Shown here: positions 1 to 32,703 of the stretch, piece by piece
Position numbering within the stretch: position 1 is the stretch's first letter
Layout: each line of letters starts with the position of its first letter
Assembly: GCA_025352065.1 (NCBI GenBank)
Contig: JANXUC010000067.1
Location: 1-32,703 of the forward strand
Length of the DNA stretch: 32,703 bases
Reading direction: 5' to 3'
Origin: Acidobacteriaceae bacterium
GTDB taxonomy: Bacteria > Acidobacteriota > Terriglobia > Terriglobales > Acidobacteriaceae
Program-made: the position numbers and the translations under genes
Notes under the pieces: model-generated
What the model was told of the DNA's origin: nothing
The model's database searches: none
The model's input: only the letters and a program-made list of their open reading frames with translations

Positions 1-23
1 CTATGAGCCCACCTGCTATCGCA

Positions 24-731
24 TCATTCATTCTCGCGCCCATCGTGGCACCAGGTCATCAGCCAGGGGGCGATGACCACCCATGCACCAAAAAGCACAT
101 TCAGATAGCGCGTTGCACGGCCCACATCAGCCATCGCGATGATGGCAACGGTCACGACCAAGGCACCGAAGAGATTATCGCTGTGTGCCGCCACGGGCAT
201 ATCACCGCGCTCAGTACGAATGAGTGCCTCGGTTTGGACCTTCGATTCGGGATAGGCCCATGTGGGTGCCAGCGCCGAGTCTTCGGTGATGAACTGGCCC
301 GGCTCGACGGGCCCGTGCACGAGCATGGTGCTAGAGAAAACGAACTGCGCTACCTGAAAGCCACCGTCCAGAAGCCCGCGCAGCAGGCGTCTGGTACCGC
401 CAACCGTGATCTCGTCGTACTTCGTAGTGGGCTCGCCGAGGAAATCGTAGTAGGCGGCAAGATGAATCACCGAGGCGACTTGCGTCCCGTGGTGTTCTCG
501 GACGATGCGCAGCCCTTCTCGCACGCTCTCGTCCGACGTGACATCCACAGGGACGTATAGACAGCCGGGAGAGGGTAGTTTGGGCGCCTCCCGGTCGAAA
601 CCGACGATGCCTTCGAATCGTCCGGCCATCCGTCGCATCACAACGCTGCCAATCGATCCGCTGGCTCCCGTAACAAGGATGATTCCATTGTATGGCTTCA
701 TACTTTCCATCGTATTCGTTGTTCTGAACAT
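24..731 (-). CDS. NAD(P)-dependent short-chain dehydrogenase/epimerase fused to an SPW-repeat membrane tail; probably an internally deleted gene
   Basis: Residues 1-175 are an extended short-chain dehydrogenase/epimerase. The nucleotide-binding motif TGASGSIG is at residues 21-28, a VIHLAA strand lies near 88-93, and the Y-x3-K pair is Y160/K164 in YPESK. At about residue 180 the Rossmann domain stops, before its substrate-binding half. It runs straight into a hydrophobic segment of SPW-repeat type (YLNVLFGAWVVIAPW, about 209-223), with another hydrophobic stretch at 186-200. A normal epimerase has about 300 residues, so roughly half the domain is missing, and I infer an in-frame deletion inside a larger epimerase-membrane fusion. 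The substrate cannot be predicted. The start is uncertain: ATG at 731 is used, GTG at 740 and ATG at 701 are alternatives, and none has a well-spaced ribosome site. The gene lies in the decayed left end of the window and may be inactive. Confidence 0.6.
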   Translation of the reverse strand: MFRTTNTMESMKPYNGIILVTGASGSIGSVVMRRMAGRFEGIVGFDREAPKLPSPGCLYVPVDVTSDESVREGLRIVREHHGTQVASVIHLAAYYDFLGEPTTKYDEITVGGTRRLLRGLLDGGFQVAQFVFSSTMLVHGPVEPGQFITEDSALAPTWAYPESKVQTEALIRTERGDMPVAAHSDNLFGALVVTVAIIAMADVGRATRYLNVLFGAWVVIAPWLMTWCHDGRENE

Positions 732-853
732 CCTTGCCACTTCTGCAAACGCAAGCGAAGGATGTTGCAGGGCTTGTCCTGCAATGTGAGCCCAAGCCCT
801 ACTTTAATAGTTGACTCGGAGCTATGGTCCGCAACCAACCTGCGCGAGCAAAT

Positions 854-1018
854 TCAACTTGCCGCCTTTTGACTCACGTATTGCTGCGGGTTTTGATCGA
901 ACTTCGTTTTGCAGCCCTGGCTGCAGAAATAATAGGTGTTGTTAAGATATGTCGATTGTCCTGCGGCACTTTTGTCATCGACCTTCATACCGCAGACCGG
1001 ATCAGTATGTGTTCCCAT
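854..1018 (-). CDS. YHS-domain protein, 54 aa
   Basis: This small protein is almost entirely one YHS domain. It begins MGTHTDPVCGMKVDDKSAAG and contains the second conserved part, YYFCSQGCKTKFDQNPQQY. The cysteine pattern (DPVCGM, then C-x3-C) is the classic one of YHS domains, which are found alone or on copper/heavy-metal ATPases and are thought to bind metal. A longer reading frame exists upstream, but the ATG at 1018 is preferred because a strong GGAGG lies about 11 bases before it and homology starts there. It is the only intact-looking small gene in the decayed left region. The metal is not determinable from sequence. Confidence 0.8.
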   Translation of the reverse strand: MGTHTDPVCGMKVDDKSAAGQSTYLNNTYYFCSQGCKTKFDQNPQQYVSQKAAS

Positions 1019-1277
1019 TGTCTTATCTCCCTCCAAGTACCGTGCTAGCATCCCCCGCACCCGACGCAACGACATCATCGTCTTCAATAATTAAGACGCC
1101 GCTATCGAGCAGCTTTCTCCCGGAAACCCAGAGCGAAGCGGCTTTTATGCCGGATAAGGGGTCGCTAACAGCTAGAACACACTGTAGGGTCTTCGTGGAC
1201 TGCAATCTGGTCAATACTGACCAATGTTCCTCGCCCAAATCGCTGACGCTGCGAGGCGGACGGCGAACGGAGCAGTT

Positions 1278-1540
1278 ATGAAAGCACTTGTCTATCATGG
1301 GCCCAGAAAAATGGCGTTGGAGATCGGCCCAAGCCGCAGATTGCAGCGGCGACGGATGCAATTGTAAAAATCAACAAGACCACCATGTGCGGAACTGATC
1401 TGCACATTCTGAAGGGCGATCTGCCCTCTGCGAGCCTGGCAGGATTTTGGGACATGAAGGCGGGGCGTCGTCGACGAGGTGGGAGCGGGAGTCACGGCAT
1501 TTAAAACCGGCGACCGGGTCATTTGCAGTCGCGGTCGTCA
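1278..1540 (+). pseudogene. Zinc-dependent alcohol dehydrogenase, frameshifted N-terminal fragment
   Basis: Three reading frames together spell the N-terminal part of a medium-chain zinc alcohol dehydrogenase. The first frame starts at the ATG at 1278 with MKALVYHGPRKMALE. A second frame, from about 1327, gives KPQIAAATDAIVKI and then TTMCGTDLHILKGDLP, which carries the catalytic-zinc cysteine. After another shift near 1440 the words RILGHEG appear, with the second zinc ligand, and a third shift near 1465 gives VVDEVGAGVTAFKTGDRVIC. All the motifs are in the right order, so this is one gene broken by at least three small indels. The cofactor domain and C-terminal half are absent, and the sequence runs into IS remnants. 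It encodes no functional protein. Confidence 0.85.
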
Positions 1541-1641
1541 ATGAGTGTTGATTCCCCGCCGCCCACATCAATGATGGAAGCTGAGTGTGCATTTGCCGCC
1601 AGCTCGATCTGACCTGACCGGGGAAATTTGTACCAGGTGGA

Positions 1642-2031
1642 ATGAGAGAGAATCCACTTGGAGGAACAACGGGTCCTGCCCATGCAGAGGGGTATAAGCC
1701 AGAGCAAATCGTGACGATGCTGCGGCAGATAGAAGTCGGCATTATGGGAGCAGTTTCGGTGACCAAAGCCAATACGTACTTCTTTGGTGGTTTCTTCGAG
1801 CCCGTGTTGGGCGTACAGATGTCCGGCGGAGCAGCGTTCGGCAGCCAAAACACGCTGCACAGTGCCTACAAGTTTGGGACTCCTGTGGACATTACGACCG
1901 ATTTCCCCACTAACCAAAAACGTGCTACGGGCGCGTTTGTCAGCTTGGGGGTGGACCTGGGAATCTTCCGTAAAGTGTTTGGAAAAGTCACCGGCATTGG
2001 AACTTCCGCTAGCACCACCCAAGGAAAGTAA
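1642..2031 (+). pseudogene. Chimeric reading frame: IS3-type OrfA remnant followed by a protein fragment of unknown function
   Basis: About 18 residues of this 129-residue frame, encoded near 1688-1743 (GYKPEQIVTMLRQIEVGI), match the start of the helix-turn-helix OrfA protein of IS3-family transposases. The similarity stops at GI. The remaining 95 residues (from ANTYFFGGFFEPVLGV to the end) look like the glycine-rich C-terminal part of an unrelated protein that I cannot name; possible short hydrophobic strands are visible but no catalytic motif. No OrfB, terminal inverted repeats or target duplication are seen. I infer a scar where an insertion sequence was lost or rearranged. Expression is doubtful, since the only candidate ribosome site (AGGTGG) abuts the ATG. 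Confidence 0.55.
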
Positions 2032-2122
2032 TGAAGCCTTGGAGCGGCGCGATGAGGAATTGAAACATCAGAAGTTTAGCCCAAACAGACCTCTGCTTGA
2101 CTCACGCCGTCTCGCTGCTCGG

Positions 2123-2882
2123 TCAAGCCCCGCACAAAACTTTGCGACTTTTTAAGGCACGCGAAGGCTGCGCGTCGGGGGAAATTCCAAAGAAAGCATT
2201 GCCGATATAGATGTGATTCCCTCCCATGCTCCTCTTCCCGAACGGTGGAATGTCGCTTGCGGCGTGAGCTATACCGGGAAATTGAAGATCAAGCGGTTGT
2301 ATCTGAGCTCTTGCGTTTTCACCGTTGACAGATAGGGGTCCTGGGTTATCCACATTGACAAGATTGGCTTTGTCAACCAACGAATCTGCGTTTTTGGCAC
2401 CTCCGAGCAACGCAGCGCAGTCTTTCAGTGCTTTGAGGACGTCCTTTGCCTTGTCCTTGAGCTGATCTATGGGATCTTTTTGGTTTTGCGATCCATTACC
2501 CAACGTGCCGCCCTGATATGCGAATGGATCGGCGTCAATTGTAGGCACTGGATCCGGCAAGGAATCCGTGACGTTCACAATCTCGTCTATCGAGGGCGCA
2601 AAGTCTGGCAACTGGTCAGTAACCCACGGACAGGATATCGCTAATCAAGGATCCGTAGTAGTCGTTACTGCCCCCGCCGCCGCAGCCAGGAAAGCCAAGA
2701 GCCATGCATGTTGGCTCGTCCAATAGCCCCGTTGGATCAATGCGATTCACCGGGTCGTTCATGGCATACGCATACTTGTTGACCGACTGCGGAGCTCCTA
2801 AACGTCCGGACATAGGGTCCATGGACATGAATCGCCCATACCGACCAGAATGGAAGCGGTTCATCGCGTAGTTCAACTGCGA
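2123..2882 (-). pseudogene. RHS-repeat protein, C-terminal fragment, frameshifted
   Basis: The first frame (2882-2616) encodes the end of an RHS core: NYAMNRFHSGRYGRFMSMDP, then NKYAYAMNDPVNRIDPTGL, the near-universal boundary before the variable tip. It reaches a stop at 2616-2618. A second frame opens just upstream of that stop, near 2645, and runs to 2123. It holds about 160 further residues with features common in RHS tips of this type (LKDCAALLGGAKNADSL, then GNHIYIGNAFF). I infer one small indel between about 2620 and 2650 in a protein that was once continuous. The N-terminal hundreds of residues are missing: an in-frame TAG at 2883-2885 marks the break, where integrase sequence begins on the other strand. 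RHS proteins are normally large secreted proteins with polymorphic, often toxic, tips; this copy is dead. Confidence 0.75.
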
Positions 2883-2884
2883 CT

Positions 2885-3655
2885 AGGTACGGATTTTTGC
2901 CGCGCGACGAGCACGCTAATCCGATCAGGTACGTTCGACAAAGCGCCAGCAGCGATGTCACACATAGGATTCTGAATGTGGACCAAGTGCTGGCGATCCT
3001 CTCGCATCTACGAGAGCCATGCTACACGATGGCATTTCTGGATGCGGCGACGGACCTCCGTATCAGCGAATTGCTGGCCTTGCAATGGAAGGACATCGAC
3101 TTCGCTGCAATGGAGGTGCGAGTTTCTCGTGCAATCGTTTATGGAGTCGTCGGCAGATGCAAATCCAAGGTTTCCAAGAAGCCCGTGCCTCTTGATCAAA
3201 CCTTGGCGGAGATTCTTGTGAGTTGGAGGCGACGCACTCCGTACAATCAGCCCGAGGACTGGGTATTTGCCAGTCCGAAAGCAAACGGCAAAAAGCCCTA
3301 CAACCCAGGAATGCTCGTTCGAAGGCATCTCCAGCCAGCGGCCCTGCAAGCGAAAGTACGGGGAAAGGTCGGTTGGCACACTTTCCGCAGAACTGTAGCA
3401 ACCTTGCTTGTCGAAAACGGAAACGACATCAAGGTCGTGCAAGAACTTCTGCGGCACGCAAACAGCAAAATCACCCTGGACTTGTACGCCCAAGCCGTCA
3501 CGTCAGCTAAGCGAAAGGCTCAAAGCGAGATCGTCAAGATGCTTCGCCCAGAGAGACCAAAGCTGACACGACTGACACCCAATACCGAAGGGGTTTCGCT
3601 GTTAACGAACCCTTTAGCACCCTCGTTCTACGGCTACCATTTTGTAAGTCGTTGA
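2885..3655 (+). pseudogene. Tyrosine recombinase/phage-type integrase, N-terminally truncated
   Basis: The catalytic domain is complete. Counting from a TTG at 2897, it has R55 in TDLRISELLALQW, a lysine in CKSKVSKKPVPL (about 89-95), H161 and R164 in WHTFRRT, H187 in LLRHANS, and the nucleophile Y197 in LDLYAQ. The arm-binding and core-binding domains that normally precede it (about 150 residues) are missing. Recognisable homology starts at RYGFLPRD, at the exact point where the opposing RHS fragment ends. No ATG or ribosome site precedes it. The frame stops five bases from the 3' end of tRNA-Phe, the usual position of an island integrase relative to its attachment site. It is probably inactive, although the catalytic residues are all kept. 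Confidence 0.8.
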
Positions 3656-3660
3656 AAAGA

Positions 3661-3736
3661 TGGTGGCCAGGGACGGACTTGAACCGCCGACGCCAGCCTT
3701 TTCAGGGCTGCGCTCTACCACCTGAGCTACCTGGCC
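3661..3736 (-). tRNA. tRNA-Phe (GAA anticodon)
   Basis: The minus strand folds as a full cloverleaf. The acceptor arm GGCCAGG pairs with CCTGGCC, the D-arm has AGCTCAGGTGGTAGAGC, the anticodon stem AGCC/GGCT encloses the loop CTGAAAA with anticodon GAA, and the T-arm has GGTTCAAGTCC. The discriminator base is A and the CCA end is encoded. The gene decodes UUC/UUU. Its 3' end faces the truncated integrase, so it is the likely attachment site of the island to the left. I did not find a second copy of the tRNA 3' end further left within the window. Confidence 0.97.
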
Positions 3737-3811
3737 ACTTGCGGGATTGGAAGCTGCCTGACAATGCTTGCTGAACTTCACGAAGCAAGCCAGTTGCGGT
3801 GCGACTTTGAG

Positions 3812-3820
3812 ATTATAGCA
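3812..3820 (-). promoter_or_regulatory. Extended -10 promoter of tRNA-Phe
   Basis: Reading the minus strand, TGCTATAAT is a perfect extended -10 element (TG-N-TATAAT). Transcription would start near 3805, giving a leader of about 68 bases before the tRNA. No good -35 hexamer is visible at the expected spacing, as is usual for extended -10 promoters. Confidence 0.6.
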
Positions 3821-3883
3821 GTCTGTTCGCGGCGATGACCAGCGGCGCGGGACAAAGTGCACAGTCGCGGCGTCCCCGTTAGT

Positions 3884-5173
3884 CTATCTGGCGCCGTTTA
3901 CCGCGCTCCCCTTCAGCATGGTCCCGTTCAGCACCGTAAAATCGCAATAATTTGCCGCGAACCAATAGGCGAGTTCGCGGTAGTCGTTAACACGGAAAGC
4001 AGCCAGATCCGCATCCTTGCCGGGTTCCATGCTTCCCTTTGCGCCGCCTAGCCCCAGCGCCCAAGCTCCATTGGTGGTTCCGGCGACAATTGCCTCCGCC
4101 GGCGACATCTTCATTTGCGTACAGGCCAGCGACAGGATGAACGGCATGCTCGGCGTGGGTGAACTGCCGGGATTGTAATCTGTCGCCAGCGCGACCGGAA
4201 CACCGGCGGCGATGAACCTTCGCGCATCGGGATACGAGTGGCCGAGAAAGTAATTAGCGCCTGGGACAAACGTGGCTACCGTGTCGCTCTTGGCGAGATG
4301 CGCGATATCTTCTGAGCTCACGTGATCCATGTGGTCCAGCGATGCCGGATGGAATTTTAGAAATGGCTGCAGTTTTGTTTCGCTAAGCTGCCCCATGTGC
4401 GCTCGGACGGAGAGACCATGCTTTCTTGCGGCAGCAAAGATCTTTTCGCTGGCTTCCGCCGTGAAAGCGCCCTTGTCACAAAAGACGTCGACGAACTGCG
4501 CTAGCTTCCTGCGAGCGGCTTGCGGAATCATTTTTTCGCAGACTTCGGTCACGTATTCATCGGGCTTCTGTTTGAATTCGCTGGGAACGACATGCGCACC
4601 GAGGAGCGTCGCCACCACAGTGCCAGGCCATTGCCGCGCGGATTCTCGGATGACTTCGAGCGACTTCATTTCAGAATCGAAACTCAGCCCATAGCCCGAC
4701 TTCGCTTCTACCGTGGTCGTGCCTTGCGCGGCCATTTCGTTGAAAGCGGCGACCACTTTGCGGGTAAGCACGCTCTTCGAAGTCTTGCGCACACCTTCCA
4801 GCGAGGATCGAATGCCGCCGCCCGCCTCGGCAATTTCGGCGTAGGTAGCGCCGGTGATGCGTTCCTCGAAATCGATCAGTCGCGGGCCAGCGAAAACGGG
4901 GTGCGTGTGGGAATCGACAAAGCCCGGCAGAACGACCATGCCGCTGCAATCGACTTCGTGGATGGTCTTCTTATGTTTCCTGTACCAGGGGTCGCGCAAG
5001 GCCTGTTTTGTGGTGCCGACGGAAACAATCTTGCCGCCAGCACAGAGCACCGCGCCGTCCCGGATAATGCCGAGTTCGTTGAGCTGGGCACCACGGCGCG
5101 GGCCGGTCGTCGACGAACGCAGGGTTAACATCTGCTCGATATTGAGGAAGAGCAGTGACGTGGACTTACGCAT
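3884..5173 (-). CDS. hutI: Imidazolonepropionase (HutI), histidine degradation
   Basis: HutI opens the imidazolone ring of 4-imidazolone-5-propionate to give N-formimino-L-glutamate, the third step of histidine breakdown, in the cytoplasm. The 429-residue protein is a metal-dependent amidohydrolase. The first metal motif is H89-T-H91 in DSHTHPVFAG, followed by AGGGI (117-121), VEAKSGYG (155-162), GAH194, H259, DH281 and the late metal ligand D332 in ATDYNPGSSPT. Length and motif order fit HutI. The one oddity is the segment after H259, which reads RAHMGQL, whereas characterised HutI proteins usually have HAEQ or HADE, so an acidic residue near the active site is replaced. It starts at ATG 5173, only 48 bases after hutU, and the two are surely one transcript. 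An alternative is a related amidohydrolase recruited to another imidazolone, but the hutU neighbour argues for HutI. Confidence 0.92.
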   Translation of the reverse strand: MRKSTSLLFLNIEQMLTLRSSTTGPRRGAQLNELGIIRDGAVLCAGGKIVSVGTTKQALRDPWYRKHKKTIHEVDCSGMVVLPGFVDSHTHPVFAGPRLIDFEERITGATYAEIAEAGGGIRSSLEGVRKTSKSVLTRKVVAAFNEMAAQGTTTVEAKSGYGLSFDSEMKSLEVIRESARQWPGTVVATLLGAHVVPSEFKQKPDEYVTEVCEKMIPQAARRKLAQFVDVFCDKGAFTAEASEKIFAAARKHGLSVRAHMGQLSETKLQPFLKFHPASLDHMDHVSSEDIAHLAKSDTVATFVPGANYFLGHSYPDARRFIAAGVPVALATDYNPGSSPTPSMPFILSLACTQMKMSPAEAIVAGTTNGAWALGLGGAKGSMEPGKDADLAAFRVNDYRELAYWFAANYCDFTVLNGTMLKGSAVNGAR

Positions 5174-5221
5174 TTTTGTTCCGCACCCAACTTCGTGTCT
5201 CCATGCCTCCGTGGTGATAGG

Positions 5222-6904
5222 TCATGGCTTTGGGCACGGAATCTTCACGCCGCTCTTCTTGGCGAAATCCACGGCCTGATCGTAACCGGCATCCACGTGA
5301 CGAATTACGCCCATGCCCGGGTCTGTGGTAAGCACGCGTTCGATGCGTTTCGCCATTGCGTCCGTGCCATCGGCGACAGTCACCTGCCCGGAGTGTAGCG
5401 AGTAACCGATACCAACGCCTCCTCCATTGTGGATTGAAACCCATGACGCGCCCGAAGCGGTATTGACCAAAGCATTGAGCAGAGGCCAGTCAGCAACTGC
5501 ATCGGAGCCGTCTTTCATCGATTCAGTTTCGCGGAATGGAGATGCGACCGAGCCGCAATCGAGATGATCGCGGCCAATGACGATAGGTGCCTTCAGCTTG
5601 CCCGTCTTTACGAGATCATTCATGGCGAGGCCGAATTCCGCGCGTTCGCCATAGCCGAGCCAGCAAATACGCGCTGGCAATCCTTGAAACTTAATGCGCT
5701 TCCTGGCGAGATTAATCCAGCGCTTCAATATCTCGTTTTTGGGAAACATTTCTAGAATCAGATCGTCGGTGACCGCGATATCCGAGGGCTCGCCCGAGAG
5801 TGCTACCCAACGGAACGGACCTCGTCCTTCGCAGAAAAGCGGACGAATGTAGGCGGGGACGAAGCCCGGAAAATCATAGGCATTCTTTACGCCGTGCTGG
5901 AACGCGAAGGTGCGGAGGTTGTTCCCATAATCGAACGTGACGGCACCCATTTTTTGCAGCCGTAACATGCCTTCGACGTGTCGCGCCATCGCTGCCATCG
6001 AACGTTCCTGATATGCCTTGGGATCGCTCGCGCGAAGCTCGACGGCTTCCGCTAGCGTCATACCGTTCGGAACATAACCGTTCAACGGGTCGTGCGCCGA
6101 GGTCTGATCCGTGAGGATGTCGGGGACCACGCCGCGCTCGGCGAGTTCCGGAATCACATCGGCACAATTCCCTACCAGGCCGACGGAAATGTTTTCTTTC
6201 TTGCGCACGGCGTTTTTCAAGATCCGTAGCGCCTCATCGAGCGTGGTGACCATGAAGTCGCAATAGCCCGTCTTGAGCCGCTTCTTGATGCGTTCGGGAT
6301 CGACGTCAATGCCAAGGAACGCCGCACCCGTCATGGTTGCGGCCAGTGGCTGCGCGCCACCCATGCCTCCCATGCCGCCACTGACGATCAGCTTACCGGA
6401 GAGATCTCCACCAAAGTGCTTTTCACCGGCAGCTGAAAATGTCTCGAACGTGCCCTCAACAATTCCTTGCGAGCCGATGTAAATCCACGAGCCCGCCGTC
6501 ATCTGGCCGTACATCATCAAGCCAGCACGTTCCAGTTCGTTAAATTTTTCCCAGTTCGACCAATGGCCGACCAGATTCGAATTCGCGATCAACACGCGCG
6601 GTGCATACTCGTGCGTCTTGAACATGCCCACGGGCTTGCCCGATTGCACTAGTAGCGTCTCGTCGTTTTCAAGCGCTTGCAGCGAGCGGACTATGGCATG
6701 GTAGCACTCCCAATTACGGGCCACGCGACCTGTCCCGCCATAGACCACAAGATCTTGGGGGCGCTCCGCCACTTCTTCGTCCAGATTGTTCATCAGCATG
6801 CGCAGAGCGGCTTCCTGCTGCCAACCTTTGCAGGAAAGAGTACTGCCGCGTGCGGCGCGGATGGGGGCGTAACCAGTGTGACGGGCGTCGGTGAGAACAG
6901 GCAT
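5222..6904 (-). CDS. hutU: Urocanate hydratase (HutU)
   Basis: HutU adds water to urocanate, producing imidazolone propionate, the second step of histidine degradation, and uses tightly bound NAD+ as an electrophile. The protein has 560 residues, close to the family norm. It shows the glycine-rich NAD-binding segment [11 protein letters not shown] (176-186), the urocanase signature near Q267[10 protein letters not shown], and the active-site cysteine C414 in [11 protein letters not shown]. The C-terminal [16 protein letters not shown] (492-507) is also typical. The gene leads hutI by 48 bases. No hutH, hutG or HutC regulator is in the window, so the remainder of the pathway must lie elsewhere. 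The start at ATG 6904 has no Shine-Dalgarno sequence, but a promoter-like pair lies immediately upstream. Confidence 0.97.
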
Positions 6905-6910
6905 AACCGT

Positions 6911-6940
6911 ATGTTAGTGCTTCATCGCTGCGACGTGCAA
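6911..6940 (-). promoter_or_regulatory. Possible promoter for a leaderless hutU-hutI transcript
   Basis: On the minus strand TTGCAC (6940-6935) and TAACAT (6916-6911) are separated by 18 bases. The -10-like element ends six bases before the hutU ATG, so transcription would begin at or next to the start codon. This would explain why no ribosome-binding site is visible. The hexamers match the consensus only partly. Confidence 0.3.
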
Positions 6941-6969
6941 TTAGATCCGCTGAGGGATGTCGCACATTC

Positions 6970-6996
6970 GCACGGGCGAGGACGCCCGCGCCTCCA
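6970..6996. repeat. Intergenic palindromic repeat, family C, copy 1
   Basis: This 27-base element starts GCACGGGCGAGGACGCCC and ends with GCGCCTCCA. It matches 25 of 27 positions of the copy at 14609-14635. Its arms (9 bases, 4-base centre) form a hairpin with one mismatch. It lies between the hutU start and the stop of the upstream pseudopilin gene. Confidence 0.7.
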
Positions 6997-7008
6997 TCGA
7001 CTTGTTTC

Positions 7009-7425
7009 CTAGAAATCGCTGTACGGCGTGCCATCACTGGAGCGCAGCGCGCAGTTACTCTTCACCCAGGTAATGCCAGGCTGCGTCTGGTCCGCGGAGA
7101 GCAGAACGTCTTCCTGCTCGGTTACCCAATCGCGCTGGTGGGTGCAGGGGTCGATGGGAATTTCCTTCATATAGCCCGCTTCTTTCAGTTCGTCGAGCGA
7201 TTGCGGGGCGCGCTGCTTATCGAGCGTGAATTCATAAATCAGTTGCCGCATGGTAAAAAGGTTTTGCTTCATCACGGAATCGCGGGCACGCTGCACCGAG
7301 GTAGTGTAGGTGGGCACGGCGATGCCAAGCAAAATCATGACAATCGCCATCACGATCACCATTTCAATCAAGGTGAAGCCGCTGGTCTGGCCGCTCCTAC
7401 GCCGTTTTGGATCGCGTCTTACCAT
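7009..7425 (-). CDS. Type II secretion/type IV pilus pseudopilin (second of pair)
   Basis: This 138-residue protein has a short basic leader followed by SGFTLIEMVIVMAIVMILLGIAVPTY, the prepilin peptidase signal: cleavage after G, N-methylated F at +1 and E at +5, with a single N-terminal membrane helix. The globular part (MRQLIYEFTLDKQRAPQSLDEL, then IPIDPCTHQRDW) resembles GspG-type major pseudopilins, in which this region carries the conserved proline and calcium-loop segment. Two cysteines, in DPCTH and SNCAL, could form a disulphide. The gene overlaps the preceding pseudopilin gene by seven bases (ATG inside its end), which points to translational coupling. The product is probably an inner-membrane/periplasmic pseudopilus subunit working with the secretin upstream. 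Which secretion or pilus system is involved is unclear because no ATPase or platform gene is present. Confidence 0.85.
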   Translation of the reverse strand: MVRRDPKRRRSGQTSGFTLIEMVIVMAIVMILLGIAVPTYTTSVQRARDSVMKQNLFTMRQLIYEFTLDKQRAPQSLDELKEAGYMKEIPIDPCTHQRDWVTEQEDVLLSADQTQPGITWVKSNCALRSSDGTPYSDF

Positions 7426-7916
7426 TCTTTGTACTCTGTCCCGTCCAGCGCTTTTTGTTCCGATTTTGTGAAAACGTCAAACAGATTCTGTCCACCCCAG
7501 GAATCCGATTTCGGATCGTCCTGCATGGAACGCATTCCCCATTCGTCTTTTCCAGTCATTGGATCGACAGGAACGCGGCGGAGAAAACGCAGTTTCTTGC
7601 CTCCAACGTCGACTCCTTTGACCAGCGTTTCCATGTCTGGCGGGTAGCCTTCGCTACCGACCTTGATTTGGAACTTACCGCTGTCGGCTGCATCCTTGTA
7701 GCGGTCGACGGCGTCTCGCATTTCCCACAGCGCGTGCCGCAATTCCCTTTCCCGCTGCCGTTTCAGTGTCACCTGCACCAGCGGAACCATCAGGCTGCTA
7801 AGAATCAAAAGGATCGTGGTAGCGGCGATCAGCTCGATCAGCGTGAAGCCCCGCGACTTGGTCGAAGGCGCCCGGTTGGAGATTGCGCGCAACGCCGGGT
7901 TATTTCGAGTCTTCAT
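7419..7916 (-). CDS. Type II secretion/type IV pilus pseudopilin (first of pair)
   Basis: The 165-residue product has a 22-residue basic leader followed by RGFTLIELIAATTILLILSSLMVPLV, a standard prepilin cleavage and methylation signal with E at +5. After the helix comes an amphipathic stretch (RELRHALWEMRDAVDRYKDAAD) and then a GspG-like segment with YPPDMETLVKG, RRVPVDPMTGKDEW and SDSWGGQNLFDV. The D-P-T-x-x-x-W pattern is the hallmark of GspG pseudopilins. A GGAG lies six bases before the ATG at 7916. It overlaps the next pseudopilin by seven bases and lies 180 bases downstream of the secretin gene, with two palindromic repeats in between. The pair and secretin probably form one functional cluster. 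Confidence 0.88.
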   Translation of the reverse strand: MKTRNNPALRAISNRAPSTKSRGFTLIELIAATTILLILSSLMVPLVQVTLKRQRERELRHALWEMRDAVDRYKDAADSGKFQIKVGSEGYPPDMETLVKGVDVGGKKLRFLRRVPVDPMTGKDEWGMRSMQDDPKSDSWGGQNLFDVFTKSEQKALDGTEYKEW

Positions 7917-7940
7917 GCCGCACTCCAGATCCCACGCCCC

Positions 7941-7967
7941 GACGGAGCAAGCTCCGTCGCCACACGA
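7941..7967. repeat. Intergenic palindromic repeat, family B, copy 1
   Basis: GACGGAGCAAGCTCCGTC is a palindrome with 8-base arms around AA, followed by GCCACACGA. The same 27-base unit is at 14019-14045. The two copies differ at four arm positions, and the changes are paired so that base pairing is kept. Confidence 0.7.
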
Positions 7968-7990
7968 CCTAATTCCGTCTTAGACTTTTT

Positions 7991-8072
7991 GTCATTCTGA
8001 GCGCAGCGAAGAATCCCTTTCAAACACGACAGTCTCGCCACGATAGGGATTCTTCGCTGCGCTCAGAATGAC
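7991..8072. repeat. Long inverted repeat, family A, copy 1
   Basis: Two 28-base arms (7991-8018 and 8045-8072) are exact reverse complements around a 26-base centre. The left arm begins GTCATTCTGAGCGCAGCG and the right arm ends CGCTGCGCTCAGAATGAC. A related element is at 26563-26646. The type (GTCATTCTGAGC...) is a dispersed intergenic repeat I have seen in several bacterial phyla. It sits between the secretin stop and the pseudopilin start, where it could end or weaken transcription. Confidence 0.9.
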
Positions 8073-8095
8073 AATCCTAATCTGTGAAATAACCT

Positions 8096-10501
8096 CTACT
8101 GCACCGTAATAGCAGCTTGTGCCGGCGAAACTGCAATCGACTGCATGCCCGGATCGCGCGCTCCGCCTTGCGTAATCGTCACCATCGAGCGACCGCTCGC
8201 TTTCGCGACGAACGTCAGCGTAAACACGGTGCCCTGTCCAGCAACCCCTGCTGATCCCGGAGGTCGCGTCGCACTCACTTGAATCGTTCCGGTGGAGGTG
8301 TCGTCTCGATGCACGATGGCAACCGCTTGACCATCCTGCGACAGGAACCCGCCGTTGGAAACATTGACGACCTGCAACGTCTTCGGATCGTAGGAAAGCT
8401 GCACAGGCACCGAGTAAACATTCTGCGCGCCGGTAATGAGTACGTTCATAGCAAAGGTCGAGCCAGCGGCAAGATCGACTGTAGGCGGATCCATCATGAA
8501 CGCAGCCGCCGTTGGCGGGCTGACCGCCCCCGGCGTTGTGCCAGATGGCGCCGCAGCGTTCGGACTCTGCGTTGCTGGCGCGGGAGCCTCTGGCGATGCG
8601 ACTGCGGGCGGTGCGCTCGCAGGTGCCGAGGTCACGGGAGCAGTCATAGGCGCTGGTACGGCCTGCGCTGGCGGCAGTTGCATGGCAGTTGGCGCGACCG
8701 GAGCCGGTGCTACAGGCGTTGGAGCGGCGGGCCTGTTGGCGCGCCGCAATCCGATGGCGTTGCCGGTTCCGACTTCAATCGTGCGCTCATTCAGATCGGA
8801 AAGTTCCTGCCCGCGCACAATATGCGGAATCAGCACAAACACAATTTCGTTTTCTTTGTGCTCGACGTTGGTCGAGGAGAACAGGTATTTCAAGATCGGA
8901 ATATTGGAGAGACCGGGCAATCCGCTCAGCGCTTTAACGTCTTGATTTTCAAAAATTCCGCCCAGAACGTTGACTTCGCCTTCCTTCAGGCGAACCTCGT
9001 TCTCAATTTTGCGTTGACCGATGATGGGCTGCGAAATGCCGCCGATATTGCTGTTCCCTGTGACGGCGGAAACGTCCATCATCATCTTGAGCGTAACTTC
9101 TCTACCCGCATGCACGTGCGGCGTGATGTCAATGTTGACGCCAACGTCCAGATATTGGAACTGCGTATTGACTAGTGGGTTAATGCCTACGCCGCCAATA
9201 CCTGGCTGGAACGATCCGGTTGCTACCGGAACGCGATCACCAATCTTGAGCGATGCTTTTTGCCCATCCAGCGCCCGAATTTGCGGGTTTTGGATCAGCT
9301 TGGTGCTGCTATCGCTGAACATCGCCTGCACGGATGCCGCTGGAATCGTAACCTGGAAATCGGTTGCATTCAGGTTGGCGAGACGGTTCAGGTTAATGCT
9401 TCCGTTCGTGCTGGTTCCAGTGTTGCCGGTGTTCGTTGCGGTGCCTGTCCCTGTTGTGGTTGTAGTCGTCGTTACGTTGGGCTGCAACTGCACGCTGACC
9501 GAGGTGGGAGGATTCACACCCAGGTTGCGCATCTTGTTGCGGCTGACTTGCATGATCGCGATTTCCACGATCACCTCAGGCTTGGACTTATCAATATCGG
9601 AGATCAGTTTTTCCGCCAGGGCAACTTGATCCGGCGTACCACGAACTACGATTGCATTTTGCGAAGGCAACTGCTGGATGCGCGGGATTTCCAGAATCTG
9701 GCGCAGCGCGTTGACAAGATCCTGCAACTCGGTCGGAGTCGATACGTTGGAAAGATAGAAAGTTTTGATGACGTTGGTTTCAACTTCTTTCCGTTTTGCA
9801 GGGTTGTCGGAGGCTACAAAAATCGTATTCGGGGTGACCGCGCGCCAAAAAGTTTTCGATTCTAGCGCGACGATACTAAGCGCATCTTCCAGCGTAACCG
9901 AGTTCAACTCAATCTTGATCCGGCGCGATGTATAGTCCGGGTCGAACAAGACATTGACGCCGGCCAGTTTGCCGATCGTCTCGTAAATCACTTTCGTGTC
10001 TTCGGTGGACTTGATCGTGATCGGCGTATTGGCAATGGGAGCGAGCTCAAGCGGTCCAGAGGCTTCATCCAACCTCTTGCGCAGCGGCCCGATTTCCTTC
10101 GCTGCCTGCGGCCGGGTTCCCTGCGCAGTCGCATCCATCATTTTTTGCGTGCGACGAATCTCCTGCGCTCCAATAAAGCTCGAAGGATCAATCTCCACCG
10201 CCGTCTGGAATTCGGCCATGGCCTCGGCGAACTTGCCTGCATCGCGTAGAATCTGGCCACGATGGACATGCGAAGCTCCCGCTAAAAAGCGCGTGCGCTC
10301 AAAGGCCGAACGATAACGCAAGTCGGTAGGCTTGGCGTCATAGGCCTGCTTATAGAACTTGTAGGCGTCCTCGTAATTCTGGCGCGCCTCAGCGTCCCGA
10401 CCCTTTTTGAACGAGGAACCGGCGCTGTCACCAGCTAGAACGGGTAAAGCGAGCACCCCGAGGACAAGAAGCGATGCCGCCAGGCTTAAAAGACGTCTCA
10501 T
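8096..10501 (-). CDS. Secretin (GspD/PilQ family) with N-terminal TPR and C-terminal cohesin-like domain
   Basis: The 801-residue protein has a signal peptide (1-23, ending LPVLAGD) and a tetratricopeptide-like helical part (about 28-125). A secretin short domain (about 158-235, with NVLFDPDY and IELNSVTLEDAL) and an N1-type domain (about 243-307, with NAIVVRGTPDQVALAEKLI) follow. The secretin channel domain spans about 309-563, with VPVATGS, the conserved V-x-LGG-I (NVLGGIFENQ, 511-520), GLPGLSNIPILKYLF and the closing EIVFVLIPHIVR. An Ala/Pro-rich linker (590-667) leads to a cohesin-like beta domain (671-801). It should form the outer-membrane ring through which pseudopilus-driven export occurs. 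The long upstream reading frame is not used: ATG 10501 starts a perfect signal peptide and has AAGGAA eight bases before it. A Thr-rich loop (343-365) interrupts the channel domain. Confidence 0.93.
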   Translation of the reverse strand: MRRLLSLAASLLVLGVLALPVLAGDSAGSSFKKGRDAEARQNYEDAYKFYKQAYDAKPTDLRYRSAFERTRFLAGASHVHRGQILRDAGKFAEAMAEFQTAVEIDPSSFIGAQEIRRTQKMMDATAQGTRPQAAKEIGPLRKRLDEASGPLELAPIANTPITIKSTEDTKVIYETIGKLAGVNVLFDPDYTSRRIKIELNSVTLEDALSIVALESKTFWRAVTPNTIFVASDNPAKRKEVETNVIKTFYLSNVSTPTELQDLVNALRQILEIPRIQQLPSQNAIVVRGTPDQVALAEKLISDIDKSKPEVIVEIAIMQVSRNKMRNLGVNPPTSVSVQLQPNVTTTTTTTGTGTATNTGNTGTSTNGSINLNRLANLNATDFQVTIPAASVQAMFSDSSTKLIQNPQIRALDGQKASLKIGDRVPVATGSFQPGIGGVGINPLVNTQFQYLDVGVNIDITPHVHAGREVTLKMMMDVSAVTGNSNIGGISQPIIGQRKIENEVRLKEGEVNVLGGIFENQDVKALSGLPGLSNIPILKYLFSSTNVEHKENEIVFVLIPHIVRGQELSDLNERTIEVGTGNAIGLRRANRPAAPTPVAPAPVAPTAMQLPPAQAVPAPMTAPVTSAPASAPPAVASPEAPAPATQSPNAAAPSGTTPGAVSPPTAAAFMMDPPTVDLAAGSTFAMNVLITGAQNVYSVPVQLSYDPKTLQVVNVSNGGFLSQDGQAVAIVHRDDTSTGTIQVSATRPPGSAGVAGQGTVFTLTFVAKASGRSMVTITQGGARDPGMQSIAVSPAQAAITVQ

Positions 10502-10601
10502 TGACTGGTTCCTTAGATTGCTTCCATGTTTGCTTACTGGGTTACTTCCTTCAATCGTGGAGCCTGTGGATTTCAACGGAAAAAATGACCTCAGCGGCGT
10601 G

Positions 10602-10610
10602 ATTATAGCA
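10602..10610 (-). promoter_or_regulatory. Extended -10 promoter of the secretin gene
   Basis: TGCTATAAT on the minus strand is identical to the element before tRNA-Phe. Transcription would start near 10595, giving a leader of about 95 bases to the ATG at 10501. No clear -35 is present. Confidence 0.5.
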
Positions 10611-10684
10611 CCCGGGGGTAATCGCCCCGAAGTGACTGACGTGTTAGCATTTAACTCACAAGTACAGACCCTTTCGTTACGCCC

Positions 10685-11215
10685 ATGGCCCGTCAGGCAT
10701 CCCACTCCACGCAACCCGGCAAAGAGAAGAATCCCAAGCGGGAGCCCAAAGCCGCCGGACAGCACGACGCCGCTGTCAATAGGATCGCTTCTCATAACTA
10801 CTTCTTGCTGGAAAAATTTGAGGCAGGGGTTGTACTTTCCGGTACCGAGGTCAAAGCCATCCGTGGCGGCAAGGCTAACCTCAAGGATAGCTACGGCTTA
10901 GTGAAAGATGGCGAACTCTGGCTGCTCAACTGTCATATTAGCCCCTACGAGCACGGCAGCTACGCCAATCACGCCGCAACGCGCACCCGTAAGTTGTTGA
11001 TGCATAAGGACGAAGTCGTCAAACTGCACGTCAAGACGCAGATCAAGGGTCAAACCCTGATTCCGACGCGGATTTACTTCAAGAATGGCCGTGTGAAGGT
11101 GGAAATCGCGCTAGCCAAGGGCAAGCAGTTGTGGGACAAGCGGGAGACCGATCGCCGCCGCACCGCCGACCAGGAGGCTCGGGAGGCCATTTCCCGGGGC
11201 AGAAAAGGGGCCTAG
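10685..11215 (+). CDS. smpB: SsrA-binding protein SmpB
   Basis: SmpB binds tmRNA and brings it to stalled ribosomes for trans-translation. The protein has 176 residues. The OB-fold core is clear: NRIASHNYFLLEKFEAGVVLSGTEVKAIR, then LKDSYGLVKDGELWLLNCHISPYEHG, and IYFKNGRVKVEIALAKGKQLWDKRET. The last segment ends in the basic C-terminal tail (RRRTADQEAREAISRGRKG) that enters the ribosome. Compared with most SmpB proteins it has a longer basic, low-complexity N-terminus (about 30 residues, GKEKNPKREPK). It is transcribed divergently from the secretin gene, and the 183-base gap holds both promoters. No ssrA gene is visible nearby. Confidence 0.97.
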   Translation: MARQASHSTQPGKEKNPKREPKAAGQHDAAVNRIASHNYFLLEKFEAGVVLSGTEVKAIRGGKANLKDSYGLVKDGELWLLNCHISPYEHGSYANHAATRTRKLLMHKDEVVKLHVKTQIKGQTLIPTRIYFKNGRVKVEIALAKGKQLWDKRETDRRRTADQEAREAISRGRKGA

Positions 11216-11287
11216 CGGTAATTTGGGTCCGGCGGCTGGCTTCTCGGTCCAATTTCGCTGACGGTCACTGCCAGAGCGACACGGGGC

Positions 11288-11698
11288 TCACTGTGGCTTC
11301 TTATCGTCAGCCTGAGTGCCACCCATGCCGTCGTGATGCATCATGCCGTGGCCCATCATTCCCATTCCGGGACCCATGCCGTCCATGTGCTTCATCATCT
11401 GTTCCATGTGAGCGACCATTCCGCTCCACAGATCGACATTCGCTTGCCAGCGTTCTTTTTCGTCGGCGTCGCGGATCTTGGCCACGTTGGCTTTCATTTT
11501 TTCGAGGGACGCCTTCATCTTGTCCAAGTCGGCCTTCATGCCTTCCATGTGTTGCTTGTGCATGTCGGCCATCTTGCCGTGGTGGCCCATATCCATTTGG
11601 TCATGGGGGCTGGGCGCGGGAGGAGTTGCCGGAGCCTGCGCGAAGGACAGCGATGCGAGAGCTAGGAGCACGGCAAGTAGCAGAGCTTTTCTGGTCAT
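11288..11698 (-). CDS. Secreted Met/His-rich helical protein, 136 aa, function unknown
   Basis: The start at ATG 11698 gives a clean signal peptide (MTRKALLLAVLLALASLSFAQA) with AAGGA seven bases upstream. The mature protein is dominated by Met, His, Lys and Asp. A long predicted coiled coil (MEGMKADLDKMKASLEKMKANV) is flanked by metal-ligand-like runs (DQMDMGHHGKMADMHKQHM near the N-terminus and GMMGHGMMHHDGMGG near the C-terminus). Such composition is common in periplasmic copper- or nickel-handling proteins and in CpxP/Spy-like chaperones, but no family motif is certain. I describe it as a possible periplasmic metal-binding or protective protein, by inference only. It is monocistronic between convergent smpB and a divergent secreted protein. 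Confidence 0.75.
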   Translation of the reverse strand: MTRKALLLAVLLALASLSFAQAPATPPAPSPHDQMDMGHHGKMADMHKQHMEGMKADLDKMKASLEKMKANVAKIRDADEKERWQANVDLWSGMVAHMEQMMKHMDGMGPGMGMMGHGMMHHDGMGGTQADDKKPQ

Positions 11699-11811
11699 GG
11701 GAATTCCTTTCGGAGGAGCTGAGTCGAGTATAGGCCTTAGAGATATCCGGGACTTGTGATTGCAATCACTTGTTGAAAGAGTGGCAGCGTTTGCCAACCC
11801 GATCGGACAAC

Positions 11812-12297
11812 ATGTACAGTGCTGCTGTGAAAAAGTTGGCTGTCGCTTCAACACTGTTTTTACTTTCGCTCGCTTTTGCGGAATCTACGTTCCCAGACTA
11901 CCCGGTGAGGCGAGCAAAGGAATGTCAGGTCTCAGCTGAGAGGAATGGTGTAATCATCGGGCTGGCGTCCATCGAAGACCCTCAGGCGCAAAAGACATAT
12001 TTTCAGGCGAATTTTACAAAGAAGGGTTTCATTCCTATCCTTCTAGTCATCGAAAACGGAACTAGCGAGGAAACCTTTCTTTTCGATAAGACGAAAATTA
12101 CCTACGGCGCCGCGAGTGCCGCAGTTCCCCCCGCCCACTTAGGGTCAGAGGCGGGCAAAGCACTCGCTCTTTCAGTGATCCCGTTCTTGGGCCGATTGGC
12201 TGCTGCGCAAGTTCTTTCGACCGCTGTAAAGGATCTAGCTTCGCAATCAGCCAACAAGATTTCCGCTTCACCGGAACTACGCACTTTCGCTCAGTGA
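11812..12297 (+). CDS. Secreted protein of unknown function, 161 aa
   Basis: The ATG at 11812 opens a signal peptide (MYSAAVKKLAVASTLFLLSLAFAES). The mature part has a beta-rich look (CQVSAERNGVIIGLASIEDP, then GFIPILLVIENGTSEETFLFDKTKITYG) and a hydrophobic Ala/Val-rich C-terminal part (ALALSVIPFLGRLAAAQVLSTAV). I do not recognise a named domain. The pattern of a non-covalent beta domain with one cysteine after the signal suggests a periplasmic or envelope protein; the Cys is 30 or more residues in, so a lipoprotein is unlikely. It lies 96 bases upstream of pepA on the same strand. Confidence 0.65.
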   Translation: MYSAAVKKLAVASTLFLLSLAFAESTFPDYPVRRAKECQVSAERNGVIIGLASIEDPQAQKTYFQANFTKKGFIPILLVIENGTSEETFLFDKTKITYGAASAAVPPAHLGSEAGKALALSVIPFLGRLAAAQVLSTAVKDLASQSANKISASPELRTFAQ

Positions 12298-12393
12298 GAT
12301 TTGGTCGGCCAACATAGCGAGCTTCCGACTCTGAAGGCGATCGTTATTCCACTCCTTGCCATCCACCTGCCAAACCGCCGATACTAATGTTCG

Positions 12394-13908
12394 ATGACTA
12401 TGAAAACTGCTCTCTCTATCAACCCCTCTGAATTTGAAACTGACTGCCTTGCTGTTTTGGTGCTGGATCACAGCGAGAAAGATTCCAGCAGGAATGGCCG
12501 TTCCGACGCCAAGCCCGTGGTCACCGTGGAGACCTCCGATGCTGCCGTGCGCGACGCTGCCGCTTCCGTGCTGGCAGGCAGCGAGGTCACCGCGAAGATG
12601 TTTGAAACCACGCTGGTGCATGCTCCCGCGAAGCTCAAGGCCAAGCGCCTGCTTCTGGTGGGAGGCGGCAAAGCGAAGACTTTCTCTTCCGCCGACCTGC
12701 GCCGCGTAGCCGGAACCGCTGCCCGCACTCTGAAAAGCAAAGGCATTCGCAGCTTCGCCTTCGCTGCGCCCTCCGACCTGATGCCTGCCGAGCTTGCGGT
12801 GCGCAGCATTGTGGAAGGACTCTATATCGGCGACTTCGACTCCGACACGTACAAGTCCGACCGCAAAGACACGAGCTTGCAGGGCGTCACAGTTCTTTCT
12901 GCCGGCGATCCAGCCAAGCTGGCTGCAGCGATGGACGAAGGCCGCATCCTAGGCGAATCGCAGAATTTTACGCGCGACTTGGTCAACGAACCCAGCAACC
13001 GCATGACGCCGACGATCCTGGCCGAACGCGCGCGCAAAATGGCGGAGGAAGTTGGGCTGAAATGCGAAATCATGGGCCCCGACAAGATTAAAGAATTGAA
13101 GATGGGCGCCTTCTGGGGAGTCGCTCAAGGCTCGGAGGAGCCGCCAGCATTGATCGTGTTGCGATATGAACCTGCAGACGCTCCTGCTGGCTCGGTGCTG
13201 GGGCTGGTTGGCAAGGGCGTAACGTTTGATACCGGCGGAATTTCCATCAAGCCAGCGGACGGAATGGAGAAGATGAAGTACGACATGGCTGGTGGAGCAA
13301 CGATGCTCGGCGCTATGCGGGCGATTGCGCTGCTGAAGCCCAAGCGCAAGGTGATTGGTATTGTGTGCGCGACGGAAAATATGCCCTCCGGCACGGCGCA
13401 GAAGCCGGGCGACATTCAGATTGCAATGTCGGGCAAGTCGATTGAAATCATCAATACGGACGCCGAAGGCCGCCTGGTTCTAGCGGATGGCTTGCACTAT
13501 GCGCGCACACTCGGCTGCACGGAATTGATTGATGCGGCGACCCTTACCGGCGCTGTGGTGGTGGCTCTCGGTCAAATCAACGCGGGAATTTTCGCCAACG
13601 ACGATGCGTTGTACGAGCGCTTCAGCAAGGCCGTGAAGAGCGCCGGGGAAAAGATGTGGCGCCTACCGCTGGACGAGGATTATCGCGAAATCATTCGTTC
13701 CAATATCGCAGATATTGTGAATTCGGGTGGACGTTACGGCGGGGCGATCAATGCGGCAATGTTCTTAAAGGAGTTCGTAGCCGACACGCCATGGATTCAT
13801 CTCGACATTGCGGGCACGGCGTGGATGGATGACGGCAAGCCGTGGCTCGCGAAGGGGCCGACAGGGGTTGCATTGCGGTCGATTGTGGAGTTTGCGCGCG
13901 GAGTCTAG
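12394..13908 (+). CDS. pepA: Leucyl aminopeptidase (M17 family)
   Basis: This cytosolic di-metal exopeptidase removes N-terminal residues from peptides. The 504-residue protein has the variable N-terminal domain (1-170) and the catalytic domain (about 190-504). The catalytic and metal residues are in place: K274 and D279 in GKGVTFDTGG, K286 nearby, D297 in KYDMAGG, and the family signature NTDAEGR (354-360) with D356, E358 and the catalytic R360. The C-terminal part (LPLDEDYREIIRSNIADIVNSGGRYGGAINAAMFLKEFV) is also characteristic of M17 enzymes. The start may be ATG 12394 or ATG 12400 (MTMK), and no strong ribosome site decides between them. In some bacteria PepA also binds DNA; nothing here tests that. 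Confidence 0.96.
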   Translation: MTMKTALSINPSEFETDCLAVLVLDHSEKDSSRNGRSDAKPVVTVETSDAAVRDAAASVLAGSEVTAKMFETTLVHAPAKLKAKRLLLVGGGKAKTFSSADLRRVAGTAARTLKSKGIRSFAFAAPSDLMPAELAVRSIVEGLYIGDFDSDTYKSDRKDTSLQGVTVLSAGDPAKLAAAMDEGRILGESQNFTRDLVNEPSNRMTPTILAERARKMAEEVGLKCEIMGPDKIKELKMGAFWGVAQGSEEPPALIVLRYEPADAPAGSVLGLVGKGVTFDTGGISIKPADGMEKMKYDMAGGATMLGAMRAIALLKPKRKVIGIVCATENMPSGTAQKPGDIQIAMSGKSIEIINTDAEGRLVLADGLHYARTLGCTELIDAATLTGAVVVALGQINAGIFANDDALYERFSKAVKSAGEKMWRLPLDEDYREIIRSNIADIVNSGGRYGGAINAAMFLKEFVADTPWIHLDIAGTAWMDDGKPWLAKGPTGVALRSIVEFARGV

Positions 13909-13919
13909 CGGAAAAACAA

Positions 13920-13976
13920 GCCGCGTCGGCAGGCTCTCGTCCATTTGGTTGGATGGAGGAAATCTGCCGACGCGGC
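13920..13976. repeat. Inverted repeat between convergent genes (possible bidirectional terminator)
   Basis: Arms GCCGCGTCGGCAG (13920-13932) and CTGCCGACGCGGC (13964-13976) are exact reverse complements with a 31-base centre that itself contains CCAT/ATGG. It lies 12 bases after the pepA stop and before the convergent gene. There is no T-run, so simple intrinsic termination is uncertain. Confidence 0.65.
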
Positions 13977-14018
13977 ATCTCAACGTCGTTTACTTCTCGG
14001 AAGTTATTCCTGCAACTC

Positions 14019-14045
14019 AGCGGAGCAAGCTCCGCTGCCACACGA
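14019..14045. repeat. Intergenic palindromic repeat, family B, copy 2
   Basis: AGCGGAGCAAGCTCCGCT followed by GCCACACGA. It has the same layout as the copy at 7941-7967, with 23 of 27 bases identical and all four differences paired between the arms. Confidence 0.7.
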
Positions 14046-14058
14046 TTCGAGGCAACTT

Positions 14059-14490
14059 CTAGTTCTTGCCTGCGTCCAACTTCTCTACGGACTTTTTGAA
14101 CTGGTCGAACAGGGGCATTTCGCCCTTGTCCAAGCCGCCGTGGCCCATTACGCGCCACAGGTAGATGGAGTCTCTGCCGAGCTTGGGCGCAAAAACCGCA
14201 AGCTCGTCTTCGGAGCCACGCCGCTGCACAACGATGATCATGTCGGCATCTCGCGGCTCCATCGTCACGGCATAGTGTCCCCAACTGCGAAGCGCTTCCT
14301 GAACCTCTCCGATGGCGACGCGGTCGTCTGGCGACACGTTCATGTTCCACTGCGAACCGTCGTAGCTCGTGACATAGACGTAGCGGGCGTTCTTCAGAAT
14401 TCCTGGAAATGGAGCGGGCTGCGCGAACGCTGTGGTAACCAGAAACAACGCTGCGATGGCGCCTAAGATCATTCCTCGCATGTTTCTCAT
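14059..14490 (-). CDS. Secreted protein of unknown function, 143 aa
   Basis: The ATG at 14490 is supported by GGAGG eight bases upstream. The product starts with a signal peptide (MRNMRGMILGAIAALFLVTTAFAQPA). The mature part reads ARYVYVTSYDGSQWNMNVSPDDR, then AIGEVQEALRSWGHYAVTMEPRDADMIIVVQRRGSEDELAVFAP. This looks like an alternating alpha/beta domain built around a 'ranked-gene, computed value' pattern seen in small periplasmic acidobacterial proteins. I know no function for it. It is convergent with pepA and 160 bases upstream lies the patatin-barrel stop, so it may have its own promoter. Confidence 0.75.
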   Translation of the reverse strand: MRNMRGMILGAIAALFLVTTAFAQPAPFPGILKNARYVYVTSYDGSQWNMNVSPDDRVAIGEVQEALRSWGHYAVTMEPRDADMIIVVQRRGSEDELAVFAPKLGRDSIYLWRVMGHGGLDKGEMPLFDQFKKSVEKLDAGKN

Positions 14491-14608
14491 TTTCGCGACC
14501 TCCTAACCGATATTGGCTAAGATGCGCGTTCATGCGCCGATGTTGTATGGGCTGCGGTGCGGCAAACTTGGAAGAAAATCCAAATCTGAGGCAAGCTATG
14601 TCATTGGC

Positions 14609-14635
14609 GCACGGGCGCGGACGCCCGTGCCTCCA
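14609..14635. repeat. Intergenic palindromic repeat, family C, copy 2
   Basis: GCACGGGCGCGGACGCCC continuing into GTGCCTCCA. The 9-base arms are perfect here around a 4-base centre. It is the partner of the copy at 6970-6996. Confidence 0.7.
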
Positions 14636-14650
14636 TGTGCGGTGGGATGG

Positions 14651-16870
14651 CTAGAACAATCGCCCAATCGAAAAATTGACTTTCGTTCGACCAGTCGGGC
14701 TGATGCTGCCTGCCAGAGCCACCGGTCCTAGAATCGTTTCCGCGAGCGCGCCAATGTTGATGCTGTGGCGGGCAGTTATTCGTCCGAAATCATCGAAGGC
14801 CGAACCCGACTCGAAGGCTCCAATGGCATACACCTTCTTCCCCACGAGCACAGGCAGGCGGAACAACTCGTAGCGATACCCGACGGACGCGTAGGCGTAG
14901 TGGTTGCCAAGAAATTCGTCACGGCTGTAGGCGCCCAAGCGGAACGGGCCGCCGAGCGAGAACTTCTGGAAGAAACCGGCGTCCCGACTGAAGCTTGTTC
15001 CAAAAGCTCCTGTTCCAAAGACTGATCCCTTGGCCGTAATCGGGATAAACTCCGAACCGCTCAGCCTCAGTTGTTGGAAAGAATGGGTGACTCCAGGAGC
15101 GTGAATCACATGATCCACCTCGGCAATAAAGCGTGCGCCACGGCTGGGGATGTTTGGACTATCCTGCCCTTCGAAATCGAACTTCGCGCGCAGCAAACCA
15201 TTGTTCCCGCTGGATCCGAGCAGAGTGTCCGCTCCCACCACTGGCGACAGTGCGCCGTTGAAAAATTCATAGCCCACGCGAACTTCACTACGGCGGCCCG
15301 AATCGTAACCTACATCAAACCCCGCGCCTAGCCGGCGGTCGTGATACTCGGCAATCTGATGATCGCCCTGAAACGTGGTGCGCGCCTGCTTCATGTAGAA
15401 TCCGCGTGGAGCGACAAAGAAGCGGCTTGTCCCAATGGGCTGGTAAAACTCGCTGGCAATAAAATTGGTGCCGCCCAGCACAACATCGCTGCGCCATTCG
15501 CCGCCATGCTTGCGGACGTCCATCATCGTAATGCGGAATCCCGCGGAGAAATCGAAATTTCCGGTTCCCGATCCCTGCACATTCACCGCGAGATCCATGA
15601 AGGGCGGACCGTAGGTCTTTTCGTGCGCGCGAATCCGCACACCTGTTCCACCCGGAGAAGACAAATCTTCATAGCCGAGCAGGTCAAATCGCCCTTCGCC
15701 GGTAAAACGAGTTAGGTCGGTTTCCAGATGAGAAATATCGAGTTCCTTGCCAGCGTACTTACTCAGCGCTGCCTGGAGCCTCACCTTTTCGTTGCCCGTG
15801 ACTCCAGTAATTTCGACCTGCGCCACTTTAACTTCGGGAGTGCGTTTGCGAGCGTAACGTTGCTGCAGATGCTGCCGCCATTCATCCTCGGTGAGTGCAT
15901 AGGGCGCCAGAGCGCTCAGACTCTTCCCCGCACCTTCATATCCCAGCTGGATAATTTTCTCGGCACTCAGGAAATCAGCCGCCGAAAGTTTACCTAAATC
16001 CGGAGCGATAACCACGTCAGCCAGACTTCGGCCACGCCGCTCATTTTCAAGCGTCACGATATTCAGTGTCTGATTGAGAACTCCTCCCAGCGTCTGCAAC
16101 TCGCCGCGTCCCGCCAATGGCGACGCAACATCCACGGCGATCACGACTTCTGCCCCAAGATCGCGCGCCACGTCGGAAGGAATGTTGTCGACCAGTCCAC
16201 CATCCACCAAAACTTTGTCGCCGAGATCGACCGGAGTGAACACTCCCGGGATGGCCATAGTCGCGCGCAACGCTTGAGCAAGTTGCCCATCCTTGAGTAC
16301 TTCGGCGTTCCCAGACAACAAGTCGGTGGCAACGCACCGATAAGGAATTGGCAGATTGTCGAAACTTCCAACTTCGGAATAGCCGAACGCGACCCGATCA
16401 AACAACAGTGCAGCACCATGCCCGGGGTTAAATCCGTTGGGGCCAGCTAAACCATTCTTCAATCCCAGCGGGATTCCGAGCTGGTAGGAGCGGTGGTCTT
16501 CCTTGCGGCGAAACGCGAGCTTGTCATAATCCGGCTCGGGGAGCAGCGTCTCGTCCCAATCGATATCGCTGATGAATTCATGCGTCTCGTGCGCCGTCAT
16601 TCCAGTCGCATACATTGCCCCCATCAGGCCGCCCATGCTGGTTCCGGTCACAATGTCGACCGGGATGCGATGCTCCTCAAACCACTCCATGACGCCGACA
16701 TGCGCCAGGCCACGCGCACCGCCGCCGCTCAAGACAAGTGCAATTTTGGGACGTGGTGATGAACGTTGCGGAACGGCTTCCTGCGCGACTGCTGACGACG
16801 CACTCAAAGAGGCGGCAAGGATCGATGTGGCGATTTGAAACAAGGAAGAGCTATGAAAACGAAACGGCAT
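14651..16870 (-). CDS. Patatin-like phospholipase with POTRA and outer-membrane beta-barrel (PlpD-like)
   Basis: The 739-residue protein begins with a signal peptide (1-29, ending AVAQ). The patatin hydrolase domain (about 41-330) has the oxyanion loop GGGARG (49-54), nucleophile S78 in GTSMG and catalytic D223 in VDGGLVDNIP. A POTRA-like segment (about 345-415, VAQVEITGVTGNEKVRLQAALSKYAGK) precedes a C-terminal Omp85-type barrel (about 425-739). The barrel ends in FSIGRLF, with the terminal aromatic residue typical of outer-membrane proteins. This is the architecture of type Vd autotransporters, so the lipase domain is probably displayed at or carried across the outer membrane and cleaves phospholipids. 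GGAG lies eight bases before the ATG at 16870. It follows argS on the same strand after 147 bases and may have its own promoter. Confidence 0.93.
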   Translation of the reverse strand: MPFRFHSSSLFQIATSILAASLSASSAVAQEAVPQRSSPRPKIALVLSGGGARGLAHVGVMEWFEEHRIPVDIVTGTSMGGLMGAMYATGMTAHETHEFISDIDWDETLLPEPDYDKLAFRRKEDHRSYQLGIPLGLKNGLAGPNGFNPGHGAALLFDRVAFGYSEVGSFDNLPIPYRCVATDLLSGNAEVLKDGQLAQALRATMAIPGVFTPVDLGDKVLVDGGLVDNIPSDVARDLGAEVVIAVDVASPLAGRGELQTLGGVLNQTLNIVTLENERRGRSLADVVIAPDLGKLSAADFLSAEKIIQLGYEGAGKSLSALAPYALTEDEWRQHLQQRYARKRTPEVKVAQVEITGVTGNEKVRLQAALSKYAGKELDISHLETDLTRFTGEGRFDLLGYEDLSSPGGTGVRIRAHEKTYGPPFMDLAVNVQGSGTGNFDFSAGFRITMMDVRKHGGEWRSDVVLGGTNFIASEFYQPIGTSRFFVAPRGFYMKQARTTFQGDHQIAEYHDRRLGAGFDVGYDSGRRSEVRVGYEFFNGALSPVVGADTLLGSSGNNGLLRAKFDFEGQDSPNIPSRGARFIAEVDHVIHAPGVTHSFQQLRLSGSEFIPITAKGSVFGTGAFGTSFSRDAGFFQKFSLGGPFRLGAYSRDEFLGNHYAYASVGYRYELFRLPVLVGKKVYAIGAFESGSAFDDFGRITARHSINIGALAETILGPVALAGSISPTGRTKVNFSIGRLF

Positions 16871-17017
16871 GTTGACATCTCCAAGACTTCAGCGCGAGTT
16901 GTTACACAGCAAGCTGGATAGCTAGCTAAAAGGTAGCAGGTCTGAAATTAGCGCGTTGGCGGATGAAGAACGACCGCGCAGGCACAGGCATTTCCGTCCA
17001 TGACTTAGGGACTCTGC

Positions 17018-19057
17018 CTACATGACTCGCGGAACGGGAATACCGAGGAATCCCAGCACTCGGATCAACTCGCGACGCACGACGGCAGCTGTGGCAAGCA
17101 GGAATTGTTTCCGCTCGGCATCCGGCTCGGCCAGAATGGGATGGTGGTGGTAGAACGAGTTAAACATCTGTGCCAGCTGGAAAGCGTGTTTTGCGGCATA
17201 GGCGGGCTCGGATGTGGCAACGCATTGCTCGACTACGAGCGAGGTTCGAGATGCCGCCAGCCAGAGCGTCCAGATTTCGTTGGCTTCCTTTCGTGCGGTA
17301 GCATCTGCAGTGACGCCGGGGCTTAAGTACTTGGCGAAGTTTGCGTCTTTCGAGGAGAATTTGTCCGGATCGAAGCCACCCTTGCGGAAAATATTGGTAG
17401 CCCGCACGACTGCATACTGAACATAGGGTCCCGTTTCACCATCAAAACTCAGCGCTTCTTTGAAATCAAAAGCAATCACCGAGGGCTTGGTGAACTTCAG
17501 CATAAAAAAACGCAGGGCTCCCACAGCGATTTGACGTGCCACTTCGCGCCGTTCCTCGTCCGCGACCTCAGGGTGCCGATCATCCACTTCCTTTTGTGCG
17601 GATGCGATCAGGCGATCCAGCAAGTCATCGGCCTTAACGCCGAATCCCTTACGCCCCGATACCTCGATGTAGGACCGGTCTTTGTCGGCGTCGGAAAGTT
17701 GATATCCCAACTCTGCTGCGCAGCGGGGCGTTAGCGCCACCATTTCATAAGAGAAGTGCGTGTAGTGATCGGCTTTTTCGTCGTGACCGAGGCCGCGCAG
17801 AGCATCAATCACTGTGTTTTGTGCCTCAGACTGGCGCGCGTCAATCACGTTGTAAATCTCCGCTACATGTCCGAAATGCGGATGCTCCCGCTCACCTTGG
17901 ATAGCGGAAACCCAGCAATCCTGGCCGGTTGGGTAGCGATAGAACTTGCGATATCCAAAGTCCTTCCCGAGCAATCCGAATTTCCACATGTGATACGCAA
18001 TGTCTTTGCCAACGTAGCCAACGGTTCCGTTCGAACGCACAATTACTTTCTGATCTTCCTCGGCAACTTCATCTGAAGCTTCGATTTCGGAACCTTTCGA
18101 CACTTCCTCCGCGCGCTTCGTGTCCTCTGTGGTTAAATTCTTTTGCCCTGTGCCCGCCCGCCGCATCACCCAGCAGCCCTTGTTTTTGCCTTCCGCCTCG
18201 AAGGACAGCACGCCACCCGTCTTCAGACGCTCGAACGCCGCATCCCAAAAATGCAAGTGAAGAATTTCGCTTTCACGCGGAAGAAAATCGTATTGAATAT
18301 CCAGCCGGTCCATGGTTTCGAGATGCCGTCGCAGAACGGCGGTGGCAACTAGTTCAGCAATTTCCGACGTTTCGTTGCCGCCGACTTCGAGCGCATGTAG
18401 AACTTCCCCGCGCTTCTTTTCGTTTTCTTTGTCGACCCCATACCACCGCGAAACGCGGGCGTACAAATCCCAGCAGTAGTAGTCAAAACGCGGTTCTCGC
18501 GTGAGCGCTTCAACCTCAGCTCGAGATTTTTTTTCTATATGCAGGAAGCCGACAATCACATCGGCAACCTGCACGCCGGTGTTGTCGATGTAATTCTGCA
18601 CGTCGACGGTTCGACCCGCCGCCCGCAATAACCGAACAAACGTATCGCCGAGAATCGCGTTGCGGAGGTGTCCAATATGTGCGGCTTTGTTGGGATTAAT
18701 ACTGGAGTGCTCAACCAGAATCTTGCCTGTTGCAATATCTGCCAGAGGCTTTTCGTCCGCAGCCACGGCAGCGGCCAACATCTCCCGCTTTACGCGCAAG
18801 TTCAGGTAGCCAGAACCCGCCGCTTCCGCTCGTTCTAATTCAGGAATGCAGCCCAGACCTACGGCAATCTCTTCCGCGATCTTGCGCGGAGCCTTACGCA
18901 GTCTCTTCGCCAGCTCAAATGCGAGCGGCAAAGCATACTCGCCGAACTCCACGTTGGGAGGCTGCTCCATCGCCAAATGCGCGATGTCGAGATCGTAATT
19001 CCGGCGCAGAAACTCGCGCACATGCCCAGCCAGCTTGCGTTGCAAATGACGGTACAA
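17018..19057 (-). CDS. argS: Arginyl-tRNA synthetase
   Basis: ArgS charges tRNA-Arg. The 679-residue protein has the N-terminal Add-1 domain (1-about 95), the class I signature HIGH (127-130) in NPNKAAHIGHLRN, and the divergent second motif typical of many ArgS proteins (SGRKGFGVK, 467-475). The anticodon-binding domain ends in VLGFLGIPVPRVM. The start is TTG 19057, with GAGG just upstream; the ATG before it is out of frame. Between GCWVMRRAG and KVIVRSNGTVGYVGKD there is an insert of about 30 residues (306-335). Its first half, NLTTEDTKRAEEVSK, is the translation of a dispersed DNA repeat. A TACAAT at 19090-19095 (minus) may be its -10. It is divergent from larC. Confidence 0.97.
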   Translation of the reverse strand: MYRHLQRKLAGHVREFLRRNYDLDIAHLAMEQPPNVEFGEYALPLAFELAKRLRKAPRKIAEEIAVGLGCIPELERAEAAGSGYLNLRVKREMLAAAVAADEKPLADIATGKILVEHSSINPNKAAHIGHLRNAILGDTFVRLLRAAGRTVDVQNYIDNTGVQVADVIVGFLHIEKKSRAEVEALTREPRFDYYCWDLYARVSRWYGVDKENEKKRGEVLHALEVGGNETSEIAELVATAVLRRHLETMDRLDIQYDFLPRESEILHLHFWDAAFERLKTGGVLSFEAEGKNKGCWVMRRAGTGQKNLTTEDTKRAEEVSKGSEIEASDEVAEEDQKVIVRSNGTVGYVGKDIAYHMWKFGLLGKDFGYRKFYRYPTGQDCWVSAIQGEREHPHFGHVAEIYNVIDARQSEAQNTVIDALRGLGHDEKADHYTHFSYEMVALTPRCAAELGYQLSDADKDRSYIEVSGRKGFGVKADDLLDRLIASAQKEVDDRHPEVADEERREVARQIAVGALRFFMLKFTKPSVIAFDFKEALSFDGETGPYVQYAVVRATNIFRKGGFDPDKFSSKDANFAKYLSPGVTADATARKEANEIWTLWLAASRTSLVVEQCVATSEPAYAAKHAFQLAQMFNSFYHHHPILAEPDAERKQFLLATAAVVRRELIRVLGFLGIPVPRVM
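18102..18142. repeat. Dispersed-repeat sequence inserted in frame inside argS
   Basis: Reading the minus strand, TTTAACCACAGAGGACACGA is followed by a GC-rich AGGAAGTG part. AACCACAGAGGACAC is the core of a repeat that occurs in intergenic regions of many bacteria and, when translated, gives the word TTEDT. Here it keeps the argS frame and encodes residues about 305-319. Only the core is recognisable and no second copy occurs in this window. Confidence 0.6.
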
Positions 19058-19118
19058 GAATCCTCGCTAACATGTTGGAGAAAAGGATGATTGTAACAAA
19101 TGTACAGCGCGCCCAAGT

Positions 19119-19147
19119 TTGACGCACACTCGCGCGTTCCCTATGAT
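19119..19147 (+). promoter_or_regulatory. Sigma-70-type promoter for larC-metG
   Basis: TTGACG (19119-19124) and TATGAT (19142-19147) are exactly 17 bases apart. Both are one base from consensus. Transcription would start near 19154, about 60 bases before the larC ATG at 19215. Confidence 0.65.
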
Positions 19148-19214
19148 GGGAAGTGCCGCCGTTGCACTCGTTGCGAGACAAATTTCCACGCTGACGCGGC
19201 TGCCCGATCATCCC

Positions 19215-20549
19215 ATGCGCATTGCATACCTAGACTGCTTTTCCGGCATTAGCGGCGACATGTTTCTTGGAGCGCTGATCGACGCCGGTGTGCCTGCGCG
19301 CGTGTTCGAAGAAGCGGTTGCGGGACTGGATATTGGCGCATCGCTTGCAATTTCCAAAGTCGACCGCAGCGGAATTACTGCCACAAAAGTAGACGTGCTG
19401 GTGGCTGGGCAGATCGCGGAGGTGAAGGATTCTCACAACGAACATGGCCATAGCCTCGAAGATGATGGCCATAAGCACGAACATATGCACGGACATGAGC
19501 ACGATCACTCGCATGACCACGAGCGCAAGCATTCTCACGGTCGAGGGCTGAAAGAGATTCGCGAGATCATCGCCCGATCTTCGCTTTCAAACGAAGCTAA
19601 AACTACCGCCTCTGCCATTTTTCAGGCCTTGGGAGCGGCGGAAAGCAAGATTCACAACGTTCCGGTGGAGACAATACATTTTCACGAAGTGGGTGCAGTC
19701 GACGCGCTGGTTGATATTGTTTGCGCCGCCGTTGGAGCCACGCATCTCGCCGCAGATGAATGGGTTTGCTCGCCGCTCAATGTTGGCGGTGGCACCGTCA
19801 AGTGCGCTCACGGCACCTTTCCGGTTCCGGCTCCGGCCACGTTGGAGCTACTGAGGGATGCACCGGTTTTTTCTTCTGGTCCGCAAATGGAACTGGTGAC
19901 GCCAACTGGCGCGGCCATCGTAAAGACGCTCGCCAAGCGCTTTTCGTCTTTCCCTCAGATGAAGGTGCAAGCCATCGGCTACGGGGCCGGTACTCGAGAC
20001 TTCCCTGCCCACGCCAATGTGGTTCGCTTGACGCTTGGAGACTCTCACGTTGAAGTGGCCACTCATCCGCAGCAGGACACTGTTACAGTTATCGAGGCCA
20101 ATATTGACGACCTGAACCCTCAGGTATTTGGATATGCGATCGACTATTTAATGGCGGAAGGCGCTCTCGACGCTTTCGGTGTTCCGGTGCAAATGAAGAA
20201 AGGACGACCCGGCATGCTGCTCACCATCTTGGCCCGCCCGGAGGATGCCTCGCGTCTTACGCAAATTCTATTTACGGAAACAACCACGCTCGGCGTACGC
20301 TCCCGCGATGAGCAACGCCATATTCTAGATCGTCGCTTCGAAGTTGTGCACACACGCTGGGGCGATGTTCGAATCAAGATCGCAAGCCTCAACGGCACCG
20401 TCAGCAACTTCGCTCCGGAATTCGAAGACTGTCGCCAGCTGGCCGCAAAACATCGCGTCCCACTGAAGACGGTGATGCAGGAAGCTTTGTATCTCTATTC
20501 TGGAACACGCTTTTCGGAGCCAGCCTCCGCGAGGACCACCCAAGCATGA
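19215..20549 (+). CDS. larC: Nickel-pincer cofactor cyclometallase LarC
   Basis: LarC inserts nickel into the pyridinium dithiocarboxylate mononucleotide to make the nickel-pincer cofactor used by lactate racemase (LarA) and its relatives. The 444-residue protein starts with MRIAYLDCFSGISGDMFLGALIDAG, the family's clearest signature, and has GAVDALVDIVCAAV and the C-terminal half (EANIDDLNPQVFGYAIDYLM, LTILARPEDASRL). Residues 74-108 form a His-rich loop with 14 histidines, usual in LarC and likely to bind nickel. The reading frame is uninterrupted, unlike the frameshift-split larC of some lactobacilli. An upstream extension to 19119 lacks support and overlaps the promoter. The stop overlaps the metG start by four bases. 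No larA, larB or larE gene is in the window. Confidence 0.93.
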   Translation: MRIAYLDCFSGISGDMFLGALIDAGVPARVFEEAVAGLDIGASLAISKVDRSGITATKVDVLVAGQIAEVKDSHNEHGHSLEDDGHKHEHMHGHEHDHSHDHERKHSHGRGLKEIREIIARSSLSNEAKTTASAIFQALGAAESKIHNVPVETIHFHEVGAVDALVDIVCAAVGATHLAADEWVCSPLNVGGGTVKCAHGTFPVPAPATLELLRDAPVFSSGPQMELVTPTGAAIVKTLAKRFSSFPQMKVQAIGYGAGTRDFPAHANVVRLTLGDSHVEVATHPQQDTVTVIEANIDDLNPQVFGYAIDYLMAEGALDAFGVPVQMKKGRPGMLLTILARPEDASRLTQILFTETTTLGVRSRDEQRHILDRRFEVVHTRWGDVRIKIASLNGTVSNFAPEFEDCRQLAAKHRVPLKTVMQEALYLYSGTRFSEPASARTTQA

Positions 20550-22570
20550 CGCAAAAGTTTTACATCACGACGCCCATCTACTACGTGAATGCGCGTCCGC
20601 ATATTGGACACGCCTACACGACAATTACCTGCGACGCCATCGCGCGCCGTAAGCGGATGCTGGGCATCGATACCTATTTTTTGACCGGTACGGACGAGCA
20701 TGGCCAGAAGATCGAGCGCGCCGCCGAGGCGGCGGGAATTGCTCCGCAGCAACTTACAGACGAAGTCTCCGCAGCTTTTCGTGCTCTTTGGCATCGCATG
20801 GGCTTGACGAATGATGATTTCATTCGCACTACGGAAGAACGCCACAAACTCGGCGTCCAGGCACTGTTTCGTCAGCTGCGCGATAAGGGCTTCATCTACA
20901 AAGGCAGCTACTCCGGCCAGTATTGCGTGTACGACGAGCTCTATGTCGACGTCACCGGCCCGGGCGCTCCCTGCCCTGAATGTGGGCGCCCGACAGAGAC
21001 GGTGAAGGAAGAGAATTACTTTTTCAAGCTGTCGGCATTTCAGGACAAACTGCTGAATCTTTACGCCAGCCAACCGGACTTTGTTCGTCCAGAGACGCGC
21101 CGGAACGAAGTAACGTCGTTTGTACGCGGCGGCCTGCGCGATCTTTCGATCAGTCGTTCGACATTCAAATGGGGCATCCCGGTTCCCGACGACCCCGCTC
21201 ATGTCATCTACGTTTGGCTGGATGCGTTGGCCAACTACATTACGGCGCTCGGCTACGGCACGTCTAATCGCGGATCAGCAGACACATCGCTCTACGACAA
21301 GTACTGGCCCGCCGATGTCCAGATGATCGGCAAAGAAATTGTGCGTTTTCATTGCGTTTACTGGCCAGCGTTCCTGATGGCAGCGGATTTGCCGCTACCG
21401 AAATCGATTGTTGCGCACGGCTGGCTGCTGTTTGAAGAAAACAAAATGTCGAAATCGCGTGGCAACATTGTGCGCGCAGAAACCATTCTTGACGTTCTAG
21501 GCGCCGATGCCCTGCGCTATTTCCTGTTGCGCGAAATCGTTTTCGGCCAGGACGGCTCGTTCTCCTTCGACGCTCTCGTGCAGCGCTACAACTCCGATCT
21601 AGCGAATGGCCTCGGTAATCTTGCCAGTCGCACGCTGACCATGATTCAGCGCTACTTTGGCGGCGTGATCCCCGCTAGCACAATCTCAACGGCTGCGGAG
21701 ATTGTGCTTTCGGAACAGGCAACGCAAGTGATTGCGGACTTCGGAAGATTGTTTGACGACTTTCAATTCTCACGCGCACTGGAATCAGCATGGTCATTAG
21801 TCGGCAGTGTGGATAAATATATTGTCGAGAACGCGCCCTGGACCCTGGGCGAGAAAAGCGATGACGCGAGCAAGGCCCGACTGGGCACAATTTTGTATAC
21901 GAGCGCAGAGGCTTTGCGCGTCGTGACTGCGTTGGCTCATGCTGTGATCCCGGATTCCACCGCGCGAATTTGGAGCCAGATGGGGTTGGGTGATATCCAG
22001 AAATTTGCCCTGCGCAACTTGGATTGGGGACAGCTCGCGCCCGGCACAAGTCTTGGCAAGATCGAGCCAGTATTTCCGCGCGCAGACAAATCGGCGATCA
22101 AACGGATGCACCAGATGGAAGAAGAAAGACGAGCACCCGCAGCCAACGAGCCTGCGCCAACTGCTCCAGCACAAGCTGCGATTGCTGCACCCGTTATTAC
22201 GGCTGCGGTTCCCGCCACCACGGTTCCGGCAGCACCCGTCGATACCAAGATTACGATCGACGATTTCGCCAAGATCGAACTGCGCGTAGGTCTGGTCAAG
22301 GTTGCCGAACGCGTGAAAGGTGCCGACAAGCTGCTGCGGCTCGAAGTTGATATCGGCACAGAAGTTCGCCAAATTCTGGCAGGCATCGCCGAAGCCTACG
22401 ATCCAGAATCCCTGGTCGGTCGCAAGGTCGTAATCGTTGCGAACCTGGCCCCCAGAAAACTACGCGGTCTGGAATCGAACGGCATGATCGTTGCTGCGTC
22501 TCTGGAAGGCGGAAAGCCTGTACTGGCCAGCTTCTTGGAAGATGTGCCAATTGGCGCAAGGCTGAAGTAA
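20546..22570 (+). CDS. metG: Methionyl-tRNA synthetase with C-terminal tRNA-binding domain
   Basis: MetG charges initiator and elongator tRNA-Met. The 674-residue protein shows ITTPIYYVNARPHIGHAYTT with the HIGH motif (19-22), a zinc-finger insert with C-P-E-C (about residue 146), and the KMSKS motif at 300-304. After the anticodon-binding region there is an Ala/Pro-rich linker (about 530-565) and an EMAP/Trbp111-type tRNA-binding OB domain (about 570-674, IDDFAKIELRVGLVKVAERV to the end), which aids dimerisation. The ATG sits in ATGA shared with the larC stop, so the two genes are translationally coupled. A palindromic AT-rich element follows the stop. Confidence 0.98.
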   Translation: MTQKFYITTPIYYVNARPHIGHAYTTITCDAIARRKRMLGIDTYFLTGTDEHGQKIERAAEAAGIAPQQLTDEVSAAFRALWHRMGLTNDDFIRTTEERHKLGVQALFRQLRDKGFIYKGSYSGQYCVYDELYVDVTGPGAPCPECGRPTETVKEENYFFKLSAFQDKLLNLYASQPDFVRPETRRNEVTSFVRGGLRDLSISRSTFKWGIPVPDDPAHVIYVWLDALANYITALGYGTSNRGSADTSLYDKYWPADVQMIGKEIVRFHCVYWPAFLMAADLPLPKSIVAHGWLLFEENKMSKSRGNIVRAETILDVLGADALRYFLLREIVFGQDGSFSFDALVQRYNSDLANGLGNLASRTLTMIQRYFGGVIPASTISTAAEIVLSEQATQVIADFGRLFDDFQFSRALESAWSLVGSVDKYIVENAPWTLGEKSDDASKARLGTILYTSAEALRVVTALAHAVIPDSTARIWSQMGLGDIQKFALRNLDWGQLAPGTSLGKIEPVFPRADKSAIKRMHQMEEERRAPAANEPAPTAPAQAAIAAPVITAAVPATTVPAAPVDTKITIDDFAKIELRVGLVKVAERVKGADKLLRLEVDIGTEVRQILAGIAEAYDPESLVGRKVVIVANLAPRKLRGLESNGMIVAASLEGGKPVLASFLEDVPIGARLK

Positions 22571-22571
22571 A

Positions 22572-22668
22572 CGTTTCGAATTTCAAGAGGCAAGGTTTCG
22601 AGTTTCAAAGTTTCGAGTTTCAAAAGCTAACTGGTTTTGAAACTTGAAACTCGAAACCTTGAAACTCA
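22572..22668. repeat. Inverted, internally repeated TTTCGAGTTTCAA element after metG
   Basis: TTTCGAATTTCAA and two copies of TTTCGAGTTTCAA lie on the left (22574-22624), and their reverse complements (TTGAAACTCGAAA and similar) on the right (22635-22668), around the centre GCTAACTGG. The arms could form a long, imperfect, AT-rich hairpin immediately after the metG stop, possibly acting as a terminator or RNA stabiliser. The internal tandem structure is unusual for a terminator. Confidence 0.8.
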
Positions 22669-22695
22669 AACTTGACTCGGCAACCCACTGAACTT

Positions 22696-23508
22696 ATGTA
22701 CATAGATTCCCACGCTCATTTGGACAGCACGCGTTTCGATGAAGATCGCGCTGAGGTATTCTCGCGTGCCCGCGAAGCTGGTGTCGAAGCTGCGCTTCTG
22801 ATTGGCAGCGGAACAGGGCCTGGTTCGCTCGATTGTGCGATTCGCATTGCCGAGCCCCACGACTGGGTTTACGCGACGATCGGCATTCATCCTCACGAAG
22901 CCCAACTCGCAAAGGAAGAGGACTTCACGGAAATGGCAGCTCTCGCCAAACATCCCAAAGTGCTGGCATGGGGCGAGATTGGGCTGGACTATTTTTACGA
23001 TCATTCCCCTCGCGAGATCCAGCAAGCGGTGTTCGTTCTTCAAATGGAACTCGCGAACGAGGCCAAACTGCCCATCATCATCCATTGCCGACCCTCGGAA
23101 AACAGCGAAAACGCCTGGGACGATACGCTGCGATTGATCGAGGAACACTGGAAATCAACCGGACTTGGCGGCATCCTGCACTGTTTTACCGGGACGCTCG
23201 ACCAGATGCGCCGCTCGCTGGACCTCGGCTTTATGATTTCCTTCGCTGGCAACGTCACTTTTCCGAAGGCGCAGCCGATTCGCGATGCCGCGCTGCAGGT
23301 GCCGCTCGACCGCATGTTCATTGAGACAGATTCGCCTTTCCTTGCGCCAATACCCTATCGCGGAAAGCGCAACGAACCGGCTTTCGTGGTGGAAGTGGCG
23401 CGTCGAATCGCCGAACTCCGCAGCCTGACCCCGGAAGAGGTAGGTCGCCAGACCACGGAAAACTTCCGCCGTTTCTTTTCCCTTCACGAAAAGGCCGACG
23501 CAAGGTAG
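22696..23508 (+). CDS. tatD: TatD-family metal-dependent deoxyribonuclease
   Basis: The 270-residue protein is a TIM-barrel hydrolase of the TatD family, which acts as 3'-5' exonuclease on DNA and RNA ends. The first metal motif is H6-A-H8 in MYIDSHAHLDS. Further ligands are E in GEIGLDYFYDHSP, H in PIIIHCRPS, H in GILHCFTG, and D in the closing ETDSPFLAPIPYRGKRNEP. The segment after the last motif (VVEVARRIAELRSLTPEEV) is also typical. The start at ATG 22696 removes an eight-residue upstream extension that overlaps the repeat. It often lies directly after metG in bacteria, as here. Confidence 0.95.
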   Translation: MYIDSHAHLDSTRFDEDRAEVFSRAREAGVEAALLIGSGTGPGSLDCAIRIAEPHDWVYATIGIHPHEAQLAKEEDFTEMAALAKHPKVLAWGEIGLDYFYDHSPREIQQAVFVLQMELANEAKLPIIIHCRPSENSENAWDDTLRLIEEHWKSTGLGGILHCFTGTLDQMRRSLDLGFMISFAGNVTFPKAQPIRDAALQVPLDRMFIETDSPFLAPIPYRGKRNEPAFVVEVARRIAELRSLTPEEVGRQTTENFRRFFSLHEKADAR

Positions 23509-23560
23509 CCTTACTAGGTGAATCTTCGGCCAAACTATAGAATCTTAAGGATCAGACGCA

Positions 23561-24058
23561 ATGCCGGATAACAGTTTTGACATCGTAAGCAAGTCGGATT
23601 TGCAGGAAGTGAACAACGCGATTCAGCAGGCGATGAAGGAAGTCACCACACGCTTCGATTTGAAGGATTCCAAATCGTCGATTGAATTCGACGGCAAGGA
23701 ACTGATCACGATGCAATCCGCCGACGAATACAGGCTCAAGGCGGTGAATGATATCTTGCAGCAGAAGTTGCACAAGCGCGGTATTTCACTGAAGAGCCTT
23801 ACCTACGGCACTTTGGAACCTGCCGCGAGCGCAACGGTCCGCCAGAAGATAACGTTGCAACAAGGCGTTCCGGTCGAGAAGGCGAAAGAGATCGTGAAGT
23901 TCATCAAGGACTCAAAACACAAGGTGCAAGGCTCCATTCAGGGCGACTTGGTTCGTGTAAGCGGCAAGGATCGTGACACGCTGCAAGCCATCATTGCGGC
24001 GGTGCGACAGAAAGATTTTGGCATCGACTTGCAGTTTATTAATTTCCGAAGCAACTAA
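23561..24058 (+). CDS. YajQ-family nucleotide/cyclic-di-GMP-binding protein
   Basis: The 165-residue protein belongs to the YajQ family: it begins MPDNSFDIVSKSDLQEVNNAIQQA and has TRFDLKDSKSSIEFDGKELI, GTLEPAASATVRQKITLQQG and a C-terminus ending GIDLQFINFR. Family members have two ferredoxin-like domains. Some bind cyclic di-GMP or nucleotides, and others affect phage or RNA processes, but the role here is not shown by sequence. AAGGA about ten bases upstream supports the ATG. It lies between tatD and a polyprenyl synthetase in the same orientation. Confidence 0.95.
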   Translation: MPDNSFDIVSKSDLQEVNNAIQQAMKEVTTRFDLKDSKSSIEFDGKELITMQSADEYRLKAVNDILQQKLHKRGISLKSLTYGTLEPAASATVRQKITLQQGVPVEKAKEIVKFIKDSKHKVQGSIQGDLVRVSGKDRDTLQAIIAAVRQKDFGIDLQFINFRSN

Positions 24059-24101
24059 TGCTGGACATATCTAATTCTCGGAGCACCGAAATCCGGCCCT
24101 A

Positions 24102-25091
24102 GTGAGCACACCCACCGTCATTATCGGGAAAGAAGTTTTCGAACTGCTGCGGGATGACCTCGCCGCGATTGAGCGAGAGTTTGGGCGCGACACCGTCTCG
24201 AATGTGGCCGCCATCACGGAAATTGGCGAATACCTGCGCGGCGGCGGTGGCAAGCGGATTCGTCCCGCGGTACTGCTACTTTCCTCGAAACTCTTCAACT
24301 ATGAAGGTCGCGGTGCGGTACGTCTCGGCGCTGTGATGGAGATTATCCACACCGCTACCTTGGTTCATGACGACATCATCGACGAGGCACAAACCCGCCG
24401 CGGACGTCCCGCCGCCAACACGCAATGGGGAAACTCGAAATGCGTGCTGGCTGGCGATTGGCTTTACATGCAGTCGTTTCGCATCGCCTTGCAGGAACGT
24501 AATCTAAGAATTCTCGACGCCCTGATCGAGTTGACCCAACAGATGGTCGAGGGCGAGCTTCTGCAAATGGAAAAGCTCGGCAAGTGCATTTCGCAGGAAG
24601 AGCACTTCGACCTCATTTACCGCAAGACAGCGTGCCTGTTCTCAGTTTGCATGCGCATGGGAGCAATTCTTGGCAATGCCTCGCCGCAGGACGAAGAAAA
24701 GGTTGCACAATATGGACGCGATTTGGGCATGGCGTTCCAAATTGTCGATGACGTTCTCGATCTGACCGCCTCCGAAAGCGTGCTGGGCAAGCCCGTTGCC
24801 AGCGATCTGCGCGAAGGCAAGGCAACGATGGCCGTGATTCACGCGCTGGAACGCTGCTCGCCAGAAGAGCACGCACGCATCGAATCAGTGCTAAGAAACC
24901 GCGCCTTCAACGGCGTAACCCACGAACAGATTCTTGAAATTCTGAACAAATACGGTTCCATCGACACCGCCCACAGCCGCGCGGCTGAATACGCCGAGTC
25001 AGCCCGCAAGGCCATCTGCACGTTCCCGGACTCGGAGATTAAGCGCGCGCTGCTCTGGGCTCCCGACTTCGTCGTTTCGCGAGAGAAGTAG
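24102..25091 (+). CDS. Polyprenyl (isoprenoid) diphosphate synthase
   Basis: The 329-residue all-trans prenyltransferase has the first aspartate-rich motif DDIID (90-94) in LVHDDIIDEAQTRRG and the second motif DDVLD (216-220) in FQIVDDVLDLT, plus GKRIRP (50-55) and YRKTACLFS (173-181). Such enzymes add isopentenyl units to an allylic diphosphate; in this size class the product is usually the side chain of menaquinone or ubiquinone. Chain length is not settled: the residues before DDxxD are IIHTATLVH, and the absence of bulky aromatics there points to a long chain. It starts at GTG 24102, 43 bases after the YajQ-family gene, without a strong ribosome site. Confidence 0.93.
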   Translation: MSTPTVIIGKEVFELLRDDLAAIEREFGRDTVSNVAAITEIGEYLRGGGGKRIRPAVLLLSSKLFNYEGRGAVRLGAVMEIIHTATLVHDDIIDEAQTRRGRPAANTQWGNSKCVLAGDWLYMQSFRIALQERNLRILDALIELTQQMVEGELLQMEKLGKCISQEEHFDLIYRKTACLFSVCMRMGAILGNASPQDEEKVAQYGRDLGMAFQIVDDVLDLTASESVLGKPVASDLREGKATMAVIHALERCSPEEHARIESVLRNRAFNGVTHEQILEILNKYGSIDTAHSRAAEYAESARKAICTFPDSEIKRALLWAPDFVVSREK

Positions 25092-25121
25092 CGCAGCACA
25101 GCTAACGCCACGCGCCGGACA

Positions 25122-25505
25122 CTAGCCCCTCTTCACCGCAATTCCCATCATTTCAAACCGCCCGTTCAGCAACAGCGGTCCCGACCCCAAAAACGCTCTC
25201 GCAGGAAATTGTCCTGAAAAGTGCGTTACATATTCCTCGTTGAACTTGTTCCACAAAGAAACATCGGGACAGAACACCTGCACCCAAACCAGGTCGTTCA
25301 TCGTCATGCCGCTCTGGGCCAGAACGTCCTCAAACCCCGCAAACAGCAGTTCCAATTCGCGCTCGATTTCTTTGGCAGCCACGCCGGTGTCCGGGTCAAT
25401 TCCAATTCGCCCCGAAACATATAGCGTGTCATTCACCAGCACCGCATCGCTAAACGGCAGGTTCGGACGCCTTACCCCCAAGTTGATGTATTCACGTTTT
25501 GCCAC
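25122..25505 (-). CDS. RidA/YjgF-family protein
   Basis: The 127-residue protein has the RidA fold pattern: NLPFSDAVLVNDTLYVSGRIGIDPDTG, then ELELLFAGFEDVLAQSGMTMNDLVWVQVFCPDVSLWNKFNEEY, and PARAFLGSGPLLLNGRFEMMGIAV. Family members are trimeric and deaminate reactive enamine or imine intermediates. The arginine in PARAF matches the family's active-site arginine, while the usual acidic residue in the closing VEIEAIA segment reads FEMMGIAV. It may thus belong to a side subgroup, so the substrate is open. It starts at GTG 25505 with a strong GGAGG. It is convergent with the polyprenyl synthetase and divergent from the DedA-rhodanese gene. Confidence 0.9.
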   Translation of the reverse strand: MAKREYINLGVRRPNLPFSDAVLVNDTLYVSGRIGIDPDTGVAAKEIERELELLFAGFEDVLAQSGMTMNDLVWVQVFCPDVSLWNKFNEEYVTHFSGQFPARAFLGSGPLLLNGRFEMMGIAVKRG

Positions 25506-25565
25506 TTTTCCTCCCTCACTGCATCTATAAGACTCAGCTTTGTTTATACTGACACTTTCCCTGCC

Positions 25566-26540
25566 ATGGACCAGTTTCTCACTTTATTTGCGCGTCACGG
25601 CTACAGCTTACTGGCTTTGATAGTTTTTCTCGAAGCCGTCGGCCTACCTGTGCCCGCCGCGTTGGCACTCCTAGCGGCGGGCGCTGCGAGCTCTCTGCAC
25701 ATCATGCAGCCGCTCACTGCGGTGATGCTGGCGGTTGCCGCGATGGTCGCTGGCGACGTGCTCATGTTCTGGATCGGCCGTGTTTCGGGCTGGGTGCTCC
25801 TCGGCTTCCTTTGCCGCGTTTCCATGAATCCGGAAACTTGCATCCTCCGCTCTGCGGAATCGTTTTACAAGCGCGGCAAGGCGACCTTGCTGTTCGCAAA
25901 ATTTATTCCCGGTCTGAACACGATGGCTCCGCCGCTGGCTGGAAGTATGCGAATGCCCCCCTGGAAGTTCTTGCGCTTCGATGCGGCGGGAGCGTCTTTT
26001 TACGTTCTCGCCTACGGCGGCGCTGGCTTCTTGTTCAGCGATTTCATGCGCACGATTACCAACGGACTGGCAGTTGCGTCGCACACCTTCACGATTCTGC
26101 TCTTGATCGGTGCGTTCGCGTATCTTGCTTACCGCATCTGGGCCTATCGCAAACAGCGGATATATCGTGTCGCTCCGCGCGTCGCAGTCAAAGAGCTTTT
26201 TGAACTTTCGCAAGCGGAAGAAGAACGCGAGCGTATCCTGATTGCGGACGTACGCAGCCACGGATACTACGATTCCGGCGCACAGCGAATTCACGGCTCC
26301 ATTCGTATCGAACCCAACAATCTGGACAGCGAAGCCGCGAATCTGCCTCGCGATAAGCACATCTACCTCTACTGTACTTGACAGCGCGAGGCCACCAGCG
26401 CCCGTGTGGCGCACTTACTTCGCGAACGAGGATTCAACGCGTTCTACATTGTCGGCGGATTGGAGGCCTGGCGGAAAGCTGGGTACCCACTGGAATCCGC
26501 GCCGCATGACGATCTGGTAAAGCTACCGACATTTGCTTAA
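25566..26540 (+). CDS. DedA-family membrane protein fused to a rhodanese domain, with in-frame TGA at the catalytic cysteine position (candidate selenoprotein)
   Basis: Residues 1-205 are a DedA-family membrane protein with multiple membrane segments (ALIVFLEAVGLPVPAALALLAAG at the start, FAKFIPGLNTMAPPLAGSMRMP in the middle). After a charged linker, a rhodanese domain begins near residue 215 (ILIADVRSHGYYDSGAQRIHGSIRI). The frame reaches LYCT followed by TGA at 26379-26381, codon 272, then continues without interruption through QREATSARVAHLLRERGF and YIVGGLEAWRKAGYPLE to TAA. By the loop pattern C-x5-S-A the TGA replaces the sulfur-carrying catalytic cysteine. Two readings remain: selenocysteine insertion, giving 324 residues, or a nonsense mutation, giving a 271-residue protein without a working rhodanese. 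The intact downstream frame and exact position favour the first. A TATACT at 25545-25550 may be its -10. Confidence 0.7.
26391..26410 (+). promoter_or_regulatory. Hairpin just after the TGA, possible bacterial SECIS
   Basis: Nine bases after the TGA, GCCAC (26391-26395) can pair with GTGGC (26406-26410) around a 10-base loop CAGCGCCCGT. The spacing from UGA to the loop (about 14 bases) is near that of bacterial selenocysteine-insertion elements. The stem is short and the region is GC-rich, so chance pairing is quite possible. Confidence 0.35.
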
Positions 26541-26562
26541 GGCGATAGTGAAAAATAGACTT

Positions 26563-26646
26563 GTCATTCCGAGCACAGCGAGGAATCCCTTTATTTGCTG
26601 AAGACTTTCGGGTGGGGCAGGGATTCCTCGCTGTGAGCGGAATGAC
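26563..26646. repeat. Long inverted repeat, family A, copy 2
   Basis: Arms at 26563-26590 and 26619-26646 are 28 bases each and match as reverse complements at 26 positions. The left arm (GTCATTCCGAGCACAGCG...) differs from the copy at 7991 at three positions, and the 28-base centre is unrelated. It lies 22 bases after the DedA-rhodanese stop and 20 before the next start. Confidence 0.85.
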
Positions 26647-26666
26647 AAGGGCGATTATTGCTTGCT

Positions 26667-27233
26667 ATGAAAGAAAATCAAGAAATCGAGATCAAATTTC
26701 GCATCGAAGATTTAAAGCGTCTGCAGCGCAAGCTCCGTGCCGCCGGGTTTCGTTGCATTACACCGCGCACCCACGAACTGAATACTCTTTATGACCTGCC
26801 AGGCCAAATCCTTCGCAAGCGCGGCGATCTCCTCCGTCTGCGCAAATACGGAAATATATGGACTCTCACGCACAAGAACAAAGGTCGCACCGGACGCCAC
26901 AAAGCCCGCACGGAATACGAAACGCAAGCTTCCGACGGCCCGAAAATGGCTCTGATTCTCGAGTCTCTGGGCTATCGCACAAGCTTCGTCTACGAAAAGT
27001 TCCGCGCTGAATGGACCGACGGAACGGGGCACGTAGTGATCGACGAAACTCCCATCGGCAACATCGGAGAAATCGAAGGGTCCTCACGATGGATCGACGC
27101 CGCCGCAGGACAACTCGGCATCACGCCGGGCCAATACATCACGCAGTCCTACACCGAAATGTTCTTTGCCTGGAAGAAAGCAACGAAAAGCGCCGCTAAG
27201 GAAATGACTTTCGTGGCACTATCGAAGAAATAA
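26667..27233 (+). CDS. CYTH-domain (class IV adenylate cyclase-like) protein
   Basis: The 188-residue protein begins MKENQEIEIKFRI, the E-x-E-x-K motif that opens the CYTH tunnel fold. It continues with HELNTLYDLPGQILRKRGDLLRLRKYGNIWTLTHKNKG, where the R-L-R and T-x-K residues bind triphosphate. EYET (residues 89-92), EKFRAEW and a final EIEGSSRWID follow. CYTH proteins include class IV adenylate cyclases, thiamine triphosphatases and inorganic triphosphatases; the sequence alone does not choose between them. The ATG at 26667 is preferred over the upstream TTG because the fold's first strand starts right after it. It follows the family A repeat. Confidence 0.88.
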   Translation: MKENQEIEIKFRIEDLKRLQRKLRAAGFRCITPRTHELNTLYDLPGQILRKRGDLLRLRKYGNIWTLTHKNKGRTGRHKARTEYETQASDGPKMALILESLGYRTSFVYEKFRAEWTDGTGHVVIDETPIGNIGEIEGSSRWIDAAAGQLGITPGQYITQSYTEMFFAWKKATKSAAKEMTFVALSKK

Positions 27234-27280
27234 GACTTCAGCAGAGGGATGGATTGCTAGATCCGAGAACAAGGACACCC

Positions 27281-27736
27281 ATGCGTAGACGCTTACTGAG
27301 CACCATTGCGTTAATGACTATGTCTGCGAGTTGTGCCGTCGGACAGAGCGTCCCTTGCTCCGCCACAGACAGTAAGAACGCGCTGGACCAAGCGGACAGA
27401 CTGCGAACCTGGCAAACTCTCTACCGAACCTACAAGCGATACGACCAATGCGACGACGGCGGCATCGGGGAGGGTTTTAGTGAGTCCGTAGCACGGATAC
27501 TCGCAGACCACTGGCGCACTCTGCCACAGTTGTCCTCTTTGGTGAAGCGAGATGCTGGATTCCGTCGTTTCGTGCTGCGCCACATCGATGCCACGCTCAA
27601 CCCTGATGACGTTAACAAGATCATCTCGAAAGCAAATGCGAGCTGTCCCGTTGGTCTAGGGTCGTTGTGCAACGACATCAAAAAAAACGCGGCGATAGCT
27701 CTGAAAGAAGGCGGCGACGACAATCCAAAGAAGTAA
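27281..27736 (+). CDS. Secreted protein of unknown function, 151 aa
   Basis: The ATG at 27281, with AAGGA five to ten bases before it, gives a signal peptide (MRRRLLSTIALMTMSASCAVGQ). The mature protein is mostly helical by appearance, with RLRTWQTLYRTYKRYDQCDDGGIGEGFSESVARILADHW and DAGFRRFVLRHIDATLNPDD, and ends with a cysteine pair (SCPVGLGSLC). I do not recognise a domain. The cysteines suggest a periplasmic disulphide. The 'YRTYKRYDQCDDGGIGEGFS' segment resembles other small exported acidobacterial proteins I know only as hypotheticals. Confidence 0.7.
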   Translation: MRRRLLSTIALMTMSASCAVGQSVPCSATDSKNALDQADRLRTWQTLYRTYKRYDQCDDGGIGEGFSESVARILADHWRTLPQLSSLVKRDAGFRRFVLRHIDATLNPDDVNKIISKANASCPVGLGSLCNDIKKNAAIALKEGGDDNPKK

Positions 27737-27750
27737 ATCAAGCTGGAGCC

Positions 27751-29961
27751 CTAGTACTCCGCCAACGCCAGCATAGCCTTGTAAATGTCATCAGGCTGCG
27801 GCAGGATTTCATCTTCAAGCAGCGGCTGGTACGCCACAAATGTGTCGGTAGCGGCTACGCGGCGGACCGGAGCATCCAAGCTTTCAAAAAGCTCGTCTGC
27901 AATCCGAGCGGCGATTTCCGCGCCATAACCCCAACTCAGGCAGTCTTCATACGCGACCAAAACGCGGCTCGTCTTTCCGACCGACGCCTTAATGCTGTCC
28001 CAGTCATAGGGACTCAAGGAGCGAAGATCTAGCAACTCGGCGTGGATTCCGTGATCACGTTCCAGTTTGTTAATAGCCTGCAACGCGCGAGGAACGACAG
28101 CACCATAGGTGATGACCGTAAGATCGTCACCAGCATGCACGATCCGCGCTTTACCAAACGGAATCGTAAAATCAGCCCCTGGATAGGATGCTCGACCGAA
28201 CGTTTCGCGATACAGCCGCTTATGTTCCAGGAAAAGTACAGGATCGTCACAGCGAATTGCCGTACGCAACAACCCAGCCGCATCCAGGGCGTTCGACGGA
28301 AAAATCACACGTAGCCCCGGCGTGTGCGTGAAAATGCTTTCTCCGCACTGCGAATGATAGACGGCGCCGCCGGTCAGATATCCCCCGATTGCCACACGCA
28401 CGACCAGCGGGCAGGAGTACGCATTCGACGAGCGCCAGCGCATCACGGAAAGCTCATTCCTCAACTGCATCATCGCGGGCCAGATATAGTCGAAGAACTG
28501 AATCTCAACCACCGGCTTCAATCCTCGCGTAGCCATGCCAATCGCGCGTCCAACAATATTTGCCTCAGCCAACGGTGAATTAAACACGCGGTCAGGGCCA
28601 AATTCCATCTGTAAACCGGAAGTTAGCTTGAAGACTCCGCCCTTCCCTTTCACCAGCTTCTTCTCCAAATATTCTTCGCGACTGCAATCCGCCACGTCTT
28701 CACCGAAAACGAGAATGCGCTCGTCGTGCTTCATCTCATCGCGCAGCGTGTGCGTGATCAGGTCCGCCATGGTCTTAGGAATGGCGTGCTTCTTGGAAAC
28801 TTCATCAGTACCCGTGCGCGCCGCTTGCGGTTGCGTGTCAAATTCGGAAGACTGCGGATCCAGATCCGGCGAATACACCCACTGATAGATCGAATCCAGC
28901 TTCGGCAGCGGCGCCGCCAGTGCGCGATCGGCGGCATTCTTGATATCAGCGTCCACTTCTTTCTCGATGGAATCAACGCCCGCTTCGTCCAAAATCCCTT
29001 CCGCTAGCAAAAACTGGCGATGTTTCGTCAGAGGATCACGATTGACTTCGTCCAGCAATTCAGGAGCGGCGCGGTAGGCTTTTTCGTCATCGGAAAGCGA
29101 GTGCGAATAAGGACGGGTCACGTGTCCATGCAGGAATGCCGGCCCGTGCCCGGCACGGATGTAGTCCACCCCACGGCGCATCGCGCCATAGCTGGCTACA
29201 ACGTCGGTCCCATCAAACTCATCAAAATGGAAATTCGGGAAATTGGCGACTAGCTTCGAAATACTTCCGCCCGCCGTTTGCACTTCGATCGGAACAGAAA
29301 TCGCGTATTCGTTGTCCTGCACGCAAATCAACAGCGGCAGCTTCAGATTCGCGGCCGTGTTCATGGACTCCCAGAATTCTCCCTGACTCGTCGTGCCATC
29401 GCCGAGCGAAACGTAAGTGACCTCATCGCCATGAAACATTACATCTTTGAATTCGCGATAGTCCCCTTCCACCTTCTTTGCCGAGTCTTTGAACTCGCCG
29501 TAATAGCGACCAGCTTCCGCGCATCCAACCGCCTGCAGCACCTGCGTACCTGTGCAAGAAGATTGCGAAACCACATTCAAATGTTTGAAGGCCCAATGCG
29601 ACGGCATCTGCCGCCCGCCGGAACCGGGATCATCCGCCGCACCCACCGACCCCAACAGCATTTCGTAAGGCGTTGCGCCCAGCGCCAGGCACAATCCGCG
29701 GTCCCGATAGTAGGGGTAAAACCAGTCGTAAGCCGGCTTCATAGCAAAGGCCGCCGCTACGCTCAGGGCCTCATGCCCCGCGCCGGATATCTGAAAAAAC
29801 ACTTTTTGCTGCCGTTTTAGCAGAATCTCGCGATCATCCACGCGCCGCGACATATACATATAGCGGTACGCCTCAATCAGTCGCTGCGGGGTCAGCCCCT
29901 GATACGTTTTTCCCTCGACCGCCACAGGCTTTGCAGCGGTTTCAAGCTTGGTTACGCCCAT
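27751..29961 (-). CDS. 2-oxoacid dehydrogenase E1 component, fused alpha and beta subunits
   Basis: The protein decarboxylates a 2-oxo acid with thiamine diphosphate and passes the acyl group to an E2 lipoyl protein. Residues 1-370 are an E1-alpha subunit, with GAGHEAL (60-66), [11 protein letters not shown] (79-89), and the thiamine-diphosphate motif GDG...N from G187 to N217. After a linker (about 370-405), residues 405-736 are an E1-beta subunit ([53 protein letters not shown]). Both subunits are separate in most bacteria. The family includes branched-chain, acetoin and pyruvate enzymes, and the fused form in this group is most often annotated as branched-chain 2-oxoacid E1. No E2 or E3 gene is in the window. 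GGAG lies six bases before the ATG at 29961. Confidence 0.94.
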
Positions 29962-30084
29962 TCACTTCTCCGCTTACGCAGACATAATTGCAAACTAGTC
30001 ATTGTAAATCCTACGCCTCGCTTGCGAATATACTGGGAGTTCCTAATTTCACTTTGGTACTCAGAAAGCGCCCGACCGTCCGGA

Positions 30085-30780
30085 ATGCACATTCGCCGCC
30101 CGATTCCCGCCCACCAGATCAAGCTCCTGATTTTCGATCTTGACGGCACTTTGATTGATTCCCGCCAGGATCTAGCCAACTCTGTCAATGCCGCGCTGCG
30201 TTTTCTCGGACGCAAGGAACTGCCATTAAATCTAATCGCATCCATGGTCGGCGATGGAGCTCCAGTTCTTATCAACCGGGCGCTGGGTGAAAACGCCGAC
30301 GCGGCAGAAGTCCGGCGCGGCTTGGAATTCTTCCTCAACTACTATCGAGAACACAAGCTCGACTACACGCATTTGTACGATGGTATTCCCGAAGCGCTCG
30401 ACGCAATGCAAGGGGCAAACGGGACGCAGCGGACCATGTCCGTACTCACTAACAAGCCAGTGGTTCCCTCGCGTGCGATTGTGGATGCCTTAGGAATCGC
30501 ATCAAGATTTGTCAGTGTCTACGGCGGCAATAGTTTTGCAACCAAGAAGCCCGACCCGCTTGGCCTCGCCACGATTCTCTCGGAAACAGGCGTGCTGCCC
30601 GAGGAAGCCATCATGATTGGCGACTCCCACGTAGACGTCCAAACCGGTCGCAACGCGGGCACTTGGACCTGTGGCGTCACCTACGGCTTCTCGCCAGACT
30701 CGCTGCGGGAAGTACCGCCCGACATTCTTTTCGACACGCCACAAGAACTGGCGACACTGCTGGAACCTGAGACCCTCTGA
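30085..30780 (+). CDS. Phosphoglycolate phosphatase-like HAD hydrolase
   Basis: The 231-residue HAD enzyme has motif I DLDGT with nucleophile D18 and D20 (LLIFDLDGTLIDS), motif II TNKP (VLTNKP), motif III lysine in ATKKPDP, and motif IV GDSHVD (MIGDSHVDVQTGRNAG). A helical cap (about 30-90) holds DLANSVNAALRFLGRKELP, the arrangement of Gph-type phosphoglycolate phosphatases that remove phosphate from 2-phosphoglycolate. Other small phosphate substrates are possible. The ATG at 30085 is a moderate choice; an upstream frame to 30022 lacks a ribosome site. The next gene starts four bases after the stop. Confidence 0.9.
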   Translation: MHIRRPIPAHQIKLLIFDLDGTLIDSRQDLANSVNAALRFLGRKELPLNLIASMVGDGAPVLINRALGENADAAEVRRGLEFFLNYYREHKLDYTHLYDGIPEALDAMQGANGTQRTMSVLTNKPVVPSRAIVDALGIASRFVSVYGGNSFATKKPDPLGLATILSETGVLPEEAIMIGDSHVDVQTGRNAGTWTCGVTYGFSPDSLREVPPDILFDTPQELATLLEPETL

Positions 30781-30784
30781 TTCC

Positions 30785-31447
30785 ATGAAAAAACTTTTGC
30801 CTGCCAAGCCTACAAAAAACTCCACCAGCCTAGCTCTCAGCGAATTCACTCCCGCCGAGCTTCGCAAGCTCCGGAGCTTCAAGACTCCGCACGGCATCCA
30901 GACCGCACTCGACGCCATGCCCTACCACCTTGCCGACACAGCCTGGTCCCCTCGATGCGTCCTGCAGGAAAACAGTTCTCATTGCTACGAAGGCGCTCTC
31001 TTCGCCGCCGCTGCACTGCGAGCGCTAGGCTATCCTCCACTGATCTTTGATCTGGAAGCGGAACACGATACCGACCACGTCATCGCCATCTACCAGATGA
31101 ACGGGCACTGGGGTTCAATCGCAAAATCAAACTACTCCGGATGCTTTGGTCGCCAGCCCGTCTACCGCACTTTGCGCGAACTCGCCATGAGTTACTTCGA
31201 CACCTACTTCAACCTTCGCCGCGAACGCACGCTGCGAACGTTTTCTGTGCCCTTCAATCTGAAGTACTTCGATGCTCGCGTATGGATGACTACGGACGAA
31301 CCCGTCTGGTTCGTCGCCGAGCACTTATTCGAGATTCGCCATTTCCCTCTGCTGCGCAAAGGCCAGGAAAAACACATTAGGCGCGTCAACGACCGTCTGT
31401 TTCGCGCAGGATGTGTAGATCGCGCGCTGAAATCCGCCAATCGATGA
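30785..31447 (+). CDS. Conserved hypothetical, transglutaminase-like
   Basis: The 220-residue protein has a conserved core: HCYEGALFAAAALRALGYPPLIFDLEAEHDTDHVIAIYQMNGHWGSIAKSN. A cysteine at the start of a helix, then D-H-V-I-A-I-Y, then a polar residue after a glycine-turn, is the arrangement of transglutaminase and papain-like folds. I therefore infer a Cys/His active site, but no named family is certain. No signal peptide is seen. The ATG is four bases after the HAD stop, so the two are one transcript. The C-terminal third (VWMTTDEPVWFVAEHLFEI) has no match I recognise. Confidence 0.7.
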   Translation: MKKLLPAKPTKNSTSLALSEFTPAELRKLRSFKTPHGIQTALDAMPYHLADTAWSPRCVLQENSSHCYEGALFAAAALRALGYPPLIFDLEAEHDTDHVIAIYQMNGHWGSIAKSNYSGCFGRQPVYRTLRELAMSYFDTYFNLRRERTLRTFSVPFNLKYFDARVWMTTDEPVWFVAEHLFEIRHFPLLRKGQEKHIRRVNDRLFRAGCVDRALKSANR

Positions 31448-31472
31448 CTTCACCCATCAACCCAATCAACCC

Positions 31473-31634
31473 TCAGATCGCTCCGTGCTTTTCGTTATCG
31501 CTGGTAAACAATACCTTCACATCGTCAATCGTCGTCAAAACCAAAACCACGACGCTTCCCAACGCACCGAGAAAGAACATTCCTTCCAACAAGTGAACCG
31601 CCCAATTTACCAAAGTCGAAATAATTGCTTCCAT
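31473..31634 (-). CDS. Small membrane protein, 53 aa
   Basis: The minus strand encodes MEAIISTLVNWAVHLLEGM followed by FFLGALGSVVVLVLTTIDD and a short polar tail ending EKHGAI and TGA at 31475-31473. An amphipathic segment precedes one membrane helix (about residues 19-36), and a conserved-looking acidic pair follows. The pattern 'LLEGMFxxGxxGSxxVLxLTTIxD' is one I associate with small inner-membrane proteins found next to unrelated genes in Acidobacteria. AGAAGG lies directly before the ATG, closer than ideal. It is antisense to the gap between two plus-strand genes, where the plus-strand reading is low-complexity and unconvincing. Confidence 0.65.
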   Translation of the reverse strand: MEAIISTLVNWAVHLLEGMFFLGALGSVVVLVLTTIDDVKVLFTSDNEKHGAI

Positions 31635-31730
31635 CCTTCTAGCTGACCACTTTGCTTGTAAAATGTACAGAAGGAAGTCATAAAGAAAGCGTAAAGAGAC
31701 GCGCAGCTAGAGTTCGACACGACACAGGAC

Positions 31731-32703
31731 ATGGCCACTCCTTTCGACATCAAAGGGAACTTAACGCCTCATCCCGCAACTACGGGCGTGATCGGCCGCG
31801 TTCTCGTAATCGCCGTCTTTTTTGCCCTCATTCTCGTGCTCTCGCCGACAGCAGCCGTTGCGAGACAGGAGCCGACATCCGCAGAGTCCACTTCCACTCC
31901 GGCCGCCGCTCCAGCGCCCCCAGCTCTTCCTCCCACTACCGATCCTGTGGAAATCATCCGCCGCGTCGCCGCGCACGAAGAAGAAAACGAAAAGAAGGAA
32001 CGCAACTACACTTACGTCCAATATGTCATCGAGAAAAAGCTGGTCGATAAAGGAGCGGTGAAGTCCACCGAGACTCGCACCTACGACGTGATGGTGATTT
32101 ACGGCGAACAAGTTGAGCGCCAGGTGGCGAAGGATGACAAGCCGCTCCCGCCGAAAGATGCTGCCAAGGAAGAAGAAAAGATTAACAAGCTGATCGAAAA
32201 ATATAAAAACGAAACTGAAGACCAGCGCAGAAAGCGTCTGGAAAAGGCCGCGAAAGAAAAAGAAAAGGCTCGCGAATTCGTGAAGGATATCGCCGACGCC
32301 TTCAATTTCACTATGCTGCCGCCGGAAACGCTGGACGGCCACACTCTCTATCCAATGCAGGCGGAACCGAAGCCCGATTTTAAGCCGCAGACTAAAGAGG
32401 GCAAGTATTTAACAAAATTTCGCGGCAAGGTTTGGATTGATCCCATCGAATATCAATGGGTCAAGCTGGATATGGAATTGTTGGACACAATTTCCTTTGG
32501 ATGGTTCATCGCTCGCTTGCACAAAGGCACGCAAATCCACCTGGAGCAGACGCGCGTGAACGACGAAGTCTGGCTCCCCAAACTGGTTCACCTCAATCTC
32601 GGCGCCCGGATCGCGCTCTTCAAGAGCTTGAGCTACGACGTAACCCAAACCTACCGCGACTACAAAAAGTTTGGCAGCCAAACGAAAATCACGACCGTCG
32701 GCG
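31731..32703 (+). CDS. Secreted protein of unknown function, incomplete at the right edge
   Basis: The frame is open from the ATG at 31731 to the edge (324 codons). A signal/anchor helix (GRVLVIAVFFALILVLSPTAAVA, about 23-45) precedes a Pro/Ala/Thr-rich linker. A highly charged, coiled-coil-like middle (RRVAAHEEENEKKERNYTYVQYV; KEEEKINKLIEKYKNETEDQRRKRLEKAAKEKEKAREFVKDI) follows. The C-terminal part seen here (KYLTKFRGKVWIDPIEYQWVKLD, then LEQTRVNDEVWLPKLVHLNLGA) is beta-rich and looks like the LolA/LppX type of lipid-binding half-barrel, an inference only. The N-terminus has a few residues before the hydrophobic segment, so it could be either cleaved or anchored. The missing end prevents a firm call. 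Confidence 0.75.
   Translation, partial: MATPFDIKGNLTPHPATTGVIGRVLVIAVFFALILVLSPTAAVARQEPTSAESTSTPAAAPAPPALPPTTDPVEIIRRVAAHEEENEKKERNYTYVQYVIEKKLVDKGAVKSTETRTYDVMVIYGEQVERQVAKDDKPLPPKDAAKEEEKINKLIEKYKNETEDQRRKRLEKAAKEKEKAREFVKDIADAFNFTMLPPETLDGHTLYPMQAEPKPDFKPQTKEGKYLTKFRGKVWIDPIEYQWVKLDMELLDTISFGWFIARLHKGTQIHLEQTRVNDEVWLPKLVHLNLGARIALFKSLSYDVTQTYRDYKKFGSQTKITTVG

Follow-up and report, generated by a model that had tools for sequence, protein, structure and literature searches.

A DedA-rhodanese membrane protein gene of Acidobacteriota with an in-frame TGA that is very probably read as selenocysteine

The interrupted gene and its homologues

The stretch of DNA analyzed here, which we call the window, comprises 32,703 nucleotides of contig JANXUC010000067.1 from an Acidobacteriaceae bacterium (GCA_025352065.1). 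It carries on its forward strand a gene for a DedA-rhodanese fusion (25566 to 26540), which starts with ATG at 25566, ends with TAA at 26538 to 26540 and holds a single in-frame TGA at 26379 to 26381. Reading through this codon gives a protein of 324 amino acids with the putative selenocysteine (Sec) at residue 272, between the flanks LYCT and QREATSARVA, and thus bears out the earlier note, which had described this TGA in a frame that stays open to the TAA. The gene assignment combines the read-through with Pfam matches and with the homologue column described below. Residues 30 to 154 (25653 to 26027) match the DedA/VTT membrane domain PF09335 at 44.8 bits (gathering score, 33.9 bits), and residues 220 to 304 (26223 to 26477), a segment that spans the TGA, match the rhodanese domain PF00581 at 40.4 bits (gathering score, 22.2 bits). 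Structure prediction with the window protein and 34 relatives as input gave a mean pLDDT of 86.5, and the top matches of the model among solved structures are rhodaneses, in comparisons that give ranges and not residues. Standard gene reading ends at the TGA in such genes, and these data indicate that a seemingly broken DedA-rhodanese gene is almost certainly a working gene.

Upstream of the fusion gene lie a polyprenyl synthetase gene (24102 to 25091, forward strand) and an L-PSP/RidA-type gene (25122 to 25505, reverse strand), with a CYTH-domain gene following downstream (26658 to 27233, forward strand). The polyprenyl synthetase and CYTH genes are neighbors in close relatives too, and the L-PSP/RidA-type gene is sometimes retained. 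In the flanks of 30 loci, the window included, polyprenyl synthetase occurs in 15/30 and CYTH in 17/30; since these flanks are about 1.5 kb long, the absence of a neighbor means little. None of the three families was found among ten genes around five other TGA-bearing members. Between the fusion and CYTH genes, a 31-nt inverted repeat (26560 to 26649; 94% complementary, arms 28 nt apart) resembles a terminator or a dispersed palindromic element. In the Rfam comparison, only an ordinary tRNA gene (3664 to 3736, reverse strand, 66 bits) exceeds the gathering score anywhere in the window.

We searched 100 relatives, with matches in 98, and took 70 fusion loci, the window included, 30 of them from the search output and 40 fetched by place. 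Two places each come from G025, G049, G050 and G051, one locus (L044) has its start cut by a contig end, and, among the matches listed, two lower ones of fusion length (G039 and G045, neither shown with a stop) are omitted from the set. The protein alignment has 69 rows, because L082 has a TAA in its frame and was omitted. Of the 70 fusions, 45 have TGA in the column in question and 25 have a Cys codon, and in the TGA loci other than the window's the frame stays open 3' of the TGA for as far as the rhodanese domain extends, with its protein sequence conserved. The alignment of homologues is thus in line with the argument of the earlier note that this TGA is not a chance mutation. In a tree of the 70 fusions built with the column masked, the Sec/Cys state changes at least 8 times, 7 of these changes being forced by well-supported branches.

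A true stop at this codon, be it in a pseudogene, through a read error or as a deliberate truncation that leaves a DedA domain with half a rhodanese, is hardly credible. TGA does end 2 of the 16 window ORFs checked (the fusion ORF is among the 16, and the two were not family-checked), but the recurrence of TGA in one column in 45/70 loci ahead of conserved protein, the presence of Cys and no third residue in all 25 others, and selection at both the protein and the synonymous level on codons +6 to +10 in the TGA groups all speak against it. We reject pseudogene, read error and truncation on the recurrent column together with the downstream selection, a read error in particular since TGA recurs at the same place in 44 more of the 70 loci. 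Genome-wide reassignment of TGA is unlikely, since TGA still terminates other ORFs in the window.

Matches to the fusion family at E ≤ 1e-40 were found in 71 of the 396 genomes drawn, in both TGA and Cys forms, with a few being partial or DedA only. As judged from these sequences, the DedA-rhodanese fusion family is widespread in Acidobacteriota and a relative of the CxU rhodaneses. An additional set of 264 relatives, whose titles name mainly Acidobacteriota, plus Nitrospira and a few others, is biased to Cys forms because the search pattern requires Cys, and was kept out of all TGA/Cys counts.

Selenocysteine machinery and a SECIS-like hairpin

The window's own genome (G000; completeness, 98.47%) holds the Sec machinery that the earlier note had proposed to look for, namely, tRNA-Sec, SelA, SelB and SelD. 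The tRNA-Sec scores 75.4 bits and is assigned the type tRNA-SeC by ARAGORN, with a tRNA-Ser as second-best match (47.3 bits), and profile matches over the cut-off were obtained for selA (545 bits), selB (384 bits) and selD (369 bits). The selD gene (L018, G000:C80:71799-72731) itself holds one in-frame TGA and is thus probably a selenoprotein gene as well; in the part of the deep-Sep paper that was available, three known selenoproteins are counted in one Acidobacteriota genome, none of them being named there.

Among the homologues, tRNA-Sec was found (E ≤ 1e-9) for 41/45 TGA loci versus 6/25 Cys loci, the latter being six Cys-type loci in genomes that have tRNA-Sec (Fisher, P = 1.5e-8, with loci taken as independent and four genomes supplying two each). 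All genomes of the four TGA loci without a tRNA-Sec match (completeness, 75 to 95%) have selA at 529 to 561 bits. A closer search of these four exceptions and of G055 gave best tRNA-Sec matches of 45 to 50 bits, near the level of the tRNA-Ser in G000. A phylogeny-aware test of the Sec/tRNA-Sec association went in the expected direction and was not significant (median P = 0.125), the independent pairs (on average 3.6 concordant versus 0.2 discordant) being too few for significance. G055 carries a Cys copy within a TGA clade, with no tRNA-Sec at E ≤ 1e-9, a best match on re-search of 47.2 bits that barely exceeds the 47-bit cut-off, and no selA over the cut-off. The fusion family offers a natural comparison of Sec and Cys, in which G055 would represent a Sec codon changed to Cys, with selA and a clear tRNA-Sec missing and the protein kept.

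Downstream of the TGA lies a SECIS-like hairpin (26398 to 26412, forward strand) with a 5-bp stem (GCGCC/GGCGC) and the loop CGUGU at 26403 to 26407. When given no structure, RNAalifold returned one hairpin for the 45 TGA loci, pairing columns 20 to 24 with columns 30 to 34 (counted from the T of the TGA), with an energy of −8.83 kcal/mol versus −0.05 kcal/mol for the 25 Cys loci, which show nearly no structure. All five pairs are present in 43/45 TGA loci and four pairs in 2/45, and among the 25 Cys loci five pairs are found in 2, four in 8 and two or three in 15; in G055, a mismatch interrupts the hairpin and the loop G is gone. The hairpin is not always present in single-sequence folds, and when RNAalifold was applied from −30 to +72 to look for a lower stem that would extend the SECIS, it returned the 5-bp stem alone. 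The limits given for bSECIS elements are a loop of 3 to 9 nt, a stem of 4 to 16 bp, a G in the first two loop positions, 16 to 37 nt from UGA to loop and a minimum free energy of at most −7.5 (PMC13188914, section 5), and the window's hairpin lies within all of them (5-nt loop, 5 bp, G at position 2, 21 nt, and −7.6 kcal/mol for the 15-nt hairpin).

To these loci we added 36 further TGA loci that were picked because they bear TGA (25 DedA fusions, 10 rhodanese-only frames and 1 antiporter fusion). Loop position 2 is G in all 81 TGA loci, and the pair 22-32 is G-C in 77/81 and A-U in 4/81, with both-side changes seen at the pair 21-33 too. The covariation is modest, with compensatory changes in 7 cells of 2 pairs, one pair invariable and the outer pair unpaired in 11/80 distinct rows; the count of pairs with double changes was reached in 29/500 shuffles, and a control slid by +1 gave 9 double-change cells although only 30.8% of its cells pair. 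In each of the two TGA groups (27 and 18 loci), codons +6 to +10 rank among the gene's strongest columns for synonymous conservation. For the Cys forms, scored on 23 loci with L033 and L049 omitted, the value for the 8 columns that could be scored between +1 and +20 is 0.087, lower than the 0.158 of the remaining gene; of codons +6 to +10, only +7 and +10 are among these eight. These comparisons indicate that a SECIS-like element, as sought in the earlier note, follows the TGA and is under selection, being kept with TGA and mostly decayed with Cys.

The codon before the TGA (26376 to 26378 in the window) is ACU in 37/45 TGA fusions and 0/25 Cys fusions. Among the 36 further TGA loci it is ACU in 9, so that ACU is probably lineage-specific, and we dropped it as a context signal for the TGA.

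The UGA might instead be read as another amino acid, through near-cognate suppression or as Cys when selenium is short. Cys is the sole other residue in the column, for which reason a protein with Cys here would probably remain functional, but the Sec machinery in G000, a hairpin intact mainly alongside TGA, and the Cys copy of G055, which sits within a TGA clade in a genome with no clear tRNA-Sec and no selA over the cut-off, make this reading very unlikely. We conclude that TGA 26379-26381 is very probably read as Sec in a DedA-rhodanese membrane protein. The selenoprotein reading of the earlier note is thus strongly supported by the machinery, the TGA/Cys column and the hairpin, about as strongly as sequence alone permits; of the findings that it had named as speaking against it, the machinery proved to be present, the TGA to be no read error and the relatives to be undisrupted downstream.

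The C-x-U motif among rhodaneses

All 69 aligned fusions have Cys270 (26373 to 26375, forward strand) and either Sec or Cys at residue 272, so that the site is of the C-x-U type; such a pair of Cys270 and Sec272 would be suited to forming a selenenylsulfide. Both residues are candidates for the canonical catalytic position, and the alignments disagree between them. The canonical Cys falls on residue 272 in four alignments to solved rhodaneses that are gapless at the loop and anchored on the following helix (both domains of 6mxv, again 6mxv domain 1, and 1yt8 domain 2), and on residue 270 in an alignment of 6mxv domain 2 with a two-residue gap that is anchored on the preceding strand, as well as with two ordinary CGSGYRS rhodaneses of relatives (L256 and L257). 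The Alr3790 chains, aligned as well, have no Cys at the loop position, and in the predicted model the strand ends at residue 269 and the helix starts at residue 273. The earlier placement of the TGA at the catalytic cysteine fits the four gapless alignments, while the gapped one, L256 and L257 put the TGA two codons 3' of the canonical Cys codon.

With respect to known selenoproteins, a 2026 review describes, in the part available, five rhodanese-type forms, including the CxU form NF041203, and its main text contains none of the words DedA, VTT and antiporter (PMC13188914). NF041203 (rhodanese_LYCAU, "rhodanese-like form 3") shares the C-x-U/C motif, found in the rhodanese loop of the window protein, and is that protein's best NCBIfam match at 82 bits, which is nevertheless below the 115-bit cut-off; with 126 amino acids, the model has no room for a membrane domain. 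None of the 13 NCBIfam matches of the window protein is a model for a Sec-containing DedA-rhodanese. TsoB (NF045694), a rhodanese/DsbD fusion-like selenoprotein, likewise joins a rhodanese-like domain to a second domain and contains Sec, but differs in its partner domain and in its UxxxxU motif (PMC13188914, in the part available), with the window protein scoring 17 bits against a cut-off of 805. Cys-type fusions annotated as "DedA family protein/thiosulfate sulfurtransferase GlpE," such as PA1209 of P. aeruginosa, have the same domain order, and one from Xanthomonas sacchari, compared by eye, shares the C..C segment of the DedA part and has YCAC in its rhodanese, with Cys where the window protein has Sec. 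PMC10127716 mentions DedA-rhodanese fusions and PMC12893004 mentions PA1209, with no word of a Sec form in the parts of these papers that were available. We found no report of a Sec-containing DedA-rhodanese fusion in the part of the open-licence literature covered, which agrees with the earlier view that such a form would be less familiar; CxU rhodaneses and Cys-type fusions are each already described, and what would be new is their Sec-containing combination.

Ten short rhodanese matches that were selected for TGA (L171 to L180; the frame of L174 is not properly closed) have the TGA in a YCTU motif and the same SECIS-like hairpin, and three rhodanese-only TGA frames scanned on NF041203 reached 85 to 109 bits, below the 115-bit cut-off. 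Eight (L247 to L250 and L252 to L255) of another twelve rhodanese matches, all listed as lacking TGA, have YCTC, indicating that Cys-type CxC rhodaneses are common in the relatives. In G014, a 540-aa frame (L181:478-2097, forward strand) combines a K+/H+ antiporter-like domain with a rhodanese that carries FCAU (TGA) and the same hairpin, and is a candidate for another membrane selenoprotein.

The DedA domain and a possible relay

In the DedA domain, Cys83 (25812 to 25814, forward strand), Cys92 (25839 to 25841, forward strand), D64 and K112 are invariant in 69/69 fusions, and E23 is present in 67/69. In the part of PMC10127716 that was available, an acidic pair and two arginines of DedA are linked to undecaprenyl-phosphate flipping, the second acidic residue lying in the first reentrant helix and the arginines in the second. 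We observe no acidic residue at positions 31 to 33 (in all rows at 31 and 33, and in the 59/69 rows covered by the list for 32), and position 118, where arginine is expected, is N, S, G, A or T across the fusions, with positions matched to YghB residues by our own reading by eye. At the flipping-linked sites, likewise read by eye, the window fusion has E23 only, K112 and N118, and the canonical DedA protein of G000 (contig C27) has E/E and R/R. The window protein shares the VTT domain with the COG0586 DedA flippases (UptA and YghB), but it matches UptA models at 27 to 33 bits, far under their cut-offs of 250 to 300, and its flippase-linked residues appear changed. Apparently lacking residues linked to undecaprenyl-phosphate flipping, the DedA domain of the fusion is unlikely to be a standard flippase.

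The best explanation of the locus starts with UGA 26379 being decoded as Sec by tRNA-Sec and SelB, guided by the hairpin at 26398 to 26412, to give a membrane domain of the DedA type and, C-terminal to it, a rhodanese domain that would lie on the cytoplasmic side. Sec usually replaces the attacking thiol. Of the pair Cys270/Sec272, it is therefore more likely Sec272 that would accept sulfane sulfur, with the other member resolving via a selenenylsulfide. The rhodanese domain would then act as a fast persulfide/disulfide exchanger and not as a simple cyanide:thiosulfate transferase, and might swap electrons or sulfur with Cys83 and Cys92 of the DedA domain. For these two residues, whose region of the predicted model has a pLDDT of 63 to 72, we propose a role from conservation alone, and the chemistry draws on what is known of rhodaneses and thiol oxidoreductases. 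Our best guess at the function is a membrane-bound persulfide/thiol exchanger, a mechanism that we offer as a whole only tentatively, with the balance somewhat against it.

A more specific version, which we regard as doubtful, is a membrane selenol-thiol relay in which a nonflipping DedA domain with C83/C92 trades electrons or sulfane sulfur with the C-x-U rhodanese. If true, this relay would be a new kind of membrane redox or sulfur carrier across Acidobacteriota, with Sec and Cys interchangeable, and its SECIS type would be common to standalone Sec-rhodaneses and to those fused to a K+/H+ antiporter. It is also possible, if rather unlikely, that the selenoprotein has a DedA domain that still flips undecaprenyl-phosphate or another lipid, with the Sec-rhodanese as a mere redox regulator. 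Such a function would fit the invariant D64 and K112 and the nearly invariant E23, the adjoining polyprenyl synthetase gene, seen in close relatives too, and the occurrence of rhodanese fusions within the COG0586 UndP-flippase subfamily, reported in the available part of PMC10127716, where the connection of the rhodanese domain to undecaprenyl phosphate is called unclear. The lack of an acidic residue at 31 to 33, the non-Arg residue at 118 and K112 in place of the other arginine, in the by-eye matching to YghB, argue against it. A Sec-containing DedA-rhodanese would connect the DedA membrane family with the chemistry of selenium, and one reference cited in the available part of PMC10127716 has a title that links a DedA protein to selenite resistance.
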